A DNA stretch of 64,000 bases from Candidatus Zixiibacteriota bacterium (GCA_024278935.1 JAJRSF010000053.1:1-64000); one strand, 5' to 3'; shown: positions 1 to 64,000, counted from the first letter of the stretch. The notes: generated by a model not told the origin, from the letters alone. Numbers and translations: made by a program.

Positions 1-1
1 G

Positions 2-835
2 GCACATCAACTCCGATCTCAGGGACTGAATAAAGGAGCGACAGCATCGTTTTTAATCTCGACTCCTGAAACGGGGGTAGACTCAATCATGCTGACCTAC
101 TCGCTGACTGATCCAATCTTACCCGTTGCACGACCTCTTGCGGCATTTCTGACTGCTATGACAACAGGGCTGCTTGTCAACAAGTTTGACTCCGACGCTG
201 AAAATCTTCTGACTGAAAAAGCTGATTGTTGTGCATCGTGTTGCTCTACAAATGAGACAACAAATCTTTCAGCAATTGCGAAAATAAAAGAAGTCGGCCG
301 TTATTCAATGTTCTCAGTTTTAAAAGATTTAGCTCCATATCTTCTGCTTGGGTATATCTTAGCCGGTCTGATTTCTGTCTTGCTGGGGAATACGTTTACG
401 AATATTCCAGAGTTTTTGACATCGGGATGGGGTGGATATGTCGGAGCAGTAGTAGTTGGATTGCCACTATATATCTGTGCGACATCATCAACACCGCTTG
501 CGGCGGCACTCTTAGCTGTTGGCTTTTCTCCGGGGGCGATTTTAGTTTTTCTTCTGGTAGGACCTGCAACAAACATCGCATCTCTAACGGTGATTCTAAA
601 ACTCTTACAGAAAAAATCTCTCATGATTTATCTTGGCTCGCTGATATTTGTTTCTATCGTTTGCGGAGTTGCAGTCGATTTTGTTTACGACTATTTCTCA
701 TACAGCACTCAATACTTGACTGCCGATCATCATGAAATGTATGCGGTCGTCTCTCATATCTCGGCGATTTTTATTCTTATCTCAATTCTCTATTTTTCTA
801 TCAGTGCATTTACAAAGAAGCGGTTGAAATTTTAA
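2..835 (+). CDS. SO_0444/DUF318-type permease, C-terminal part (5' end outside window)
   Basis: The reading frame is open from base 2, so the gene starts before the window and the first in-window ATG at 89 is internal. The segment before that ATG reads as STPETGVDS, which fits the conserved first half of DUF318-type permeases (SO_0444-like, proposed metal or metalloid efflux). A cysteine cluster CCASCC lies in the hydrophilic linker between two membrane halves; the second half carries the family-like ICATSSTPLAAALLAVG and GPATNIAS segments. About five membrane helices remain. Substrate is not determinable here; the paired cysteines are compatible with soft-metal handling (inference). Convincing family call, uncertain substrate. 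Confidence 0.8.
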   Translation, partial: AHQLRSQGLNKGATASFLISTPETGVDSIMLTYSLTDPILPVARPLAAFLTAMTTGLLVNKFDSDAENLLTEKADCCASCCSTNETTNLSAIAKIKEVGRYSMFSVLKDLAPYLLLGYILAGLISVLLGNTFTNIPEFLTSGWGGYVGAVVVGLPLYICATSSTPLAAALLAVGFSPGAILVFLLVGPATNIASLTVILKLLQKKSLMIYLGSLIFVSIVCGVAVDFVYDYFSYSTQYLTADHHEMYAVVSHISAIFILISILYFSISAFTKKRLKF

Positions 836-871
836 CTTGTCAGAACCAATCTCTCTCTGTTTTTTATCTCT

Positions 872-1579
872 ATGAAAGCGATTCTACAAAACAAATATAT
901 TCAGAATTTAATCGAATTCATCTTCCCGCATCTCTGCCTAGGATGTGGTGCGTATAGCGAAAATGAAAAAGTTGTGTGTGATGCATGTGAAAAGAATATT
1001 GAACTGATACAACTGCCTTACTGCCTACGATGTTTCTCATCTATTTCTGAAGATATAAGATGCTTTACTTGTAAAGATGATACTCTTCCGTTGCTCTCAT
1101 ACGCCGACTACACCGGTCCTATGCGAGAGATTATTATCCAATACAAATTCAAAGGAATCACATCGCCGTCTCAGATTTTTGCCGAACGGATTTATAAGAT
1201 GTATTCTGAATTGTTACATGAAACCGATGCCGATTTTCTGGTACCGATACCTTTACATAGATCCCGAGAGGCTGAACGAGGCTACAACCAAGCATCGATT
1301 TTTGCTACAGAAATTTCAAAGCACTTAAATGTACCTTTGAATGAAGATATAATAACGAGAATTAAAAAAAGGAAACATCAGGCGAAGTTGGCTATTGCTG
1401 ATCGAGAAAAAAATATTCAATCTGTTTTTCATGTAGAAGAAATTACCGAGGATGAAATAAATTGTATTGTCGTAGATGATGTTGTCACGACAGGGAGTAC
1501 AGTAGTTGAAGCAACAAAAGTTCTCGAAGAGTCCGGCTATAAGGTAGTGGCGGTAGTTTCTATTGCCCATGCATTCTAA
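872..1579 (+). CDS. comF: ComF family phosphoribosyltransferase-like protein
   Basis: 235 residues. The N-terminus has a zinc-ribbon-like set of cysteine pairs (Cys22/Cys25, Cys36/Cys39, and CLRC, CFTC further on), followed by a type I phosphoribosyltransferase fold with the PRPP-binding signature IVVDDVVTTGST near the C-terminus and the VPLHRSREAERGYNQ-like segment in the middle. This is the standard ComF architecture and length. ComF is linked to DNA uptake in naturally competent bacteria but is also found where competence is unknown, so the role here is open. The stop codon overlaps the start of the next gene by one base (TAATG), which indicates co-translation with the recombinase. No clear Shine-Dalgarno is visible before the ATG. 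Confidence 0.9.
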   Translation: MKAILQNKYIQNLIEFIFPHLCLGCGAYSENEKVVCDACEKNIELIQLPYCLRCFSSISEDIRCFTCKDDTLPLLSYADYTGPMREIIIQYKFKGITSPSQIFAERIYKMYSELLHETDADFLVPIPLHRSREAERGYNQASIFATEISKHLNVPLNEDIITRIKKRKHQAKLAIADREKNIQSVFHVEEITEDEINCIVVDDVVTTGSTVVEATKVLEESGYKVVAVVSIAHAF

Positions 1580-2502
1580 TGTCTGTTGATTTAAAACATA
1601 TAGATGACTACCTCATGTATCTAAAACTTGAACGAGGACTATCAGACAACTCTATTGTCTCGTACCGAAATGATATCGAAGAATTTTTACACTTAAATAT
1701 TAAAAGCTCTCTGTTTAAAATCAGTAACAAACATATCACTGCCTTTGTAGACAATTTGTCGAATGCGGAACGGAAGCCGGCGACAATAGCACGGAAAATT
1801 TCATCGCTCAAACAGTTCTACAATTTTCTTGTTGAGACTTATCCGGTGAAGATTGCCAAAAATCCGTTTCATTCTATTTCCGCTCCGAAGATTTTACGTT
1901 ACCATCCCAGCTATCTTTCAGCATTTGAAGTCGAACAGATTATAAACTCGATTGATTTAACTGCCAAAAATGGTTTGAGAAATCGCACAATTATTGAAGT
2001 CTTATATGGATGTGGACTACGGATTTCTGAACTGATAAATCTGACCGAATCGGAGATAGAATTCGAAGCAGGGTTTATCAAAATTACCGGCAAAGGGAAC
2101 AAACAACGGCTGGTTCCTTTGGGTGATTGTGCCAAAACGGCTATTGAAAATTATATCGAATTTAAAGAGAGTCAAAAATATAAAGAGAAGACAAATGCAC
2201 TCATCATTAACCGTTTTGGCGGAAAAATTTCTCGGGTAGGATTGTGGAAGATTATCAGGTCTATTATTGCTTTAGCTCAAGTAACTAAAGATGTTACTCC
2301 ACATACGTTTAGGCATTCCTTTGCGACTCATCTTTTAGAGGGTGGGGCTGATCTAAGAATAGTGCAAGAAATGCTCGGACATGCCGATATATCTACTACA
2401 CAGATTTATACGACTATTGATCGGGATTATATAATTGCAGAACACAAAAAGTACCACCCTAGAGAATTGGCAAGGTCCACAGACAAAGGAACGGCCACAT
2501 AA
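1579..2502 (+). CDS. Tyrosine recombinase of the XerC/XerD type
   Basis: 307 residues, the usual size for XerC/D. An N-terminal SAM-like core-binding domain (residues 1 to about 90) is followed by the catalytic domain with the full active site: Arg148 in GLRISEL, Lys in TGKGNKQR, His242 and Arg245 in HTFRHSFATH, His268 in LGHADIST and nucleophile Tyr277 in QIYT. It probably resolves chromosome dimers at a dif site. No dif-like site was recognised in the window and XerC cannot be separated from XerD by eye. No phage or integron genes are adjacent; coupling to comF argues for a housekeeping role. Confidence 0.92.
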   Translation: MSVDLKHIDDYLMYLKLERGLSDNSIVSYRNDIEEFLHLNIKSSLFKISNKHITAFVDNLSNAERKPATIARKISSLKQFYNFLVETYPVKIAKNPFHSISAPKILRYHPSYLSAFEVEQIINSIDLTAKNGLRNRTIIEVLYGCGLRISELINLTESEIEFEAGFIKITGKGNKQRLVPLGDCAKTAIENYIEFKESQKYKEKTNALIINRFGGKISRVGLWKIIRSIIALAQVTKDVTPHTFRHSFATHLLEGGADLRIVQEMLGHADISTTQIYTTIDRDYIIAEHKKYHPRELARSTDKGTAT

Positions 2503-3439
2503 ATCCGTATACCATTTTGCGATACGGCAAGCTGGCATGTCGCTTGATTTTCATCTCCAACAGTATTTTTCTAAAAGCCAAATTAGTTTACATTTTTATG
2601 ATACATTCGAAGAATTAGTCATTATTTGTCAACGACATGAAATTGATATTATTATACTGGCAGGTGGTGAGGAAAATATTTTTATAAAAGAAGTCGAGAT
2701 GGTTTCTTTAATAAAACGAAATATGTTTTTGGCAATTATCCCGGTAATTCTGTTTCATCCATCTCCCGATGAACATCTTGTTATCACCGCCTATCAAGCG
2801 GGGGTCGAAGATTTTATCTACGGTGACTGGAAAGAGAAACTTGTCGAAGTACGTATTCAGAAAATTATAGAACGAAGCCGTCGGGATATGTCAATCAACC
2901 CATCAACGCATCTTCCGGGACCAACAATTATCGAACACGAGCTTTCGGAACAGATAAATAATAACTCAGAATTTGCGGTAGCCTATGCTGACTTAGATAA
3001 TTTTAAAGCGTACAATGATTACTATGGATATTATTTTGGCGACTCGATTATACGACTGACTGCACGGATTATTAAAGATATTGTGTTTGATGTTTGCCGT
3101 GAGGGATTCGTGGGGCATATAGCCGGTGATGATTATATTTATATTGTCCCGCAGGATAAGTTTGAATTTATAAGTAAGACAATTATCAAAACATTCGACT
3201 CTTTGATTCGTTTAAAATATGAAGATGCTGACTTGGATCGTGGTTATATAACGGTTAAAAACCGGCGTGGCGTCACCGAAGAATTTCCAATCTTAACTCT
3301 GTCGATTGCTATTATTATTAATCACAAAGGGATGTTTAAACATGTTGGCGAGATGTCGAAGATGCTTGCTGATTTAAAAAAAGCAACCAAGCTCAAACCC
3401 GGCTCCAACTACATGGTCGAACGCCGTAGTAAATATTAG
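2435..3439 (+). CDS. Receiver-like plus degenerate GGDEF domain protein
   Basis: 334 residues as opened at 2435. The start is uncertain: the first about 22 residues overlap the recombinase gene and look non-homologous, and an in-frame ATG lies at 2537. An N-terminal alpha/beta segment resembles a response-regulator receiver, but the usual Asp-Asp pocket is not evident (VYHFAIR in place of an IDDD strand). A linker containing NPSTHLPGP leads to a GGDEF-like domain with YADLDNFKAYND and FGDSII. The signature loop reads AGDDY instead of GGDEF, so diguanylate cyclase activity is doubtful; a nucleotide-sensing or scaffold role is more likely (inference). The gene ends at a strong bidirectional terminator. 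Confidence 0.75.
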   Translation: MQNTKSTTLENWQGPQTKERPHKSVYHFAIRQAGMSLDFHLQQYFSKSQISLHFYDTFEELVIICQRHEIDIIILAGGEENIFIKEVEMVSLIKRNMFLAIIPVILFHPSPDEHLVITAYQAGVEDFIYGDWKEKLVEVRIQKIIERSRRDMSINPSTHLPGPTIIEHELSEQINNNSEFAVAYADLDNFKAYNDYYGYYFGDSIIRLTARIIKDIVFDVCREGFVGHIAGDDYIYIVPQDKFEFISKTIIKTFDSLIRLKYEDADLDRGYITVKNRRGVTEEFPILTLSIAIIINHKGMFKHVGEMSKMLADLKKATKLKPGSNYMVERRSKY

Positions 3440-3462
3440 ATTAATCTCAAAATTTATATCAT

Positions 3463-3493
3463 AAAAAAACGGAGCCATCGACTCCGTTTTTTT
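3463..3493. terminator. Bidirectional Rho-independent terminator
   Basis: A-rich/T-rich arms around the stem ACGGAG/CTCCGT with loop CCATCGA. Run of seven T on each strand, placed exactly between two convergent genes, so it can stop both transcripts. Confidence 0.9.
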
Positions 3494-3514
3494 ATTCAAA
3501 TATTGTATTTAAAA

Positions 3515-5491
3515 CTACGATTTCTTCTTAAAGCCTCGGTACGCTAAATGCCCAAGCAGTGCTGCCAATCCAAAGAACATCGCAAGTGAGACCCATGGTC
3601 CCATCGCTCCGCTAAGCGTTCCTTCGGCTCCTTCGTGAGCATCATAGAACAATTTATAACTAGGAATAAAGGCAATCATAAACGCCACCGCAACACCGAT
3701 CAATGCATCACCGGCAACGATTCCCGAAGCAAACAAAACACCTCGTTCATTGTTCTTTTTGAAAACATCTTTTTTCGATACCTTCTTAATCAACATAGCA
3801 ACCAACCCACCGGTCATCAGCGGAGTAGAAAGTGAAAGCGGAAGGTAGAGTCCGATTGCAAACGGAAGAGAAGAAATTCCCAGTAGTTCAATCGCTATAG
3901 CAATCATACCACCAACGATTATCGGTAACCATGGTAGCTCGGAGTTCATCAGTCCTTGTACGATAGTCGCCATCACATTCGCCTGTGGTGCAAGTAGTGG
4001 AGTCTCGTGTACGCCCGGTACATAGACAAATCCAAATGTATCGTTTAAGAGGAAGACCATAAAACCCATTGCCAAAGCAGGGAAGAACAAGCCGATAAAT
4101 TCAAGCAACTGCTGTTTCCATGGCGTCGCGCCAAGCAGGAATCCGGTTTTCAAATCCTGTGCGATATCGCCTGACATACAAACAGCAATACAGACTATCG
4201 TACCAATAGACATTGCCGTCACCATCCCAGTGACACCATCAATACCAAAATAAATAAGTAACGTACTTGTTGCGAGCAAAGTCGCAATCGTCATACCCGA
4301 GACAGGGTTTGATGATGACCCGACAATACCAACAATACGCGCAGATACAACGACGAAGAAAAATCCGAACATGACTGCCATTATCACACCAAGCAAATCA
4401 AGGTTTATATCAGGAAGCATCCATATCACTGCGATAATTCCTGTGACTTCCAATAGTACCCATTTCATAGAAATATCTTTATCGGTACGCGGTGTGTTTT
4501 CATCAGCATCAGATTTATGTAAAATTTGTGCAAACCCTTTTTTGAACGAAGTCACGATAACAGGTAGCGATTTTATGAGCGACATAAACCCACCAACAGC
4601 AACAGCACCAACACCTAAGTATTTGATGTATGAATTACGAAGTTCGGCAGAACCCATATCTGCAAGTGGAATCAATCCCGGAGAAATGATTGTACCTTGC
4701 GGAAGTTGTTCGCCGATAAATGATAGAAGTGGTGATATGCCCAAGTAACCTAAGACAGCACCCGAAAGCATATAGGCGGCGATACGAGGTCCGATGATAT
4801 ACCCGACTGCAAGCAAAGCAGGGGTCGCGTCGATTCCAACAGTCCCACCTTTAAAGAGTCCCTTGAAATCATAGTTGACAGATTCCGACCAACCTTTGAG
4901 CATGTTCATACTAATTTTATAAATAGCACCAATACCGATACCCCAAAATACTAGTTTGGCTTTACTACCACCTTCATCACCGGCAATAATAATTTCCGCA
5001 CATGCGGTACCTTCAGGGAATCGTAAATTTTTATGTTCCTGATCAACAAGATATTTCCGAAGTGGAATCATCAGTAGAATACCAAGAGAACCACCAAGTA
5101 TCGAAAGCCAGAAAATTGTCATCTGCGAAATAGTATAGGTATACCCTTGAGCCAGCAAAGCACCATTGGCACTCCAAATAAAGAAAGCAGGCACGGTAAA
5201 AATAATACCCGCAGCAAGAGATTCACCTGCGGAACCAATAGTTTGCACAATATTATTTTCAAGCACGGTGACATTTCCACCATAGAGCATACGAAGCACC
5301 GCCATCGAGATAACGGCAGCAGGTATAGACGCTGAAACAGTCATACCAAATTTGAGACCGAGATATGCGTTGGCACAACCGAACAGCACAGAAATTATCG
5401 CACCCAGAATTATCGCTTTCCATGTTACTTCAGCAATGTTTTTTGATGCCGGTATAAATGGTTCAAACTTTTCATTATTATTGTCTGCCAT
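3515..5491 (-). CDS. OPT family oligopeptide transporter
   Basis: 658 residues, strongly hydrophobic throughout with about 14 to 16 membrane segments. The N-terminal block (AEVTWKAIILGAIISVLFGCANAYLGLKFG) and the segments GESLAAGIIFTVPAFF and FPEGTACAEIIIAG are typical of the bacterial OPT/YSL superfamily of peptide or metal-chelate symporters. The start ATG precedes a short hydrophilic tail MADNNNEKFEPF. It is a single gene between two terminated neighbours, so it is probably transcribed alone. The exact substrate (oligopeptides versus metal complexes) cannot be read from sequence. Confidence 0.93.
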   Translation of the reverse strand: MADNNNEKFEPFIPASKNIAEVTWKAIILGAIISVLFGCANAYLGLKFGMTVSASIPAAVISMAVLRMLYGGNVTVLENNIVQTIGSAGESLAAGIIFTVPAFFIWSANGALLAQGYTYTISQMTIFWLSILGGSLGILLMIPLRKYLVDQEHKNLRFPEGTACAEIIIAGDEGGSKAKLVFWGIGIGAIYKISMNMLKGWSESVNYDFKGLFKGGTVGIDATPALLAVGYIIGPRIAAYMLSGAVLGYLGISPLLSFIGEQLPQGTIISPGLIPLADMGSAELRNSYIKYLGVGAVAVGGFMSLIKSLPVIVTSFKKGFAQILHKSDADENTPRTDKDISMKWVLLEVTGIIAVIWMLPDINLDLLGVIMAVMFGFFFVVVSARIVGIVGSSSNPVSGMTIATLLATSTLLIYFGIDGVTGMVTAMSIGTIVCIAVCMSGDIAQDLKTGFLLGATPWKQQLLEFIGLFFPALAMGFMVFLLNDTFGFVYVPGVHETPLLAPQANVMATIVQGLMNSELPWLPIIVGGMIAIAIELLGISSLPFAIGLYLPLSLSTPLMTGGLVAMLIKKVSKKDVFKKNNERGVLFASGIVAGDALIGVAVAFMIAFIPSYKLFYDAHEGAEGTLSGAMGPWVSLAMFFGLAALLGHLAYRGFKKKS

Positions 5492-5622
5492 AAATTCTCC
5501 GATAGATTGAGTATCTTTTTATTTTTATAAAAGAAACGTGGATAATGGGTGTTCTGTCAAGTTTTAGATTTTCTTTTTAGAGCTGTCAGTCTGCAAAAGT
5601 GGACTGACTGACAGAAGAGAGT

Positions 5623-6225
5623 CTACATAATCACGACAAATTTGCCAACTTGTACTTCGCCATCGGGGAATTCGACCGTCCAGTAGTACAACCCGCTGAC
5701 AATCATCTGAGTGTTGCGGGTTATCAAGTCCCACTTATGATGTCGATGCGTTGGATCGCTGAATGTGAAGTCATGCGACAGATGACGAATCAGGTCGCCA
5801 TCGATAGAAAATATTTTGATTTCGCATTGTGGAGGAAGATTGGCAAAGTTTAAAGCCCGCACTCGGTAATCAGGACGGTCATCCTGGGTGCGACCTTCAA
5901 AGCCGGACTTACGATACTCGGCATCGATGCGATACGGGTTCGGATACACATATACCTGCTTACGTGTCTCGGTTGAATCATCAGCGAAGATAAGTGGGTA
6001 TGCTTCCTGAATGTTTAAGACTTTTGATGTTTCCAAAGCTGGTAGTCCTGACTTCGGCGAACCAAAATCAAAGGCGGTGACATTAATCCAGTAGCTAACT
6101 GTTGGCAGTAAATTTTCAATAAAGAATTCGTATTCAAAAAATTTAAAATATCCTTCATCGGTATAGTCATCGTCAACTAACGAATCAATATGCACAAGCC
6201 GTGGGTCACGAGTATTTGGGAAAAC
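5623..6225 (-). CDS. C-terminal part of frameshifted secreted protein (copy 1)
   Basis: This is the downstream piece of the gene that begins at 8209. It encodes the last about 190 residues, nearly identical to the C-terminus of the intact neighbour (8297-10876): the segment beginning VHIDSLVDDDYTD, a fibronectin-like stretch with SYWINVTAFDFGSP, the FVYPNPYR motif, and a terminal FlgD-Ig-like domain ending GKFVVIM. Such tails resemble the C-terminal modules of secreted FCB proteins. The break lies at 6226-6230, where the plus strand has five T against seven T at the matching place in copy 2. A first ATG of this frame occurs at 6195, but independent translation is unlikely. Confidence 0.75.
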   Translation of the reverse strand, partial: VFPNTRDPRLVHIDSLVDDDYTDEGYFKFFEYEFFIENLLPTVSYWINVTAFDFGSPKSGLPALETSKVLNIQEAYPLIFADDSTETRKQVYVYPNPYRIDAEYRKSGFEGRTQDDRPDYRVRALNFANLPPQCEIKIFSIDGDLIRHLSHDFTFSDPTHRHHKWDLITRNTQMIVSGLYYWTVEFPDGEVQVGKFVVIM

Positions 6226-8209
6226 TTTTTATCGTATCATCATTAACATTGTATGAATGCTTTCTGAAAAATATCAAAGAGTCACCTATGAACATCGGAT
6301 GAGGGCGGTCAAACTGTAACGGATCAAAAGATTCATCGTAACAACTATCAGCATAAGCACATCTGATATCTTCTATCGTCAGCGGGATGTCATCAACGAT
6401 ATAAGAATTGGTTCCTTCGTTGTAAATATATTTATCGAAATTTTCAAAGTCCAACGATGCGATAATAGAAAGCGATGCTTCCCGTTCATCCCGACCGAAA
6501 TAAATATTGTACCCTTCAAAATCGACAAGCTTTGTGAAAATATCTTTTTCTGTTTCAGAACGAGAACCATTAAAGCGAACTCTGATTCCTTTTTCAATCG
6601 GTTCCAACCAAAGATACGGAGCGGGTGGAGGACCGGCAGCACGCCAGTCGGGGACACCATCACCTTGATACCAAAAAGTATCAGTTGCCATTGCTACCCA
6701 TTCATCGTCGACAAGTTGAGAATCCAACACACATATTTTATAAAGTCCTGAATCGCCATCGCCATCGGTGTCAACACCGGGATTGTCGTAAATCCATCTA
6801 GCCCATTGTGCATTTTTGGCAAGGTCAGAAAAATCAAGATTGCTGTAATATGCATCGGGGTTGTCGGGAAGGTTATCGCCGTTTGATGGTAGCTTGTGGA
6901 AATTTTCACCGGCAACATAGGCAAACGGAACTTTGAGCACTCCACCGGGCGGTATATCAAAAGGACCAACTGAGATAAGATGATGGGTATGATTTAATTG
7001 TTGACTAACAGGTGAAAATCCATCAGAAATATCTGTGGCATATTTTTGATTCGGATATTGCCAGACCGAATCATATTGTGTTATTGATGCAGTATAAATT
7101 TGGTCATAATCTATTTCATTATTTGACATGATGGCATAGCGAAGATTATCTCCAAATGGATGTGAAGATGATTTGTTGTAACTTTGTACACTGTTTGTAT
7201 GACGCATTGGCATAAACCATTTGTCATCTTCAGAAGATGATGCCCACCAGTTATATGATGTCCGAATCCCGATTGCGACATTGGAATAATCAGTTAAATG
7301 AAAGACACCTGCGACGCTTGTTGCTGAACGAAAATAGTTACCATTAATCTTTGTTAATTTACGTAAAAACTGACCTTCATATGGGTCACCATCACCATCA
7401 GCTATCCACATCATATTAAGTTTATCATCTATAGGACAAGCATTGTCTAACGTGTAATTTTGCAAGAATCCTATTATATCGTCTTTACCATCAACATCTA
7501 ACAAAGGCGAATATCCAGATCCTTCATAAGCATTAAATGTGTAATAGAAATCTTTTATAGGATTTGAAGAAATGTTTTTAACTGATAATTCAAAAAGTAC
7601 AAAATCTTCTGTGTAACTATACGACCAGGAATATGATGATTTCTTTAGTTCTAAGCCAAGTGGTTTATGTTGCCTTGTGTCGTAAGTATAATAAGGGAAA
7701 TATGTTGCAATAACATCGGATGTATCGAAACCAGTTGAATTAGTCTCAAGTTCAGATATTGCATCTTCAGAAAATAAAACGTGGTCTTCAATGTTTGATT
7801 GAATAGAGTAATTAATATCTGAAAAAAGCTCACCATAGTTACTTTGTGTTACTAATGTATCAGAACCTTTCACACCACCAAACCATGAATAAACTGCGTT
7901 CGATAGCCCTATATCCGAACCTTTTGGAAATTCACTGTACTTGTATATTAACCTCTCACCGGTGAAACAATCCCATTCAGAGAATTGTGGTCTTGTAAGT
8001 CCTCCCATACTACCAATCCAACCTGTTGCTAAAACTAATTTACCGTTTGTATGAACCAATGGGCAGGTATTATCAGTCTCATCTGAAGTAAAACTATTCT
8101 TATCTGATTTATGATTATGAATTTCATGAGAGGATAAATTTATACTAATTAATAGTGAGATTATAAAGCAAAAAGCAAAAAACATCCTCAGACCATTTTG
8201 TAGATACAT
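6206..8209 (-). CDS. N-terminal part of frameshifted secreted protein (copy 1)
   Basis: 667 residues before the premature stop. A good ribosome site (GAGGGGA) precedes the ATG at 8209. Residues 9 to about 28 form a signal peptide (FFAFCFIISLLISI). The rest aligns end to end with the intact paralogue downstream on the same strand, including EDFVLFELSVKNISSNPIKDF, the calcium-binding-like DTDGDGDSGLYK and WYQGDGVPDWRAAGPPPAP. The last residues after HSYNVNDDTIK are out of frame. No enzymatic motif is seen; the family looks like a large extracellular beta-rich protein. Intact length would be about 860 residues, as in copy 2. Either a true pseudogene or a sequencing undercall. Confidence 0.8.
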   Translation of the reverse strand: MYLQNGLRMFFAFCFIISLLISINLSSHEIHNHKSDKNSFTSDETDNTCPLVHTNGKLVLATGWIGSMGGLTRPQFSEWDCFTGERLIYKYSEFPKGSDIGLSNAVYSWFGGVKGSDTLVTQSNYGELFSDINYSIQSNIEDHVLFSEDAISELETNSTGFDTSDVIATYFPYYTYDTRQHKPLGLELKKSSYSWSYSYTEDFVLFELSVKNISSNPIKDFYYTFNAYEGSGYSPLLDVDGKDDIIGFLQNYTLDNACPIDDKLNMMWIADGDGDPYEGQFLRKLTKINGNYFRSATSVAGVFHLTDYSNVAIGIRTSYNWWASSSEDDKWFMPMRHTNSVQSYNKSSSHPFGDNLRYAIMSNNEIDYDQIYTASITQYDSVWQYPNQKYATDISDGFSPVSQQLNHTHHLISVGPFDIPPGGVLKVPFAYVAGENFHKLPSNGDNLPDNPDAYYSNLDFSDLAKNAQWARWIYDNPGVDTDGDGDSGLYKICVLDSQLVDDEWVAMATDTFWYQGDGVPDWRAAGPPPAPYLWLEPIEKGIRVRFNGSRSETEKDIFTKLVDFEGYNIYFGRDEREASLSIIASLDFENFDKYIYNEGTNSYIVDDIPLTIEDIRCAYADSCYDESFDPLQFDRPHPMFIGDSLIFFRKHSYNVNDDTIKSFPKYS

Positions 8210-8296
8210 GCAAAATTCCCCTCGATAATTTACTTATTATATACCATGCATGAAGAGTAACGTAGACGCAATCGTTTTGTTTAATAAAAAGATAAC

Positions 8297-10876
8297 CTAC
8301 ATTATCACAACAAATTTGCCTACTTGTACTTCGCCATCGGGGAATTCGACTGTCCAGTAATACAACCCGCTGACAATCATCTGGGTGTTGCGGGAGATTA
8401 AATCCCACTTATGATGCCGATGGGTCGGGTCGCTGAAAGTATAGTCATGAGACAGATGACGAATCAGGTCACCATCAATAGAAAATATTTTGATCTCACA
8501 TTGTGGAGGAAGATTGGAAAAGTTTAAAGCACGCACTCGGTAGTCAGGACGGTCATCTTCTGCGCGACCTTCAAAACCTGACTTGCGATACTCAGCGTCT
8601 ATGCGATAAGGGTTCGGATACACATAGACTTGCTTACGTGTATCTGCCGATTCATCAGCATCAACAAGAGGGTAGGCTTCCTGAATGTTTAAAGTGTTTG
8701 ATGACTCCAAAGCTGGGAGTCCTGACTTCGGTGAGCCAAAATCAAAGGCGGTGACATTAATCCAATAACTGACTGTTGGCAGAAGATTTTTAATTTCGAA
8801 TTCGTATTCGAAAAATTTATAGAAACCGTCATCGGTATAATCATCGTCAACTAACGAATCAATATGTACAAGTCGTGGATCACGAGCATTTGGGAAAACT
8901 TTTTTTATCGTATTATCTGAAACGTTATATGAATGCTTTCTGAAAAATATTAGTGAATCACCAATGAACATCGGATGCGACCGAGTAAACTGTAGCGGGT
9001 CAAAAGATTCATCGTAACAATCATTGGCATAGGCACACCTGATAGTTTCAAGCGTCAATGGCAGATCTTCAACAATGTATGTGTTCACTTTTTTCTGATA
9101 CACAAACTTATCAAAATTTTCATAGTCGTAAGAAGCAACAATAGATAACGATGCTTCCCGTTCATCCCGACCAAAATAAATATTGTACCCTTCAAAATCT
9201 ACAAGCTGTGTGAACAAATCTTTTTCTGTTTCCGACTTTGAACCATTTAAGCGAACTTTGATTCCTCGCTCTGTCGATGATAGCCAAAAATAGGGAGCAG
9301 GTGGTGGACCGGCAGCACGCCAGTCGGGGACACCATCACCTTGATACCAAAATGTATCAGCCGATGACACGACCCAAGCATCGTCGACAAGTTGAGAATC
9401 CAGAACGCATACTTTATACAAACCGGAATCACCATCACCGTCGGTATCAACTCCCGGGTTGTCGTATATCCATCGAGCCCATTTAGCGTTTTCAGCAATG
9501 TTTGAGAAATCAACATTGCTATAATATGCGTCGGGGTTGTTAGGAAGATTGTCGCCGTTTGATGGTAGTACATGAAAATCCTCACCTGCGACATAGGCAA
9601 GCGGAATTTTCAAAATTCCACCGGGTGGTATATCAAAAGGTCCGACTGAAACAAGGTGATGAGTATGTTTCCAGCCGAGGGGAGTGCTTGAAAATCCATC
9701 AGAAATATCAGCAGCATGAGTTTGAGGAGGGTAATTCCATATCGGATCAAATGGGGTTATCGAAGCTGTGTATGTTTGGTCGTAATCTATTTCACCATTA
9801 GCAGAAAGCAAATAATAATTAACATCTTGAAATGGGTGAGCAGTTGTAGTAGGATAGCTTTGTTTTGCACTGGCACGTGCTATCGGCATTATCATCTTGT
9901 TTTCTATACCGGCAGACGCCCACCAGTTATAAGATGTTCGCACATCTTCTGAGAAATTTGAATAATCAGTCAGATGAAAGACTCCGGCAATATCGGTTGC
10001 CGATCTAAAGTTTTCATCATTTACAGTTGTAAGGTTTTCTAAAAATCGTCCTTCAAATGGGTCACCATCACCATCAGCAAACCACATCATATTAAGTTTT
10101 TCTGTAACCGGACAATTTCCATCATAAGTATAGTCCTGGAGTAGTCCGATTAAGTCACCTTTGCTATCGACATCTAAGAGGCTTGAATACCCCGAACCAT
10201 CATAAGTTGTCATAGTAAAAATAAAATCTTCAATTGGTTTGGAATTAATATTTTTGATTTCTAAATCAAAAAGTACAAAATCGTCGGTGTAGTCATACGA
10301 CCATGAATATGATGTCCTGCTTGTCTCTATACCCAAAGGCTTATGAGGGCGAATGTCATACCAGTTATAACGGTAGTGGTCGTTCTGGACTCGCGATGTA
10401 TCTTGTCCTTGTACATTTATATCAAGTTCCGAAACAGCATCTTCGGCATAAAAGCCATTGATATTTATATTCGACTTTATGTAATACCCGTCACTTGGAC
10501 TAAGTTCATAATAATTCCCTTGTGTGACAAGTGTGTCGGAGCCGACAATTCCGCCATACCATGTTGATATAGGATGCGACATACCGATACGACTGCCTTT
10601 TGGATATTCACTTCGAAAGTATGGAACATTTTCACCGGTAAAACAGTCAGCACCTGCAAAACCGGTCAAGCCACCAAAATTTTCAACAGACTCTGCCGAA
10701 AGGACTAATTTTCCTAGTGTGTGAACTAGTGCACAATACTCACCGGGTATATCTGTTGCCAATGCTGTGCTGCTTGTTTTATTTGTCTGATTTTCAAAAC
10801 TAAAAGTTGTCGAAAAAGAGAGGAGAACTGTAGAAAAGATACAAACGAGAAGATTAAGTTTTTTGCCAAGTACCAT
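8297..10876 (-). CDS. Large secreted protein with FlgD-Ig-like C-terminal tail (copy 2, intact)
   Basis: 859 residues. A signal peptide (LNLLVCIFSTVLLSFSTTFSF) is followed by a long beta-rich region lacking any enzyme motif I know, an acidic Asp/Gly loop DTDGDGDSG near residue 490 that could bind calcium, a PPPAP linker, a fibronectin-like domain with NVTAFDFGSPKSG, then FVYPNPYR and a FlgD-Ig-like terminal domain (IKIFSIDGDLIRHL ... SGLYYWTVEFPDG ... GKFVVIM). Such tails are common on secreted proteins of FCB bacteria. It is the tandem paralogue of the broken gene immediately downstream. Function unknown. Confidence 0.85.
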   Translation of the reverse strand: MVLGKKLNLLVCIFSTVLLSFSTTFSFENQTNKTSSTALATDIPGEYCALVHTLGKLVLSAESVENFGGLTGFAGADCFTGENVPYFRSEYPKGSRIGMSHPISTWYGGIVGSDTLVTQGNYYELSPSDGYYIKSNININGFYAEDAVSELDINVQGQDTSRVQNDHYRYNWYDIRPHKPLGIETSRTSYSWSYDYTDDFVLFDLEIKNINSKPIEDFIFTMTTYDGSGYSSLLDVDSKGDLIGLLQDYTYDGNCPVTEKLNMMWFADGDGDPFEGRFLENLTTVNDENFRSATDIAGVFHLTDYSNFSEDVRTSYNWWASAGIENKMIMPIARASAKQSYPTTTAHPFQDVNYYLLSANGEIDYDQTYTASITPFDPIWNYPPQTHAADISDGFSSTPLGWKHTHHLVSVGPFDIPPGGILKIPLAYVAGEDFHVLPSNGDNLPNNPDAYYSNVDFSNIAENAKWARWIYDNPGVDTDGDGDSGLYKVCVLDSQLVDDAWVVSSADTFWYQGDGVPDWRAAGPPPAPYFWLSSTERGIKVRLNGSKSETEKDLFTQLVDFEGYNIYFGRDEREASLSIVASYDYENFDKFVYQKKVNTYIVEDLPLTLETIRCAYANDCYDESFDPLQFTRSHPMFIGDSLIFFRKHSYNVSDNTIKKVFPNARDPRLVHIDSLVDDDYTDDGFYKFFEYEFEIKNLLPTVSYWINVTAFDFGSPKSGLPALESSNTLNIQEAYPLVDADESADTRKQVYVYPNPYRIDAEYRKSGFEGRAEDDRPDYRVRALNFSNLPPQCEIKIFSIDGDLIRHLSHDYTFSDPTHRHHKWDLISRNTQMIVSGLYYWTVEFPDGEVQVGKFVVIM

Positions 10877-11186
10877 TTAATTATATTCCAGGTGAAAAAA
10901 TAAATTTTATGGTTCATAACATACGAATAAGCTCACATAGACGCAATCAATAATGCAAAACCGTTTAAATCGCATTTCCTGCGATGCGATAATAAAAATA
11001 AAGACAGGAATAATCTCAAAAAATATTATTTTTTTATCTTTTTTTGGAACTTCTAACAGTTTATCATGTAAAAGATTAGAACAGGGCGAGAATCAAATCA
11101 TCTTTGTAAGTATAAATATTGCGGAACAGTTTAAGAATAGGGAACTTGAAGCCATTTTGTTTGTTTAACAAATGGACAATAAAATC

Positions 11187-11215
11187 TTGACAGCAATGCT
11201 ATCAAATTTTATACT
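11187..11215 (+). promoter_or_regulatory. Sigma-70-type promoter for the cohesin-like gene
   Basis: TTGACA at 11187-11192, a 17-base spacer and TATACT at 11210-11215: a near-consensus promoter. It implies a leader of about 150 bases before the TTG start at 11374. Confidence 0.7.
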
Positions 11216-11373
11216 TAGGTAAGGGAACAACTCAACAACCGTCATAAACATCATAATTATAGAGTAACAATTTCAAGCACCTTTCGTTTTACGGAAAGAA
11301 GCGCTTCGGTTTTTCATAGGAATTGAAAAATATGAAGCAAAAGCGAATTATACCTTTATATAGGAGGTGAATC
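11216..11373 (+). promoter_or_regulatory. Long 5' leader with perfect Shine-Dalgarno
   Basis: About 150 transcribed bases lie between the promoter and the gene. Around 11297-11315 is GAAGCGCTTC followed by GGTTTTT, a possible weak attenuator hairpin. AGGAGGTGA at 11362-11370 is fully complementary to the 16S tail and fixes the TTG at 11374 as the start. The rest of the gap 10877-11186 shows no convincing gene; a 71-codon ORF at 10953 lacks a ribosome site and family resemblance. Confidence 0.5.
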
Positions 11374-12177
11374 TTGACAAAACATTTTCAACTAATCATG
11401 ATTGTCATCTGCGTTTTATTGGCACCAACTTTGATCTTTGCCGGTGCAAATAAATTTGCTGTAGCTAAATCAGCAGTAACAGCTGATAACATTGTAGTTG
11501 TACCAATTGAAATATCTAACAATGTTGAATTGGCAGCACTTGATATTCCACTCAGCTTTTCTGAAGGAGTGACTTTAAAAGAAGTCAGTTTTGAGGGAAC
11601 TCGGGTTGAATATTTTGATATGAAAATTGCTTCCATTGATAACGAAAACAGGACAGTCGTTATTGGACTGCTTCCGCAATTATCACCGGTAGCTAAAGCT
11701 GATCTCGCTATTGGCGACGGTGTCATTGCCAATCTTATTTTTGAAGTCAATGATGACTTTGTGACAGAAATTTCACTTGAAGCAATAACTCTTGAAACAC
11801 CACATCACTCACTACAATATGTCTATCATGATGAAGATGGTGCTATTGCGACGACTTCACCTGATTTTAATAGTACAACAGTATCATTATCCAATGGTAT
11901 TGATGGACTACCTGAAACATTTGCATTAGAACAAAATTATCCGAATCCTTTTAATCCATCTACGCAAATTTCTTTTTCATTGCCAAGTTCCGGCAATGTG
12001 AGCCTTTCTGTATTTAATGTATTAGGCCAAAAAGTTGTTACTTTAGTTGATGGAGAAATGGTCGCTGGTAATCACGTTGTTGAATTTGACGGTTCAGCAC
12101 TTGCCAGTGGAATGTATTTTTACCGTATTGATACTGATTCATTTAGCGAAACCAAAAAAATGGTTATGCTCAAGTAG
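11374..12177 (+). CDS. Secreted cohesin-like protein with type IX-like sorting tail
   Basis: 267 residues from a TTG start set by a perfect AGGAGGTGA site. Residues 1-23 are a signal peptide (LIMIVICVLLAPTLIFAGA). Residues about 30-170 form a beta-sandwich with the cohesin-like pattern VVVPIEISNNVELAALDIPLSF ... IGDGVIANLIFEV. A short linker leads to ALEQNYPNPFNPSTQISFSLP and GQKVVTLVDG ... ASGMYFYRI ... KKMVMLK, the classic C-terminal sorting domain family of type IX-like secretion in FCB bacteria. A cohesin-like fold is notable because two other proteins in this window carry dockerin pairs. Monocistronic, followed by a terminator. Confidence 0.85.
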   Translation: MTKHFQLIMIVICVLLAPTLIFAGANKFAVAKSAVTADNIVVVPIEISNNVELAALDIPLSFSEGVTLKEVSFEGTRVEYFDMKIASIDNENRTVVIGLLPQLSPVAKADLAIGDGVIANLIFEVNDDFVTEISLEAITLETPHHSLQYVYHDEDGAIATTSPDFNSTTVSLSNGIDGLPETFALEQNYPNPFNPSTQISFSLPSSGNVSLSVFNVLGQKVVTLVDGEMVAGNHVVEFDGSALASGMYFYRIDTDSFSETKKMVMLK

Positions 12178-12203
12178 TATCGATAGTCCTACCAATATTA
12201 TTA

Positions 12204-12239
12204 TAAGCCTTTCTGGAATTTCAGAAGGGCTTATTTTTT
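12204..12239 (+). terminator. Rho-independent terminator
   Basis: Stem 12204-12215 (TAAGCCTTTCTG) pairs with 12222-12233 (CAGAAGGGCTTA), with one G-T pair, followed by six T. It closes the cohesin-like gene. Confidence 0.9.
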
Positions 12240-12400
12240 GCCTTTTAATAAATTCTGCGTCTAAATAAAGCACTATCTGCGGTTTATTGAGTTTTTTGCT
12301 TGTTTAAAATCAGGAGAAATAATGTAATGCGATGCGACCGAACGATATACAAACTTCACACTCGAATGGCATACAATTTGTTAGTATATTAAGTAATAAT

Positions 12401-12515
12401 CACTGAAGTCGTGTCGATTTTTTGATTTGAGAATGGCTTTCTTGGCGGTTGAGCTGTTTTTAAGACTTCAATGGTGAGGAGAGAGAAGGTCCTAACAAGA
12501 TGTTGGGACCTTTTT
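12401..12515 (+). ncRNA. Candidate small RNA ending in its own terminator
   Basis: The region between the terminator at 12239 and the convergent gene at 12528 has no ORF of note, yet a second strong plus-strand terminator closes it. Just upstream, TGAAGTC (12404-12410) can pair with GACTTCA (12464-12470), with two more outer pairs across one mismatch, giving a hairpin with an about 53-base apical region, then a purine-rich GGTGAGGAGAGAGAAGG single strand, then the terminator. That layout fits a small regulatory RNA of about 115 bases. No known family was recognised and no convincing promoter could be fixed, so this is a structural inference. Confidence 0.35.
12488..12515 (+). terminator. Rho-independent terminator of an orphan transcript
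   Basis: GGTCCTAACA (12488-12497) pairs with TGTTGGGACC (12501-12510), loop AGA, one G-T pair, followed by five T. The T-run is on the plus strand only, so it does not serve the minus-strand gene at 12528-13574. Confidence 0.85.
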
Positions 12516-12527
12516 CATTTGCATAAC

Positions 12528-13574
12528 TTATCGTAACTGAATGAATTTCAAATCTTCATCTTTGGCAGGTGGAACAGTCAGTATCGGCTGGGATTCTTTG
12601 CTTATCAAAGTTATATCAACTGTTGGTTCTTTTTTGGCCGATGTAAACCGAGCCGTTATCATCGCAGCCTTTTCTAAGTTTTCATCAGAACAATCACCAA
12701 TAACCAAACTGACAGGCGAACCAATCCCAATTGCTTCGACATGTCCATAATGTGGCTTTTTATACGCTTCAAGTTGATTGTTTTCGTTTTCATCACGTCC
12801 AACGATAACTTTTGTGTTGCTATCAAGACGGAAATGCCGTCCAATTCTAAGCATATTAAGGTCTTCGAATGTCAGTCTGCCTGAATGTTTAAGAAGATCC
12901 CGAAGCCGTATTGAATAGCTTTCATCGGTAAGTAAACATCCCGAGGCAGGGTTTGGGTAATCATCCAAGCCAAATTCTTTGGCGAGCTCAATCTGACGGT
13001 AACGTCCTCGCCCTGAAATGCCTTCAAGTTTTTCACGGTCAAGCATACCGTTAAGTTCCGCATCGGTAGGGTCTAGAAGTTTGGCTGATAACGGACGCAA
13101 TAATTTACCCTTGAGCCCAGTTACATTTTCAACCAAATGCAGTTTATGTTTTACCTGCGACATCGGACGTTGCCCCATAACTTCACCTGTGATAATAAAA
13201 TCGGCTTCGACCATTTCCATCAGATTTTTCGCCTCTTCAAGCATCAGAATACGGCAATCAATACATGGATTCATGTTTTTGCCATAGCCATATTTCGGTT
13301 TTTCGATAATATCGACAAACTTTTGACCCAAATGCATCAATTTTACATTAAAACCGAATTTCTCTGCGGCAGGGTATGGGTTCGAACCGCATGATGACCG
13401 ATCACCTAGATCACAGCCAAAATGGGTCATAAATGTTAATGCAGTCACTTCAATATCCTGCTGGAGCATCAATAGTACAGCTAATGCAGAATCTAATCCA
13501 CCGGAGAAAAGGGCAATACAGTGACCCTTTTTTTTATTTGTTTCAGACATTTTAGTATTCTCAATTCCATTCAT
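12528..13574 (-). CDS. PP-loop ATP pyrophosphatase, ThiI/MnmA-like tRNA thiolation protein
   Basis: 348 residues. The N-terminal PP-loop SGGLDS (residues 24-29) binds ATP; downstream HGYGKNMNPCIDCRI... carries a CxxC pair, followed by GEVMGQRPMSQ, LRPLSAKLL and GRGRYRQIELAKEFG. This is the family often annotated as a tRNA 4-thiouridine or 2-thiouridine synthase-like enzyme in deltaproteobacteria and FCB bacteria, distinct from classical ThiI because the THUMP domain is absent. ASGCLLTD supplies another conserved cysteine. The C-terminal about 130 residues form an extra domain (DLNMLRIGRHFRLD ... VIVGRDENEN). Expected to adenylate a tRNA uridine for sulfur insertion; the exact position is unknown. 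Alternative in-frame ATG at 13550. Confidence 0.85.
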   Translation of the reverse strand: MNGIENTKMSETNKKKGHCIALFSGGLDSALAVLLMLQQDIEVTALTFMTHFGCDLGDRSSCGSNPYPAAEKFGFNVKLMHLGQKFVDIIEKPKYGYGKNMNPCIDCRILMLEEAKNLMEMVEADFIITGEVMGQRPMSQVKHKLHLVENVTGLKGKLLRPLSAKLLDPTDAELNGMLDREKLEGISGRGRYRQIELAKEFGLDDYPNPASGCLLTDESYSIRLRDLLKHSGRLTFEDLNMLRIGRHFRLDSNTKVIVGRDENENNQLEAYKKPHYGHVEAIGIGSPVSLVIGDCSDENLEKAAMITARFTSAKKEPTVDITLISKESQPILTVPPAKDEDLKFIQLR

Positions 13575-13693
13575 TTATATTTTTAAAAAACAGATTTATA
13601 TCTAAGTCTATATATAACGAATAATTTATAACTTGTCTTTGATTTTTTTTAAACTATTTTACTTTTTTGCTGTTGAATATTTTAGCATTATAG

Positions 13694-14520
13694 TATGTTA
13701 AAAAAAGTTAGGTTGTTACTGAAAGAGAGGACTCGTTATTTTTTCTGTTATTAATAAAGGTTTAAAACATTTTGTCTTTACAACCCAAAATCTATTTTAT
13801 TTTTCTATTAAAATGATTTTTGGGATTTTTCGTCGTCCTTTTTATTTCGCCGAAACAAAAGAACAGATGTACCTTATCGGAATCGGTTCACTTTATTTAG
13901 TAATTTTAACTGGGATTTTTGCAGGACAGGGATTTGCATTAGCCTTCTCAAATGAACTTGCTGATTTTGGTGCCAAAGATTATCTCGGACGAATTATGAC
14001 TATTGCGATTGTACGAGAACTTGGTCCGGTACTTGCCGCACTCATGATTGCTGCTCGGGTTGCTTCTGGTATTACTGCTGAGATTGGGGCGATGAAATCG
14101 TCGAACCAGATAAATGCCTTAATGTCTTTTGGGATTGACCCTATAAAAAAATTAGCGGTTCCTCGGTTATTGGCACTTATGGTCATGGTACCGGTCTTAA
14201 CTATTTTCTGTGATGCTATTGCTATTTTCGGTGGCTATATTATTGCCGTCTTTTTGGCGCATGTTTCGGGTACAATGTATTTTGCGGCTGTAAAAGAAAG
14301 ACTTATATTTGGAAATCTATTTATTGGAATTATAAAACCAATCGTATTTTCTTTTGTCATCGCTTTTATCGCATGCTATAAAGGTTTCACCGCAGAAGGT
14401 GGCACCAAGGGTGTAGGTAAAGCAACAACAGAATCTGTTGTATTGTCATCTATTGTAATTTTGGTAGTAAACTTTTTCATAACTAAATTGGCTTCATCGT
14501 ATCTCAAAGGTTACTTATGA
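13694..14520 (+). CDS. mlaE: MlaE-family ABC transporter permease (start region disrupted)
   Basis: Integral membrane subunit of an MCE-type phospholipid ABC transporter: VRELGPVLAALMIAARVASGITAEIGAMKSSNQINALMSFGIDP is the MlaE signature. The first same-frame ATG (13813) lacks a ribosome site, and the frame stays open upstream to 13723 with the amphipathic N-terminal helix expected of MlaE. An ATG at 13694 (MLKKVRLLLKERTRYFF) joins that frame if one T is added to the T6 run at 13739-13744. I therefore place the start at 13694 with a one-base frameshift; an ATT start at 13738 after GAGAGG is the alternative. The stop overlaps mlaF by four bases (ATGA). Confidence 0.8.
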
Positions 14521-15296
14521 TTGAAATTAAAAATGTCAGTTTCGCCTATGGCGAACAACCAATTTTAAAAAATATTTCCTTTTCGGTTGGTTCGAGTGAA
14601 TCAGTTGTTGTCATGGGGCCATCCGGTTCTGGCAAATCTACAATCCTTCGTCTAATCTTAGGACTTGAATGTCCACAAAGCGGAGAGATTTGTGTTGATG
14701 GACAGAATATTTGTCATCTCAAAGAAAAACAGAAACAGGATATCCGCAAAAAAATCGGTATGGTTTTCCAGGATGGTGCCTTGTTTGATTCAATGTCGGT
14801 CTGGGAGAATGTCGGATTTTATCTGCTTGAACATACTGACCTTTCAATCGATGAAGTTGGGAAAAAGGCTGTCGAGATGCTTGGCTTTGTTGGGCTAGAT
14901 GCCAATGAAATTATGGACAAACTCCCGGAACAACTTTCGGGTGGTATGCAGCGTCGGGTTGCTATCGGACGGTCACTTTTGTCAACTGCACCAAAGGCTA
15001 TGCTCTACGATGAACCAACAACCGGGCTTGACCCGCAGTCGACTGAAAATGTGCTGGAGCTTATCGCAAAGCTAAACAACGAACGACAGATTGCTACTAT
15101 AGTGGTCACACATCAGATTACCGATGCTATCGGATTCGCCAAACGGTTTATTGTTATTGTCGAAGGTGAGATTGCGTTTGATGGAACTTTAGAAGAACTG
15201 CGTGACTCAAAGAACTTAGATGTTTTGCAATTTTTAGCTCCTTTTAGATTGTCATTTAATGAAGTACTCAAAAAAGAATTTTTTAATTATACATAG
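14517..15296 (+). CDS. mlaF: MlaF-family ABC transporter ATPase
   Basis: 259 residues. It has Walker A GPSGSGKST (about residues 33-41), Q-loop in GMVFQDGALFDSMSVWENV, signature LSGGMQRRVAIGRSL, Walker B MLYDEPTTGLDP and the switch His in VVTHQ. The GALFDSMSVWENV segment is characteristic of MlaF-type ATPases of lipid transporters. It follows mlaE with ATGA overlap and precedes the MCE protein by 12 bases, giving the order E-F-D. It powers phospholipid movement between inner and outer membrane. No mlaB or mlaC is adjacent. Confidence 0.94.
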   Translation: MIEIKNVSFAYGEQPILKNISFSVGSSESVVVMGPSGSGKSTILRLILGLECPQSGEICVDGQNICHLKEKQKQDIRKKIGMVFQDGALFDSMSVWENVGFYLLEHTDLSIDEVGKKAVEMLGFVGLDANEIMDKLPEQLSGGMQRRVAIGRSLLSTAPKAMLYDEPTTGLDPQSTENVLELIAKLNNERQIATIVVTHQITDAIGFAKRFIVIVEGEIAFDGTLEELRDSKNLDVLQFLAPFRLSFNEVLKKEFFNYT

Positions 15297-15308
15297 GACT
15301 TTAAAATT

Positions 15309-16250
15309 ATGAATATGCAAAGAACAACCAAAGTCAAATGGGGATCTCTCAAAATCGGAATTGTCATCTCTATGGCAATAGCTGTGATGTTTTGGGCATC
15401 GCTGTCCGGTGGTGGAACCTCGATATTTGAATCTAAGAAGAAATTTGTTTGCTACTTTCAAAATGTCAATGGACTCGTTCCCGGTTCACCGGTTTGGATG
15501 TCTGGCGTTGAGGTTGGCAATGTAAAATCTGTCAAATTTGTAAGCATCTCGCCTGAGAAACAGGTTGAACTTGTTTGTCGTGTGAAAAATGAAGTATGGG
15601 ATCGGATGACTGCCGATGCTCGAGTGCAACTTGGAACTATCGGATTTTTGGGTGATAAATATGTTGAAGTTATCCCCGGTGTACATGGCGGTGAACCTAT
15701 TGCTAATATGGATGAAGTCCCGACCAAAGATGCAGGAACTGCCGTGGCGGTTTTTGTTGAAGCGAAAAATTCGTTCTCTGATATTCGCAGTACAATCAAT
15801 AATGTCGACTCTATTCTTGCCCGGATGAACAGGGGAGAAGGGACTCTTGGGAAAGTTGTCACCGATGAAGCAATGTATAACAATATGACATCTCTCCTTG
15901 CTGAAATGACAAAACTTACTGCCAATTTACAAAAGAATCAGATTCGCATTGTTGAGTCGCTTGAAAAAACATCCGATGCTGTCGGAGCTATCACTGCAAA
16001 AGTTGACAACAATACAGGAACTATCGGACGGCTTGTCAATGATCCAAAGCTCTATGATAATTTGGAAAGTAGTACTGCCTCGCTTGATTCTATCTTACAC
16101 AAGATGAACGTCGCCGAAGGTAATTTAGGTATGCTTGTCAATGACACGGCATTGTATTCTGAGATGACCGACCTTATGGCACGTATGAATTCACTCATCG
16201 CTGATATTCAAGCAGACCCACGGAAGTATTTCAAGTTTTCCGTTTTTTAG
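15309..16250 (+). CDS. mlaD: MlaD-family MCE substrate-binding protein
   Basis: 313 residues. A single N-terminal membrane anchor (IGIVISMAIAVMFWASL, about residues 17-34) is followed by one MCE domain (YFQNVNGLVPGSPVWMSGVEVGNVKSV ... LGTIGFLGDKYVEVIPG). The C-terminal half is helical with two repeats of the form GEGTLGKVVTDEAMYNNMTSLL, NTGTIGRLVNDPKLYDNL and AEGNLGMLVNDTALYSEM, typical of long MlaD/TtgC-like proteins that make a periplasm-spanning tunnel. Last gene of the mlaEFD operon; a UUCG-capped terminator follows about 60 bases later. Confidence 0.93.
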   Translation: MNMQRTTKVKWGSLKIGIVISMAIAVMFWASLSGGGTSIFESKKKFVCYFQNVNGLVPGSPVWMSGVEVGNVKSVKFVSISPEKQVELVCRVKNEVWDRMTADARVQLGTIGFLGDKYVEVIPGVHGGEPIANMDEVPTKDAGTAVAVFVEAKNSFSDIRSTINNVDSILARMNRGEGTLGKVVTDEAMYNNMTSLLAEMTKLTANLQKNQIRIVESLEKTSDAVGAITAKVDNNTGTIGRLVNDPKLYDNLESSTASLDSILHKMNVAEGNLGMLVNDTALYSEMTDLMARMNSLIADIQADPRKYFKFSVF

Positions 16251-16312
16251 TTGGTAGGTCGGTGTTCCAAGTTCGTTGTAACGAACAGAACCCGACAACA
16301 ATAAATTTGTAG

Positions 16313-16339
16313 GGAACAGGTTCGCCTGTTCCTTTTTTT
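16313..16339 (+). terminator. UUCG-tetraloop terminator of the mla operon
   Basis: GGAACAGG (16313-16320), loop TTCG, CCTGTTCC (16325-16332), then seven T. Very stable hairpin. Confidence 0.92.
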
Positions 16340-16463
16340 GAGCATTTCACTTATCAACATCGTAGCTGGGTAGCCCACCCTTTAGGGTGGGTTTCTAGTT
16401 ATCCTCTCTTAAAACCAACTTTTTCCTTGTAATCTAATCTGTCTCATTGTTTTATAGCAAAAT

Positions 16464-16522
16464 GGGTTCGTTTTTCGGTATAGCGTTATTTTTACTTCTC
16501 TTCTTACTAAACGGGTTCGTTT
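16464..16522 (+). repeat. Pair of GGGTTCGTTT intergenic words
   Basis: GGGTTCGTTT occurs at 16464-16473 and again at 16513-16522, 49 bases apart. The surrounding DNA translates as MGSFF ... NGFVSHI-like peptides, a pattern seen in spurious ORFs of many unrelated bacteria (from memory). Probably an intergenic repeat rather than a gene. Confidence 0.4.
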
Positions 16523-16876
16523 CGCATATAAAGGGAACCTACTATGTTTGTTTTTTCTGCTCTTTTACGAGATAAGTAACACAGGCATAGCCTGTTGTGG
16601 GGAAATGGCTTTGCTCAAGAAAATGGCTTAACCCATTTTTGCTAATATTTTTTGTAGTCTTTTTGTGCATATATTTTTCTCTTTCGAAATTAAGTTGTTC
16701 ATAGGAAAGAGGTGCGATGTTGTTAAGGGGAGAAGTTGTAGGTTTATTGGAGGGATGTAGAGAGGGGGAAGGGAGGTTATTTGGCACTTACTTAAATTCA
16801 TGTGCATTGTATAAAAAGCAGAACCATAAAGGTTCTGCCAGATTAGAAAGTTTAAATCTTGAGAAAATAAGTGGTA

Positions 16877-19231
16877 TTACTGTGTTGGGTTACAATCACA
16901 ATCAAAAGGTATAGGAACGGCACTAAAAATATTGTCAGCGAGGTCTTGTAAGTCAGAAATATCTATGGCTGAATCGCAATTGATATCAGTTTCCTCAAAA
17001 CTTTGTGGTGGTACTCCCGAATTAAATACAAAGTCAACCATTAGAACTAAGTCTGAAATATCAACATTGTCACTTGCGTCATAACTTACATTACCACGAA
17101 GTAACGGAATGCATTCGCACAAGTCACCATAACCATCTGAATCTGTGTCAACTTGTGATGGGTTGTATGTTGTAGGGCAGTTGTCACACCCATCAGGGAA
17201 ACCATCGGTATCAGAATCGATATTGTCATCAAAGCCAGCACAAATATCACAGGCATCACCATAATCATCGCCATCTGTGTCAAGTTGGTTATTATTTGCG
17301 GTAGTTAAACAATTATCACACTCATCACCAATATTATCACTATCTCCATCAAGTTGCAACGGATTTGATGTCCCTAAACAATTATCTGTACAGACAGAAA
17401 CTCCATCACCATCACTGTCGAATTTAAGAGTTTCAATATATGGTAATGTGTTATATGCTGTTACGGTTAGAATAACATCTTCTGTTGCAGAAAGTGTAGG
17501 AGTCGAAATTGTTACAAACCCATTGTCATCTGTATAGGCAGAACCGTAAAGTGTACCGTTAGCATATAAAGCACATAAAGCACCTGGTTCTCCGACTACT
17601 TCAATAGCATAAGTATTACTAAAACAGGAAGGGTGACTGTTAGGATGATTGACTGTCAAAGTAGTTGGTGTAGTAGTACGTACTTGCAGAGATGGGTCGC
17701 CAAAGATAGCATAGAAATCAATATCATGGTTATTTAAATTATATCCAACACTGGCATCCGTATCTTTCATTAACATTAAATGAGATAAAGCACAAAAAGT
17801 TGTAACCTCTCCATTTGCCATTGCAAGTAGAAAAACTTCTCTTGCATGTGGATATAAACTTAAATAAGCAGTTGCCATACCAACTGCAACTGCGCCTGTT
17901 GGTTCTCCAGTATCAGAATGAGTTGCTCGTACCCAACCCTCAGCGTAACTATAGCTTAAAGAAAAATCACCAGTATAACATCCTCCACCAATAATAATAG
18001 GGTACTTATTTTCATTAGTTAAGTGATAGATATTCCCTGTATTATAATGAGGGTTATACCATCCACTAATGTATCCGTGCCCACTTGCATAAATGATAAA
18101 ACCTCTTCCATCATTTATTCCATTCGCAATACCACTAATTAAACTTTCTTCTCCAGCAGTACTAAGTATTTCACCATGATCATAAATCGTATCAATCAAA
18201 CTATAATTTATTGCTTTTAACTTTTCAGGTAGTTCTTTATAGTAAACATGATTGTAGTTATCTTCGTTGTAATAGCCTACGAACATACCTTTTTCTAGCC
18301 AATCACTAGGGAATGGACTTTTTTCGTAGGAAAGTGTTTTGTACATTTGAGTTTCGACATGTCCAATCTCTTGTGCAGTAATTCTACTAACAAATAAGTC
18401 TGAAAATTGATCATTTCCTGTTAATCTCCCATAGCTATTATCGTTGGGGTGTTCGCCTGCGTCATAAGTCGCATGAGGGTAAACAATTTTTTGTGCATCA
18501 CCTACTAGCATCACCCAAGTTAATGCAGGGTTAGCACTATAATAGTTTGTAATATATTGTTTTATCGCAGTTGTATCATTGCCTATTGTACTTACATTTA
18601 CCACCGTTACTTTTAATCCTTTTTGCTCTTTCCATATGATATAATCATCTAAAGCAGAAAGAAACGAGGGGTCAGAAAAAATCAATATTTCTCCAGGTAT
18701 TATATTTGGTGGACTTTGTGTAAATAGATTTTGATAATTTAGATATCTCGTGCGGTATAATTCATCATATTCTTTAACGACATTATTTGGAAAATTGTAA
18801 TAACCTATTTGGTCAAAATTTAGTTCTATTACGAGTTTCTTTACAAGATTTTTATTTAATTCGTTACCATAACCCAAATTTATTTTTATTGAAATACAAG
18901 TAAAATCTCGATGGATATAGGATTCACTTAAAACAACAGTTTCAAAGGAATAAAGAGCTGTGCCAGTATAAATTATAATTTCTTCTTCTAGTTTATTCAA
19001 ATTTATGTTTACATTATTTGGTATTATAATAGCGGTAGTCGCATAAGATAACATATTATCACTTTCAATAGTTTCTACGTCTAAATTATATTCTATAACA
19101 ATATGCTGATTTGTAGACTCAATTAGTGTTGTTGTTAAATAATCCTCTAATCCAAAGCTATAAACATTACTTGATACAGTAATGGTTAGAATTAATATCA
19201 ACCAGATTTTAAAATTTGTTTTGTTAAGCAT
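16877..19231 (-). CDS. Secreted gingipain-like C25 cysteine protease with TSP3 repeats and dockerin
   Basis: 784 residues. Signal peptide at residues 8-25. The peptidase C25 domain includes VMLVGDAQKIVYPHATYDAG and the catalytic pair His385 (YASGHGYISGW) and Cys418 (IIIGGGCYTGDF). After an Ig-like domain (about 520-590), calcium-binding thrombospondin type 3 repeats (DSDGDGVSVCTDNC and three more) run to about residue 700. The C-terminus has two dockerin-like halves (RGNVSYDASDNVDISDLVLMVDFVF and INCDSAIDISDLQDLADNIF). Gingipains normally carry a type IX tail; here a dockerin pair replaces it, so surface attachment may be through a cohesin partner (inference). Ends close to the repeat interval. 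Confidence 0.9.
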   Translation of the reverse strand: MLNKTNFKIWLILILTITVSSNVYSFGLEDYLTTTLIESTNQHIVIEYNLDVETIESDNMLSYATTAIIIPNNVNINLNKLEEEIIIYTGTALYSFETVVLSESYIHRDFTCISIKINLGYGNELNKNLVKKLVIELNFDQIGYYNFPNNVVKEYDELYRTRYLNYQNLFTQSPPNIIPGEILIFSDPSFLSALDDYIIWKEQKGLKVTVVNVSTIGNDTTAIKQYITNYYSANPALTWVMLVGDAQKIVYPHATYDAGEHPNDNSYGRLTGNDQFSDLFVSRITAQEIGHVETQMYKTLSYEKSPFPSDWLEKGMFVGYYNEDNYNHVYYKELPEKLKAINYSLIDTIYDHGEILSTAGEESLISGIANGINDGRGFIIYASGHGYISGWYNPHYNTGNIYHLTNENKYPIIIGGGCYTGDFSLSYSYAEGWVRATHSDTGEPTGAVAVGMATAYLSLYPHAREVFLLAMANGEVTTFCALSHLMLMKDTDASVGYNLNNHDIDFYAIFGDPSLQVRTTTPTTLTVNHPNSHPSCFSNTYAIEVVGEPGALCALYANGTLYGSAYTDDNGFVTISTPTLSATEDVILTVTAYNTLPYIETLKFDSDGDGVSVCTDNCLGTSNPLQLDGDSDNIGDECDNCLTTANNNQLDTDGDDYGDACDICAGFDDNIDSDTDGFPDGCDNCPTTYNPSQVDTDSDGYGDLCECIPLLRGNVSYDASDNVDISDLVLMVDFVFNSGVPPQSFEETDINCDSAIDISDLQDLADNIFSAVPIPFDCDCNPTQ

Positions 19232-19321
19232 AGTTCCTCCGTCTTTTAAAAGTTGTTTAAGCTTGTATAAATAAGATATGGAAAATATCCTGAATTGTCA
19301 ATGATTGAGAGGCTGATGTGA

Positions 19322-19580
19322 TACTTGAGCCGTAGTCAAGCCCGGGATGATATTGGGGGAGACTGAATTAACATTGCATTTAAGAAAACAACAATGTTGG
19401 GTACTGGATCAAGTCCAGGATGACATATGAGTGAGGGGATGACATTTGGGAGTGAGTTGACATCAATAGCATACTTCGACAAGCTCAGTATGACAATTAT
19501 ACTGGATTCCCAGTCAAGCTGGGAATGACATTGGGGGAGTGATATTAGTGAAACATACTTCGACTCCGCTCAGCATGACT
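19322..19580. repeat. Cluster of five REP-like palindromic units
   Basis: Units at about 19322-19352, 19400-19425, 19471-19494, 19501-19530 and 19557-19580, most ending in ATGACA or a near variant. The fourth is a clean palindrome TTCCCAG TCAAG CTGGGAA; the third and fifth are CTTCGACAAGCTCAGTATGA and CTTCGACTCCGCTCAGCATG, words I recall as scattered intergenic repeats in many genomes. They fill most of the 404-base gap 19232-19635, which has no gene. Confidence 0.7.
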
Positions 19581-19597
19581 GATTTATAATATTTTTG

Positions 19598-19625
19598 TTG
19601 CATCTTTTGGCTAATTTTGTACTAT
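19598..19625 (+). promoter_or_regulatory. Promoter of ccmA
   Basis: TTGCAT (19598-19603), 16-base spacer, TACTAT (19620-19625). The predicted start of transcription is only a few bases before the ATG at 19636 and no Shine-Dalgarno precedes it, so the messenger could be leaderless. Confidence 0.5.
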
Positions 19626-19635
19626 AACCGTCATT

Positions 19636-20250
19636 ATGTACAAACTAACTGTTGAAAATTTAGGTAAGCGGTTTGGTGCCAGAAAAGTATTCTCGAAAAT
19701 CAATTTCGATTTACAAACTGGTGACTCAATAGCCATTGTCGGCTCTAACGGGTCGGGTAAATCGACGCTTCTCAAAGTCATTTTATCGCTCTTAGTTCCG
19801 AGTAAAGGAACGGTCGTCTACAACGATAATGGCAGAGTATTAGACGACGATAATTTCCGTTCATATATTTCATTTGTCTCCCCATATTTAAACCTGTATG
19901 ACCATCTTACCGCTGAAGAAAATTTAGTATTTTTTGCGACGGTTTCAGGCTTCAACGTAACCGGGAAAGAGATAAATTCTCTTTTGGCAAAAGTAGGTCT
20001 TGAGGGAAGAGGTTTTGATTATGTCATGGAGTATTCATCGGGGATGAAACAGCGTTTGAAATATGCCGTGGCACTTTTAAAGAAGCCTGAGTTTTTGTTT
20101 CTCGACGAGCCAACATCGAATTTGGATGACGACGGTAAAAAAATTGTTTTTGATATTGTTGAAGAGTACCGCAAAGATGCTATCATATTAATAGCGACCA
20201 ACGAAAAAGAGGAGTACGATCTTGCAAAAAACATCGTCCGGCTTACTTAG
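19636..20250 (+). CDS. ccmA: CcmA-like heme exporter ATPase
   Basis: 204 residues, the short length typical of CcmA. It has Walker A GSNGSGKST (about 36-44), the signature region YSSGMKQRLKYAVALL in place of canonical LSGGQ, Walker B LFLDEPTSNLD, and the switch residue as Asn in IATNEKEE, as in CcmA proteins. It forms the ABC unit with CcmB that drives release of heme-loaded CcmE in the periplasm. The gene overlaps ccmB by 29 bases and starts the ccmABCDEF cluster. No Shine-Dalgarno is visible. Confidence 0.88.
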   Translation: MYKLTVENLGKRFGARKVFSKINFDLQTGDSIAIVGSNGSGKSTLLKVILSLLVPSKGTVVYNDNGRVLDDDNFRSYISFVSPYLNLYDHLTAEENLVFFATVSGFNVTGKEINSLLAKVGLEGRGFDYVMEYSSGMKQRLKYAVALLKKPEFLFLDEPTSNLDDDGKKIVFDIVEEYRKDAIILIATNEKEEYDLAKNIVRLT

Positions 20251-20905
20251 TCGATCTCTTGCCGTTTATTTCAAAGACCTTCGTTTGGAACTTCGTACCA
20301 AAAATGCTTTGAACGCAATTCTGATGTTTGGCGTTACGACTCTCACAGTTGTATCGTTCTCATTAGGGCAGAGCGGATTATCACCAAAACTGATGTCGGC
20401 ACTTTTTTGGATAATCATGTTTTTCTCCGCAATGTCAGGCTTAGCCCAAACATTTATCAGAGAAGAAGAGACGGGAACATCGTTGATTCTTAATTTAACA
20501 GCTGAACCAAATTCTATATATATTGGAAAATTATTATTTAATCTCACCCTACTTATCACGATGACATCAATAATCACCCCGATGTTTTTCATCTTTACCG
20601 ATGCACCTACCGGAAATATTTTGCCGTTCATTGTCATATTAGTCTTAGGGATTCTTGGATTGGTATCAGCGACAACTTTAGTGGCGGCGATAATTTCGAA
20701 AGCATCTGTGAAGGGTGCATTATTTGCTGTTGTATCATTTCCAATTCTAATGGTCTTATTAATGGTTTTAGTCGGGGCAACTGAAAAAATATTTGACAAT
20801 CAAAACCTTGCTGCGGCATCGTCGGATATTCAGTTTTTAATCGCCTATGTCGTTGTTATGACTACCATTTCACTCCTGTTATTCAAGTTTGTCTGGCGGG
20901 AATAA
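20222..20905 (+). CDS. ccmB: CcmB-like heme exporter permease
   Basis: 227 residues from a TTG start inside the end of ccmA. Six membrane segments; the N-terminal block LAVYFKDLRLELRTKNALNAILMFG and the WIIMFFSAMSGLAQTFIREEETGT segment are diagnostic for CcmB. Membrane half of the CcmAB transporter. The translational overlap implies coupling. About 109 bases then separate it from ccmC, where a separate promoter is visible. Confidence 0.9.
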   Translation: MQKTSSGLLSRSLAVYFKDLRLELRTKNALNAILMFGVTTLTVVSFSLGQSGLSPKLMSALFWIIMFFSAMSGLAQTFIREEETGTSLILNLTAEPNSIYIGKLLFNLTLLITMTSIITPMFFIFTDAPTGNILPFIVILVLGILGLVSATTLVAAIISKASVKGALFAVVSFPILMVLLMVLVGATEKIFDNQNLAAASSDIQFLIAYVVVMTTISLLLFKFVWRE

Positions 20906-20948
20906 AAATAAAAAGCTTGTGAAAAAAAGACCAATCTCCTGAATTTTG

Positions 20949-20976
20949 TTGCTTTTTTAAAATTGGGTTGTATAAT
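20949..20976 (+). promoter_or_regulatory. Promoter before ccmC
   Basis: TTGCTT (20949-20954), 16-base spacer, TATAAT (20971-20976) in the gap between ccmB and ccmC. It could give ccmCDEF transcription independent of ccmAB. Confidence 0.5.
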
Positions 20977-21014
20977 GGTTTACAAGGATAATGAATGTTT
21001 GGAGAAATTGAAAG

Positions 21015-21737
21015 ATGTGGTATAAGTTAGTATTATTTGTCTTAATGTCTATAATGATTTACTTCTCATTTGAGTTGCCAGCACCTCAGCAACAGATAGG
21101 AGAATCAAGCAGGATTTTCTATTATCATATCCCACAGGCATGGATTTGCGTGATCGCATTTGCGATGTCAATGTTTTATGCTATCCAATATTTATCTGGT
21201 ATCTGTTTTAAAGTAAAATGGTTTATGAATATTCCATATTTAACAATATCCAAAGGTGAGCCTAGACAATTAAAATATGACGACAAAGCGATGATTGCTG
21301 CAAAGCTCGGTTTTATCTTTTGTGTTTTAGCAACAGTAACTGGGGCAATGTTTGCCAAAGTTACTTGGGGCATGTATTGGAACTGGGATCCTCGGCAAAC
21401 ATCAATCTTTATTCTACTTCTAATATATGGAGCCTATTTTGCTTTACGTGGTGCTATTGAAATCGAGGAAAAACGAGCTGCTTTGTCAGCAGTATATTCT
21501 ATCTTTGCCTTTGTGACAGTACCGTTTCTGATATTTATAGTTCCTCGTATGGTACCAACGCTACATCCGAATGATTCTATTATAAGTGAAGATTTAAAGT
21601 TTAATGTTGAAGGTGCTATCTCATTAGTTTTCTTCTCATCTTTAGCACTATTTACCGTATTATATATTTGGTTATTTAATATTGGAGTTCGAGTACAACT
21701 CCTTGTAAGAAAGAAATTAGAACAGGAGGATTTATAG
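21015..21737 (+). CDS. ccmC: CcmC-like heme-handling protein
   Basis: 240 residues, six membrane helices, with the tryptophan-rich heme motif WGMYWNWDPRQTS and flanking histidines (YYHIPQAWICV, MVPTLHPND). CcmC loads heme onto CcmE in the periplasm. The length and motif match CcmC rather than the larger CcsA. It is followed directly by a tiny ccmD ORF (start ATG one base after the TAG), then ccmE and ccmF. Confidence 0.92.
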   Translation: MWYKLVLFVLMSIMIYFSFELPAPQQQIGESSRIFYYHIPQAWICVIAFAMSMFYAIQYLSGICFKVKWFMNIPYLTISKGEPRQLKYDDKAMIAAKLGFIFCVLATVTGAMFAKVTWGMYWNWDPRQTSIFILLLIYGAYFALRGAIEIEEKRAALSAVYSIFAFVTVPFLIFIVPRMVPTLHPNDSIISEDLKFNVEGAISLVFFSSLALFTVLYIWLFNIGVRVQLLVRKKLEQEDL

Positions 21738-21851
21738 ATGGAAGGCAATTATATTGTTATGGTTGTGACACTAATAGTTTGGGTAGGTCTCTTTACCTTT
21801 ATTTTTGGTGTTGATAAGAAAGTAAAAAAACTTGAGGAGAAGTCGCGATGA
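21738..21851 (+). CDS. ccmD: CcmD-like small membrane protein (37 residues)
   Basis: Short ORF between ccmC and ccmE: one membrane helix (YIVMVVTLIVWVGLFTFIFG) followed by a basic and acidic tail VDKKVKKLEEKSR. Size, topology and position match CcmD, which links CcmC and CcmE. It has an AGGAGG ribosome site just upstream, and its own tail codes for the GAGGAG site of ccmE. The stop overlaps the ccmE start (ATGA). Confidence 0.85.
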   Translation: MEGNYIVMVVTLIVWVGLFTFIFGVDKKVKKLEEKSR

Positions 21852-22288
21852 CTGCAAAATATATTATTGGCGGTGTTATTGTATTAGTCTTTATGATTTG
21901 GGGAGCGACTGCATTTTTGGATACTACTATTCAGTATGTATCAATTGACAAAGCAAAGAATACAACCAAGATGGTTCAGGTCATGGGAAAAATTGATTTT
22001 GATACAAAAAAATATGATGCTGAGAATTCACGTTTAGAATTTGCTGTCTATGATGCCGAAGCTGAATCAATGGTCGGTGCTGCTACTATGAATGTTGTTT
22101 ATCATGGTGTTGTACCGGGTAATTTTGACCAAGCTACATCGGTAGTGCTTAAAGGCAGAACAGAAGGTGATACTTTTGTTGTCGATCAAATGTTAGTGAA
22201 ATGCCCTTCAAAATATCAAGGTGAAGATGGCGAAGAATTTCAGGATATGGAAAAACACAACGAAGCCGTTGGAGAAACCGGAGTTTAA
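21848..22288 (+). CDS. ccmE: CcmE heme chaperone, cysteine (CxxxY) variant
   Basis: 146 residues. One N-terminal anchor (YIIGGVIVLVFMIWGATAF) and an OB-fold periplasmic domain. The heme-attachment motif, HxxxY in the E. coli protein, is here CPSKY (Cys119, Tyr123). Replacement of the histidine by cysteine is an established variant in Desulfovibrio and archaea, associated with Ccm systems lacking CcmG and CcmH (System I*). No ccmG or ccmH is present after ccmF here, in agreement. The C-terminus ends in an acidic tail. Coupled to ccmD by ATGA. Confidence 0.9.
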   Translation: MTAKYIIGGVIVLVFMIWGATAFLDTTIQYVSIDKAKNTTKMVQVMGKIDFDTKKYDAENSRLEFAVYDAEAESMVGAATMNVVYHGVVPGNFDQATSVVLKGRTEGDTFVVDQMLVKCPSKYQGEDGEEFQDMEKHNEAVGETGV

Positions 22289-22291
22289 TAA

Positions 22292-24790
22292 ATGGCACCA
22301 AATGTTCCTGGCGATCTGCTTATATATATCGGATTTGCCCTCAATGTAATGGTCGGGATTTTTTTCCTCTTAATTGCAAAAGGTAAAAATGAATATGAAA
22401 ATCTTGCAATAAAGTTGTACACCGTTTTTACTGTTGTCATTACGATGGCAACAGTTTATTTGTCTTACCTTTTCTTTTCTGAAACGTATGTTGTTTCGTA
22501 TGTCTATAACTATTCTGATAGAGCCTTACCATTCTTCTATACGCTCTCCGCGCTCTGGGGTGGACAAGAAGGAACCTATCTTTTATGGCTCATGATGAAC
22601 TGTTACTTTGGATTTATCTTAATTAAAAAAGGTGGAATCTATCGTAACGTAAGCATGGTGATTTATTCAGTAGTAAATCTGTTCTTCTTATTCCTCTTAG
22701 TAAAACTTTCACCATTCGCTTTGCTCAACGGTTATCCTCCTGATGGAGCAGGTTTAAATCCATTGCTTCAAAACCCATGGATGGTGATTCATCCTCCAGT
22801 TATATTTATCGGCTATTCACTTGCTGCGGTACCATTCTCGTACGCGATGTCGGCACTAATTCTAAATGATTTTTCGTCATGGGTAAAAAAAGCATTTCCA
22901 TGGGCAGCGATCACTGCCTTTATGCTTGCTGCCGGTAATATCTTAGGTGGCTACTGGGCGTACATCACATTAGGATGGGGGGGGTTCTGGGCATGGGATC
23001 CGGTTGAAAATTCATCGTTTATCCCTTGGTTTATATCGCTCGCTTTTATACATGGAATGATAATTGAAAAACGAACCGGTGCGTTGCGGAAAACGAATCT
23101 GCTGATGTCATCGTTTGTATTTGTCTTAGTAATCTATGGTACCTTTTTAACACGAAGTGGAGTGCTTGCTGATTTCTCGGTACATAGTTTTGTAGATTTA
23201 GGGATTAATCAGTATCTTGTATTCTTCTTAGTGCTGTATATTCTTATGACGCTGGCATTCTTTGTCAGAAATAAAATCAATTATATTTTAGCCGGTGCGT
23301 TGGTTGGGGCATTTGGTTTGACGACATTTTTCACCGGCGGAAATCAGTATGTCGGTATGCTAATTGTCACGTATGTACTAGCGAACTTAGTTATACTTAT
23401 TCCGCAACAGGATGAGATTGGTAATACGCCGATTTCGTATAATATCTTCCATAAAGAATTTGTCGCTTTTGGTGGCATGGCACTACTGTTTCTTTTCTCG
23501 GTAATTGTCTTGTTCTGGACATCACTTCCTATCCTAACAAACATCTTTACCGATACTCCTCGTGCGGCTGATCTGTCTACCTACAATACCTTTGCGGCAC
23601 CGTTTGCGGTGATATATGCTTTACTTCTGGCAGTTGCTCCATTTACAACCTACAACTCGATTAAGATTGAAAACTGGCAAACCAAACTTGGCATAGCGGC
23701 AGGTGGTTCGTTGGCGATAGGCTTTGGTCTGTTCCATTTTGTGCTAGGTGCGACGATTATGTTTGCGACAATATTTGCTATTGTTGTCACAACGCTTGCT
23801 ATGTATATGCAAAATAAAGAATTTTTAAAAGATATGATGATTCCTTTGGGAGGAGCAATTCTGACTGTTGCCTATTCGATGTATGTCGGAGTAGAGAACT
23901 ATCTCTTTCTCTTGTTCTTTGCTGTAGCGGTTATGATGTCGATGAGTAATTTGATTTCACTCATACGAAATATGTCATCATGGAAAACTATCGGAGCTCA
24001 AATTTCTCATCTTGGTTTTGGTATTATGATTATTGGAATCTTGGCTTCGTCGGCTTTTACTACCAATGAAAAATTAGTTATTCCTCGTGACGGAAGCGAT
24101 GATGCTTTCGGCTTGAATGTTGCGTACCTTGGTATGGAGCATGAAATTGATTTCCCTCAAAATGCTTTGATACTAAAAGTAACCAAAGGGAACAGCACTT
24201 ATAATGCTGATCCACAATATTACTTCTCGAATAAGCTGCAAGGGTATATGAAAAAACCGTATGTCGATAAGCATCTGTTATACGATCTATATTTTTCACC
24301 TGAACAAATTCAGGAAAACAATCGTCAAAGCAATGCTTTGATTCTCAAAAAAGGTATCGCAACTGAAATTGGTGGGTTCCACTTTACTTTTTCTGATTAT
24401 GTAATGACACAAGATGAAGTTGAAGGGAACCATGACCATGAACATTCCGGTATGACGGTTCTTGCTAATATAAGTGTGACCAAAGATGGTACGACCTTTG
24501 ATATTGCTCCGGCGATTTCTATGGTCTCTCATGGTACTCACTCTGAGACGATTGACAAACCTGCCACCTTAGGAACAAACTCACAACTTCTGGTTTCTAT
24601 CGATCAGATATTAGCCGACCAAGATGCGGTTTCTCTCAGGATTCCCGGGCTGACATCATCGGGTCCGGTTGACAGACTTATTTTGGATATCGCCAAAAAA
24701 CCGATTATCAATTTAGTATGGGTTGGTACGACACTGATTCTGATTGGTGCCTTAGTAGTTTACTACCGTCGTAAAGACGAAATTGTATAA
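22292..24790 (+). CDS. ccmF: CcmF-like cytochrome c heme lyase component
   Basis: 832 residues, about 15 membrane helices. It has the heme-handling WWD motif WGGFWAWDPVENSSFIPW, the earlier GGQEGTYLLW segment and PWMVIHPPVIFIGYS with a conserved histidine. A periplasmic domain near residues 590-790 precedes the last helix. CcmF receives heme from CcmE and ligates it to apocytochrome c. Three bases separate it from ccmE and a hairpin terminator follows. With no CcmH nearby, CcmF may act without the usual CcmH partner. Confidence 0.95.
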   Translation: MAPNVPGDLLIYIGFALNVMVGIFFLLIAKGKNEYENLAIKLYTVFTVVITMATVYLSYLFFSETYVVSYVYNYSDRALPFFYTLSALWGGQEGTYLLWLMMNCYFGFILIKKGGIYRNVSMVIYSVVNLFFLFLLVKLSPFALLNGYPPDGAGLNPLLQNPWMVIHPPVIFIGYSLAAVPFSYAMSALILNDFSSWVKKAFPWAAITAFMLAAGNILGGYWAYITLGWGGFWAWDPVENSSFIPWFISLAFIHGMIIEKRTGALRKTNLLMSSFVFVLVIYGTFLTRSGVLADFSVHSFVDLGINQYLVFFLVLYILMTLAFFVRNKINYILAGALVGAFGLTTFFTGGNQYVGMLIVTYVLANLVILIPQQDEIGNTPISYNIFHKEFVAFGGMALLFLFSVIVLFWTSLPILTNIFTDTPRAADLSTYNTFAAPFAVIYALLLAVAPFTTYNSIKIENWQTKLGIAAGGSLAIGFGLFHFVLGATIMFATIFAIVVTTLAMYMQNKEFLKDMMIPLGGAILTVAYSMYVGVENYLFLLFFAVAVMMSMSNLISLIRNMSSWKTIGAQISHLGFGIMIIGILASSAFTTNEKLVIPRDGSDDAFGLNVAYLGMEHEIDFPQNALILKVTKGNSTYNADPQYYFSNKLQGYMKKPYVDKHLLYDLYFSPEQIQENNRQSNALILKKGIATEIGGFHFTFSDYVMTQDEVEGNHDHEHSGMTVLANISVTKDGTTFDIAPAISMVSHGTHSETIDKPATLGTNSQLLVSIDQILADQDAVSLRIPGLTSSGPVDRLILDIAKKPIINLVWVGTTLILIGALVVYYRRKDEIV

Positions 24791-24802
24791 AACAAACTCT
24801 TT

Positions 24803-24836
24803 ATCTCTCGGTGATTAAATATCACCGAGAGATTTT
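24803..24836 (+). terminator. Terminator after ccmF
   Basis: ATCTCTCGGTGAT (24803-24815) pairs with ATCACCGAGAGAT (24821-24833), loop TAAAT, followed by a short T-run. It ends the ccm operon. Confidence 0.7.
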
Positions 24837-24850
24837 CCGATATAAACAGT

Positions 24851-25684
24851 ATGAACGAAATTATTCTTACAACTCTTCTGATTCTCATTGCAGTGATTTC
24901 GCTAGTCGCCAAACAGGTTCCATTTGACCCTATGTCCGGTATTGTTGAAGTAGATGTACTCATCGATGGGCATATCTCGGGTAAGTTTGGAATTGACACC
25001 GGTGCCGATCGGTTCTATCTGCATAGACAATTTGCCTTAGATAATAATATAGAGCTGCTACAAACTTTTGGTCAGCGAAATATTCAAGGTGTCGACGGTT
25101 CAACAAAAGCGATGGCAGCATCGATAAAGTCGCTTGAGATTTCTGGTGATATAGAGCTTGAAAATTTGAGTGCAACTGTCGTAGATATTTCGCAACTGAG
25201 CCATGGGGGAGAACCTCCTGATGGTCTGATTGGTTTTCAGATTTTAAAAGAGTTTTATGTCTCAATAGACTATCCTAATAAATTACTGGAACTATCAAAA
25301 GATGAACCTAGTTTTTTAAGCGGCAAAAGGTACACCGAGATTTCTTTTTCGCAATATAGTCATTTGATTCTTGTTGATGTTGTCATCAATGATGAGTTGA
25401 CCGTTCCGATGCTTTTAGATTACTGTGCATCGTATACGACAATTACTCCAAAGGTCGCCGAACAACTTGAGATTCCAAAACGGATAGACAGAAAAGCGAT
25501 TATAAAGTCTATCAATATTGAGGGAGTTGAGGCTACCGATGTCTGGGCATATGTTTCTGATTTAAGTGAGTTCAAAAGGTCGACGCCGAGAGCAAAATTC
25601 GAGGGAATTATCGGTGGGACTTTTTTGCAGAACTTTAATGTTACAGTAGATTATGCAAACAAAAAGATTTATATTCGTGATTGA
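24851..25684 (+). CDS. Membrane-anchored retropepsin-like protein with two aspartyl-protease domains, second degenerate
   Basis: 277 residues. A hydrophobic N-terminus (IILTTLLILIAVISLV) is a signal anchor. The first domain (about 30-140) has the active-site triad DTGAD (Asp49-Thr50-Gly51) and fits the clan AA aspartyl protease fold. The second domain (about 170-277) repeats the fold but has DYCAS (Asp190-Tyr191-Cys192) where DTGAS is expected, keeping the Asp but losing Thr-Gly. Bacterial retropepsin-like proteins usually dimerise; here the two halves are fused, as in pepsins, but one half is probably impaired. Substrate unknown; likely periplasmic. Confidence 0.8.
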   Translation: MNEIILTTLLILIAVISLVAKQVPFDPMSGIVEVDVLIDGHISGKFGIDTGADRFYLHRQFALDNNIELLQTFGQRNIQGVDGSTKAMAASIKSLEISGDIELENLSATVVDISQLSHGGEPPDGLIGFQILKEFYVSIDYPNKLLELSKDEPSFLSGKRYTEISFSQYSHLILVDVVINDELTVPMLLDYCASYTTITPKVAEQLEIPKRIDRKAIIKSINIEGVEATDVWAYVSDLSEFKRSTPRAKFEGIIGGTFLQNFNVTVDYANKKIYIRD

Positions 25685-25832
25685 AATTTAATTATACATT
25701 CAACTGCTTGAAACGTATTATATATATACCATATTACCGAATTTACTTGTTTTCCAACTTGGAAGCCGTACCTTTTAAATATTCATGGGCTACTAAAAAT
25801 TTAAAAATAAAATCATATAAGGTTAAAAAAGT

Positions 25833-26258
25833 ATGTCACCTTGGAGTTTTGAGTTCTCATTTGAATGCGATACAAAAAACCGTATGCTGTATAGCAAAAT
25901 ATATGGTATTTGGAAAATTGAAACTGCCCATGCCTATGCCGAAGAATTAAAAGCAGAAGCTACTCCACTTTTAGAACAACCTTGGTCAAAGATTGTTGAT
26001 TTGTCAAATTGGAAAACTGTACATCCTGAAGTTATCGAAGTGATTGGAGAATTAAATCAATGGTGTCGAGACAACAAGATGGAATGGACGGTGTATATTA
26101 TCAATCAACAAATTGGATATAGCCAGTTAATGAAAATGTTTGACTCCGGAAAATATAGAGATATCAGCAAGACTTTCAGAACGATGAAAGAGGGCGAAGA
26201 TTTTCTAATTGGTCATGGTTATAATATTCGTAAAGACTCAAGCTCTATTTTTAAATAA
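25833..26258 (+). CDS. STAS/SpoIIAA-like domain protein
   Basis: 141 residues, soluble, no signal peptide. The pattern MLYSKIYGIWKIETAHAYAEELKAEATPLLEQPWSKIVDLSNWK resembles the SpoIIAA-like/STAS folds often annotated as STAS/SEC14 domain proteins: a beta strand, a helix, then the conserved IVDLS strand end. Such proteins bind small ligands or lipids or act as anti-anti-sigma-like modules, but no phosphorylatable serine motif is obvious. Monocistronic. A larger overlapping ORF at 25681 in another frame has no merit. Confidence 0.6.
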   Translation: MSPWSFEFSFECDTKNRMLYSKIYGIWKIETAHAYAEELKAEATPLLEQPWSKIVDLSNWKTVHPEVIEVIGELNQWCRDNKMEWTVYIINQQIGYSQLMKMFDSGKYRDISKTFRTMKEGEDFLIGHGYNIRKDSSSIFK

Positions 26259-26287
26259 AAAGTCTACATGTCTTACCAGATTTTCAA

Positions 26288-26320
26288 GGTAAGATATCTT
26301 AGTATCTTACCTTGTATTTT
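26288..26320 (+). terminator. Hairpin terminator
   Basis: GGTAAGATA (26288-26296) and TATCTTACC (26303-26311), loop TCTTAG, then TTGTATTTTA. An upstream CTTACC can compete for the same stem. T-run is weak. Confidence 0.5.
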
Positions 26321-26351
26321 ATCTAGATAAATCAAAAAGTAAAACTAAATT

Positions 26352-26543
26352 TTATTCGCAGGTGTAATGAATAAATGTGCAAACTTCACCTGTTGGGGTC
26401 AAACAGCAAAGGTACCAATCTTGCTCAACACATCTGTATTCACAAGCAGTTGGAGGTTTTGCTTTTACCGTAGTTGCTAAGATACCAGCCACGAAGGAAA
26501 ATGCAAATACGGAAAATAAGGTGATTGTCAGAAATTTTTTCAT
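26352..26543 (-). CDS. Small secreted cysteine-rich peptide
   Basis: 63 residues with a clear signal peptide (KKFLTITLFSVFAFSFVAGIL) and a likely cleavage after VKA (Ala28). The predicted mature part is 35 residues with six cysteines (34, 38, 46, 47, 55, 62 of the precursor), two of them adjacent, so up to three disulfides. A good ribosome site GAAAGGAAG precedes the ATG. It follows a membrane redoxin gene (26636-27220) on the same strand after 92 bases that include a perfect inverted repeat. No family was recognised. It could be a secreted toxin, signal, or substrate of the redoxin (inference). Confidence 0.75.
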   Translation of the reverse strand: MKKFLTITLFSVFAFSFVAGILATTVKAKPPTACEYRCVEQDWYLCCLTPTGEVCTFIHYTCE

Positions 26544-26580
26544 TTCAATTACTTCCTTTCAAAAAGTTAATTCCATTTAT

Positions 26581-26598
26581 GCCTAATTTTAATTAGGC
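26581..26598. promoter_or_regulatory. Perfect inverted repeat between redoxin and peptide genes
   Basis: GCCTAATTTTAATTAGGC, an 18-base perfect palindrome. It lies about 40 bases before the peptide start, lacks a T-run on the coding strand, and so may be an operator or an mRNA processing/stability element rather than a terminator. Confidence 0.4.
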
Positions 26599-26635
26599 TC
26601 TTCTGAGAGTATGGTTGCAACCAATTATTTGCTTG

Positions 26636-27220
26636 TTAAAGTTCTTCCTTTATTAGATTGCATGCATCAAGAGGTGAAAAATCTCCATATAAACCTCGAT
26701 TAAGAAATGCAATTTTGCCACTGTTAAAAACACCCATAACATTTGGAAACTGATTAACTTCAAAATTTATTGATAATGTATACGAAGTATCAAAATATAC
26801 CGGGAATGGGAAACCTGATTCCAAAATATATGATTGTCCAGATTCAAGCTCGCTTTGACAAAGTCCGATTAGTTGGAAGCCTTCAGGTAATTTATTATAG
26901 AAAATTTTCCAATAGGAAATAGCATCGCAGCACGGTTCGCAACCAGGGGCTAAGAATAACACGATTGTATGTGAGGTTTGAAAAATATTATTAGATTCAA
27001 TTTGTTTCCCATTTATGTCAATTAGGTCTAACGTCGGGAACGGATCGTTTTTGTTGAACAATGTTTTGATTACCGGAATATCGTTGTAAAGATTATCTGC
27101 TTCGACATTTGAATTTTTCCAATTGATAAACCAACTGCCAGATAAAACTCCAACAAAAGCAATAATGATAATGACTATCATAAAAATAACAGTTTTTAAG
27201 TTTAACCGTAACTCTCCCAT
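26636..27220 (-). CDS. Membrane-anchored thioredoxin-fold (redoxin) protein with CxxCC
   Basis: 194 residues from the ATG at 27220, chosen for its AAAGGG ribosome site; an upstream TTG at 27262 adds 14 residues. One N-terminal helix (TVIFMIVIIIIAFVGVL) anchors a periplasmic thioredoxin-like domain: DPFPTLDLIDINGK, then IVLFLAPGCEPCCD with Cys94-x-x-Cys97-Cys98, and NQFPNVMGVFNSGKIAF with the cis-proline region. This resembles TlpA/AhpC-type redoxins. The motif has an extra adjacent cysteine. Adjacent to a six-cysteine secreted peptide, it may oxidise or isomerise that peptide (inference). Confidence 0.8.
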   Translation of the reverse strand: MGELRLNLKTVIFMIVIIIIAFVGVLSGSWFINWKNSNVEADNLYNDIPVIKTLFNKNDPFPTLDLIDINGKQIESNNIFQTSHTIVLFLAPGCEPCCDAISYWKIFYNKLPEGFQLIGLCQSELESGQSYILESGFPFPVYFDTSYTLSINFEVNQFPNVMGVFNSGKIAFLNRGLYGDFSPLDACNLIKEEL

Positions 27221-27418
27221 GATTGACCCTTTTGTAAGTAATTTGTTATTGATTGAAATCAATCAACCAATCAAACGTTCTTCCTTAATAAAAAAATAAA
27301 AAATATGTTTTTAGAAAAAATAATTTTAAGCAGCCCATTTTTAAATACAATTCAAATATTATAATTTTATTAATTAAAGTCAACAGAAAATATTTCCTGC
27401 ATGGTTGCTTGTACTTAC

Positions 27419-27452
27419 AAAAAAACCATGCTATGACGAAACATAACATGGT
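27419..27452 (-). terminator. Terminator for the zinc-ribbon gene
   Basis: Read on the minus strand: AACCATG, a bulge, CATA paired with TATG around a six-base loop, CATGGTT, then six T. It lies just after the stop of the gene at 27477. Confidence 0.75.
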
Positions 27453-27476
27453 TTAAATTTTACATCTAAAGCAAAC

Positions 27477-27668
27477 TTATAAAGAACAGCTCATGTCTTC
27501 ACCACAACACATAGGTGATTTTATTTTTCCATGACCGTTCGGGCATTGTGAAATCTGCACTTCATTGCCATCGTCAAGTTTTAAAGTTCCGTTTTCAAGA
27601 GGTGCATCACATTTCGCACATGTTGCATTTACAGACATTCCGCATTGAGGACATTCGTATGTTGCCAT
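27477..27668 (-). CDS. Small zinc-ribbon protein
   Basis: 63 residues. CPQCG at residues 6-10 and CAKC at 17-20 form one zinc knuckle set; CPNGHGKIKSPMCCG (42-56) supplies Cys/His ligands for a second. No signal peptide. The composition suggests a metal-binding or nucleic-acid-binding module of unknown role. A ribosome site (AAAGGATTTA) precedes the ATG and a hairpin terminator follows, so it is its own transcript. Confidence 0.75.
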   Translation of the reverse strand: MATYECPQCGMSVNATCAKCDAPLENGTLKLDDGNEVQISQCPNGHGKIKSPMCCGEDMSCSL

Positions 27669-27757
27669 TATTTAAATCCTTTCAAAAAATGTTATAGTTT
27701 CAAATTCGTGTATGAAGATAGGGTGAAATAGTCCAAATTACAATATCTATTTTAAGA

Positions 27758-28594
27758 TTATTTTTTTTCTGCTTGGGCAAAAGAGTACTTAATTAGTTTT
27801 GATAAGGCTTTTTTCCCTCGTAATTTAAGCCTGATTTTGTAATAGATTTGGACAAGGGGAGAGAAATGGTTTTTGCAAAATAACATTTCGTGGTAGTAGT
27901 AAGATTCGTTGAAAAAGTGCATACCGATACCTGAGCCTACTCCTCCAAAGTCAGAGCGTAAATGTTTGAGCTTCGCAACAGGAGAGAATACCATCTTGTA
28001 ACCTTTGCGATAGCATCGGTAACCAAAATCAGCATCCTCACGGATATCAAGGCGAGTGAAACGTTCGTCGAATCCTCCGACTGCTTCGGCGACGGAACGT
28101 TTTACCGAGAAATTACAGCCGGTGATGACATTTGTCGGACCTACATTTTCGCAATCATCGGAACCTGAAAATTTGAGACGTCTAGAAAGCCATAAAGGTT
28201 TTTCCGATTGAGGTGAGTTTCCTTTTTCGATTACCCGTCCCTGGACAACATCGTAGCCCTCTTCTTGTACTGCCAGATGGTGGCTTACGAAGTTTTCATC
28301 AAACTCGGTGTCATCGTCGATGTAAATCAAAATATCACCGGTGGCATTTTTCAGGCCGATGTTTCGTGCTTTAGTTACCGATGGACGGTCGGAGAAGAAA
28401 TAGTGAACTTTTGGATTGGATTTGATTTCTTCGAGAAATTTGGTTGTCGCTTCATTATGATTATTGGTCTGGTCGATTATAAGAATTTCAAGCTTGTCAT
28501 GTTTTTGTGCAAGGGCATATTTGACTGTGTTGACAAACAGCTCTTCACGATTGTATGAACAGATAATGATTGAGGCTGACAGATTTGAACTCAT
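27758..28594 (-). CDS. Family 2 glycosyltransferase
   Basis: 278 residues from the ATG at 28594, preferred over 28633 because GGAAAGGA lies seven bases upstream. GT-A fold: SIIICSYNREELF near the start, DRPSVTKARNIGLKNATGDILIYIDDDTEFDENF with the metal-binding DDD at about 93-95, then CNFSVKRSVAEAVGGFDERF and the acceptor-side ED in REDADFGYRCYRKG. Probably transfers a sugar from a nucleotide sugar in cell-surface polysaccharide or glycoprotein synthesis; no other glycan genes are adjacent, though a flippase lies 14 kb away. Confidence 0.9.
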   Translation of the reverse strand: MSSNLSASIIICSYNREELFVNTVKYALAQKHDKLEILIIDQTNNHNEATTKFLEEIKSNPKVHYFFSDRPSVTKARNIGLKNATGDILIYIDDDTEFDENFVSHHLAVQEEGYDVVQGRVIEKGNSPQSEKPLWLSRRLKFSGSDDCENVGPTNVITGCNFSVKRSVAEAVGGFDERFTRLDIREDADFGYRCYRKGYKMVFSPVAKLKHLRSDFGGVGSGIGMHFFNESYYYHEMLFCKNHFSPLVQIYYKIRLKLRGKKALSKLIKYSFAQAEKK

Positions 28595-28657
28595 AATTTC
28601 CTTTCCGTAATCCAAGTTTCGTTTGGTTCTCAATTTATGGGTATAAGTATACGATAA

Positions 28658-29191
28658 TTATAGTTGTTCGGAAAGCGTAAATCTGTGGAGAATTTTCGGG
28701 TTGCTGAGGTCGTTCAGGTTCCAACTGACGAGTTGAATTTCATTGACAATGAACTCGCCAAAGTTTTGTTTTATGTATATCTCATTCGTGATTGAACTTT
28801 TACATATTCCAAGAGACAGATGTGGGAGGTAGTTATCTTCTTCAAATTGAGGCTGACTGATAGGGAGTGTAGTACATAATTTTTTGTGTAGTGTCGTTAG
28901 TTCATCAGAGATAACATGGGCATATATAGTTGTGGGGAAATTTGATATATCTTGAATGTTGATATTAAATGTTTTTTGTGATGCGAGAACTATTTGAGTT
29001 TCTATAATCCAGTTATCAAAAATTTCTTGTTGAGGGAGTTCGTCACATAGTGCGATTGGTTTAACGGTGCAATGACAATATTCTTTCTCTCGCCAATCAA
29101 AAGATAGAGGTTTTGAAATTTCAATTTCGTTGAATTTATTTACAATTGTTTTAGGTATAAAAAAATTGAGTGTGATTGAGTAGTTTGGCAT
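28658..29191 (-). CDS. 2H phosphoesterase (2'-5' RNA ligase-like)
   Basis: 177 residues with the two diagnostic histidine motifs: HCT at 40-42 (YCHCTVKP) and HLS at 124-126 (YLPHLSLGIC). This is the pattern of the 2H superfamily, which includes 2'-5' RNA ligases/cyclic phosphodiesterases such as ThpR. The N-terminal YSITLNFFIP strand fits. Substrate (tRNA fragments, cyclic nucleotides, ADP-ribose 1'',2''-cyclic phosphate) is not predictable. It lies 63 bases upstream of the glycosyltransferase on the same strand. Confidence 0.8.
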   Translation of the reverse strand: MPNYSITLNFFIPKTIVNKFNEIEISKPLSFDWREKEYCHCTVKPIALCDELPQQEIFDNWIIETQIVLASQKTFNINIQDISNFPTTIYAHVISDELTTLHKKLCTTLPISQPQFEEDNYLPHLSLGICKSSITNEIYIKQNFGEFIVNEIQLVSWNLNDLSNPKILHRFTLSEQL

Positions 29192-29241
29192 AGCACAAGA
29201 TAAGTTGTTTAGTAAAGAAATTCAAGTCTATCTACAATGTC

Positions 29242-29261
29242 ATACCAGTGTAGGCTGGTAT
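29242..29261. repeat. REP-like palindrome
   Basis: ATACCAG TGTAGG CTGGTAT, preceded by ATGTC. It resembles the palindromic units clustered at 19322-19580. Confidence 0.5.
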
Positions 29262-29322
29262 CCAGAAGAGGAGAAGGTGAGGTCATCTGCCGGTCACAAA
29301 ACAAAATATTTAGGAAATGCAA

Positions 29323-29920
29323 CTATTGTTTGTATTCTTTGATTTCAGGAATGTTTACTCCATCAAACTTCACTTTTAAAATAATTTCGTTATAGCTCGC
29401 ATTATCTGCAAAAGCAACGATAGTAAATAAATAATTACCTGGTGGAAAAATTTTTGAGTTCCACTTGGTATTAAGTTAGTACTAACTATCAGTCGAGCAT
29501 TAGATTGAGGAATAAAAAACAAATCAATATTTGCTGATTCGTCTGGAAATAAATCACAAACTAATGATCCTCCAGTATGTCCCCAAGATAAAGGCAACTT
29601 GCATAAAAAATCAGGAATATCTTCATAAATTTTATTTTTATTAAACGATTTTGCGGCAGTTAAGTATGCAGTACAATTTCGTAGCCTTGGATGCCCTTTT
29701 TTATTATATGTTCTTACATGTATCCATAAAGATTGAACATTATTTGATTGATTTACTCTGTTATGAAAAGTTTGTGTTCTATCAAAAAATAACTTTATTT
29801 TTGTAGGGAAGTATTTTTTGGTAAACCATTTTTTTAAGGAATATATACCCCTACGACACCAAAAATTAATGAAATTATTCCTAATATAGTTATTCCTGAA
29901 GATATTATAGATTCAAACAT
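29323..29920 (-). pseudogene. Membrane-anchored hypothetical protein broken by two frameshifts
   Basis: Three overlapping frames on the minus strand join into one credible protein of about 195 residues. It starts at ATG 29920 (MFESIISSGITILGIISLIFGVVG, a membrane anchor with AGGA upstream), shifts at the A7 run at 29829-29835 into LKKWFTKKYFPTKIKLFFDR and on through LPLSWGHTGGSLVCDLFPDE, then shifts again near 29460 into NSKIFPPGNYLFTIVAFADN and ends at a TAG (29323-29325). Both breaks equal the loss of one base. Only the middle piece (29376-29597) appears as a simple ORF. No family recognised; the middle resembles a cytoplasmic sensor or effector domain behind one helix. Confidence 0.65.
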
Positions 29921-29944
29921 TTTATTCCTACAAGCTTTTATGAA

Positions 29945-30026
29945 GGGCGGAACTGCTAAAGAGCTTGAAAGCTCGTTGAGTTCCGCCCTATAAATAAATG
30001 TCAGGAGCACAGGGCTTCTGACCTAC
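29945..30026. repeat. Composite intergenic repeat, copy A
   Basis: A large nested hairpin closed by GGGCGGAAC/GTTCCGCCC with an inner GAGCTT/AAGCTC stem, then TCAGGAGC ... GCTTCTGA and the tail CCTACA. Related copies lie at 30478 and 51545. Confidence 0.65.
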
Positions 30027-30064
30027 AAAAACTTACCTTAACATGAATGACGCATATTCAGATT

Positions 30065-30433
30065 TTAACTGTTATTAACTATATTTCTTTTTATCCTTTT
30101 AAACAACAGACGACCAAGCAAATAGCCTAATCCTATCTCAACTGATATTATGAAGAAATCAACTATATCAAATGTAAGAAGGCTCTGAATGTCGTTCTCG
30201 AAGAATTCTAAAACTTCTTTGTTATCTATTGTAATATTAAGCTTTTTAAAAAATGAATTGTACCAAATCTCAATTGCGAAATATAATGCAATTAATGAAA
30301 ACATTTCTAGGTACCAATATTTCTCATTGCGACCAAAACACCTAAACAAAAAATAACCTAATGTACCAAATGTTAATAATTCAAAAATGATTCCAATGGT
30401 CCCCAATAAAAATAATTCTGTAATAATCGACAT
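30065..30433 (-). CDS. Small membrane protein of unknown function
   Basis: 122 residues with three likely membrane helices (about residues 5-27, 38-58 and 88-112), interrupted by a charged loop (KKLNITIDNKEVLEFFENDIQ). The C-terminus is strongly basic (LLFKRIKRN). An AGGA-containing ribosome site (CTTTGGAGGATAT) precedes the ATG. It sits between two composite intergenic repeats. I do not recognise the family. Confidence 0.6.
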   Translation of the reverse strand: MSIITELFLLGTIGIIFELLTFGTLGYFLFRCFGRNEKYWYLEMFSLIALYFAIEIWYNSFFKKLNITIDNKEVLEFFENDIQSLLTFDIVDFFIISVEIGLGYLLGRLLFKRIKRNIVNNS

Positions 30434-30477
30434 ATATCCTCCAAAGTACTCATAATATATTTAAAAAAAGTTTGTAA

Positions 30478-30530
30478 GGGCGGTTCACGAACCGCCCCTA
30501 CTAGTCAGGAGCGCAGGGCTCCTGACCTAC
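30478..30530. repeat. Composite intergenic repeat, copy B
   Basis: GGGCGGTTC AC GAACCGCCC (30478-30497) followed by TCAGGAGC GCAGG GCTCCTGA (30505-30525) and CCTACA. The second hairpin is nearly the same as in copy A, and the first is a shortened version of its closing stem. Confidence 0.7.
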
Positions 30531-30542
30531 AATCATTAATAT

Positions 30543-31420
30543 TTACTTCGTGTATTTCTTGAACCATTTGACTATCCAGTCGAGGCGGGCGATACGTCGG
30601 TCGGGTCTGCCATGACGGGAAAGTCCGTGTGGTTCTTCGGGGAAGCGTACCATCTCGACCGTTTTCTTCATCACTTTCAACATCGCAAACATCTGTTCGC
30701 CTTGTTCAATATGACAACGCAAATCCTGTTCGGAATGAATGATTAAGACCGGAGTTTTAATGTTCTGGTAGTAAGTAATCGGTGAACATTTTTCATACTT
30801 TTCTTTATCAGTCCATGGGTCCGCATCGAATTCACGACGAATCGCCCAGCCTATATCTGATGAACCATGAAATGATTTCAAGTCAGAAATACATCGTTGG
30901 GTAACGGCAGCTTTGAACCTGTTGGTATGTCCGATCATCCAGTTGGTCATGTAGCCACCATAGGAACCACCGGTGACACAGATTTTTTTTGGGTTGATAA
31001 ATTTTTGTTCTTCCATATAGTCAGCGGCAGCCATGCAATCTTTGTAATCCAAATCGCCCCATCCGCCTGTGATAGCCGAAGCCCACATTTCGCCACGCCC
31101 ACGTCCGCCACGAGGGTTGGTGTAGAAGACGACAAAACCTTGCGATGCGAAGTATTGCATTTCATGGAAAAATGTATGAGCGTATTGTACTCGAGGTCCA
31201 CCGTGAATGTTGAGAATTGATGGATACTTTTTCTTTGGGTTAAAATTCGGTGGGAGTACCATCCAGCCTTGCACTTTGGTTCCATCAAAAGATTTGAACA
31301 TAACATCTTTTGTCTTCCCAAGTTTGACATTAGTTTTTAAAAATGAATTCAGGTGTGTCAACTGCACCGCTTTTTTCTCACCGCCATACTGTGTAGGGCA
31401 GATTTGAATCTCACCCGGGT
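30543..31420 (-). CDS. S9 family serine peptidase, C-terminal catalytic part (frameshifted)
   Basis: This part holds the alpha/beta hydrolase domain: oxyanion region HGGPRVQYAHTF, nucleophile Ser in TGGSYGGYMTNW, Asp in IHSEQDLRC and His in EEPHGLSRHGRP. It is the C-terminal half of the acylaminoacyl/prolyl-oligopeptidase protein that starts at 32560. The join lies at about 31414-31424, in AAAACCCGGG on the coding strand: one extra C would restore the reading KTPGEIQI. All catalytic residues are present, so the intact protein would be active. Confidence 0.85.
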
Positions 31421-32560
31421 TTTGATGTCGGCATGGACGAGAGCAGCTTTTTGCGTTTTGCCATTTACCGAGAAGCCTTTGATATGACATTTACCACTAT
31501 AAATACGAGTCGGTTTTCCACCACGAGCAGGAACATAAAAGAGATTCGTCGCACCCATGTCAGAACCTAAGAAATAAATCCGTTTGCCATCTTTTGACCA
31601 ACGAATATCTCCGCCTTCACCAACACCACCTGTATCGGTAATAGATTCATCGTATGCCGAACGGTCAAACATCGGTATGAGGTCTTTTGCTTTTGGAGTG
31701 CCTTTTACTCCGACTTTCCAGATATGTACATTGGTAGAACCCCAATCATCGTTTGGATTGTCATGCCCGAGATAGGCGAGAGTCTTGCCATCGGGAGAGA
31801 ACCGTACCGAGTGAATCGGTCCATCAGGTGTTGGTACTCTTTTCTCTTTGCTCCCAAGTATGGAAATTATAAAAATATCATCTCTATCCATTTCGATATC
31901 AGGGTCTTTTGTACGGTTGGAAATAAAAGCAATCGACTTGCCATCAGGGGAGAGATGTGGGGCGAGATTGTCACGTTTCCCTTTGGTAAGTTTTGTCAGC
32001 TTACTAGTTGCGATTTCAAGTTTGTATACTTGGAATTTATCTTTCGGAAGAAATCCTAATCCATCAAGACGATAAAACAGTTTGGTGATATGTCTATAAA
32101 CAGGTTGCTCTTTTTTCTTCTTTTCATCTTCAATAAAATGCGAATCGTTGTAGCGGAGAGCAAAAACTAAAAACTTACAATCCGGTGTCCACTGCATGTT
32201 AGAAATGGCACCATCTATTTCGATAAGTTTTTTCTCAGCACCACCAACAGTAGGCATGAGGTAGATGCCCATTTTTTTGTTACGACCTGAAATAAAGGCG
32301 ATTTGGGAATCATCGGGCGACCAAACCGCGGCAGAATCGTTTTGATTGCCGTGAGTAAACTGGACAGATTCCTGAGAATTAACATCTACAAGATGCAGAT
32401 TTTGGTAATATTTATTCTCTTTTTTGTCCATCCATTCAACGGTATATGCAATTTTTGATTCATTATTGGAAAAAGAGACCGAAGTAGGCAACTTTAAGTT
32501 AAATAAATCATCAGTTTTAATAGGTTTTTTTAAAGAGACTTTACGGGTCGATTTGTTCAT
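31358..32560 (-). CDS. S9 family serine peptidase, N-terminal propeller part (frameshifted)
   Basis: 400 residues before the frame breaks, of which the last about 25 are out of frame. The sequence is a beta-propeller with repeated TolB/WD40-like blades: AAVWSPDDSQIAFISGR, NMQWTPDCKFLVFAL, APHLSPDGKSIAFISNR, SVRFSPDGKTLAYLG, and DIRWSKDGKRIYFLG. Such a propeller gates the catalytic cavity of S9 oligopeptidases (S9C, acylaminoacyl peptidase-like). No signal peptide, so probably cytoplasmic. The intact enzyme would be about 670 residues, normal for the family. Confidence 0.85.
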   Translation of the reverse strand: MNKSTRKVSLKKPIKTDDLFNLKLPTSVSFSNNESKIAYTVEWMDKKENKYYQNLHLVDVNSQESVQFTHGNQNDSAAVWSPDDSQIAFISGRNKKMGIYLMPTVGGAEKKLIEIDGAISNMQWTPDCKFLVFALRYNDSHFIEDEKKKKEQPVYRHITKLFYRLDGLGFLPKDKFQVYKLEIATSKLTKLTKGKRDNLAPHLSPDGKSIAFISNRTKDPDIEMDRDDIFIISILGSKEKRVPTPDGPIHSVRFSPDGKTLAYLGHDNPNDDWGSTNVHIWKVGVKGTPKAKDLIPMFDRSAYDESITDTGGVGEGGDIRWSKDGKRIYFLGSDMGATNLFYVPARGGKPTRIYSGKCHIKGFSVNGKTQKAALVHADIKTRVRFKSALHSMAVRKKRCS

Positions 32561-32794
32561 AATTCAACATTCCTTTTTCTGTAAACTATTGTCATTCATA
32601 GAAGTTAAGAAACGAACGTCGACGTGACAAGTTATTTTTTTAACAAATTCGGCTTTTGGTCGATAATTTAATTAAGAGAAGTGCAATTTAACGATTTACT
32701 TTTCATTAAAAAAATGTATTTTTGTTGGAGCATTTTTAGAATTACTGTGTTATAGAAAAAGTAGTAGTAAGATAATTTATTTTTAAAAATAGAA

Positions 32795-34816
32795 ATGGAG
32801 AACAGATTGGATATTGTCGCTCTGATAGAGAAAGTCCAGGAAGTTAAATCAAAAGTTAAAACAAAACCAAAAGCGGATAAACCGCTTAAGGAATATTCGG
32901 GACGTACCCCAAAACAATTGAACGCCATGCTTTACACAATGATCAAAGCAAGACGTATAGAACTTGAAGAAAAATTTCTACTTCGCAAAGGTTACAACCG
33001 TTTCTTTATCGGTTGTGGCGGTAAAGAACTTATCGATGTTGCCTTTTGTGAAAATTTAGATAAAGGTGATCCGTGGGCAGGATATTACCGTAACAAAGCA
33101 TTCGATTTACATCGTGGTTCTTCTTTACGAGATAAAATGCTTGAAGCAATCGGCGATGCCAAAGGTCCTAACAAGGGCATGCAGATTCCGGCTCACCCGG
33201 GATATGCCGATATGGGAATCATTCCGCAATCTTCACCAACCGGTGGACATGCGTTGGAGGCATCGGGCATTGCCGAAGCGATTCAACATCCGACAAAAAT
33301 TTCGAAACAGTCGCATCATCCGGGCGGTCGTTATAAAAAAGATTCGGTCACGGTTTGTTCGATTGGAGAAGGTTCTTCATCGGAAGCAGAATTTGGACGG
33401 GCTGTATTTTATTCTGCCTTTTATAAAACAAAATTTATCGCAGCTATTTATAACTGTGGTTGGGCAATCTCGGTATCTGTTGAAGAGCAGTTTCCTGAAG
33501 GTGATCCGACAACACCATATGAAGGTCTGCAACGTTTTGGTTTGAAAATCATTCAGTGCGATGGTACCGATATTAAAGATGCTTTAGCAAAAACTAAAGA
33601 AGCCGTGGACTATACTCGCTCTGGCAAAGGTCCTGTTTTGATGAATATCAAAGTAACTCGTGAGGGTTCTCACTCCGGTTCTGATGATCAGGCGTTTTAT
33701 ATGGATCCTATCGAAGTCGTTTGGCATACTAAAAATGACTGTATTTTAAAAGCAACGACGACTCTTATTGAAGATGGTATTGTCACAGGTAAAGAAGTGA
33801 AAGCGATGTGGGATGAACTTGATGCTGCAATCTCAGCAGAATCAAAAAAAGCTGTTGATAATTTCACACCGAAGACAAAAGAACTTATTGAATCACTTGT
33901 ATACACATATGATTTTGAAGAAGTAAAAAAGACTTGGAAAAAATATCGTGATGCATCGAAGATGGATCGCAAAAAGAAATTTAAAGAGTTCCACAAAAAA
34001 GGATACTTTACATCGCCGGACCTTCCTGAAAATATCGGTCCGATGACTATGCGTTTTGCGATTAACTATACTTTGTTTGATCTCTTTATGATGACTGATG
34101 ATATGATTATGTTTGGTGAAGATGTCGCCGATTTCTCAGGGCATATGGCACATGAACCAGAGAAGCAGAAAAATATGAAAGGCAAAGGCGGAGTCTTTTT
34201 AGTTTCTAAAAACCTCCAACGTGCTTTTGGTAATGACCGTTGTTTTAATACGCCTCTTGATGAAGCCGGTATTTTAGGTCGTGCTTCAGGGCATGTTTAT
34301 CAAGGTCGTCGTCCGATGCCTGAAATTCAGTTTTTAGATTATGTCTCACCAGCATATCAGATTTTAAAAGATCGTATTGTGACAACATATCAGCGTTCCG
34401 GTGGACAGTTTAAAATGCCGATGACATTGCGTACGACTTATGGTGGTTACAAACAAGGTGCCGGAGCATTCTGGCATTCTGAAGGTAATCTGGGGACATG
34501 GATGAATATCCCGTCGCTGATTATCGCGGTGCCATCAAATGCTCGCGATGCTGCAGGACTATTGAAAACTGCATGGGCGTGTGATGATATGGTTCTCTTC
34601 TGTGAGTCGGTTGCGTTGTATAACCGTCGTGATTGGGATGGTGTCCCTATCGAGGCAGAGTATCCTGACATAGACGAGTTGATTCCGTTTGGTGTTGCCA
34701 AAACATATAACGAAGAATTCACCGACCTTGGAATTATCACCTATGGTGCAACATTCCAGATGTGTCGCAAAGCGGCAGAGATTGTACAGGAAAAGGGATC
34801 CATGTTCGTATCGTAG
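32795..34816 (+). CDS. Fused 2-oxoacid dehydrogenase E1 (alpha-beta), main part (frameshifted)
   Basis: 673 residues, of which the last few are out of frame. The first half is an E1-alpha thiamine diphosphate domain (RIELEEKFLLRKGYNRFFIGCGGKELI ... CSIGEGSSSEAEFGRAVFYSAFYKTKFIAAIYNCGWAIS, holding the GxG-to-N cofactor motif). The second half is E1-beta (MTDDMIMFGEDVADFSGHMAHEPEK ... RCFNTPLDEAGILGRASGHVYQGRRPMPEIQF). The order resembles the fused E1 of branched-chain or related 2-oxoacid dehydrogenases. No E2, E3 or lipoylation genes are adjacent. The frame breaks near 34795 in GAAAAGGG; one more A restores it. Confidence 0.88.
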   Translation: MENRLDIVALIEKVQEVKSKVKTKPKADKPLKEYSGRTPKQLNAMLYTMIKARRIELEEKFLLRKGYNRFFIGCGGKELIDVAFCENLDKGDPWAGYYRNKAFDLHRGSSLRDKMLEAIGDAKGPNKGMQIPAHPGYADMGIIPQSSPTGGHALEASGIAEAIQHPTKISKQSHHPGGRYKKDSVTVCSIGEGSSSEAEFGRAVFYSAFYKTKFIAAIYNCGWAISVSVEEQFPEGDPTTPYEGLQRFGLKIIQCDGTDIKDALAKTKEAVDYTRSGKGPVLMNIKVTREGSHSGSDDQAFYMDPIEVVWHTKNDCILKATTTLIEDGIVTGKEVKAMWDELDAAISAESKKAVDNFTPKTKELIESLVYTYDFEEVKKTWKKYRDASKMDRKKKFKEFHKKGYFTSPDLPENIGPMTMRFAINYTLFDLFMMTDDMIMFGEDVADFSGHMAHEPEKQKNMKGKGGVFLVSKNLQRAFGNDRCFNTPLDEAGILGRASGHVYQGRRPMPEIQFLDYVSPAYQILKDRIVTTYQRSGGQFKMPMTLRTTYGGYKQGAGAFWHSEGNLGTWMNIPSLIIAVPSNARDAAGLLKTAWACDDMVLFCESVALYNRRDWDGVPIEAEYPDIDELIPFGVAKTYNEEFTDLGIITYGATFQMCRKAAEIVQEKGSMFVS

Positions 34817-35100
34817 ATTTACGTACGGTCAAACCAATGGATGAAGCCGAGATTCTTCGTACTGCCAAAGATTGTGGTCGAGTGCTTGTTGTGACTGAAG
34901 ATCGTTTCCATGGTGGTGCTGCTGCGACTATCTCATCTGTTATTACCGGTGGTGATGGGTTGTACGACCTTGAAGCACCTGTGAAAACTGTCACTGCTAT
35001 TGACGCTCGGGTAGCTTATGGTGTTGATGGTGATAACGCTTGCCTGCCTACGGTTGAGAAGATTGTTGCTGCTATCGAGGACTTACATAATAATTACTAA
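34797..35100 (+). CDS. Fused 2-oxoacid dehydrogenase E1, C-terminal end (frameshifted)
   Basis: The last about 100 residues of the E1-beta half: IHVRIVDLRTVKPMDEAEILRTAKDCGRVLVVTEDRFHGG is the transketolase C-terminal domain motif that closes pyruvate- and branched-chain-type E1-beta. It directly continues the preceding frame with a minus-one shift. Full length would be about 767 residues. A strong terminator follows 48 bases later. Confidence 0.85.
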
Positions 35101-35147
35101 GAAATTCATTATGAGGCTTAGCCTATAAATCTCATAATTGAATATAT

Positions 35148-35180
35148 AAAACCGCTGTGCGAACGCATGGCGGTTTTTTT
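35148..35180 (+). terminator. Repeat-type terminator, copy 1
   Basis: AAAACCGCTGTGC / GCATGGCGGTTTT around a GAAC loop with two G-T pairs, then T-run. The same element recurs with small changes at 37296, 39699, 40831 and 42456. Confidence 0.9.
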
Positions 35181-35187
35181 GTTTTGA

Positions 35188-35215
35188 TTGACAATAATAG
35201 AATTCAATGTATATT
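35188..35215 (+). promoter_or_regulatory. Promoter of the first repeat lipoprotein
   Basis: TTGACA (35188-35193), 16-base spacer, TATATT (35210-35215). The spacer shares ATAATAGAAT with the promoters at 37339 and 40867. Confidence 0.75.
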
Positions 35216-35256
35216 TAATCAAACTGAAAAATATCTTAGTCCTTTTGGAGGGACTT

Positions 35257-37269
35257 ATGAAATCGTTACACTTGAAATTATTTATATCTCTTATGGTTCT
35301 AGTTTTGATTGTAAACTTAAATTGCGATGATAACCCAACGGCACCAAATCTTGCACCAATTGTTATTATAGTTACTCCATTAGATAACACTAGTGCGTTA
35401 GCTGGTTCATCTTTATGGTACACAGCCAAAGTTGTTGATCCTGAAAGAGGAAAATTAAATGATAGTTCGCTTGTTTGGACATCAAGTATTGATGGTTTTT
35501 TAGGTTTTGGCGAAACTTTATATTTTAGACATATGGTTCCCAATATTCATATTATAACGCTTACGGCAACAGATGGGAGAGGTGATGTTGGTTCTGACTC
35601 TGTTATTGTAAATATATTGCCTAATAGTGAACCGGTTGCAAGTATTATAAGTCCGGCTGATAGTTCGATTTTTATGTGGGGAGATTCTGTAGTTTTTGAA
35701 GGATTAGCAACTGATTTAGAAGATGGAACTATGTCCGGTTCTCAATTGACATGGAGATCTAATAATAGTTGGATGGGGGAAGGAAATTCAATTACTGTCA
35801 AACACCTATCGTTGGATAAATATGTTATTACTTTGACAGCTCGAGATAAAGCAGGTTTTATTGGTATTGATACAATTTATATTGAAGTGAAAACAGATTC
35901 TCTCCCTGTAGTAAACATTACAGAACCGAATGATAGTTTAGTATCTGGGTTAGGAGATAGTATAACTTTTTCGGGTTCAGCTTATGATTTTGAAGATGGC
36001 GAATTGACTGGTGATTCTCTTGTCTGGATGTCAGATATTGACGGGCAGATTGGTACGGGGACGACATTTAGTACTTCGAGTTTGTCTGAAAATATACACC
36101 ATATTTCTATTACTTATACTGATAGTGATAGTAATATAGTTTCCGATACTGTCATTGTTATAGTCACTTCCTCTTGGGCAAAAGTAATAAATGAGGGGCA
36201 AATTGTTGGAGGTAACGCAATTTATCGGGCCATTGATGGAGGATATATTTGTGCTGGTTATAAACAAAATGATTTTGAGATTTTTAATGACGGCTATTTG
36301 TTCAAGATTGATAGTCTTGGGAATATTTTATGGGAAAATACTTTTGGCGGTTCAATTATGGAAAGCTTTGTCTCTTTGATTCATACTTCCGATAATGGCT
36401 ATTTGGCTGTCGGTACTTCTAATTCTTATGGAGGAGAAGTTAATTATATATATCTTGTCCAAATTGATATAAATGGGAATTTGGTATGGGAAAATCATTA
36501 TGGTGGTACAAATTTTGATGCGGGAAGAGATATTTGTCAGGCAACAGATGGAGGGTATATTATTTCCGGGTATACAACATCATTCGGAGTCGACTCATCA
36601 GATGTCTATCTTATTAAAATAGATGAAGTAGGAAATCTTGTTTGGGAAAAAACTTTTGGTGGTACAGGAAATGATCATGGTACTGATGTGGTATCTTCTA
36701 TGGATGGTGGTTATCTTATCACAGGGAATACATCTTCAACCGGGAATGGCGCTTCTGATGTATATCTAGTTAAAACCGATGTAGCAGGTAATCTTCTTTG
36801 GGAAAAAACATTTGGTGGAAATAATTCAGATTATGGTACATCTTTAATACGCACATCAGATGGAGGTTATATAGTCTTAGGATTAACTAAATCGTTTGGT
36901 GATGACGAGGGGGATGTTTACTTGTTTAAAATTGATTTGAATGGTAATCTCGAATGGGAGAAAACTTATGGTAGCACAGAAATGGATTATTGCTATTCAA
37001 TTAGAGAAACATCAGGTGGGGATTATCTGATTACTGGTAAAACGTACCCAATTGGTTCCAATGCGAGTGATGTGTACTTACTGAAGGTTGATGTGAATGG
37101 TAATTTAATAATGGACAAACAATATGGTGGTAATGAATCGGAATGGGGAAGTGATGTTATCGAAACTGCTGATGGCCGATACTTAATTATTGGCACTACT
37201 TATTCATTTGGACGAGGTATTTACTTATTGTACCCTGATGCAGATGGCAATGTCTATATGAAAGATTAG
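35257..37269 (+). CDS. Lipoprotein-like surface protein: three Ig/PKD-like domains plus about 50-residue repeats
   Basis: 670 residues from ATG 35257, which has GGAGGGA upstream; the frame's earlier ATG at 35188 lies in the promoter and is not used. The N-terminus is a signal peptide ([16 protein letters not shown]) with a possible lipobox Cys preceded by Asn, which is unusual. Three domains follow with LEDG-L-S-L-W-SDIDG-IGTG-TF and HHITLTATD-like patterns. From about residue 320 come seven repeats of the type [34 protein letters not shown], which form a propeller-like fold. Probably a surface adhesin or scaffold; no enzymatic motif. Related to the genes at 37412 and 40940. Confidence 0.85.
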   Translation: [670 protein letters not shown]

Positions 37270-37295
37270 TACTTTAAATTTATTCGGAAATATTA

Positions 37296-37330
37296 AAAAA
37301 AACCGCTGTGCGAATGCATGGCGGTTTTTT
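37296..37330 (+). terminator. Repeat-type terminator, copy 2
   Basis: AAAACCGCTGTGC / GCATGGCGGTTTT, loop GAAT, with T-run. It differs from copy 1 at one loop base. Confidence 0.9.
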
Positions 37331-37338
37331 GTTAGTGC

Positions 37339-37366
37339 TTGACAATAGTAGAATGATTTGTATCTT
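37339..37366 (+). promoter_or_regulatory. Promoter of the second repeat lipoprotein
   Basis: TTGACA (37339-37344), 16-base spacer (ATAGTAGAATGATTTG), TATCTT (37361-37366). Placed nine bases after the terminator T-run, as in copies 1 and 4. Confidence 0.75.
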
Positions 37367-37411
37367 TAATATTAATAGAAAATAATCAATTTTATCCTTC
37401 TGGAGGGGATA

Positions 37412-39205
37412 ATGAGCAAGACAAAACTATATTTTAAATGTTTTACATTAATCACGTTTATTAGTTTGCAATTATTAAGCTGTGGTGTTAATACAACTAC
37501 ACCTAATTATGCACCAGTTGTAGTTATTAAAACACCATTAAATAATCAGATATTTAAATCAAGGGAAATGATTGTATTTACCGCAGAAGCGATAGATCCT
37601 GAAGATGGTAAGCTTTCAGATAGCTCTATGGTTTGGACTGCGGTTATTGATAGTAGTGTCATTGGTGTTGGCGAAGAATTTCTACATGACTCTCTTTATG
37701 TCGGTAGACAACTGATTATACTTTCATCAAGAGATAGAAAAGGTAATGTTGGTGTTGATACAGTTAACTTTTATGTAAAGTCGTATGAAGCTCCTGTCAT
37801 AACTTTACTAAGTCCTGATGATAGTTCCAGTTATTTAGTCGAAGACTCAGTTCGTTTCGAAGCTTATGTTGTTGATGTTGAGAGTAATACTCTTACTGGG
37901 GAAATGCTTATTTGGTCATCAAATATTGATGGAGAGCTAGGTACTGGTTCTACACTTACTCTTAATTCTTTATCAATAAATAATCATTTTATCAACCTCT
38001 ATGCTACTGATAAAAGAGGTAATGTGAGCTATAAGTATATTTTTATAACTATACGACCTAATACAATGCCCGAACTTTCAATAACTAATCCGTTTAATAG
38101 TTCTATATTTATATTAAATGATACTGTAACTTTTGAAACAATAGCGACTGATGCTGAAGATGGAATTTTTGCCGATAATTCGATTTTATGGAGTTCAGAT
38201 GTTGATGGAGACTTAGGTTCCGGAAGTACATTTACAACTTCACTTTTATCCAGAGCTGAGCATTTGATAATCGCAACTGTAATTGATAGTGATGGTAATA
38301 TTGTTTCTGATACAATTCAAATAAATGTAATTAGCCCGCCTGTTGTAACTATAATTTCACCATTAGATAGCTTAAGCTATTATCCGACCACGAACCTTAC
38401 TTTTAGCGGTTCTGCTATTGATATTGAAGATGGTACTCTTTCAGGTAATTCTATAGTATGGAGATCTGATATTGATGGTCAAATAGGAATAGGAAGTTCA
38501 TTCTCTAAATCAGATTTGTCGATTGGAAAACATTTGATTACTCTGACAGCTACTGATTCAGACCAAAATGTTGTAACTGAGTTCTTAACAATTAGAGTAA
38601 CTAGTTCTTGGCAAAAGCAACTCTATGGAAGTTCTTCTTCTGCAATCGTAGATAACAATGAGGATATTTTTTCTGTTGGAAGAATATCATCAAACAATTT
38701 TATAAAGTTAAATTTAAATAAACAAGGGGAGACTTTAGCAGAAGAGACTTTAGGAAATCAACTTTCATTTGTCGCATATGATGTGTTAAAAACGTCAGAT
38801 AATGGTATTGCTATAGCAGGCTATACATTTGCAGGAAGTTATGCGTATGTTACTGTCGCCAAAAAAGATGAGAATGGCACTGATTTATGGTCGAATACAT
38901 TTGATTATCTTAAAGTCCTATTTCTTTATAACACATGTGTAGGAAATAAAGGAGGCGTTTTAGTAGTTGGAACAAACTCACTCAAAATAGATCAATATGA
39001 TTCTACATATATGTTCTACACAAAAGTAGATGCAAATGGTAATTTAGAATGGTCTAAATCTTTTGATAGCACAAGATCCGGAGGAGGTGGTTGCATAGCC
39101 ACTTCAGACAATGGATTTATTGTTTCAGGTTCTGATTATTCTGAATCTACTAATGGAGCAGAACTATTGTATTCAAAACTCGATAATTTAGGAAATACCG
39201 TTTAG
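37412..39205 (+). CDS. Ig/PKD-like repeat lipoprotein, part before an in-frame TAG
   Basis: 597 residues. GGAGGGG precedes the ATG. Signal peptide with good lipobox LLSC, then four Ig/PKD-like domains (about 30-400) with [19 protein letters not shown]-type patterns, then the start of the C-terminal repeats ([25 protein letters not shown]). The frame stops at TAG 39203-39205 inside an otherwise conserved repeat (GNTV-stop-YKTF), where the sister proteins have Trp (NLVWEKTF); a TGG to TAG change would explain it. Continuation is in the same frame. Confidence 0.8.
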   Translation: [597 protein letters not shown]

Positions 39206-39673
39206 TATAAGACATTCAGTAATACTAACCAGACGTATGGGGCTCAGATATTAAAAGCACCAGATGGAGGATATACTATTGTGTTTCGGGAGTTAGGGGC
39301 TATGGGATATGACTATAATTTATTAAAAATTGATGAATCAGGTAATGTAGAATGGCAAAAAAAATATAGTGAATTTGGAACTGAAAAGATTGTCATTAAA
39401 ACGACCCCAAGCGGTGGATATGTTTTAGCTGGAAGATCAAACTCATTTGAACTTAAAGATATAAAACCATACATAATTACTACAGATGCTAATGGGAATA
39501 TTTTGAAAAATAACTCATCATCTGAATGGAATAGCACCAAAAAATTTGAAGTGGAAGATATTGTGCAAACTTTAGATGGAAGTGTGATATTAGTTGGAAA
39601 TAGTAGGTCTAATCCATCAAATATATTGATCTTTAAAACAGATACAAATTTTAATGTGAGCATTTTTGAATGA
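39206..39673 (+). CDS. Ig/PKD-like repeat lipoprotein, part after the in-frame TAG
   Basis: The same frame stays open after the TAG for another 155 codons, with repeats such as YKTFSNTNQTYGAQILKAPDGGYTIVF, YNLLKIDESGNVEWQKKYSEFG and GGYVLAGRSNSFELKD. A GTG at 39281 could start a truncated product but has no ribosome site. Best read as the end of the preceding gene; the whole would encode about 753 residues. Confidence 0.7.
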   Translation, partial: YKTFSNTNQTYGAQILKAPDGGYTIVFRELGAMGYDYNLLKIDESGNVEWQKKYSEFGTEKIVIKTTPSGGYVLAGRSNSFELKDIKPYIITTDANGNILKNNSSSEWNSTKKFEVEDIVQTLDGSVILVGNSRSNPSNILIFKTDTNFNVSIFE

Positions 39674-39698
39674 TTGAGTTTAAATCATAATTGAATAT

Positions 39699-39731
39699 AT
39701 CAAACCGTCATGCGAAGGCATGGCGGTTTTT
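39699..39731 (+). terminator. Repeat-type terminator, copy 3
   Basis: AAACCGTCATGC / GCATGGCGGTTT, loop GAAG, then T-run. An ATAATTGAATATAT stretch just upstream is shared with copy 1. Confidence 0.9.
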
Positions 39732-39793
39732 TTATGCTTGCCAATATATCTCTTTTCTGATTATGTATATATAATAATAAACAAGGAGACCTT

Positions 39794-40773
39794 ATGTTCA
39801 AAAAATTATCCTCTCGATATTCATAATCCTAACAATCTTGATACAACCTATCATCGCAAAACAGTCACCTGAAACTATTGCTACATTTTCAATTGCTGCC
39901 TTTGACCCTGAAACTGGCGAAGTTGGAGTTGCGGTTGCCTCACGGTTTTTCGGAGTCGGCTCGGTTGTGCCATGGGCGAAAGCAGGGGTCGGAGCTGTGG
40001 CAACCCAAGCATACGCAAATACGACTTTTGGGTGGCGAGGTCTTGACCTTATGGAAAAAGGTGCCACGCCTGATGAAGCGATGGCGATCTTACTTCGCTC
40101 GGATGACAAGGCTGATAGACGTCAGGTCGGGATTGTATCAGTCGACGGAAAGTCTGCTACATTCTCTGGTGAAGGATGCTCCGCATGGGCTGGGGGAAGG
40201 CAAGGCGAGAACTATGCCGTACAAGGGAATATTCTTGCGGGTGAAGATGTTGTCATTGCGATGGAAAAAGCATTTTTGGAAACAGAAGGCTCTTTAGCTG
40301 ACCGAATGTATGCCGCTCTTTTGGCAGGTGAATCAAAAGGTGGCGACTCAAGAGGGAAACAATCGGCAGCGATGTATATTGCCAAGGAGAAAGCAGGCTA
40401 TGGCGGGTATACTGACCAAGCGATTGATATTCGTGTTGATGACCACGCCGAACCTTTCAAAGAGTTAGGGCGACTTTTAAATATCGCACAGATGAATTAC
40501 TCATGGAATATCGCATGGACATTGTTCACCGAGAAAAAATACGCCGAAGCACTTCCGCATATGGAACGCACCGGAAAACTTGCACCTGATTACGCCGAGG
40601 TCTGGTATGATGTCGCTGTGATTCGTCTGGCGGCAGCGAATGCTGATACGGCATTTGATGCTCTTAAGAAAGCTATCGAATTAAATCCAAAATTGAAAGC
40701 TCAAGCAAAAGTTGATTCTGATGTTGACGGTTTACGTGAACGAGACGATTTTAAAAAGCTGATAGAAGAGTAG
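39794..40773 (+). CDS. DUF1028 family protein with signal peptide (frameshift in start region)
   Basis: A perfect start (AAGGAG then ATG 39794, MFKK) meets the main frame only if the A6 run at 39800-39805 had seven A; this gives the signal peptide KKIILSIFIILTILIQPIIA. Without it the frame starts only at a poor TTG (39838). The DUF1028 domain follows (ETIATFSIAAFDPETGEVGVAVASRFFGVGSVVPWAKAGVGAVATQAYANTTFG), an Ntn-hydrolase-like family of unknown substrate. The C-terminal third is TPR-like (KKYAEALPHMERTGKLAPDYAEVWYDVAVIRLAAANADTAFDAL). It interrupts the series of repeat lipoproteins. Confidence 0.85.
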
Positions 40774-40802
40774 TAATAATTACGAAAGTAAGAATAATAG
40801 GT

Positions 40803-40860
40803 CAGGTCTTTCCGAGACCTGAAAAGATATAACCGCTGTGTGAACGCATGGCGGTTTTTT
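40803..40860 (+). terminator. Tandem hairpins: CAGGTCT palindrome and repeat-type terminator, copy 4
   Basis: CAGGTCT TTCCG AGACCTG (40803-40821), then AACCGCTGTG ... CGCATGGCGGTT (40831-40856) with T-run. The first lacks T and may be a repeat; the second is the conserved terminator. Confidence 0.85.
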
Positions 40861-40866
40861 AATTAT

Positions 40867-40894
40867 TTGACAATGATAGAATGATTTGTATATT
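40867..40894 (+). promoter_or_regulatory. Promoter of the third repeat lipoprotein
   Basis: TTGACA (40867-40872), 16-base spacer (ATGATAGAATGATTTG), TATATT (40889-40894). The spacer differs from that of 37339 at one position. Confidence 0.75.
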
Positions 40895-40939
40895 TAACCA
40901 ATTGAAATAGATACAAACATCGTTGTGTTGGAGGAATTC

Positions 40940-42430
40940 ATGAAGGTTTCAGTATTAATAATATTACTTTTATTTTTTACAGTTATTCTAGTAAATGTAA
41001 TTATTAGTTGTTCTGATAATCCGTTTATTGAAGAACCGGTGGTTTCTGTAGAAATAGTTTTACCTATACAAACATTAAAATATTTACCAGTTGACACCAT
41101 AACTTTTGTTTCTAAAGTTTTCAACTTTGTTAACGAATTCCCATATGACAGTACATTTGTCTGGTATTCTGATAAAGATGGTGCTATAGGAACAGGTGAC
41201 TCAATTTCAGTAAATAATTTATCTGAAAATACACATGTTATAACATTTAAAGCAAGAGATAGAAATTATATTGAGTATTCGGATTCTATTACAATAAAAG
41301 TTGCATGGTCAAGTTCTTCTTGGATGAAAAAATATGGTGGTTCAAACGTTGATGTTGGAGTTTCAATAATTGAGACATCTGATAATTGTTATGTAATAGC
41401 TGGACAGACGTACTCAAAAGGTGCTGGATCATCTGATTTATATTTAATTAAAGTTGATAAAGATGGAACTCTACTATTTGACAATGCTTTTGGAGGGATT
41501 GATAAGGATTATGGCTCCTCTGTTTTTGAATGCTCAGATGGTGGATATATAATTGCAGGTGTTACCGAATCATATGGCGCAGGTGGGAGTGATGTTTTTT
41601 TAGTGAAGGCAGATATCAATGGAAACCTGAGATGGAAAAAAACTTTTGGTGGAGCAGATGATGACTTTGGCTATTCCGTTGTTCAAACATCCGACGGTGG
41701 ATTTATTGTTACTGGAAGAACAAAATCAATGGGGGCTGGTGATTACGATGTATATCTTATTAAAACAAACAATAAAGGTAATTTAGTTTGGGAGAGGACA
41801 TTTGGTGGTGATGAGTCAGATGTTGCTTTTTCTGTAATAGAGTCGTCAGATGGTGGATTTGTAATAACCGGTTATACAATATCATTTGGTATTAGTGACG
41901 CTGATGTCTACATCATCAAAACTGACATTGATGGATTAGTCGAATGGTCTAAAACTTTTGATGGTCATTCATATTTTGACCATGGTCGTTGTGTCATTGA
42001 AAATTCTGAAGGTAACTTTGTTGTAACTGGTTATTCAAAACTAAATATTTATGGAGAGAAGGTAGCATTACTTATGAATTTAGCACCTACTGGGAATTTG
42101 AACTGGGAAAAATATTATTTTGCTACTAATGGTGAAACTAATAATACTTATGCATATTCTCTTTGTGAAACTTTTGATGGGGGATATGTCATAGCTGGAA
42201 GAAAACATATTCATGGTCTCAGTGAAGTAAATGTTTCTTTATCAAAGACCGATCATAATGGAAATCAAATTTGGTCTAAATCTATCCAAGGGGAGAAAAG
42301 TAGTAGTGGATATTCTGTCTGCCAAACATCAGATGGTCGTTATATAGTTGCTGGCAGTTCAGAAAATGCAAAGACGGGTAAAAACGATGTGTTTTTTATA
42401 AAAACAGATTCTCTGGGTAATGTTTATTAA
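40940..42430 (+). CDS. Repeat lipoprotein with one Ig/PKD-like domain and about eight 50-residue repeats
   Basis: 496 residues from the ATG at 40940 with GGAGG ten bases upstream; an upstream GTG at 40925 is not supported. Lipoprotein signal with lipobox IISC. A single Ig/PKD-like domain (about 25-115) precedes repeats of the form SSDGGFVITGYTISFG-SDADVYIIKTDIDGLVEWSKTF, each about 50 residues, which run to the C-terminus. Third member of the family after 35257 and 37412 and the only one with a single N-terminal domain. Confidence 0.85.
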   Translation: MKVSVLIILLLFFTVILVNVIISCSDNPFIEEPVVSVEIVLPIQTLKYLPVDTITFVSKVFNFVNEFPYDSTFVWYSDKDGAIGTGDSISVNNLSENTHVITFKARDRNYIEYSDSITIKVAWSSSSWMKKYGGSNVDVGVSIIETSDNCYVIAGQTYSKGAGSSDLYLIKVDKDGTLLFDNAFGGIDKDYGSSVFECSDGGYIIAGVTESYGAGGSDVFLVKADINGNLRWKKTFGGADDDFGYSVVQTSDGGFIVTGRTKSMGAGDYDVYLIKTNNKGNLVWERTFGGDESDVAFSVIESSDGGFVITGYTISFGISDADVYIIKTDIDGLVEWSKTFDGHSYFDHGRCVIENSEGNFVVTGYSKLNIYGEKVALLMNLAPTGNLNWEKYYFATNGETNNTYAYSLCETFDGGYVIAGRKHIHGLSEVNVSLSKTDHNGNQIWSKSIQGEKSSSGYSVCQTSDGRYIVAGSSENAKTGKNDVFFIKTDSLGNVY

Positions 42431-42455
42431 ATTTTTAAAATATCTCATACGATCA

Positions 42456-42487
42456 AAATCGTCATGCTCAGGCATGGCGTTTTTTTC
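42456..42487 (+). terminator. Repeat-type terminator, copy 5
   Basis: CGTCATGC TCAG GCATGGCG followed by seven T. It lies between two convergent genes and has no promoter cassette after it. Confidence 0.85.
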
Positions 42488-42493
42488 TGGATA

Positions 42494-43996
42494 TTACTTT
42501 CTCACAAAATCTTTCAGCATAGTGCGGTCATCTTTTTCTAAGATAAAATAGCCAACCAAAATTGTGATGCTGACAATCAGTCCGACCTGCCATGCAAATG
42601 ATGTCCAACTTTCTATAATGAAAAATTCACTTAATATAAATGAGAATAGAAAGACTGTTATAAATCCGAGCGAGCCTGTTTTGAGCATTTCATAAAGGAT
42701 TCGTCCATACGAAATTTTCAAAATCTTACTTATCAAAAACGGGTAGAGGGTCGTGTATAAAACAACTTGTGGAATTGTATTTGCAAGTGCCATCCCAACA
42801 ACTCCAAGGGGAGCTGCTAAGTAAAAAACGAGGAATAGTTTTAAGACAGTTTCTACTATGACAACTTGTAAAATAACTTTGTGTTTCTCACATCCAAAGA
42901 GTATTGCATTCCCAATAATTTGCGGAAGAAAAAATGCCGTCCCAAGTGCTAAAATCACCATAACTTCAGAAGTACTACTGAATTCATAATCTAACCAGAG
43001 ATGTACAAACGGTTCGGCAAAAAAGATCATTGATGAAAAAATTGCAAATGAGATAAATGAAATGTACTTGATACCTTTAAGATATATAGTCTGTATTCGT
43101 TCAAACGATTCCTGTGATTCCAAATGCGAGATAGCAGGGATAAGTGGTACACCTATGATGTTGATGATGTTTCGAACATACAACATCAGTTGCGCTCCCG
43201 GGGCATAGATACCTGCGGCGGCGGTTGTGCTGAGAAGTCCGAGCAGGAATGCATCGGAGCCATAGAGTATCAACCAGCAGAGTGCGATGAAAAATGAAAT
43301 CTTCGAGTAGCCAAAAAGTTGTCTTGCGGAATCTTTGTCGAATTTAAAAGAGAGCTTTATCTCGGGATGAATCTTTTTGAGCCAAATGACTCCAACCGAT
43401 GAGCGGAGTATCGTTGTCACAACTATTGTTAGAGCAAGAGCAACCAAGCCGTAACCATTATAGAGGAGGAGTGCCATGACACCAATGCGGATTATTTCTT
43501 CAACAGCAATTAAGTTTTTTGATATGTCGAGTCGTTGGAATGCTCCGTGCGAATTCCCGAACGCCATCATGTAGAATTGGAATGCTAAGAAAACGCCTAA
43601 GAGTATGAGAGCTGTGTTTCCTTCGGCAATAAGTTCGGGGGAACTGATTGCCAATAGATCAAAATAAAATTCGGTCAAAAAGTAAATTGAAATACCAACG
43701 ACTGTTCCGATTATAAAGTACAAAGAGTTTGCTGTTGTGAGAATTTTATTGATTGTCTTGAAATCTTTTTTTGCGAAAGCTTTTGATACAAACCGAGTCA
43801 GGGCAGAGTTGATACCAAAATCAAAAAGAGTGAAGTAGGAAACAGTTTGGAAGATTATAACCCACACACCATATCGGGTAGAACCGAACATTGAAGTGAT
43901 ATATGGTATAAAGAAAAAGTTCAGGATAATACGTATAGCAAATGCTGTTGATGAAGAAAAAATATTTTTAAGAAAATATCTTTGTAACTGTGCCAC
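42494..43996 (-). CDS. Polysaccharide flippase-like protein (MATE/MOP superfamily, Wzx-like)
   Basis: 500 residues with 13-14 membrane helices. The N-terminal FGSTRYGVWVIIFQTVSYFTLFDFGINSALTRFVSKAFAKKDFKTINKI is typical of oligosaccharide flippases, which move lipid-linked glycans across the inner membrane. It has no linked glycosyltransferase cluster in the window. Terminated by the shared element at 42456. Confidence 0.88.
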   Translation of the reverse strand: MAQLQRYFLKNIFSSSTAFAIRIILNFFFIPYITSMFGSTRYGVWVIIFQTVSYFTLFDFGINSALTRFVSKAFAKKDFKTINKILTTANSLYFIIGTVVGISIYFLTEFYFDLLAISSPELIAEGNTALILLGVFLAFQFYMMAFGNSHGAFQRLDISKNLIAVEEIIRIGVMALLLYNGYGLVALALTIVVTTILRSSVGVIWLKKIHPEIKLSFKFDKDSARQLFGYSKISFFIALCWLILYGSDAFLLGLLSTTAAAGIYAPGAQLMLYVRNIINIIGVPLIPAISHLESQESFERIQTIYLKGIKYISFISFAIFSSMIFFAEPFVHLWLDYEFSSTSEVMVILALGTAFFLPQIIGNAILFGCEKHKVILQVVIVETVLKLFLVFYLAAPLGVVGMALANTIPQVVLYTTLYPFLISKILKISYGRILYEMLKTGSLGFITVFLFSFILSEFFIIESWTSFAWQVGLIVSITILVGYFILEKDDRTMLKDFVRK

Positions 43997-44088
43997 GTAT
44001 GCTGACTTTCTTTTTTAAATAAAAATCTTTTACTTTTAAGTTTAATTGTATAATTTATATCAAACTTGAAAGAAAGAAAACATAATTG

Positions 44089-45195
44089 ATGAAAAATATG
44101 AGATTTATACTTGTAGCTATATTTATTATTTTAACAGCTTTTGGCGTTAGCATTGCTGAACCTGTCAGTTTACACGGCTTTACTCCGGCATCTATCGATT
44201 CAATACCTCTTTTTCCACCGGGAAGAAAGCCAATGCAAATGTCAGAAAATGTTTTTGTACAGGTAGTCGTGAAAATTGACAAAAAAGGGAAAGTGAAATC
44301 TGTTAAAACAGAGAATAAAGAGAATCTTAAGTATCTCAAATATGTGGAGTCTTATATAAAGGGTTTAAAATTCAGACCCGCAATTCGTAAAGGTAAAAAT
44401 CAAAACTCGTATCTTCCGATAGATATATTATTCAATAAAAGGATTTATTCACCGGTTTTTAGTTTCCCGGTAATTGCAGATACGCTTGTTTTACATAGTG
44501 TACTGTTTGCAGAAACTTTTTCCTTAAACAAGATACAGCTTCCGAAAGTCCTGACTTTTCCATCCTATTTTTCTGATATTGATATTATGGAGACAAGTAA
44601 TCGGTATCCATTTGTCATAGAGAAACTTTCGTATGAAAAGGGGCAGCTCTCAAATATAGAGAACTATATGTCAACCTGTGATGCTTTTAAGGGTCAGATT
44701 GAGTCTGCTATTTTATCGGCTGATATTGTTCCTCCAAAATATAAGAAAAAAGAAATTTCCGGAGATCTGTATCTGATGGTTTCTTTTTTCTCTCAATTAA
44801 GTTACCCGACACTGGTTTTTGATGCTCAAAATTTTGATTCTTCAAATATTTTATCTCAAAAAAGAGTCAGGATTATTAATCTTGCTACAAAATATTTATC
44901 TGAACCACTTCCGAAAAGAGCAAAATCGGACGCATATCCTAATGGCGTTATGAGTAGAATACGATTTGATCCATTAAATGTGTATGTTCGTATAGATACT
45001 TTAGGTGAAACAACAGTTTTTCGGGTTGGAAGCTCAAATAAGAGACTTGTTCGTTTTACCAAAGAAGTCTGCTCCGGTTTAAAGTTTTATCCTGCTCTTA
45101 ATCAAAAAAATGAGCTTGTCGAATTTTTCGGTTTCATTCGATTTGAGCGTAAAGATGTAGCAGATATACGAATTTCGTATAATTGGCTGGAATAA
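44089..45195 (+). CDS. Periplasmic protein with two TonB-C-like domains
   Basis: About 368 residues from the ATG at 44089 (a TTG precedes it by one codon). Signal peptide (FILVAIFIILTAFGVSIAEP). An N-terminal TonB C-terminal-like domain reads VFVQVVVKIDKKGKVKSVKTENKENLKYLKYVESYIKGLKFRPAIRKGK; a second copy at the end reads VYVRIDTLGETTVFRVGSS ... EVCSGLKFYPALNQKNELVEFFGFIRFE. There is no membrane-spanning proline-rich TonB body. Likely a periplasmic protein of envelope energy coupling or beta-barrel interaction; role not known. Upstream of the TonB cluster. Confidence 0.65.
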   Translation: MKNMRFILVAIFIILTAFGVSIAEPVSLHGFTPASIDSIPLFPPGRKPMQMSENVFVQVVVKIDKKGKVKSVKTENKENLKYLKYVESYIKGLKFRPAIRKGKNQNSYLPIDILFNKRIYSPVFSFPVIADTLVLHSVLFAETFSLNKIQLPKVLTFPSYFSDIDIMETSNRYPFVIEKLSYEKGQLSNIENYMSTCDAFKGQIESAILSADIVPPKYKKKEISGDLYLMVSFFSQLSYPTLVFDAQNFDSSNILSQKRVRIINLATKYLSEPLPKRAKSDAYPNGVMSRIRFDPLNVYVRIDTLGETTVFRVGSSNKRLVRFTKEVCSGLKFYPALNQKNELVEFFGFIRFERKDVADIRISYNWLE

Positions 45196-45389
45196 TTGCT
45201 TTAATTGTTCTGTCCTTGTAAGGCCATGCTAGGCAACAGGTAATGACTTGTTGTTGACGTCTTTGTAACAGCTTCTCGACGCAGTAATTGCGTTATCTTA
45301 ACAATCTAATTTCCGTAATCTAATAATAATCCCTGTAAGTTTATGGATGCTAACTTGATAGCATCTGTTTGCGGTCGCCCCTGACTCTT

Positions 45390-45413
45390 TTGGCACAATT
45401 CTTGTCATATAAT
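45390..45413 (+). promoter_or_regulatory. Possible promoter: TATAAT with sigma-54-like element
   Basis: TTGGCACAATTCTTGTC (45390-45406) resembles a -24/-12 site (GG and GT ten bases apart, GC expected), and TATAAT (45408-45413) is a perfect -10 but has no good -35 at 16-18 bases. The rest of 45196-45478 holds a GATGCTA/TAGCATC hairpin (45346-45365) and no gene. Confidence 0.3.
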
Positions 45414-45478
45414 TTGTTCGTATATAAAGAATTGGAAGAAATTCAGTTTATGACTGTATAAGAGAAAGGAACAGATCT

Positions 45479-45682
45479 ATGGTGAAAACGACTCGGATAT
45501 TAAACGTTTGCACACTGATATTATTGGTTTTGACTGGCTTATATGTTCACGTAACATTTAGCCAAATTCTGAACCATTTGCCTCTTGTGATGCTTTGGGG
45601 GGGGATAGTTCTTTTGGTCAGTTTGCAACTAGAATATACTTTTGGAATCATAAAGCGAATCGGAATTAGGGTCGTGAGATAG
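45479..45682 (+). CDS. Small two-helix membrane protein
   Basis: 67 residues: helices at about 10-30 and 35-52, then a basic tail IIKRIGIRVVR. AAAGGA lies upstream of the ATG. No family recognised. A separate promoter follows before the TPR gene. Confidence 0.5.
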   Translation: MVKTTRILNVCTLILLVLTGLYVHVTFSQILNHLPLVMLWGGIVLLVSLQLEYTFGIIKRIGIRVVR

Positions 45683-45698
45683 TTCGTTAAATATTCGC

Positions 45699-45726
45699 TT
45701 GACAATAGTTGAGAAAAGTATATTTT
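45699..45726 (+). promoter_or_regulatory. Promoter of the TPR-Exb-TonB cluster
   Basis: TTGACA (45699-45704), 16-base spacer, TATTTT (45721-45726). The TTGACAATAGT start is the same as at 37339, but no terminator cassette precedes it. Confidence 0.65.
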
Positions 45727-45747
45727 TGAGACTTGATTGGAGTTAAA

Positions 45748-47286
45748 ATGAGGAAATACATATTGCGAAAACATCTTAATTATCAATTAGTTGCAACGTT
45801 ACTCTCAACGATTGTCATACTAATTTTTGTAACAACAACTAAAGCTGAAGTTATCAAAGCACCTATTGCATCTGCTTTAGAAAAAGGGGACACAACCCTT
45901 GCCATTAATCTTATCCAAAATGAAATCAAAATCGACAAGTCGTATTATTTAAATTACTTCTTGCTTGGTGAGATTAGTTATGCACGTGAAAATTACGAAG
46001 AAGCTTCTGAACAATTTGTGCATGCTTTAAAAGCAAAGAAAAAACATTATGAGTCTTTATATTTACTGGGAATGTCTCAGTTGAATATGGGTGACATTGA
46101 TGATGCCTTTGAAACATTTACTAAAGGTGTAAAGAAAGACAAAAAAAAGAAGGCTCGTTTTCATGATGGGCTTGGGCTTGTTCTTATGGAACAGGAAAAA
46201 TACCAGGAAGCTGATAGGGCGTTCCGTACTGCCTTAGTTGATGAACCTGAAAATGCGATGTATCATATTCATCTTGGTGATGCAAACTTCTACCAAGGAG
46301 TACCATCACTTGCTATTATTGAATATGAAAAAGCATTAGAAGTCGACACTGCCGGATTAGAAGTATACTATCATTGGGCAGAAGCATGTCTTGAGATGAA
46401 AGACTATTCTTGTGCTATTGAAAAATTAAAAATCGTACTGCAAAAAGATTCTACACACGCTCCATCATGGAGACGTGCTGCCGGTATCTATTTTAAAGCA
46501 GCCAGATCATCACGGAGTCGCGACGAACGTTCGACTCGTTTTAAAGAGACTATTGGTGCCTATAAAAAGTATCTGGAACTTTCAGGTGCTTCTGCTGACT
46601 CAAATCATGTCAGAGTATATTTTGAATTAGCAATGTCATACTCAGCTATTTATGGATTTGAAGATGCTGTTGGGTATTATGATCAAGTTTTAAATATTCC
46701 ATTTGTTGCCAAAGATATTTATTTCAACTACGCTAAGGCACTTTGGGGAACTAAACAATATGAAAAGTCCGGTGAGTATATTCAGAAACATCTTGATTGG
46801 GCTGCCGAACAAGGTGAAGAATATAAATCGAAAATAAAAGAATATGAGCTGTATCAAATCTTTGGAGATAGTTATTACTATCGCTCCACTAAAGAATATA
46901 TGACAGCAATAAATTATTATATCAAATCTGTAGACCAACGTCCTGAACAAAAACGAATTGTTCAGAATGTTGCGGTCGGTTACCACTCATTAAAAAGTTA
47001 CGCACAGGCAATCGAGTATTATCAAAAACGTATTGACCTTGGTATTACTGAAAAGTCAGCATCGCTTTATAAAAATGCCGGCTATTGTGCTTTAAATATT
47101 GCCAATGGTACTGCAGGTGATGACGATGAAGAAGAAGATTTGGAAGAGGAAGACGGCGAAGAAATGGTTGATGCGACGATGGCTGGTGCTGTTGATCCTG
47201 AAATCAATTATCATGAACTTGCTGTTGAATATTTCTTGAAATATCTTGAGCAAAAGCCGGATGATAAAAAATACTTTCTGCGGTAG
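45748..47286 (+). CDS. Secreted TPR protein, main part (frameshifted)
   Basis: 512 codons from the ATG at 45748 (GGAG upstream). Signal peptide (LVATLLSTIVILIFVTTTKAE), then about ten TPR units (YYLNYFLLGEISYARENYEEASEQFVHALKAKKKHYESLYLLGMSQLNMG, and so on) and an acidic linker (DDDEEEDLEEEDGEE at about 450). The frame stops at CGG TAG (47281-47286); one extra G restores it to VANTYLYQM. It begins the ExbBD-TonB cluster, where such TPR proteins often accompany TonB systems. Confidence 0.82.
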   Translation: MRKYILRKHLNYQLVATLLSTIVILIFVTTTKAEVIKAPIASALEKGDTTLAINLIQNEIKIDKSYYLNYFLLGEISYARENYEEASEQFVHALKAKKKHYESLYLLGMSQLNMGDIDDAFETFTKGVKKDKKKKARFHDGLGLVLMEQEKYQEADRAFRTALVDEPENAMYHIHLGDANFYQGVPSLAIIEYEKALEVDTAGLEVYYHWAEACLEMKDYSCAIEKLKIVLQKDSTHAPSWRRAAGIYFKAARSSRSRDERSTRFKETIGAYKKYLELSGASADSNHVRVYFELAMSYSAIYGFEDAVGYYDQVLNIPFVAKDIYFNYAKALWGTKQYEKSGEYIQKHLDWAAEQGEEYKSKIKEYELYQIFGDSYYYRSTKEYMTAINYYIKSVDQRPEQKRIVQNVAVGYHSLKSYAQAIEYYQKRIDLGITEKSASLYKNAGYCALNIANGTAGDDDEEEDLEEEDGEEMVDATMAGAVDPEINYHELAVEYFLKYLEQKPDDKKYFLR

Positions 47287-47681
47287 CAAATACGTACTTG
47301 TATCAAATGTCTGATTGTGCTAATGGTGTGAAATATTTCGACCAAGTAATCGCGATGGATCCAAATGATTGTGATGCTCAGAAATCACTTGGCTACGCAT
47401 ATTTTGGTGGTCTTTGTACGAAGAGTTATTCCAAAGCGTTAAGGTATTTAAATAAAGCGTATAATTGTATTGCTGCCGACAAAGGAAATTGCGATGATGT
47501 CAGTTTAGTTTTATGGATTGCACAGTGTTATCATTTACAAGGTGCTGCCAAAGCTGAAAAAGCTAAAGATGCAACAACTGAATATCAAGCAGCCTATAAG
47601 TGGTATGGTAAAGTATTAAAATGCGATCCTGGTAATAAAGATGCTACCAAAGGTAAGCATGATTTAGAATTTGAGATTTAG
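47283..47681 (+). CDS. Secreted TPR protein, C-terminal part (frameshifted)
   Basis: Continues the previous gene by a minus-one shift: VANTYLYQMSDCANGVKYFDQVIAMDPNDCDAQKSLGYAYFGGLCTKSYSKALRYLNKAYNC and a last TPR (AAYKWYGKVLKCDPGNKDATKGK). First ATG of this frame is at 47298 without a ribosome site. Four cysteines in this part are unusual for a TPR module. The intact protein would be about 645 residues. Confidence 0.78.
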   Translation, partial: VANTYLYQMSDCANGVKYFDQVIAMDPNDCDAQKSLGYAYFGGLCTKSYSKALRYLNKAYNCIAADKGNCDDVSLVLWIAQCYHLQGAAKAEKAKDATTEYQAAYKWYGKVLKCDPGNKDATKGKHDLEFEI

Positions 47682-47741
47682 AACTAAAGATGAAAATAAA
47701 ATATTTTGAAATGTTTATAACAATTATGATTGGGAGTCTTA

Positions 47742-48695
47742 ATGGCTGCAGAAGGTAAAAAAGGTGAACCACAAAAACAGATTACCGAGAAACAAAGATA
47801 TACGTTTATCGGTTTTGATGTTTTTCCTGGTAAACCAAAAGATTTGTTTAAATCTGATGCCGAGAAATCCAAACATGTTGAAGCCGTAAAATCTAAACGT
47901 GAGAAAGGTGATGTTGTCCGTGATGAGTGTAAGTTGCTCGAAGAACGGGTTTCATCTTTTGATCGAATAGTTTTAACTGTGGCGTGTGTTATTATTCTTG
48001 GGACTTTTACAATCCCATGGTTCTCCGCATATAATGAGATTATTGAGGAAGTTAATGACGCACCAATCAGTGCAGTTGTCGATTCGACAATTGTAGAGGA
48101 TTCAACATTACTAGCTATGGGTGACAGTTTGAATGGGGTCACTCAGGCAATGGATTCAACGGTGTTGGCATCTGCAACAAACGATGAAGCTCCATTAGAA
48201 GAAGAACAAAATATCCAAAACTCTTCAGGCGAAGAAGTGATTCATGGTTATGTCGCCAAAAAGAAAATTCGAAGAGAAACTTCGAGTATCGCTGGGTATG
48301 ATGTTTTACTATCTATTGGATCTATAGGTGGATATGTATTTGGTTCCGGTATTATTTTAGCGGTTACCGGTCTTATCTTTATCCTGTTTTTACTCGTTTG
48401 TCTTGCGTTGCCTGCGTATACCCTATATGGGTTATACGGAATGAAAGGTGATGCCGATAAACAGGCGTTAGCTTTAAAAAAAGTACTCAAGTTTAACTGG
48501 ATTCCGGTTATTCTGGTTGTTGTTGCATATATTCTATCCTTTATCGGTGCGGATTATGGCTTTGACAGCAAAACAATATTTACATCCTTAGGTGCTGCGT
48601 ATGGTCCTGGTGTATTTATGGGGACTTTGTCGTATGGTATAATTGTATCGTTAGGAGCATTTATTTTGACTGCTCTTAAAGGTGTGGAAATTTAA
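47742..48695 (+). CDS. Four-helix membrane protein of the Exb/TonB cluster
   Basis: 317 residues from the ATG at 47742 (GGGAG upstream; a TTG at 47730 is out-ranked). A lysine-rich cytoplasmic N-terminus (FPGKPKDLFKSDAEKSKHVEAVKSKREKG) precedes helix 1 (IVLTVACVIILGTFTIPWFS), a Ser/Thr/Glu-rich periplasmic loop (about 105-170), then three more helices. I do not recognise a family. Its fixed place between a TPR protein and ExbB suggests a structural partner of the proton channel (inference). Confidence 0.7.
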   Translation: MAAEGKKGEPQKQITEKQRYTFIGFDVFPGKPKDLFKSDAEKSKHVEAVKSKREKGDVVRDECKLLEERVSSFDRIVLTVACVIILGTFTIPWFSAYNEIIEEVNDAPISAVVDSTIVEDSTLLAMGDSLNGVTQAMDSTVLASATNDEAPLEEEQNIQNSSGEEVIHGYVAKKKIRRETSSIAGYDVLLSIGSIGGYVFGSGIILAVTGLIFILFLLVCLALPAYTLYGLYGMKGDADKQALALKKVLKFNWIPVILVVVAYILSFIGADYGFDSKTIFTSLGAAYGPGVFMGTLSYGIIVSLGAFILTALKGVEI

Positions 48696-48730
48696 AACAA
48701 TGAATTCATCCTATATGGAGGTTTAGCTAA

Positions 48731-49489
48731 GTGGTTAAACAAACAATTTTCGTAGCACTCAATGCATTAGGTTCTTTAGGTATTGGGATTTATCTTTATT
48801 TCTTTGTATTTGCCGTTTCTGAAGATCCGCTGATGTTGTCAGTATATCACGGTGGTTATTTGGTGATTGTTCTAATTATGATTTTATGTATGTTAATCTC
48901 TTTTGTTATTGAACGTTATTTATCTCTTTACGGTTCTGCAAAAGGAAAAAGTTCTGTACAAGTATTCTTCAAAAAACTTATTACTCTTATTGCCGCTGAT
49001 GACCTTGATGGTGCTTTAGCTGCTTGTGATAAACAACGTGGAACAACAGCAAACGTATTGCGTGCCGGTATTGACCGTTACCGTGAAGTAAAAAGTAATT
49101 CTGGTATGAATTCTGAAAAACGAATACAGTTAACACAATCTGCTATTGAAGAAGCAAATGCCTTAGAAGGTCCATTGCTTGAAAGAAACTTGATTGCTCT
49201 TTCTACTATCGCTTCAATTGCTACCATGGTTGGTCTCTTAGGAACTACAATGGGTATGATTCGTGCTTTTGCTGCTACCGGTAATGTTGAAGGCGGTGTT
49301 ATTGATGCGTCCGCTATGGCAACCGGTATTTCTGAAGCTCTTATCAATACAGCCGGTGGTCTTATCTCTGGTATTATTGGTATTTTCTTCTACAACTTCT
49401 TTGTAAACAAAGTGGATTCTTTTAACTATACAACCGATGAAGCTACTTTTGAAGTTCTTCAAATTTTGAAAGAAAAAGAAGGAATCTAA
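48731..49489 (+). CDS. MotA/TolQ/ExbB proton channel family protein
   Basis: 252 residues from a GTG start with GGAGG eight bases upstream. Three membrane helices and the conserved block ALEGPLLERNLIALSTIASIATMVGLLGTTMGMIRAFAATG ... ISEALINTAGGLISGIIGIFFYNFFVNKVD, the channel-forming core. Together with the two ExbD proteins that follow, it converts proton motive force into mechanical work on TonB. Gene order ExbB-ExbD-ExbD-TonB with three-base gaps indicates an operon. Confidence 0.93.
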   Translation: MVKQTIFVALNALGSLGIGIYLYFFVFAVSEDPLMLSVYHGGYLVIVLIMILCMLISFVIERYLSLYGSAKGKSSVQVFFKKLITLIAADDLDGALAACDKQRGTTANVLRAGIDRYREVKSNSGMNSEKRIQLTQSAIEEANALEGPLLERNLIALSTIASIATMVGLLGTTMGMIRAFAATGNVEGGVIDASAMATGISEALINTAGGLISGIIGIFFYNFFVNKVDSFNYTTDEATFEVLQILKEKEGI

Positions 49490-49492
49490 ACT

Positions 49493-49990
49493 ATGGCGGC
49501 TAAAAAGAAACGTCGGGTCTCTATAAAATTGGATATGACACCAATGGTGGATATTGCATTCCTCCTGCTCATATTCTATATGGCGACGACATCTTTTAAA
49601 CCACCTGAAGCTCGTGCGGTTACACTACCTGAATCACATTCGCAAATTGAATTACCGGATAAAGATGTTATTAACATTACGGTGTCCAATTTAGATTCAA
49701 TGTATGTTGACTATACTTCCGTTGCGGAAGTAAATATCGATGGTAAGTTCGTGAGTATGTCGGTGAGAAATGTTTCGACATGTCAGACAGCGTACGAAGT
49801 TATTGAAAAAATCCTTCGAGCTCGTGCGAAGAACTTAAAAGCACTGGTGGTTATTAAAGCAGATAAAGATGCATCTTTTGGTACGATGAAAAAAATCATG
49901 AAAGAGATGCAAGCCAATAATTTGGCAAGGTTCTTAATCATTACAGAAAATGAAGTAGAATCTGAAGCTTCAGCAGCAGCTGGAGAATAA
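49493..49990 (+). CDS. ExbD/TolR family protein 1
   Basis: 165 residues. A basic N-terminus (KKKRRVSIKLDMTPMVDIAFLLLIFYMATTSF) contains the single helix with its protonatable Asp, then a periplasmic domain. A long loop (NLDSMYVDYTSVAEVNIDGKFVSMSVRNVST) gives this paralogue its difference from ExbD2. It sits three bases after the ExbB stop. Confidence 0.92.
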   Translation: MAAKKKRRVSIKLDMTPMVDIAFLLLIFYMATTSFKPPEARAVTLPESHSQIELPDKDVINITVSNLDSMYVDYTSVAEVNIDGKFVSMSVRNVSTCQTAYEVIEKILRARAKNLKALVVIKADKDASFGTMKKIMKEMQANNLARFLIITENEVESEASAAAGE

Positions 49991-50057
49991 ATAGTTTATT
50001 CCGTTTGTTCAAATAAATGAACAGGCGTTAACGAATATTGAAAGGAAGTGATTACTA

Positions 50058-50711
50058 GTGGCTGGTGCAGTTGCCGAACGCTCGAAACCCGTTAAAGGGA
50101 AAGGGCTCAGAAGACCTAAACGTCGTGTTGCGATTTTACTCGACATGACCCCTATGGTTGACATCGCTTTCCTCTTGTTGATCTTCTATATGGTTACAAC
50201 TGTTTTTGCGATGCCTCAGGCTATGGAGATAAATTTACCTCCAGCAGATCAGGAAGAAGAAGTAGATGTTAAAGAATCTAACCTCATTACTATCCGTGTT
50301 GATGGTGATGGTAGATTCTGGTGGAATTTAAAAACACCGTCTCCTGACAATCTTCCAATTCTTTTGCCGTCAGCACCGCTTACATCTGATTCAGTTGAGT
50401 ATAAGCTTAATAGTGATACATTACAATCTTTGTTGGTTACACAAAACAGAGATAACAGTAAATTGAATACGCTTATATTGATCCATGATGAAGCTACATA
50501 TAAAGATATGGTGAATATTCTCGATGAAATTGATTTAATTGAACGTTCCTGGAACATTTTTACTGCTGAAAAGCTTGATAAAAAAGTTGAGGATCTAACA
50601 AAAGAAGACGGGAAATTCTCCTATCGTTATGCTATTGGCGATTGGGAATTAAAGGATAATAGAATTTTAGATGCTGCCAGACAGCAAGCTATAGAAAGGG
50701 GAGAAATATAA
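50058..50711 (+). CDS. ExbD/TolR family protein 2
   Basis: 217 residues from a GTG start (AGGAAGTGA upstream). The same membrane motif (RRVAILLDMTPMVDIAFLLLIFYMVTTVF) but an extended periplasmic domain (NTLILIHDEATYKDMVNILDEIDLIERSWN) and a C-terminal extension (KFSYRYAIGDWELKDNRILDAAR) beyond the usual ExbD end. Two unequal ExbD subunits imply a hetero-oligomeric stator. Stop overlaps the tonB start (TAATG). Confidence 0.92.
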   Translation: MAGAVAERSKPVKGKGLRRPKRRVAILLDMTPMVDIAFLLLIFYMVTTVFAMPQAMEINLPPADQEEEVDVKESNLITIRVDGDGRFWWNLKTPSPDNLPILLPSAPLTSDSVEYKLNSDTLQSLLVTQNRDNSKLNTLILIHDEATYKDMVNILDEIDLIERSWNIFTAEKLDKKVEDLTKEDGKFSYRYAIGDWELKDNRILDAARQQAIERGEI

Positions 50712-51442
50712 TGGCTAGACAGTCAATAATGTATTCCCCTTATGGTGCCTACGAAATGAAATCTCAGTATCAAAAGAACTGGATGATTGGAACAGGTTCG
50801 GTTGTCGGATTTGTTGCTCTTCTCTTATTCGTAAGCTGGGTGTATGGTGCTATGCAAGATGATGATATGGTAGTTTTTGATTCTACGGCTGTTGTTATTA
50901 AAACAATCGCAGACTTAGGACCTCCTCCATCTATTGCCAAAAAACCTCCTCAAGTAAAAGTGCAGGCACCTGATGTGGCTGCTCCTAAAGTTGGTATTCC
51001 GAAACCGGTTGCCGATGATGAAGTACTTGATGAAGATGTTGTTTTAGCTACAAGAGATGAATTGGCTGAAATCATTGCTCCGGATATTATGTCTGAAGCT
51101 GGCGATGATATCGTTGTTGATATTGACGATGATGATTTCCTGCCATCTGCTGATCAATTTGTACCGGTCGAAATCCAACCGGAAATGATTCACTATACGA
51201 CACCGGAATATCCTCGTCTTGCCAAGCAAGCAGGTATTGAAGGTACGGTATGGGTCAAAGCACTTATCAGTAAAAGTGGCAATGTTATAAAAGCCCAAAT
51301 TGGTAAATCATCTGGAACGGCATCATTAGATGATGCTGCTGTTGAAGCTGCCAAAGACAACAAGTTTAAACCTGGTATTCAAAATGGTCGCCCTATTAAT
51401 GTTTGGGTTACCTATAAGGTTGATTTCTCTTTAAGTAACTAA
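50711..51442 (+). CDS. TonB family energy transducer 1
   Basis: 243 residues: N-terminal anchor (MIGTGSVVGFVALLLFVSWVYG, about 25-46), a proline-containing linker (PPPSIAKKPPQVKVQAPD), and a TonB C-terminal domain (YTTPEYPRLAKQAGIEGTVWVKALISKSGNVIKAQIGKSSGTASLDDAAVEAAKDNKFKPG). It links the Exb motor to outer-membrane receptors. The N-terminal YSPYGAYEMKSQYQKN is shared with TonB 2, which suggests a common docking segment. Confidence 0.93.
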   Translation: MARQSIMYSPYGAYEMKSQYQKNWMIGTGSVVGFVALLLFVSWVYGAMQDDDMVVFDSTAVVIKTIADLGPPPSIAKKPPQVKVQAPDVAAPKVGIPKPVADDEVLDEDVVLATRDELAEIIAPDIMSEAGDDIVVDIDDDDFLPSADQFVPVEIQPEMIHYTTPEYPRLAKQAGIEGTVWVKALISKSGNVIKAQIGKSSGTASLDDAAVEAAKDNKFKPGIQNGRPINVWVTYKVDFSLSN

Positions 51443-51467
51443 GATTTTATTTAATGTAGATATGAAA

Positions 51468-51497
51468 GGTACCCGCTCTGGCGGGTGCCTTTTTTTT
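51468..51497 (+). terminator. Terminator after tonB 1
   Basis: GGTACCCGC TCTG GCGGGTGCC (51468-51489) followed by eight T. Confidence 0.93.
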
Positions 51498-51544
51498 ATG
51501 GACAAAATCTCTGCCTCATCCGTCTCTATTATAGATAGTAGGGA

Positions 51545-51612
51545 AGAACCCAACGAGCTTTAAAGCTCTTTAGTGGTTCTGCCTTTGTGAGCTGTCAGGA
51601 ACCCTTTCCTGA
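51545..51612. repeat. Composite intergenic repeat, copy C
   Basis: AGAACC/GGTTCT enclosing GAGCTT TA AAGCTC (51545-51580), then TCAGGA ... TCCTGA (51595-51612). Same two-hairpin plan as at 29945 and 30478. It fills the gap between two tonB genes. Confidence 0.6.
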
Positions 51613-51698
51613 CATACATATAAAATAATTACAATCCCCTCTCTTGCATCTCTCTTTACTATAGTGCAGTACCGCCACAAATCGGAAGGGGTCACATT

Positions 51699-52442
51699 AT
51701 GTCAGTAAACCATTCTTATTCTACCTATGGTGCTTATGAACTGAAAGCATCATATCAAAAAAATCTTATTCTTGGAAACCTTTTTGTTTTCGCTATTGTC
51801 GTTTCAATAATTACAACTTTTTGGGTTATCTCGTTGTTCGCTGAACCTATTGAAAAACCTATTATTTGTGATGGTTGGATAATTACAGATCCAGCACCAA
51901 CGCTTCCGCGTGTACCAGTATTTATTGACCGTGCAAAAATCGATGGAAGTAGCCAAAGAGTAGAAGTGCGTACCGGAGGAATACCAAACCCGGTCGACGA
52001 TGAAGAGTTTCTTGATGAAGAAGACCCAATCATTAAAAATGTCAATGAACCTGCTGTAGGTGTTTCAGACGGAACGACAGGGGAAGAACCACAATTTAAT
52101 CCAAGCGGTAGCTATGAGATTGGTGACGGAGATGAAGAAATATACCCGGGAGAAAACGAATTTGTCCCGCATGAAAAAGAACCTGAGCTGTATCATTACG
52201 AGCAACCTATTTATCCGAGACTTTGTCGTTTGGCAGGAATCGAGGGAGAGGTTGTGCTGAAAGTTCTGGTCGGCAAAGATGGGTCTGTCCTGAAAGCATT
52301 GGTCGCAAAATCATCTGGCAACACATCACTAGATCAAGCGGCGATAGATGCATCGTTTGATAATCAATTTACACCTGCCTTGCAAAACTCAATACCAATT
52401 TCATTATGGGTTTCATATACAGTCAAATTCAGTTTACAATAA
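51699..52442 (+). CDS. TonB family energy transducer 2
   Basis: 247 residues with anchor (LILGNLFVFAIVVSIITTFWVISLF, about 24-48), an acidic linker (DDEEFLDEEDP and PGENEFVPHEKEPELYHYEQP) and the TonB C-terminal domain (YPRLCRLAGIEGEVVLKVLVGKDGSVLKALVAKSSGNTSLDQAAIDASFDNQFTP). Paralogue of TonB 1, transcribed from after the repeat rather than co-translated; its linker is longer and strongly acidic, which implies a different partner. Confidence 0.93.
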   Translation: MSVNHSYSTYGAYELKASYQKNLILGNLFVFAIVVSIITTFWVISLFAEPIEKPIICDGWIITDPAPTLPRVPVFIDRAKIDGSSQRVEVRTGGIPNPVDDEEFLDEEDPIIKNVNEPAVGVSDGTTGEEPQFNPSGSYEIGDGDEEIYPGENEFVPHEKEPELYHYEQPIYPRLCRLAGIEGEVVLKVLVGKDGSVLKALVAKSSGNTSLDQAAIDASFDNQFTPALQNSIPISLWVSYTVKFSLQ

Positions 52443-52450
52443 GTAAATAA

Positions 52451-52482
52451 AAAAAGCCGTCAATAATAGCTGACGGCTTTTT
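52451..52482. terminator. Bidirectional terminator
   Basis: AAAAAGCCGTCA / TGACGGCTTTTT (52451-52462 and 52471-52482), between convergent genes, with A and T runs on either side. Confidence 0.9.
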
Positions 52483-52504
52483 AAATTTATAAAAGGAGAA
52501 ATAT

Positions 52505-54379
52505 CTACGGACAAACAAGCGGGTCAGGACCGCCAGTGAAAATAAAGTCAACCAAGTAGACAAGGTCACTTATGTCAACGGCTGCATCGGCAGTGACATC
52601 TGCCTCTTCGCTACATACAGGAGCAGGTCCACCGGTAAAGATGAAATCTACAACGAAGACTAAATCAGAAATGTCGACCGCATCAAGTATGTCGTTATCA
52701 ACATTACCACGAATATCTACACAACAAGGAGGATCTCCCAATGAGACCGAACCGTTTAAAGTGTCAGGTGTGTAAAAGAGGCATCTATTTCGAAACGACG
52801 GTTCTTTGCCATTAAATGGTGTGAATGTAATTGGATTGGCAGCTCCGTTGGCAGAACCCGGAATGGTAAAGTAGAGTGATAAAATAATTCCTTCACCGGC
52901 AGGTAGTTCTGGCGATGTATCACTGTTGGTTGTCCGAATCAAGTATGCAGCACGTTTGTTCCAAAGATCAACAGCTGTTAATTGTTGTACTTCAAAATAC
53001 TCTGTCATCAGTCCGAATGTGGAAGCAGAGTCATAGGAAAGATTTAATGCCCCACCCCAATTGTAAGGGATTTCAAATTCATGAATAGGAAGAGTGAAAT
53101 TTGCCCAAAGATCAATTCGCACAGAAGAGCCGGGCAGAGCTTGTGCATCAAGGGCAATTATTGTGTCAGCTAAAATAGCATCATTCTTTTTTAAAATATA
53201 CAACTGACCTTCCATGTTAGACGCATAAAATTTACCTTCGACAGAAGTGTGTGGATAGACTCCCCAACAGCCATTAAAATCTCCACCTTCACCATCTAGG
53301 TATGTATCAAAAAGTCCTATCTCTTTAATATTACTTGGATCAGAAAGGTCTAAGACGGCAACGCCGGATTCGTAATGTGAAATATAAGCTGTGTCGCCAA
53401 CGATATGGGCATTGTGAGCAAGTCCGCTTGGAGCAAGGTATTCATCCATCAGTTGAATATTATTAAAATCTTCAATGTTCCAAAGTTTAATTGTTTTGCC
53501 TGAAGTCTCTTCAGTCGTCAAGACATGTCGTTTGTCACCTGTTGGCCAGATATTATGAACATACCCTGCCAATGGAATCGTCCAACGGGTTAAAAGGGCA
53601 GGAGCATTTTTGTTTGCCATATCCCAAATAGAAAGAGTCGGGTTCCATCCTTCTGCTAAGTACAGTGTATCGTTGTGGCAGAACATATCATGGAGTCCGC
53701 CGGCAGGTCCAAAGCTATTTATGTATACCGGGTTTTCAGGATTTGCTAAACTTAAAATATGCACCGAAAAATCTTGGTCTGATGTACCTTCAAGATATGC
53801 GTATCCTTGAGCTGTATCAATACTGAGGTTGTGCGAAGTACGATGTCCTAAATTGTTAATTTCAACATTTGTGACAAAATGGACAGAGTCGGGAAGGTAC
53901 TGCATGTCGATAACTGATAAGCCATCATTGGTACCGATAGCTTCGGCAACAGAATAACAATAATGTTGATACGTTTTAATATCGTGCCATGAACTACTTG
54001 GAGCAGCTATAGCATCGACTAAAGTGCCGGTTGAGAGATTGTAGAATTCTATCGTGTTCCATGTTCCGTAAATTGCGTACTCGGTGCCATCGCCGTCAAC
54101 CCAACCCCAACAGTCAGAACCACCACCGACCGATGTTGTGAAGATTTGTTCTGAGCAGATAAAGTCGACTGTGTCGCCACTTTTATATTGGTTAGATGAA
54201 ACATCATTTTCCTGAGCGGTTGATATTGTTATTGGTGTATGTGCAACCTGTTCTCTGTCTATAGGGAGAATAAAATCTGGATCGTTTAACACTTCAAGAG
54301 GAAATGCAAAAATTTGTGATGATAATAAAATGCAAAACAAAAATGATGATATGCATCTAATGTTTAAAATTCTAGGCAT
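52505..54379 (-). CDS. Secreted choice-of-anchor-B/LVIVD repeat protein with dockerin pair
   Basis: 624 residues. Signal peptide (ISSFLFCILLSSQIFAFP). Residues about 65-380 match choice-of-anchor-B proteins: CWGWVDGDGTEYAIYGTWN, SSSWHDIKTYQHYCYSVAEA, then LVIVD-like blades (VLDLSDPSNIKEIGLFDTY). A cohesin-like beta domain (DTIIALDAQALPGSSVRIDLWANFTLP ... GEGIILSLYFTIPG) follows, and the C-terminus has two dockerin-like halves (RGNVDNDILDAVDISDLVFVVDFIF and ADVTADAAVDISDLVYLVDFIF). The dockerins have the same DISDLV pattern as the gingipain at 16877. Expected to be surface-anchored. Confidence 0.85.
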   Translation of the reverse strand: MPRILNIRCISSFLFCILLSSQIFAFPLEVLNDPDFILPIDREQVAHTPITISTAQENDVSSNQYKSGDTVDFICSEQIFTTSVGGGSDCWGWVDGDGTEYAIYGTWNTIEFYNLSTGTLVDAIAAPSSSWHDIKTYQHYCYSVAEAIGTNDGLSVIDMQYLPDSVHFVTNVEINNLGHRTSHNLSIDTAQGYAYLEGTSDQDFSVHILSLANPENPVYINSFGPAGGLHDMFCHNDTLYLAEGWNPTLSIWDMANKNAPALLTRWTIPLAGYVHNIWPTGDKRHVLTTEETSGKTIKLWNIEDFNNIQLMDEYLAPSGLAHNAHIVGDTAYISHYESGVAVLDLSDPSNIKEIGLFDTYLDGEGGDFNGCWGVYPHTSVEGKFYASNMEGQLYILKKNDAILADTIIALDAQALPGSSVRIDLWANFTLPIHEFEIPYNWGGALNLSYDSASTFGLMTEYFEVQQLTAVDLWNKRAAYLIRTTNSDTSPELPAGEGIILSLYFTIPGSANGAANPITFTPFNGKEPSFRNRCLFYTPDTLNGSVSLGDPPCCVDIRGNVDNDILDAVDISDLVFVVDFIFTGGPAPVCSEEADVTADAAVDISDLVYLVDFIFTGGPDPLVCP

Positions 54380-54629
54380 AAAAGACCTTTCAACCCGCCA
54401 ATTGGCATTGAGTATATGTGATGTTTATTTTTTCTATCTGTATAGGTGTGTGTAGTAATCTATGCTAACTAAAATAGCTGATAAGTTACTATTGTCAACT
54501 TAATAAACGATAAAAACTTAATAAAGTTCCGAATAGGTTCATATAGTCTATTATCTTAAGCGAAAACGCAGGAATGTAATGGTTTGTCAAACGCATAAAT
54601 TACGGTTTGCGGGGGAGGGGGAAGGAACG

Positions 54630-55520
54630 TTATCCGAGTAATGCCCCTATTTGATTTAGTAGTCCTGACGAGATAGCACCGCCGACTGCACCTTCAAGAA
54701 TAGTTCTCATTGAAGATAGGCATTCTTTTCTTATACTACTTTTTGGATTAGAAGAACAAAGCTGTGATTTGATAGTGTCAATATCGGCTTTTAAATCTGA
54801 CTTTGAAATGCTATCTACTTCAAGCTCACTAAAGTTCTTTTCAACTTCACTGATGAAGTTTTTAACAGTTTCAAAGTCAATATCTATTTGAATTATTTGT
54901 TGAGTAGAATTTTGATTTCCTTGTTGAATTTGAGAATCAATCATATTTTCAATGTTGAATGTAGTGAGAGTAGCTGTTTGTTTTTCTTCTTTTGAAAAAG
55001 TCATGCCCTCACCTAAGATATCATCTTTTTCAAGCTTTAGAGTCCATTCAAGAAGAATGTTTCTAACAGCATCTATAACACCTTTAACATGAACTGGATT
55101 GATAAAAAAATATGGTTTAGCAGTAAAATCCATATTTTTCATAAGGAATGATTCTATCTCTTGAGGGATTGGCATGTGAAGCATTTTATTATTCTTACTT
55201 GAATCTTCTAATAACTCTATTTCTGCCATTGCTTGAGTATTCGCTCTGTTAGTTAATAATTTGTTTGTCTTTGGTTCTGAAATGATAATTGGATACCAGT
55301 TACGATAATGATGATTCCAATATTTAATTTCTCCATGAAACTGTCTATATTCAGGAGCTTCGTCTTCATTTTTGTAGCCATTCAACTCGTTATTGATCCA
55401 TACTTCAATATCATTAATATCAAGTTTTGTAGCGACGACTAAAGCCTTACGTAATAAATCAGAAGTTTTAATATTTGAATCTAAACAATCTCGTTGTAAT
55501 TCTAACACTAACCCAGACAT
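54630..55520 (-). CDS. AbiTii domain protein (candidate antiphage factor)
   Basis: 296 residues. The N-terminal about 200 residues match the AbiTii pattern: LVLELQRDCLDSNIKTSDLLRKALVVATKLDINDIEVWINNELNGY, then EYRQFHGEIKYWNHHYRNWYPIII. The middle has a glutamine- and asparagine-rich linker (SQIQQGNQNSTQQIIQIDI), then a helical segment and a hydrophobic end (ILEGAVGGAISSGLLNQIGALLG) that may insert in membranes. AbiTii belongs to abortive-infection families of uncertain mechanism. It stands alone with no toxin-antitoxin partner visible. The gap 54380-54629 upstream of the previous gene shows nothing else. Confidence 0.8.
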   Translation of the reverse strand: MSGLVLELQRDCLDSNIKTSDLLRKALVVATKLDINDIEVWINNELNGYKNEDEAPEYRQFHGEIKYWNHHYRNWYPIIISEPKTNKLLTNRANTQAMAEIELLEDSSKNNKMLHMPIPQEIESFLMKNMDFTAKPYFFINPVHVKGVIDAVRNILLEWTLKLEKDDILGEGMTFSKEEKQTATLTTFNIENMIDSQIQQGNQNSTQQIIQIDIDFETVKNFISEVEKNFSELEVDSISKSDLKADIDTIKSQLCSSNPKSSIRKECLSSMRTILEGAVGGAISSGLLNQIGALLG

Positions 55521-55699
55521 AATATTTCCTTTTTATGTATTGATATTATCTATTCTATTATAGGTGTTTTCGATGATATAGAAAATCACTTTATAAACTA
55601 TTTTGGTTTTATCTTATCCAGGGTTCATCTAAGTTTCGCATAAACAACCATACTCCGCAACGACTTACAAAACAACTTCTGCTAATATCAAGATTGTTC

Positions 55700-55728
55700 T
55701 TGACAACTGCACATTTGTGCAGTATCAT
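55700..55728 (+). promoter_or_regulatory. Promoter with SOS-type palindrome between -35 and -10
   Basis: TTGACA (55700-55705), 17-base spacer, TATCAT (55723-55728). The spacer is almost wholly the palindrome CTGCACATTTGTGCAG (55707-55722). TGCAC-N4-GTGCA within it matches the LexA box I recall for Fibrobacter succinogenes (TGCNC-N4-GTGCA). A repressor bound there would block RNA polymerase directly. It controls the miniprotein and helicase genes. The rest of the 55521-55836 gap holds no gene. Confidence 0.65.
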
Positions 55729-55836
55729 GGATTCACAAGAAATAAACGACCCTGTGCCTTTAAAATTGAGCAGGTTTTCAGGGGTTCTGGTTGGTCTCAC
55801 AAACGAGGCTTTCCATACAAATAGGAGAATGAAATC

Positions 55837-56049
55837 ATGGATGAACAAAGAGGAATCGGCTATCTGAAAAACGAAATGTTCGAAGATTATTCGCACCCAT
55901 TTGGAGCCTTCACAGAAATCGGCAAAGCAACAGCAGACAACTACGCATATATGAATGCCTCGACCTGTCCTGATTGCGGTGGCGGTATGGTCAAGATGGG
56001 TGGTTGTTCGTCGTGTCAGTCATGCGGATTGAGTTCGTGCAGCATGTGA
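55837..56049 (+). CDS. Small cysteine-rich protein resembling the class II ribonucleotide reductase tail
   Basis: 70 residues with an AGGAGA ribosome site. The last 28 residues read STCPDCGGGMVKMGGCSSCQSC-like (six cysteines in CPDCG, CSSC, SCG and a final SSCS), the pattern of the thiol tail that closes B12-dependent ribonucleotide reductases. No catalytic reductase domain is attached: the N-terminal part (MDEQRGIGYLKNEMFEDYSHPFGAFTEIG) is short. It lies behind the SOS-like promoter. A redox or zinc-binding accessory protein in DNA precursor synthesis is possible (inference). Confidence 0.65.
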   Translation: MDEQRGIGYLKNEMFEDYSHPFGAFTEIGKATADNYAYMNASTCPDCGGGMVKMGGCSSCQSCGLSSCSM

Positions 56050-56102
56050 TAGAAAGTTTCAGAATTTAGAGAAGTAGCAACTATTGAAAGCGGGCGAGAA
56101 AT

Positions 56103-57482
56103 ATGAAAGTGGGCGATTTAGAAAAATACGGAATACCGTCTCGGGTCATTGAGGCTTGGAGAACACGGCAAGGAGAATATCTTCTGCCGGTTCAGCAAAC
56201 AGCGGTACAGAAAAAAATGCTCGGACAACCGGGCGAATGGCAAAAGCGAAAGGAGTATAATATGATTGTCTCTGCACCAACATCATCGGGGAAATCATTT
56301 TGTGCCGAAATGTCGGCTATCCAGTCGCTTGCTATGCGTCGCAAAGTTGTCATGCTCTTTCCACTAAAATCTCTTATTGAAGAAAAATTCAGACAGTTTG
56401 ATAAAACCTATAAACCTCTCGGCATCAAAACTCTTATTGTCACAGGCGATCATCCTGAAAACGATTCTCTCTTTCTCGCCGGTGATTATCACATTGCTCT
56501 TTGTATTTATGAAAAATTTGACAGTTTCCTGACGGCATCATTGGACATCTTAAAAAATATCGGACTGGTCGTTGTTGATGAAATTCAAACAATCGCTGAA
56601 CCGGGACGAGGAGCCGTTTTGGAACAGCTTCTGACAAAAATTAGATGCTCGGTATATACACCATCAATTCTTGGGCTTTCGGCGGTTATAGGCGATGACA
56701 GCTCGTCGGCAGGCAAACTGGCATCATGGTTGGATGCGATTGTTGTGGAAGAGCGGATACGCCCTGTTGAGCTTATTCGTGGTGTGGCAACTGAAGGGAC
56801 CTATCGGTTCCGTTCCTTTAATGGCAATGTCGATGGGGAAGAGCCGTTTGAATCTGCCGATGTCACCGGCGATACTTTCGAGATGTTCACCAAGCAAGTA
56901 AAGGCAAGTGAGGGGTCGACACTGATATTTTTGAAATCTCGCATGGAAACAATGAACGCTGCTTTAAAATTAGCATCGGTGTCAGATTGGAAAGAAGCAA
57001 CCAACGCAATCGAAAAATTATCACAGGAAGAACCATCTTTTCTAATACGTTCACTCAAGCGAGCCTTGAGCCGTGGGGTTGCATTTCATAATTCAGATCT
57101 GACTTCAAAACAACGTGAAATAGTAGAGCAAGCCTTTATAAATAAAGAGATTAAAGCGATATTCTCAACAACTACTTTAGCTATGGGAGTCAACCTTCCT
57201 GCCGATACAGTTTACTTGGAAACGCTTAAATATTCTGTTGGCAAGTACGGCGGCAAGCCGTCGCTTGTGCCTGTGAGCAGAGCGGAATTTGACAATATGA
57301 CCGGGCGTGCCGGACGGCTGTTAGCTAGCTCTTCGCAAACAAGCGGAAGTCAACCAGTCGGAAAAGCTATTATGATGGCACAGTCTGAATTTGATCGGGA
57401 TGTTCTTTGGTCCTCTTATATCTCCTGCGAGCAGTCGGAAGAATCTGAGTCAGCTTTTTATTCCCGTCCTATTGAAGATTAG
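56103..57482 (+). CDS. Ski2-like/Hel308-like DExH helicase, N-terminal part before in-frame TAG
   Basis: 459 residues. Both RecA lobes are present: Walker A SAPTSSGKS, motif Ia LFPLKSLIEEK, DExH box VVDEIQTI, motif III LGLSAVIG, motif IV-V region FHNSDLTSKQREIVEQAF and STTTLAMGVNLPADTVY, motif VI MTGRAGRLL. This is superfamily 2 Ski2-like (Hel308/PolQ-type), DNA or RNA unwinding. Translation stops at TAG 57480-57482 directly after YSRPIED; the frame continues. Expression behind the SOS-like box favours a DNA-repair role (inference). Confidence 0.85.
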   Translation: MKVGDLEKYGIPSRVIEAWRTRQGEYLLPVQQTAVQKKMLGQPGEWQKRKEYNMIVSAPTSSGKSFCAEMSAIQSLAMRRKVVMLFPLKSLIEEKFRQFDKTYKPLGIKTLIVTGDHPENDSLFLAGDYHIALCIYEKFDSFLTASLDILKNIGLVVVDEIQTIAEPGRGAVLEQLLTKIRCSVYTPSILGLSAVIGDDSSSAGKLASWLDAIVVEERIRPVELIRGVATEGTYRFRSFNGNVDGEEPFESADVTGDTFEMFTKQVKASEGSTLIFLKSRMETMNAALKLASVSDWKEATNAIEKLSQEEPSFLIRSLKRALSRGVAFHNSDLTSKQREIVEQAFINKEIKAIFSTTTLAMGVNLPADTVYLETLKYSVGKYGGKPSLVPVSRAEFDNMTGRAGRLLASSSQTSGSQPVGKAIMMAQSEFDRDVLWSSYISCEQSEESESAFYSRPIED

Positions 57483-58826
57483 TTGCTCAACATGGTTTCG
57501 TCAGGCTTAATTCGGAGTAAAAATAGCCATGATGCCGAAGCTCTGTTTGCCAAAACATTTTGCGGGCATCAGAACGGTGGCATGGCGAATGATTTTTCTG
57601 CTCTGTTTGAGCAGTTGATTATGCTTGGTTTGGCTGTTGAAAATACAGAGACAGGTTTGTTGTCGATTACGCCATTTGGAAGAGTCACCGCAAAATATAA
57701 TCTGTCAGTCAGCGAAGCAACATATTATAGATATACCGTGAGTCAGAAAACTCCTGAGTCTGACTTCGGTTGGTTAGTGCTTGCGCTAAGTGGTTCGGGC
57801 TGGATGCTTCCGCCATCAATGTTAAGTCGTCATGAACAGTTGTCGGGAGCGCCACTTCGGATGCTCTATCAGGAATATGATAATTACACCGATGAAGCGA
57901 CCTTGCTCTTGGGTGAGAATTACAAACGGAAACCACTTTCGTTTCGTCAGATTGCTTCTTTAAAAGCAGTCCTGCTTCTTGAGCAATGGCGAAAGTTGGT
58001 CTCGGTGCAGTCTTTGGAAGAACGCTTTCAAATGCATCTTGGGCAGATAGTTTCACTGGGGGAAACAGCGGGACACCTTTTGTCGGCTCTGTCGGAGTTG
58101 ATGCAATCAGAGGAGCGGGATATTTCGCTTAAGAAAAAACTTGCCGATTTATCCTTTTCGGTTCGGTTTGGACTGCCTGCTGAGTTTCGTGATGTGTATG
58201 GAAGTTTTGGAGATTTATTAAGTCGATCAGATTTTGCTATTTTAAAAAATGCGGGTATTGTGAGTTTGGATGAGTTCTGCTTTATGGATGAGTCCACCAA
58301 AGAATTACTTCTTGGAAAGAAAGATAAGTTGGTGAAAATCAACGAGAAAATAGAACTAGTTAAAGAGGAGGTTCAGATGGAATCTAGAACCAACAATGTA
58401 GTAGCGAATGATGCAGGTATGATGTCAATGATGTTCTCCGAGCCGGAAATGATTGAAATTGACGGGTCGTATGAGAGCGAACGGTATTTGATTAAAGTGA
58501 ACGGTTGTCCTGTTCGTTTGACAGGGAAGTCGTTTAAGTATTTTGTGAAACTGGCATGGTCTCGCTTGTATGGGGAGTCCGGTTGGATTTACAAAGAAGA
58601 GATCGAGAACGGTTTTAACCAGGCGAGATATTTGTATCGCATGAAAAATGAAGTCGGATCTGGTTTAAATTCTAACTGGTCGATTTTTGAAAATAATCGC
58701 TTAGGCTATTATCGTTTGAATGTCGAGCCATCGAAGATTAAAATCAATATGGAAAATATTAAAAACCATCCTGACTATGAAGTCCGTATGCTGATTGAAT
58801 CAGGCAAGATGAACAATTTTAATTAA
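57483..58826 (+). CDS. Ski2-like helicase, C-terminal part after in-frame TAG
   Basis: Same frame, 448 codons, beginning LLNMVSSGLIRSKNS, which is the winged-helix that follows the RecA lobes in Ski2-like helicases. Then a helical ratchet-like part (EATYYRYTVSQK ... LLEQWRKLVSVQSLEERFQMHLGQI), a helix-hairpin-helix segment (DFAILKNAGIVSLDEFCFMDESTKELLLGKK) and a C-terminal winged-helix DNA-binding-like domain (LTGKSFKYFVKLAWSRLYGESGWIYKEEI ... GYYRLNV). No ribosome site at the first ATG (57492). Best taken as one 907-codon gene. Confidence 0.8.
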   Translation: MLNMVSSGLIRSKNSHDAEALFAKTFCGHQNGGMANDFSALFEQLIMLGLAVENTETGLLSITPFGRVTAKYNLSVSEATYYRYTVSQKTPESDFGWLVLALSGSGWMLPPSMLSRHEQLSGAPLRMLYQEYDNYTDEATLLLGENYKRKPLSFRQIASLKAVLLLEQWRKLVSVQSLEERFQMHLGQIVSLGETAGHLLSALSELMQSEERDISLKKKLADLSFSVRFGLPAEFRDVYGSFGDLLSRSDFAILKNAGIVSLDEFCFMDESTKELLLGKKDKLVKINEKIELVKEEVQMESRTNNVVANDAGMMSMMFSEPEMIEIDGSYESERYLIKVNGCPVRLTGKSFKYFVKLAWSRLYGESGWIYKEEIENGFNQARYLYRMKNEVGSGLNSNWSIFENNRLGYYRLNVEPSKIKINMENIKNHPDYEVRMLIESGKMNNFN

Positions 58827-58851
58827 TTATCCCCCTACTACTTTTTCCACC

Positions 58852-58885
58852 AAAAAGCAGTTTGAGAAATCGAGCTGCTTTTTTT
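58852..58885. terminator. Bidirectional terminator
   Basis: AAAAAGCAG (58852-58860) and CTGCTTTTT (58875-58883), 14-base loop, with A and T runs, between convergent genes. Confidence 0.75.
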
Positions 58886-59777
58886 AATCTCTTAAACAGT
58901 TGTAAGTAACATCTTGCTGCTCAAGAAATTCTTCAGCCTTTTTTCCCTGAAGCATTGCCAAAGTTGCAATCATGCCGGCTTCGGTGCAGTTACCAGCAAT
59001 AACTGTGACCGAACAAGGTGCATTTTCAATCGGCCAGCCAGTGAGAGGATTGAGAATATGTCCGAGTTTCTTGCCATTGTGTAAACAGAACCGTTTAGAG
59101 TCACCACTTGTTGCGATGCCACCATTGTGCATAGAGACCGTGCCGACTGCAGTATTATCTTTGTCCGGTTTTTCAATCCCGATGACCCATGGGGGAGAAT
59201 CTAAATCACGGTTGATAACCCGAATGTCGCCACCAAAGTTGACCATGACTTTAGAGATATGATAAGAGTCAGCAAACTCGGCAACTCGGTCGACCGCGTA
59301 TTCCTTGCCTATACCTCCGAAATCAATTTCCATATTGGGTAGAAGTTGGAGGTACGGTTTTTCCCAACTAATTTTATCCCATCCGACAAGAGAGAGAGTG
59401 GTAAACAATTTGTCTAGGTCAGGGGTTTGTTCGGCTCCATCGAATGTCCAACAATTTCGAAGAATGCCGGATGTAATATCAAAAAGAGAATCAGAAAGCT
59501 GATAGCATTGTTCGGCAAAGTCAAACATGCGAGTTGTTTCATCGTCGACTTTGATTTTGATTCCATTTGCCGAATTTATAGAATGAATAATATTGTCAGA
59601 ATTGTACCTGCTAAATTTTGATTCAATTCGTTTTGTTTCTGTATAAGCAAACTCAGCAAACGACTTGGCATCATCGGAGGAGTCCGCAGAAAAAAGTATT
59701 TCACAAGGACTTGCCATAGCATCAAAAGTGCATTTCCATAATGCATCAATAGCCGAAAGTTGATAGTTGGAAGGCAT
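58884..59777 (-). CDS. apbE: ApbE FAD:protein FMN transferase
   Basis: 297 residues. ApbE fold: FDAMASPCEILFSADSSDDAKSFAEFAYTETKRIESKFSRYNSDNIIHSIN, then EIDFGGIGKEYAVDRVAEFA, VNFGGDIRVI and GGIATSGDSKRF, with HILNPLTGWPIENAPCSVTVIAGNCTEAGMIATLAMLQG, the metal-binding and FAD motifs. It covalently attaches FMN to threonine in target proteins of the periplasm. No signal peptide or lipobox is evident. Its start overlaps the DUF3570 stop (TAATG), so it is co-translated in the TlpA-DUF4266-DUF3570-ApbE operon. No flavinylated target motif (DxxTGAT-like) was recognised in its neighbours. Confidence 0.92.
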   Translation of the reverse strand: MPSNYQLSAIDALWKCTFDAMASPCEILFSADSSDDAKSFAEFAYTETKRIESKFSRYNSDNIIHSINSANGIKIKVDDETTRMFDFAEQCYQLSDSLFDITSGILRNCWTFDGAEQTPDLDKLFTTLSLVGWDKISWEKPYLQLLPNMEIDFGGIGKEYAVDRVAEFADSYHISKVMVNFGGDIRVINRDLDSPPWVIGIEKPDKDNTAVGTVSMHNGGIATSGDSKRFCLHNGKKLGHILNPLTGWPIENAPCSVTVIAGNCTEAGMIATLAMLQGKKAEEFLEQQDVTYNCLRD

Positions 59778-61039
59778 TAGATTGAAAAATTATAACCTAT
59801 GCGAAACATCAATGCATTCAAAGTTGGAAACAAATCATAATCAAGTTGTGAACCGATAATCCCCGGGGGAGAGCTGTCCCCAAATTGGGTGTAGTATTCA
59901 AACATAAGTTTTATCGTTTTCGTCTCAGCAATTGGGAATGCATACTGTAACCCAAAAGTGACAGCAGAGAAATTGCTCAAACGATAATCAGCAGAATTAT
60001 ATTGTTCTAAATGAGTTCCATCTATAAAAGCAGGGATATAAAAGTTAGCAGCTGATTGATGATAGAATCTTATATGCGGTTCTATTGATTTCCCATTTTT
60101 CAAATCATACAGATAAAACAGATTAATCGTATGAGAATTAATGCCCCAGTCATCCCAAAAATACCGATATGATAAATCAATGATATCGCCATTAAAATAT
60201 CTTTTGAGTTGTGTATATATTGAGTTTTTATTTCTTTTATCAGGTCTACTTTCATAAAGATAAAGTAGAGGTTCTCCTGGGTTGGGAGAGCTTTCAGATT
60301 GCACAAAACTAAATACTTTATATGGGTCATTTAAGTATCCCGATGAATGGGAGCGTGAATAGTTTGCCCTGAATAAAGTTTTGCGGTCAATTGTTTGAGT
60401 TACACCAAGTAGAATATCATAAACTTTTTTCCTGGAATCAGGACCTAGTCTTGCAGTTGCTTTGCCTGCTGCGGCAAGTGAAGCATAAGGAACAGGAATA
60501 CCACCTTCAGGATTTAACTTGTCAGATGAAAAAGACAGAGAAACAGAAATAGTTCTGTTCCTATTATTAAAGTCGCGACTGATACCGCCGTTGATACCGA
60601 TTGAAGTGTAGTCATGCTCACCCGAAAAATTCCCGCCAATAAAAACAGAATTCATTCGTCCTAGTTTTCTGGAGTAAGAAGCACTCACCGCAAGTCTTGT
60701 ATCTTTGAAAGTATCATCAAGTGGAATCTCCCCCGGTTGCACATCGTACGAACCTTTTCCCGAAGGACGGGTATAAGTTTGAATTTCGCTTGATGGCGCT
60801 GCACCGTTTGGTGATGCTCCGGTGAGAGCATCGAAAGTAAGTTTAACTTTTATTATCTGATCTTCTTTTATTTCATGTTTGACAGAAACAGCACCTTCAC
60901 CGGCGGAAACCCGATCCTGTTCAGAGTAGATTAACATGGTAGATTCTATATCGGTTGCTCCGGCTATGTTTGTTCCTAAGAGAACCGTTGATGCAATTGC
61001 TAAGGCAGATTTTATAGAAATTTGTTTGCTTAGTTGCAT
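59777..61039 (-). CDS. DUF3570 family outer-membrane-like protein
   Basis: About 420 residues from the ATG at 61039, which has a GGAGGT ribosome site eight bases upstream inside the DUF4266 gene; the ATG at 61045 is too close to it. Signal peptide (ISIKSALAIASTVLLGTNIAGA). DUF3570 pattern: TMLIYSEQDRVSAGEGAVSVKHEI, VKLTFDALTGASPNGAAPSS, then many beta strands ending in aromatic IGYNFSI, consistent with an outer-membrane beta-barrel. Partner of ApbE and DUF4266 in this operon; function unknown. Confidence 0.88.
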   Translation of the reverse strand: MQLSKQISIKSALAIASTVLLGTNIAGATDIESTMLIYSEQDRVSAGEGAVSVKHEIKEDQIIKVKLTFDALTGASPNGAAPSSEIQTYTRPSGKGSYDVQPGEIPLDDTFKDTRLAVSASYSRKLGRMNSVFIGGNFSGEHDYTSIGINGGISRDFNNRNRTISVSLSFSSDKLNPEGGIPVPYASLAAAGKATARLGPDSRKKVYDILLGVTQTIDRKTLFRANYSRSHSSGYLNDPYKVFSFVQSESSPNPGEPLLYLYESRPDKRNKNSIYTQLKRYFNGDIIDLSYRYFWDDWGINSHTINLFYLYDLKNGKSIEPHIRFYHQSAANFYIPAFIDGTHLEQYNSADYRLSNFSAVTFGLQYAFPIAETKTIKLMFEYYTQFGDSSPPGIIGSQLDYDLFPTLNALMFRIGYNFSI

Positions 61040-61263
61040 CCGCATCCACCTCCGCCAAATCCTCTTCCACCGCTGGAGCTTTCTTTACTGAAATAAATAT
61101 GGTCATCCATTTCACGTTCAATCAGATTTTTATCAAGCTGCATATTTGGAGAAGCCAAAATATCCCGCTCCCAGACATGGACTCCCATGGTGGCACATCC
61201 TGAAAAACTAAAACACAGTATGAGGATTAAACTTATAAAAAATATCTTTTTATACTTATTCAT
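61030..61263 (-). CDS. DUF4266 family lipoprotein with CGC tail
   Basis: 77 residues from the ATG at 61263, which overlaps the TlpA stop; a GTG at 61275 is possible. Lipoprotein signal with lipobox FSGC (Cys23), then VHVWERDILASPNMQLD and EREMDDHIYFSKESSSGG. The end reads GGGGCGCN with Cys74 and Cys76, as in DUF4266 proteins. These glycine codons also make the Shine-Dalgarno of the DUF3570 gene, so the two are translationally coupled. The cysteine-glycine tail looks like a site for modification or metal binding (inference). Confidence 0.85.
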   Translation of the reverse strand: MNKYKKIFFISLILILCFSFSGCATMGVHVWERDILASPNMQLDKNLIEREMDDHIYFSKESSSGGRGFGGGGCGCN

Positions 61264-61759
61264 TTTTGGTTTCACTTTTATGTATGAGAGTTACAATTTT
61301 TTTCTCAAGCTCATTGGATTCTTTTTTTGTAAAGCCGGTATGTTTAAAAATAAATTTTCCTGTTTTGTCAAAGAGAAAAGATGTTGGCATAGCATCTAGT
61401 TTAAAAGCTTTTGCAATCTCACCTGCCGGATCAAAAAGATTCACTGCCTTAAAACTGTTATTCTTAAGAAATTTATCAGCTGCTTTACGGTCTTTATCAA
61501 CATTGACTGTAATTATTATTAATCCCGAATCAGAATACTTCTCTGATATTTCTTTCATCCATCGAAATGATTTACGACAGGGAACACACCATGATGCCCA
61601 GAAATCGAGATAGACAACTTTATTTTCAATAACCGTAGAATCAGGGATTAGTTGTTTAATCTCATCAATCGAAAATGATTTCGTTTCTGCTGTTGTAGTA
61701 GAACTTGCAAGGCAGAAAAAAAACATAATAATAATTGTGATCCGACAATTTTTTTTCAT
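61256..61759 (-). CDS. TlpA-like periplasmic thioredoxin
   Basis: 167 residues from the ATG at 61759 (GGAG upstream); earlier in-frame starts give an implausible basic extension. Signal peptide (ITIIIMFFFCLASSTTTAE). Thioredoxin fold with the active site WCVPC (Cys58, Cys61), then TVNVDKDRKAADKFLK and cis-Pro in DAMPTSFLFDKTG. It would reduce or maintain periplasmic thiols. First gene of the operon with DUF4266, DUF3570 and ApbE; DUF4266 has two C-terminal cysteines that could be its substrate (inference). Confidence 0.9.
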   Translation of the reverse strand: MKKNCRITIIIMFFFCLASSTTTAETKSFSIDEIKQLIPDSTVIENKVVYLDFWASWCVPCRKSFRWMKEISEKYSDSGLIIITVNVDKDRKAADKFLKNNSFKAVNLFDPAGEIAKAFKLDAMPTSFLFDKTGKFIFKHTGFTKKESNELEKKIVTLIHKSETKNE

Positions 61760-62022
61760 AAATATTTTATCTCCACAAATTTTTAGAATCTTTTGATTTA
61801 TTGTTAAACGATGAAAGTCAATGAGAGTTCCTGCTCTTTTATTAAGTCGTATCATTCTTTTAAACAAGATAAAAGATACATAAGTTGCGATAGGACTATT
61901 TTATTAGATATTTTTTAAAGATTATAAGGAAAAATGTATAAAATAACGTATAAATAGAAAATAATAATGTTCCAATATTCAGCTATGAAAACTTTAGCCG
62001 ATAATAGAAAAATGGTGCTGAT

Positions 62023-64000
62023 ATGATTATAAAAACAAAAAAGAAACTCTCGATAGAAGTAACCGATAAACAGGCTGTTTACCCTGTTTTACCCCTTCAA
62101 ACTGGTATTTTATTTCCCGGTACAATGATTACTATTCAGGTTGGGCGTAAAGAAAATTTAGAGTTACTCAAAAGATGTGAAAATGGCTCAAAGAAATTTG
62201 TTGCCGCCTATTCTCCCCATGCAAAACGAATAGAAGATTCAATTTCTCCTGTTCATCAGATTGGTGTATTAGCAGTTGTCCGAGATATAAAAGAAAGTGC
62301 CGGAAACTCTGTCGTAGCAACTATTGAAGGGCTCAAAAGAGTATCTTTAAATGAAATCCAAAAAACGACACCATTTATAACTGCTAAAATTGACCTGTTG
62401 CAATCATCAAAACGTGTGCCTCGAAATCTCAAGGAAAAAATAGAAGAGGTCTTACAGGTCGTTTCTGAAATTACAACTATAGCCCCAACATATTCAGATG
62501 AGCATCTAAGAGTTCTGAAAATGTCCCAAGAAGACCCATCATTAATGGCCGACACAGCGGCATCGCTATTCAGGCTTTCATTAGATACGCAACAGGAGTT
62601 GTTAGAATATGTCGACTTAAGTCTGCGGTTTAAATTATTACTGAAACATTTGAATGCCGAATTAAATCGAGTTGCTACGTTACATCGAATCCAAACCAAT
62701 GTTGAAAAGACGTTTGAAGCTGATCAGGAAAAAAGTTTTCTACGGCAGCAGCTTCGTGAGATAAAAAAACTTCTTGGTGAAGAATTTCTTGAAGAAGAAA
62801 TATCTATTGAATATAAAAATAAGATAAAATTAAATAACATGCTCCCCGGCGAAGTCGCCGCCAGAGCATTGATAGAAGCTGACCGTTTGAGTCAGTTGTC
62901 AACCGCCTCGGCAGAGTTTGGTGTTACAAAAAACTATCTCGACTGGTTGATGCAATTACCATGGAAAAAATCTACTCCTGAAATTTATAAAGTTGATGAT
63001 ATCGAAAAAGTTTTATCAACAGGATATTACGGTCCGAAACAAATTAAAGATCAGATTATTCAAAAGTTGTCATTACGAAAACATCTCGGTGGTATTGACG
63101 ATGGTCCGACCCTTTGTTTGATAGGAGCTCCGGGAACAGGGAAAGCTGCCATTGCTCGAGCGATTGCTACGGCATTAGGAAAAGAATTTGTCCGTGTCTC
63201 GGTAGGTGGTATCTCCGATGCTTCTGAACTAAAAGGAACTTTACGTACATTTTTAGGAGCAATGCCCGGTAAAATTATTCAGACCCTTCGTGATGCGGGT
63301 ACATCTGACCCGGTCATGCTTATAGAAGATATCGATTATTTTAATATCGAAAATGATTCATCGGTAAATATGGCATTACTGGAAGCGGTCGATAGCCGTC
63401 TGAATTCAAAATTTTTAGATAATTATATCGGTCTGCCGTTTGATTTAAGTAAAGTTATGTTTATCTGTTCGGTTCGTTCTTACGAAGAAATCCCTGAACA
63501 GTTTATTCCACGTTTTGAACTGCTGGAACTTCCGGGTTATATTGAAAGAGAAAAAATTGTTATCACAAAACGATATATCCTTCCGCAACTATTGAAAAAA
63601 CATGGATTAACAAAATCTGAATTTAAGTTGTCAGATAAAATCCTAGCACAATTAATTGCGACATACACTCAAGAGGCAGGACTCTTAGGCTTGTCTCAAC
63701 AGCTTGATAAAATTTTCAGAAAAATCTTGTTGGAAAAAGTAACACGTAAAAAGAAAAAATGGATTCTTACAGAAAATAATCTTGAAACTTATCTTGGACT
63801 TCCATATTATATTCCTGAAATAGCAGAAAAAGAACCGGAGATTGGTATAGCGGCAGGTCTTGCTTGGACAGGTGCCGGTGGCGACTTGATGTTTATTGAA
63901 GGTATCAAAATGCGTGGGGAAGGGCAGATTACTTCGACAGGTTCGTTAGGTGAAGTGATGAAAGAATCTATTCAAGCAGCCCATTCGTATGTACGTTCAA
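62023..64000 (+). CDS. Lon-family protease with degraded ATPase motifs (3' end outside window)
   Basis: 659 codons in the window, truncated at its end. The N-terminal substrate domain (VLPLQTGILFPGTMITIQVGRKE) and coiled coil (FLRQQLREIKKLLGEEFLEEEI) are Lon-like. In the AAA+ module Walker A reads GAPGTGKAA (368-376) where Lon has GK-T-S, Walker B reads LIEDID (433-438) where Lon has LDEID, and sensor 1 reads CSVRS in place of TAN; the arginine-finger PRFELLEL region remains. The protease domain begins (GIAAGLAWTGAGGDLMFIEG) but the Ser-Lys dyad is beyond the window. ATP hydrolysis is doubtful. No strong ribosome site at the ATG. Confidence 0.88.
   Translation, partial: MIIKTKKKLSIEVTDKQAVYPVLPLQTGILFPGTMITIQVGRKENLELLKRCENGSKKFVAAYSPHAKRIEDSISPVHQIGVLAVVRDIKESAGNSVVATIEGLKRVSLNEIQKTTPFITAKIDLLQSSKRVPRNLKEKIEEVLQVVSEITTIAPTYSDEHLRVLKMSQEDPSLMADTAASLFRLSLDTQQELLEYVDLSLRFKLLLKHLNAELNRVATLHRIQTNVEKTFEADQEKSFLRQQLREIKKLLGEEFLEEEISIEYKNKIKLNNMLPGEVAARALIEADRLSQLSTASAEFGVTKNYLDWLMQLPWKKSTPEIYKVDDIEKVLSTGYYGPKQIKDQIIQKLSLRKHLGGIDDGPTLCLIGAPGTGKAAIARAIATALGKEFVRVSVGGISDASELKGTLRTFLGAMPGKIIQTLRDAGTSDPVMLIEDIDYFNIENDSSVNMALLEAVDSRLNSKFLDNYIGLPFDLSKVMFICSVRSYEEIPEQFIPRFELLELPGYIEREKIVITKRYILPQLLKKHGLTKSEFKLSDKILAQLIATYTQEAGLLGLSQQLDKIFRKILLEKVTRKKKKWILTENNLETYLGLPYYIPEIAEKEPEIGIAAGLAWTGAGGDLMFIEGIKMRGEGQITSTGSLGEVMKESIQAAHSYVRS

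Follow-up and report, generated by a model that had tools for sequence, protein, structure and literature searches.

LexA as a rule regulates its own gene, LexA regulons commonly but not always include recA, and the LexA box of Fibrobacter succinogenes is TGCNC-N4-GTGCA, which the operator sequence described below fits. Archaeal Hel308 and HELQ act on forks or broken ends, as is established for those families. SOS regulons with clade-specific boxes are already known (e.g. PMC8565304), and Hel308 was stated in 2024 to be absent in bacteria (PMC12278908). The class II ribonucleotide reductase (RNR) of S. nassauensis carries in its tail cysteines 920, 923, 933, 936, 939 and 945, four of which are proposed to bind zinc and two to form a redox pair (PMC5704485). 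Our literature searches found nothing on LexA in Zixibacteria and nothing relevant that links Hel308 with LexA.

The locus examined here lies in a window of 64,000 nucleotides, the whole stretch of DNA analysed, from a Candidatus Zixiibacteriota genome. It comprises the following features, numbered from the first base of the window:

55700-55705, plus strand: -35 element TTGACA (the sixth base is A in 85 of the 108 distinct promoter windows; TTGAC is set by the search pattern).
55706-55723, no strand assigned: predicted LexA-type operator ACTGCACATTTGTGCAGT, occupying the whole spacer, with its core CTGCACATTTGTGCAG at 55707-55722.
55723-55728, plus strand: -10 element TATCAT, separated by 17 bp from the -35 element.
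55823-55827, plus strand: ribosome-binding site AGGAG of the miniprotein gene, from the sequence.
55837-56049, plus strand: miniprotein gene (70 aa), an ORF whose orthologues in relatives also lie between the box and the helicase.
55966-56040, plus strand: six-cysteine array CPDCGGGMVKMGGCSSCQSCGLSSC of the miniprotein, of the class II RNR tail type by cysteine spacing, NCBIfam and hhalign.
56103-58826, plus strand: Hel308/HELQ/Pol-theta-type SF2 helicase gene, 907 codons, interrupted here.
57480-57482, plus strand: in-frame TAG that interrupts the helicase gene; both relatives of the genus that were compared have TGG (Trp) at this codon.
57885-58163, plus strand: Hel308 domain 4, the archaeal helicase ratchet domain PF21280 (28.0 bits, cut-off 27).
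58440-58823, plus strand: C-terminal OmpR/PhoB-like winged-helix domain, absent from Hel308 (model pLDDT 88.5).

The segment 55700-55728 reads TTGACA-ACTGCACATTTGTGCAG-TATCAT, confirming the original prediction of TTGACA-17-TATCAT with a palindrome in the spacer. The palindrome, ACTGCACA-TT-TGTGCAGT, has 8-bp arms and a 2-bp gap, and its final base is shared with the -10 element. TGCAC-N4-GTGCA occurs exactly once in the window, where no second copy had been noticed, and once in the whole 3.4-Mb assembly. The window contains 7 perfect palindromes with 8-bp arms and a 2-bp gap, where its composition predicts about 1.6; the palindrome by itself is not significant, and it is conservation that gives it significance. 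Its presence across relatives rules out a chance palindrome.

This conservation was measured with the pattern TTGAC-N3-TGNNCA-N2-TGNGCAGTA, allowing at most one mismatch and with the reversed pattern as control. Phylum-wide, the search returned about two sites per genome, while the control returned nearly none. Among 54 genomes of the family there were 85 promoter-anchored boxes, 44 of them before the helicase operon, 40 before lexA and 1 elsewhere; neither type of site was found in five fragmented family genomes (69-88% complete). The final T of the -10 hexamer, a base outside the search pattern, is kept in 104 of the 108 distinct promoters. At the family loci the promoter-operator is followed by the cysteine-rich miniprotein gene and then by the helicase gene. 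As judged by these pattern matches, the helicase operon and lexA are the main genes that carry the box across Zixibacteria.

The genome encodes a LexA (TIGR00498, 208.8 bits against a cut-off of 111) whose translation shows the cleavage site VGSVPAGSP (Ala-Gly) and the catalytic motifs GESM and TVKR (Ser/Lys dyad). With its HTH, cleavage site and dyad, this LexA appears canonical and functional. Its own gene, one of the places where the original prediction had suggested searching, is preceded by the same promoter with a degenerate operator, TTGACA-A-CTACACAAATGAGCAG-TATAAT, so that the operator TTGACAACTACACAAATGAGCAGTATAAT sits upstream of lexA in the same genome. Beyond this genome, the box precedes an imuA-like gene adjoining imuB in 7 of the 9 family genomes examined (loci L319, L321, L322, L323, L325, L326 and L327), with promoters that are not TTGACA-anchored; imuAB appears to be missing from the window's genus, and the box predicted near imuB-like genes is found in relatives but not here. 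In sister families the box stands before lexA, which is followed by a gene for an 82-aa protein and, in several genomes, by dinB; loci L197, L198, L199, L200, L201 and L202 look like operons of lexA, a conserved protein of 82-90 aa and a dinB-like polymerase. Stand-alone dinB genes in relatives are also preceded by the box, as is lexA of Candidatus Eisenbacteria, and in a Planctomycetota MAG (L237:3295-3319) the same promoter-operator lies before umuD-like and umuC-like genes. Since the box precedes lexA, imuA-like, dinB and umuDC-like genes, there is a high likelihood, on sequence grounds, that it is the LexA box of these bacteria. The presence of LexA, the shared promoter-operator at lexA and the boxed SOS genes of relatives thus speak for the predicted LexA-repressed DNA-damage unit.

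The regulon is not that of a classical SOS response. The box had been predicted near recA, and none was found upstream of recA in any of 30 genomes tested; nor does one lie upstream of dinB at C48, the only Y-family polymerase match of this genome. Sites in the window's genome were sought by pattern searches, and the unanchored pattern, with as many as three mismatches allowed, gave 15+11 matches, against 13+11 for the reversed control. Among these matches, the sites at the helicase operon and lexA alone looked real. A third match, at two mismatches, falls within an aminotransferase-like ORF and was rejected as an operator. The LexA regulon visible in this genome would accordingly comprise two operators where ten or more boxes before DNA-repair genes had been anticipated; a threshold of ten boxes does not define a LexA operator. 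Separately, in four other Zixibacteria genomes LexA-type promoter-operators precede Panacea/SocA-like genes, assigned by eye (L190:443, L203:276, L205:321 and L208:193), which are candidate SOS-controlled toxin-antitoxin units.

From the observed anatomy of promoter and operator, its phylum-wide conservation, the sharing of the operator with lexA and SOS genes and the family assignments given below, we infer how the locus might work. LexA would bind the promoter spacer and block RNA polymerase, and after DNA damage RecA filaments would trigger LexA self-cleavage and allow the operon to be transcribed. The first product, a miniprotein of 70 aa related to the C-terminal 26 residues of class II RNRs, would supply a zinc/thiol function; the second would be a Hel308-class 3'-5' helicase with a winged-helix domain, expected to act on stalled or broken forks. 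The helicase operon and lexA would together form the core SOS regulon of the phylum, to which imuAB or dinB would be added in some lineages and from which recA would be left out. We hold it very probable, as the best explanation of the whole, that 55700-55728 is a sigma-70-type promoter with a predicted LexA operator as its spacer and that it places an operon of miniprotein and Hel308-class helicase under LexA control. We count against this explanation that recA and this genome's dinB lack the box, which is not the classical SOS set, that one subclade retains the box and the helicase while the miniprotein is missing, and that the helicase scores 194 bits where the Hel308 equivalog model, NCBIfam NF040935, has its cut-off at 1200.

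The miniprotein had been predicted to be a reductase tail linked to dNTP chemistry. The first part of this description stands: the pattern CxxC-x9-CxxCxxC followed by a sixth cysteine is present in all 68 miniprotein homologues with a readable core and matches class II RNR tails, but the link to dNTP chemistry is by homology only. The best NCBIfam matches are C-termini of B12-dependent RNRs (E 4.7e-5), and hhalign relates the miniprotein to the NrdJ tail of this genome with a probability of 94.6%, the NrdJ sequence compared consisting of a head and a tail piece, of which the tail alone aligned. Within the genus the miniprotein has a low dN, and AGGAGA is kept upstream in two of three same-genus relatives (L003 and L010). 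The main NrdJ of this genome (G000:C24) keeps an intact tail of its own, which rules out that the miniprotein makes up for a tail lost from a truncated reductase. NrdJb proteins have 150-220 aa and are fused or adjacent to the NrdJ catalytic subunit, whereas the 70-aa miniprotein lies beside a helicase.

The miniprotein might alternatively serve the helicase in a structural role, as a zinc ribbon unrelated to ribonucleotide reduction, a reading to which we give slightly less than an even chance. Its gene adjoins the helicase and not a reductase, the main NrdJ has its own intact tail and the N-terminal 40 residues of the miniprotein vary freely, all of which speaks for such a ribbon. Nevertheless, a purely structural role sits less easily with the fixed spacing of all six cysteines in 68 of 68 homologues, including the equivalents of the redox pair of the NrdJ tail.

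The second gene had been called a Ski2-like helicase, an assignment that the profile, Foldseek and PF21280 results bear out and narrow to the Hel308/Pol-theta type. A profile built from eight relatives aligned along some 700 residues with crystal structures of Hel308 (E 3e-104, 353 bits), against about 240 bits for Brr2-type and Pol-theta helicases and 88 bits for HamB. The top seven Foldseek structural matches were all Hel308, the global model being weak (pTM 0.50); the domain packing of this full-length model was left unused. RecA1, RecA2, winged helix and ratchet domain 4 all occur in one chain. PF21280 matches at the helicase's coordinates in 89 of 132 phylum genomes, and among 14 named control genomes it matches in the four archaea only. 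As the NF040935 score lies below the equivalog cut-off, we call the helicase Hel308-like and not Hel308. The C-terminal domain of about 125 residues found its best Foldseek matches among response-regulator DNA-binding domains (E 0.01-0.4, TM about 0.5), and the protein is best described, from its sequence and predicted fold, as a helicase of the Hel308/Pol-theta type with an added C-terminal winged-helix domain. The helicase is present in 127 of 132 phylum genomes. Its identity reaches 79-80% in the closest genomes of the same genus and 61% in a third genome of that genus, lies mostly at 50-58% across the family and is lower beyond; a gene that is near-universal and whose identity falls with kinship fits a vertically inherited core gene. 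A phage origin was rejected, phage matches being weak and below 30% identity except for one two-piece match at 30.2%. Elsewhere, plasmid-borne fusions of about 1000 aa from Bradyrhizobium, Hymenobacter and Manganitrophus (L329:721-3735, L330:724-3774 and L331:721-3747) join a caspase (Peptidase_C14) to a Hel308-like helicase and are possibly damage-triggered death or defence proteins.

Of the two genes predicted downstream of the operator, the miniprotein ORF and the helicase are both present, but the helicase is not one open frame: the TAG divides it into 459 and 447 codons. Because of this nonsense codon, helicase activity in the sequenced genome is doubtful, and gene loss may be under way in this strain. 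The whole unit might even be a decaying pseudogene in this genome, the helicase having been lost through TGG -> TAG with the promoter and miniprotein left behind. Such decay would agree with the fact that the TAG was seen in no other family member. However, dN/dS relative to the nearest relative is 0.12/1.42 (~0.09) before the TAG and 0.16/1.30 (~0.13) after it, and since dN is far below dS on either side, both halves must have been under selection until recently and any loss must be recent. The operator, the miniprotein and both halves of the helicase are also intact, and one-base deletions elsewhere in the assembly suggest base-level errors. These occur in a second class II RNR gene (G000:C11:26594-28743; L297, L303 and L305), which shows two one-base A-run deletions against a relative, one of them directly before its six-cysteine tail. 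They are probably assembly errors, and a base-level assembly error at the TAG is therefore possible, with the qualification that TGG -> TAG is a base substitution, unlike a slip in a homopolymer. Taken together, these points make decay of the unit possible but, in our view, unlikely.

Much less probable is a role in defence against phages, in which the helicase would resemble HamB of Hachiman and be kept under SOS control. HamB models do match the helicase core (about 1e-29 to 2e-31), HamB is functionally like Hel308 (PMC12278908) and an AbiTii-domain gene adjoins the operon. On the other hand, patchy defence genes are not distributed like this helicase, which 127 of 132 genomes carry and whose inheritance follows kinship, and the archaeal-type Hel308 match of 353 bits far exceeds the 88 bits for HamB. 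The partner gene has no PADLOC match, so there is no HamA, and the loci of relatives showed no AbiTii; a defence island is ruled out on these two counts. The AbiTii-domain gene itself, of the abortive-infection type (window 54630-55520, minus strand), is probably an unrelated newcomer.

Least probable of all is that a different dimeric repressor, related to the XRE or S24 family, controls lexA and the helicase operon while LexA has a different box, as might be argued from the sequence-based assignment of the box to LexA, the lack of a box at recA and the existence elsewhere of a non-LexA damage regulator, DdiA (PMC12288472), but which is hard to reconcile with a box directly upstream of lexA in 40 family genomes and in Eisenbacteria and before imuA-like, dinB and umuDC-like genes as well.

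If the operon is LexA-controlled, as we favour, an uncultured phylum gains a defined SOS box, together with a regulon that is close to minimal, and a Hel308-class repair helicase is placed in bacteria under predicted LexA control, against the statement in PMC12278908. What is surprising is that a Hel308-type helicase would be the principal conserved LexA target, with a free reductase-tail protein adjoining it and recA outside the regulon; the locus would exemplify an SOS system that retains a helicase and drops recA. It also yields a 29-bp candidate operator and a small partner protein of redox type in which the cysteines are fixed. Going further, the Hel308/Pol-theta-type helicase could be the phylum's principal LexA-controlled repair enzyme, co-expressed with a detached reductase tail that acts in trans on class II RNR. 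We regard this extended reading as distinctly improbable; if it were true, one SOS operon would couple fork remodelling to dNTP supply.

Compared with known systems, the helicase shares with HamB of Hachiman (PMC12278908) a Ski2/Hel308-like core and a link to DNA damage, but it has no HamA partner, is core and not patchy, and is much nearer to Hel308. The miniprotein has the six cysteines of the NrdJ CRD and NrdJb (PMC5704485), arranged as CxxC-x9-CxxCxxC plus one, with a last gap of four residues in both the miniprotein and this genome's NrdJ, against five in S. nassauensis. It differs from them in being free-standing, 55-75 aa long and beside a helicase, in an operon without a reductase. With archaeal Hel308 (Hjm), HELQ and the Pol-theta helicase domain the helicase has in common the RecA1-RecA2-WH-ratchet order, a full-length profile match and PF21280, whereas here it is bacterial, predicted to be LexA-regulated and extended by a C-terminal winged-helix domain, at about 25% identity and far under the Hel308 equivalog cut-off. 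As in LexA/SOS regulons described elsewhere, lexA would be autoregulated, the palindromic operator lies within the promoter, and imuA-like, dinB and umuDC-like genes stand under one box in relatives. The predicted regulon departs from them in its box, TGNNCA-N2-TGNGCA, in its exclusion of recA and in having, besides lexA, a Hel308-type helicase operon as its most conserved target.
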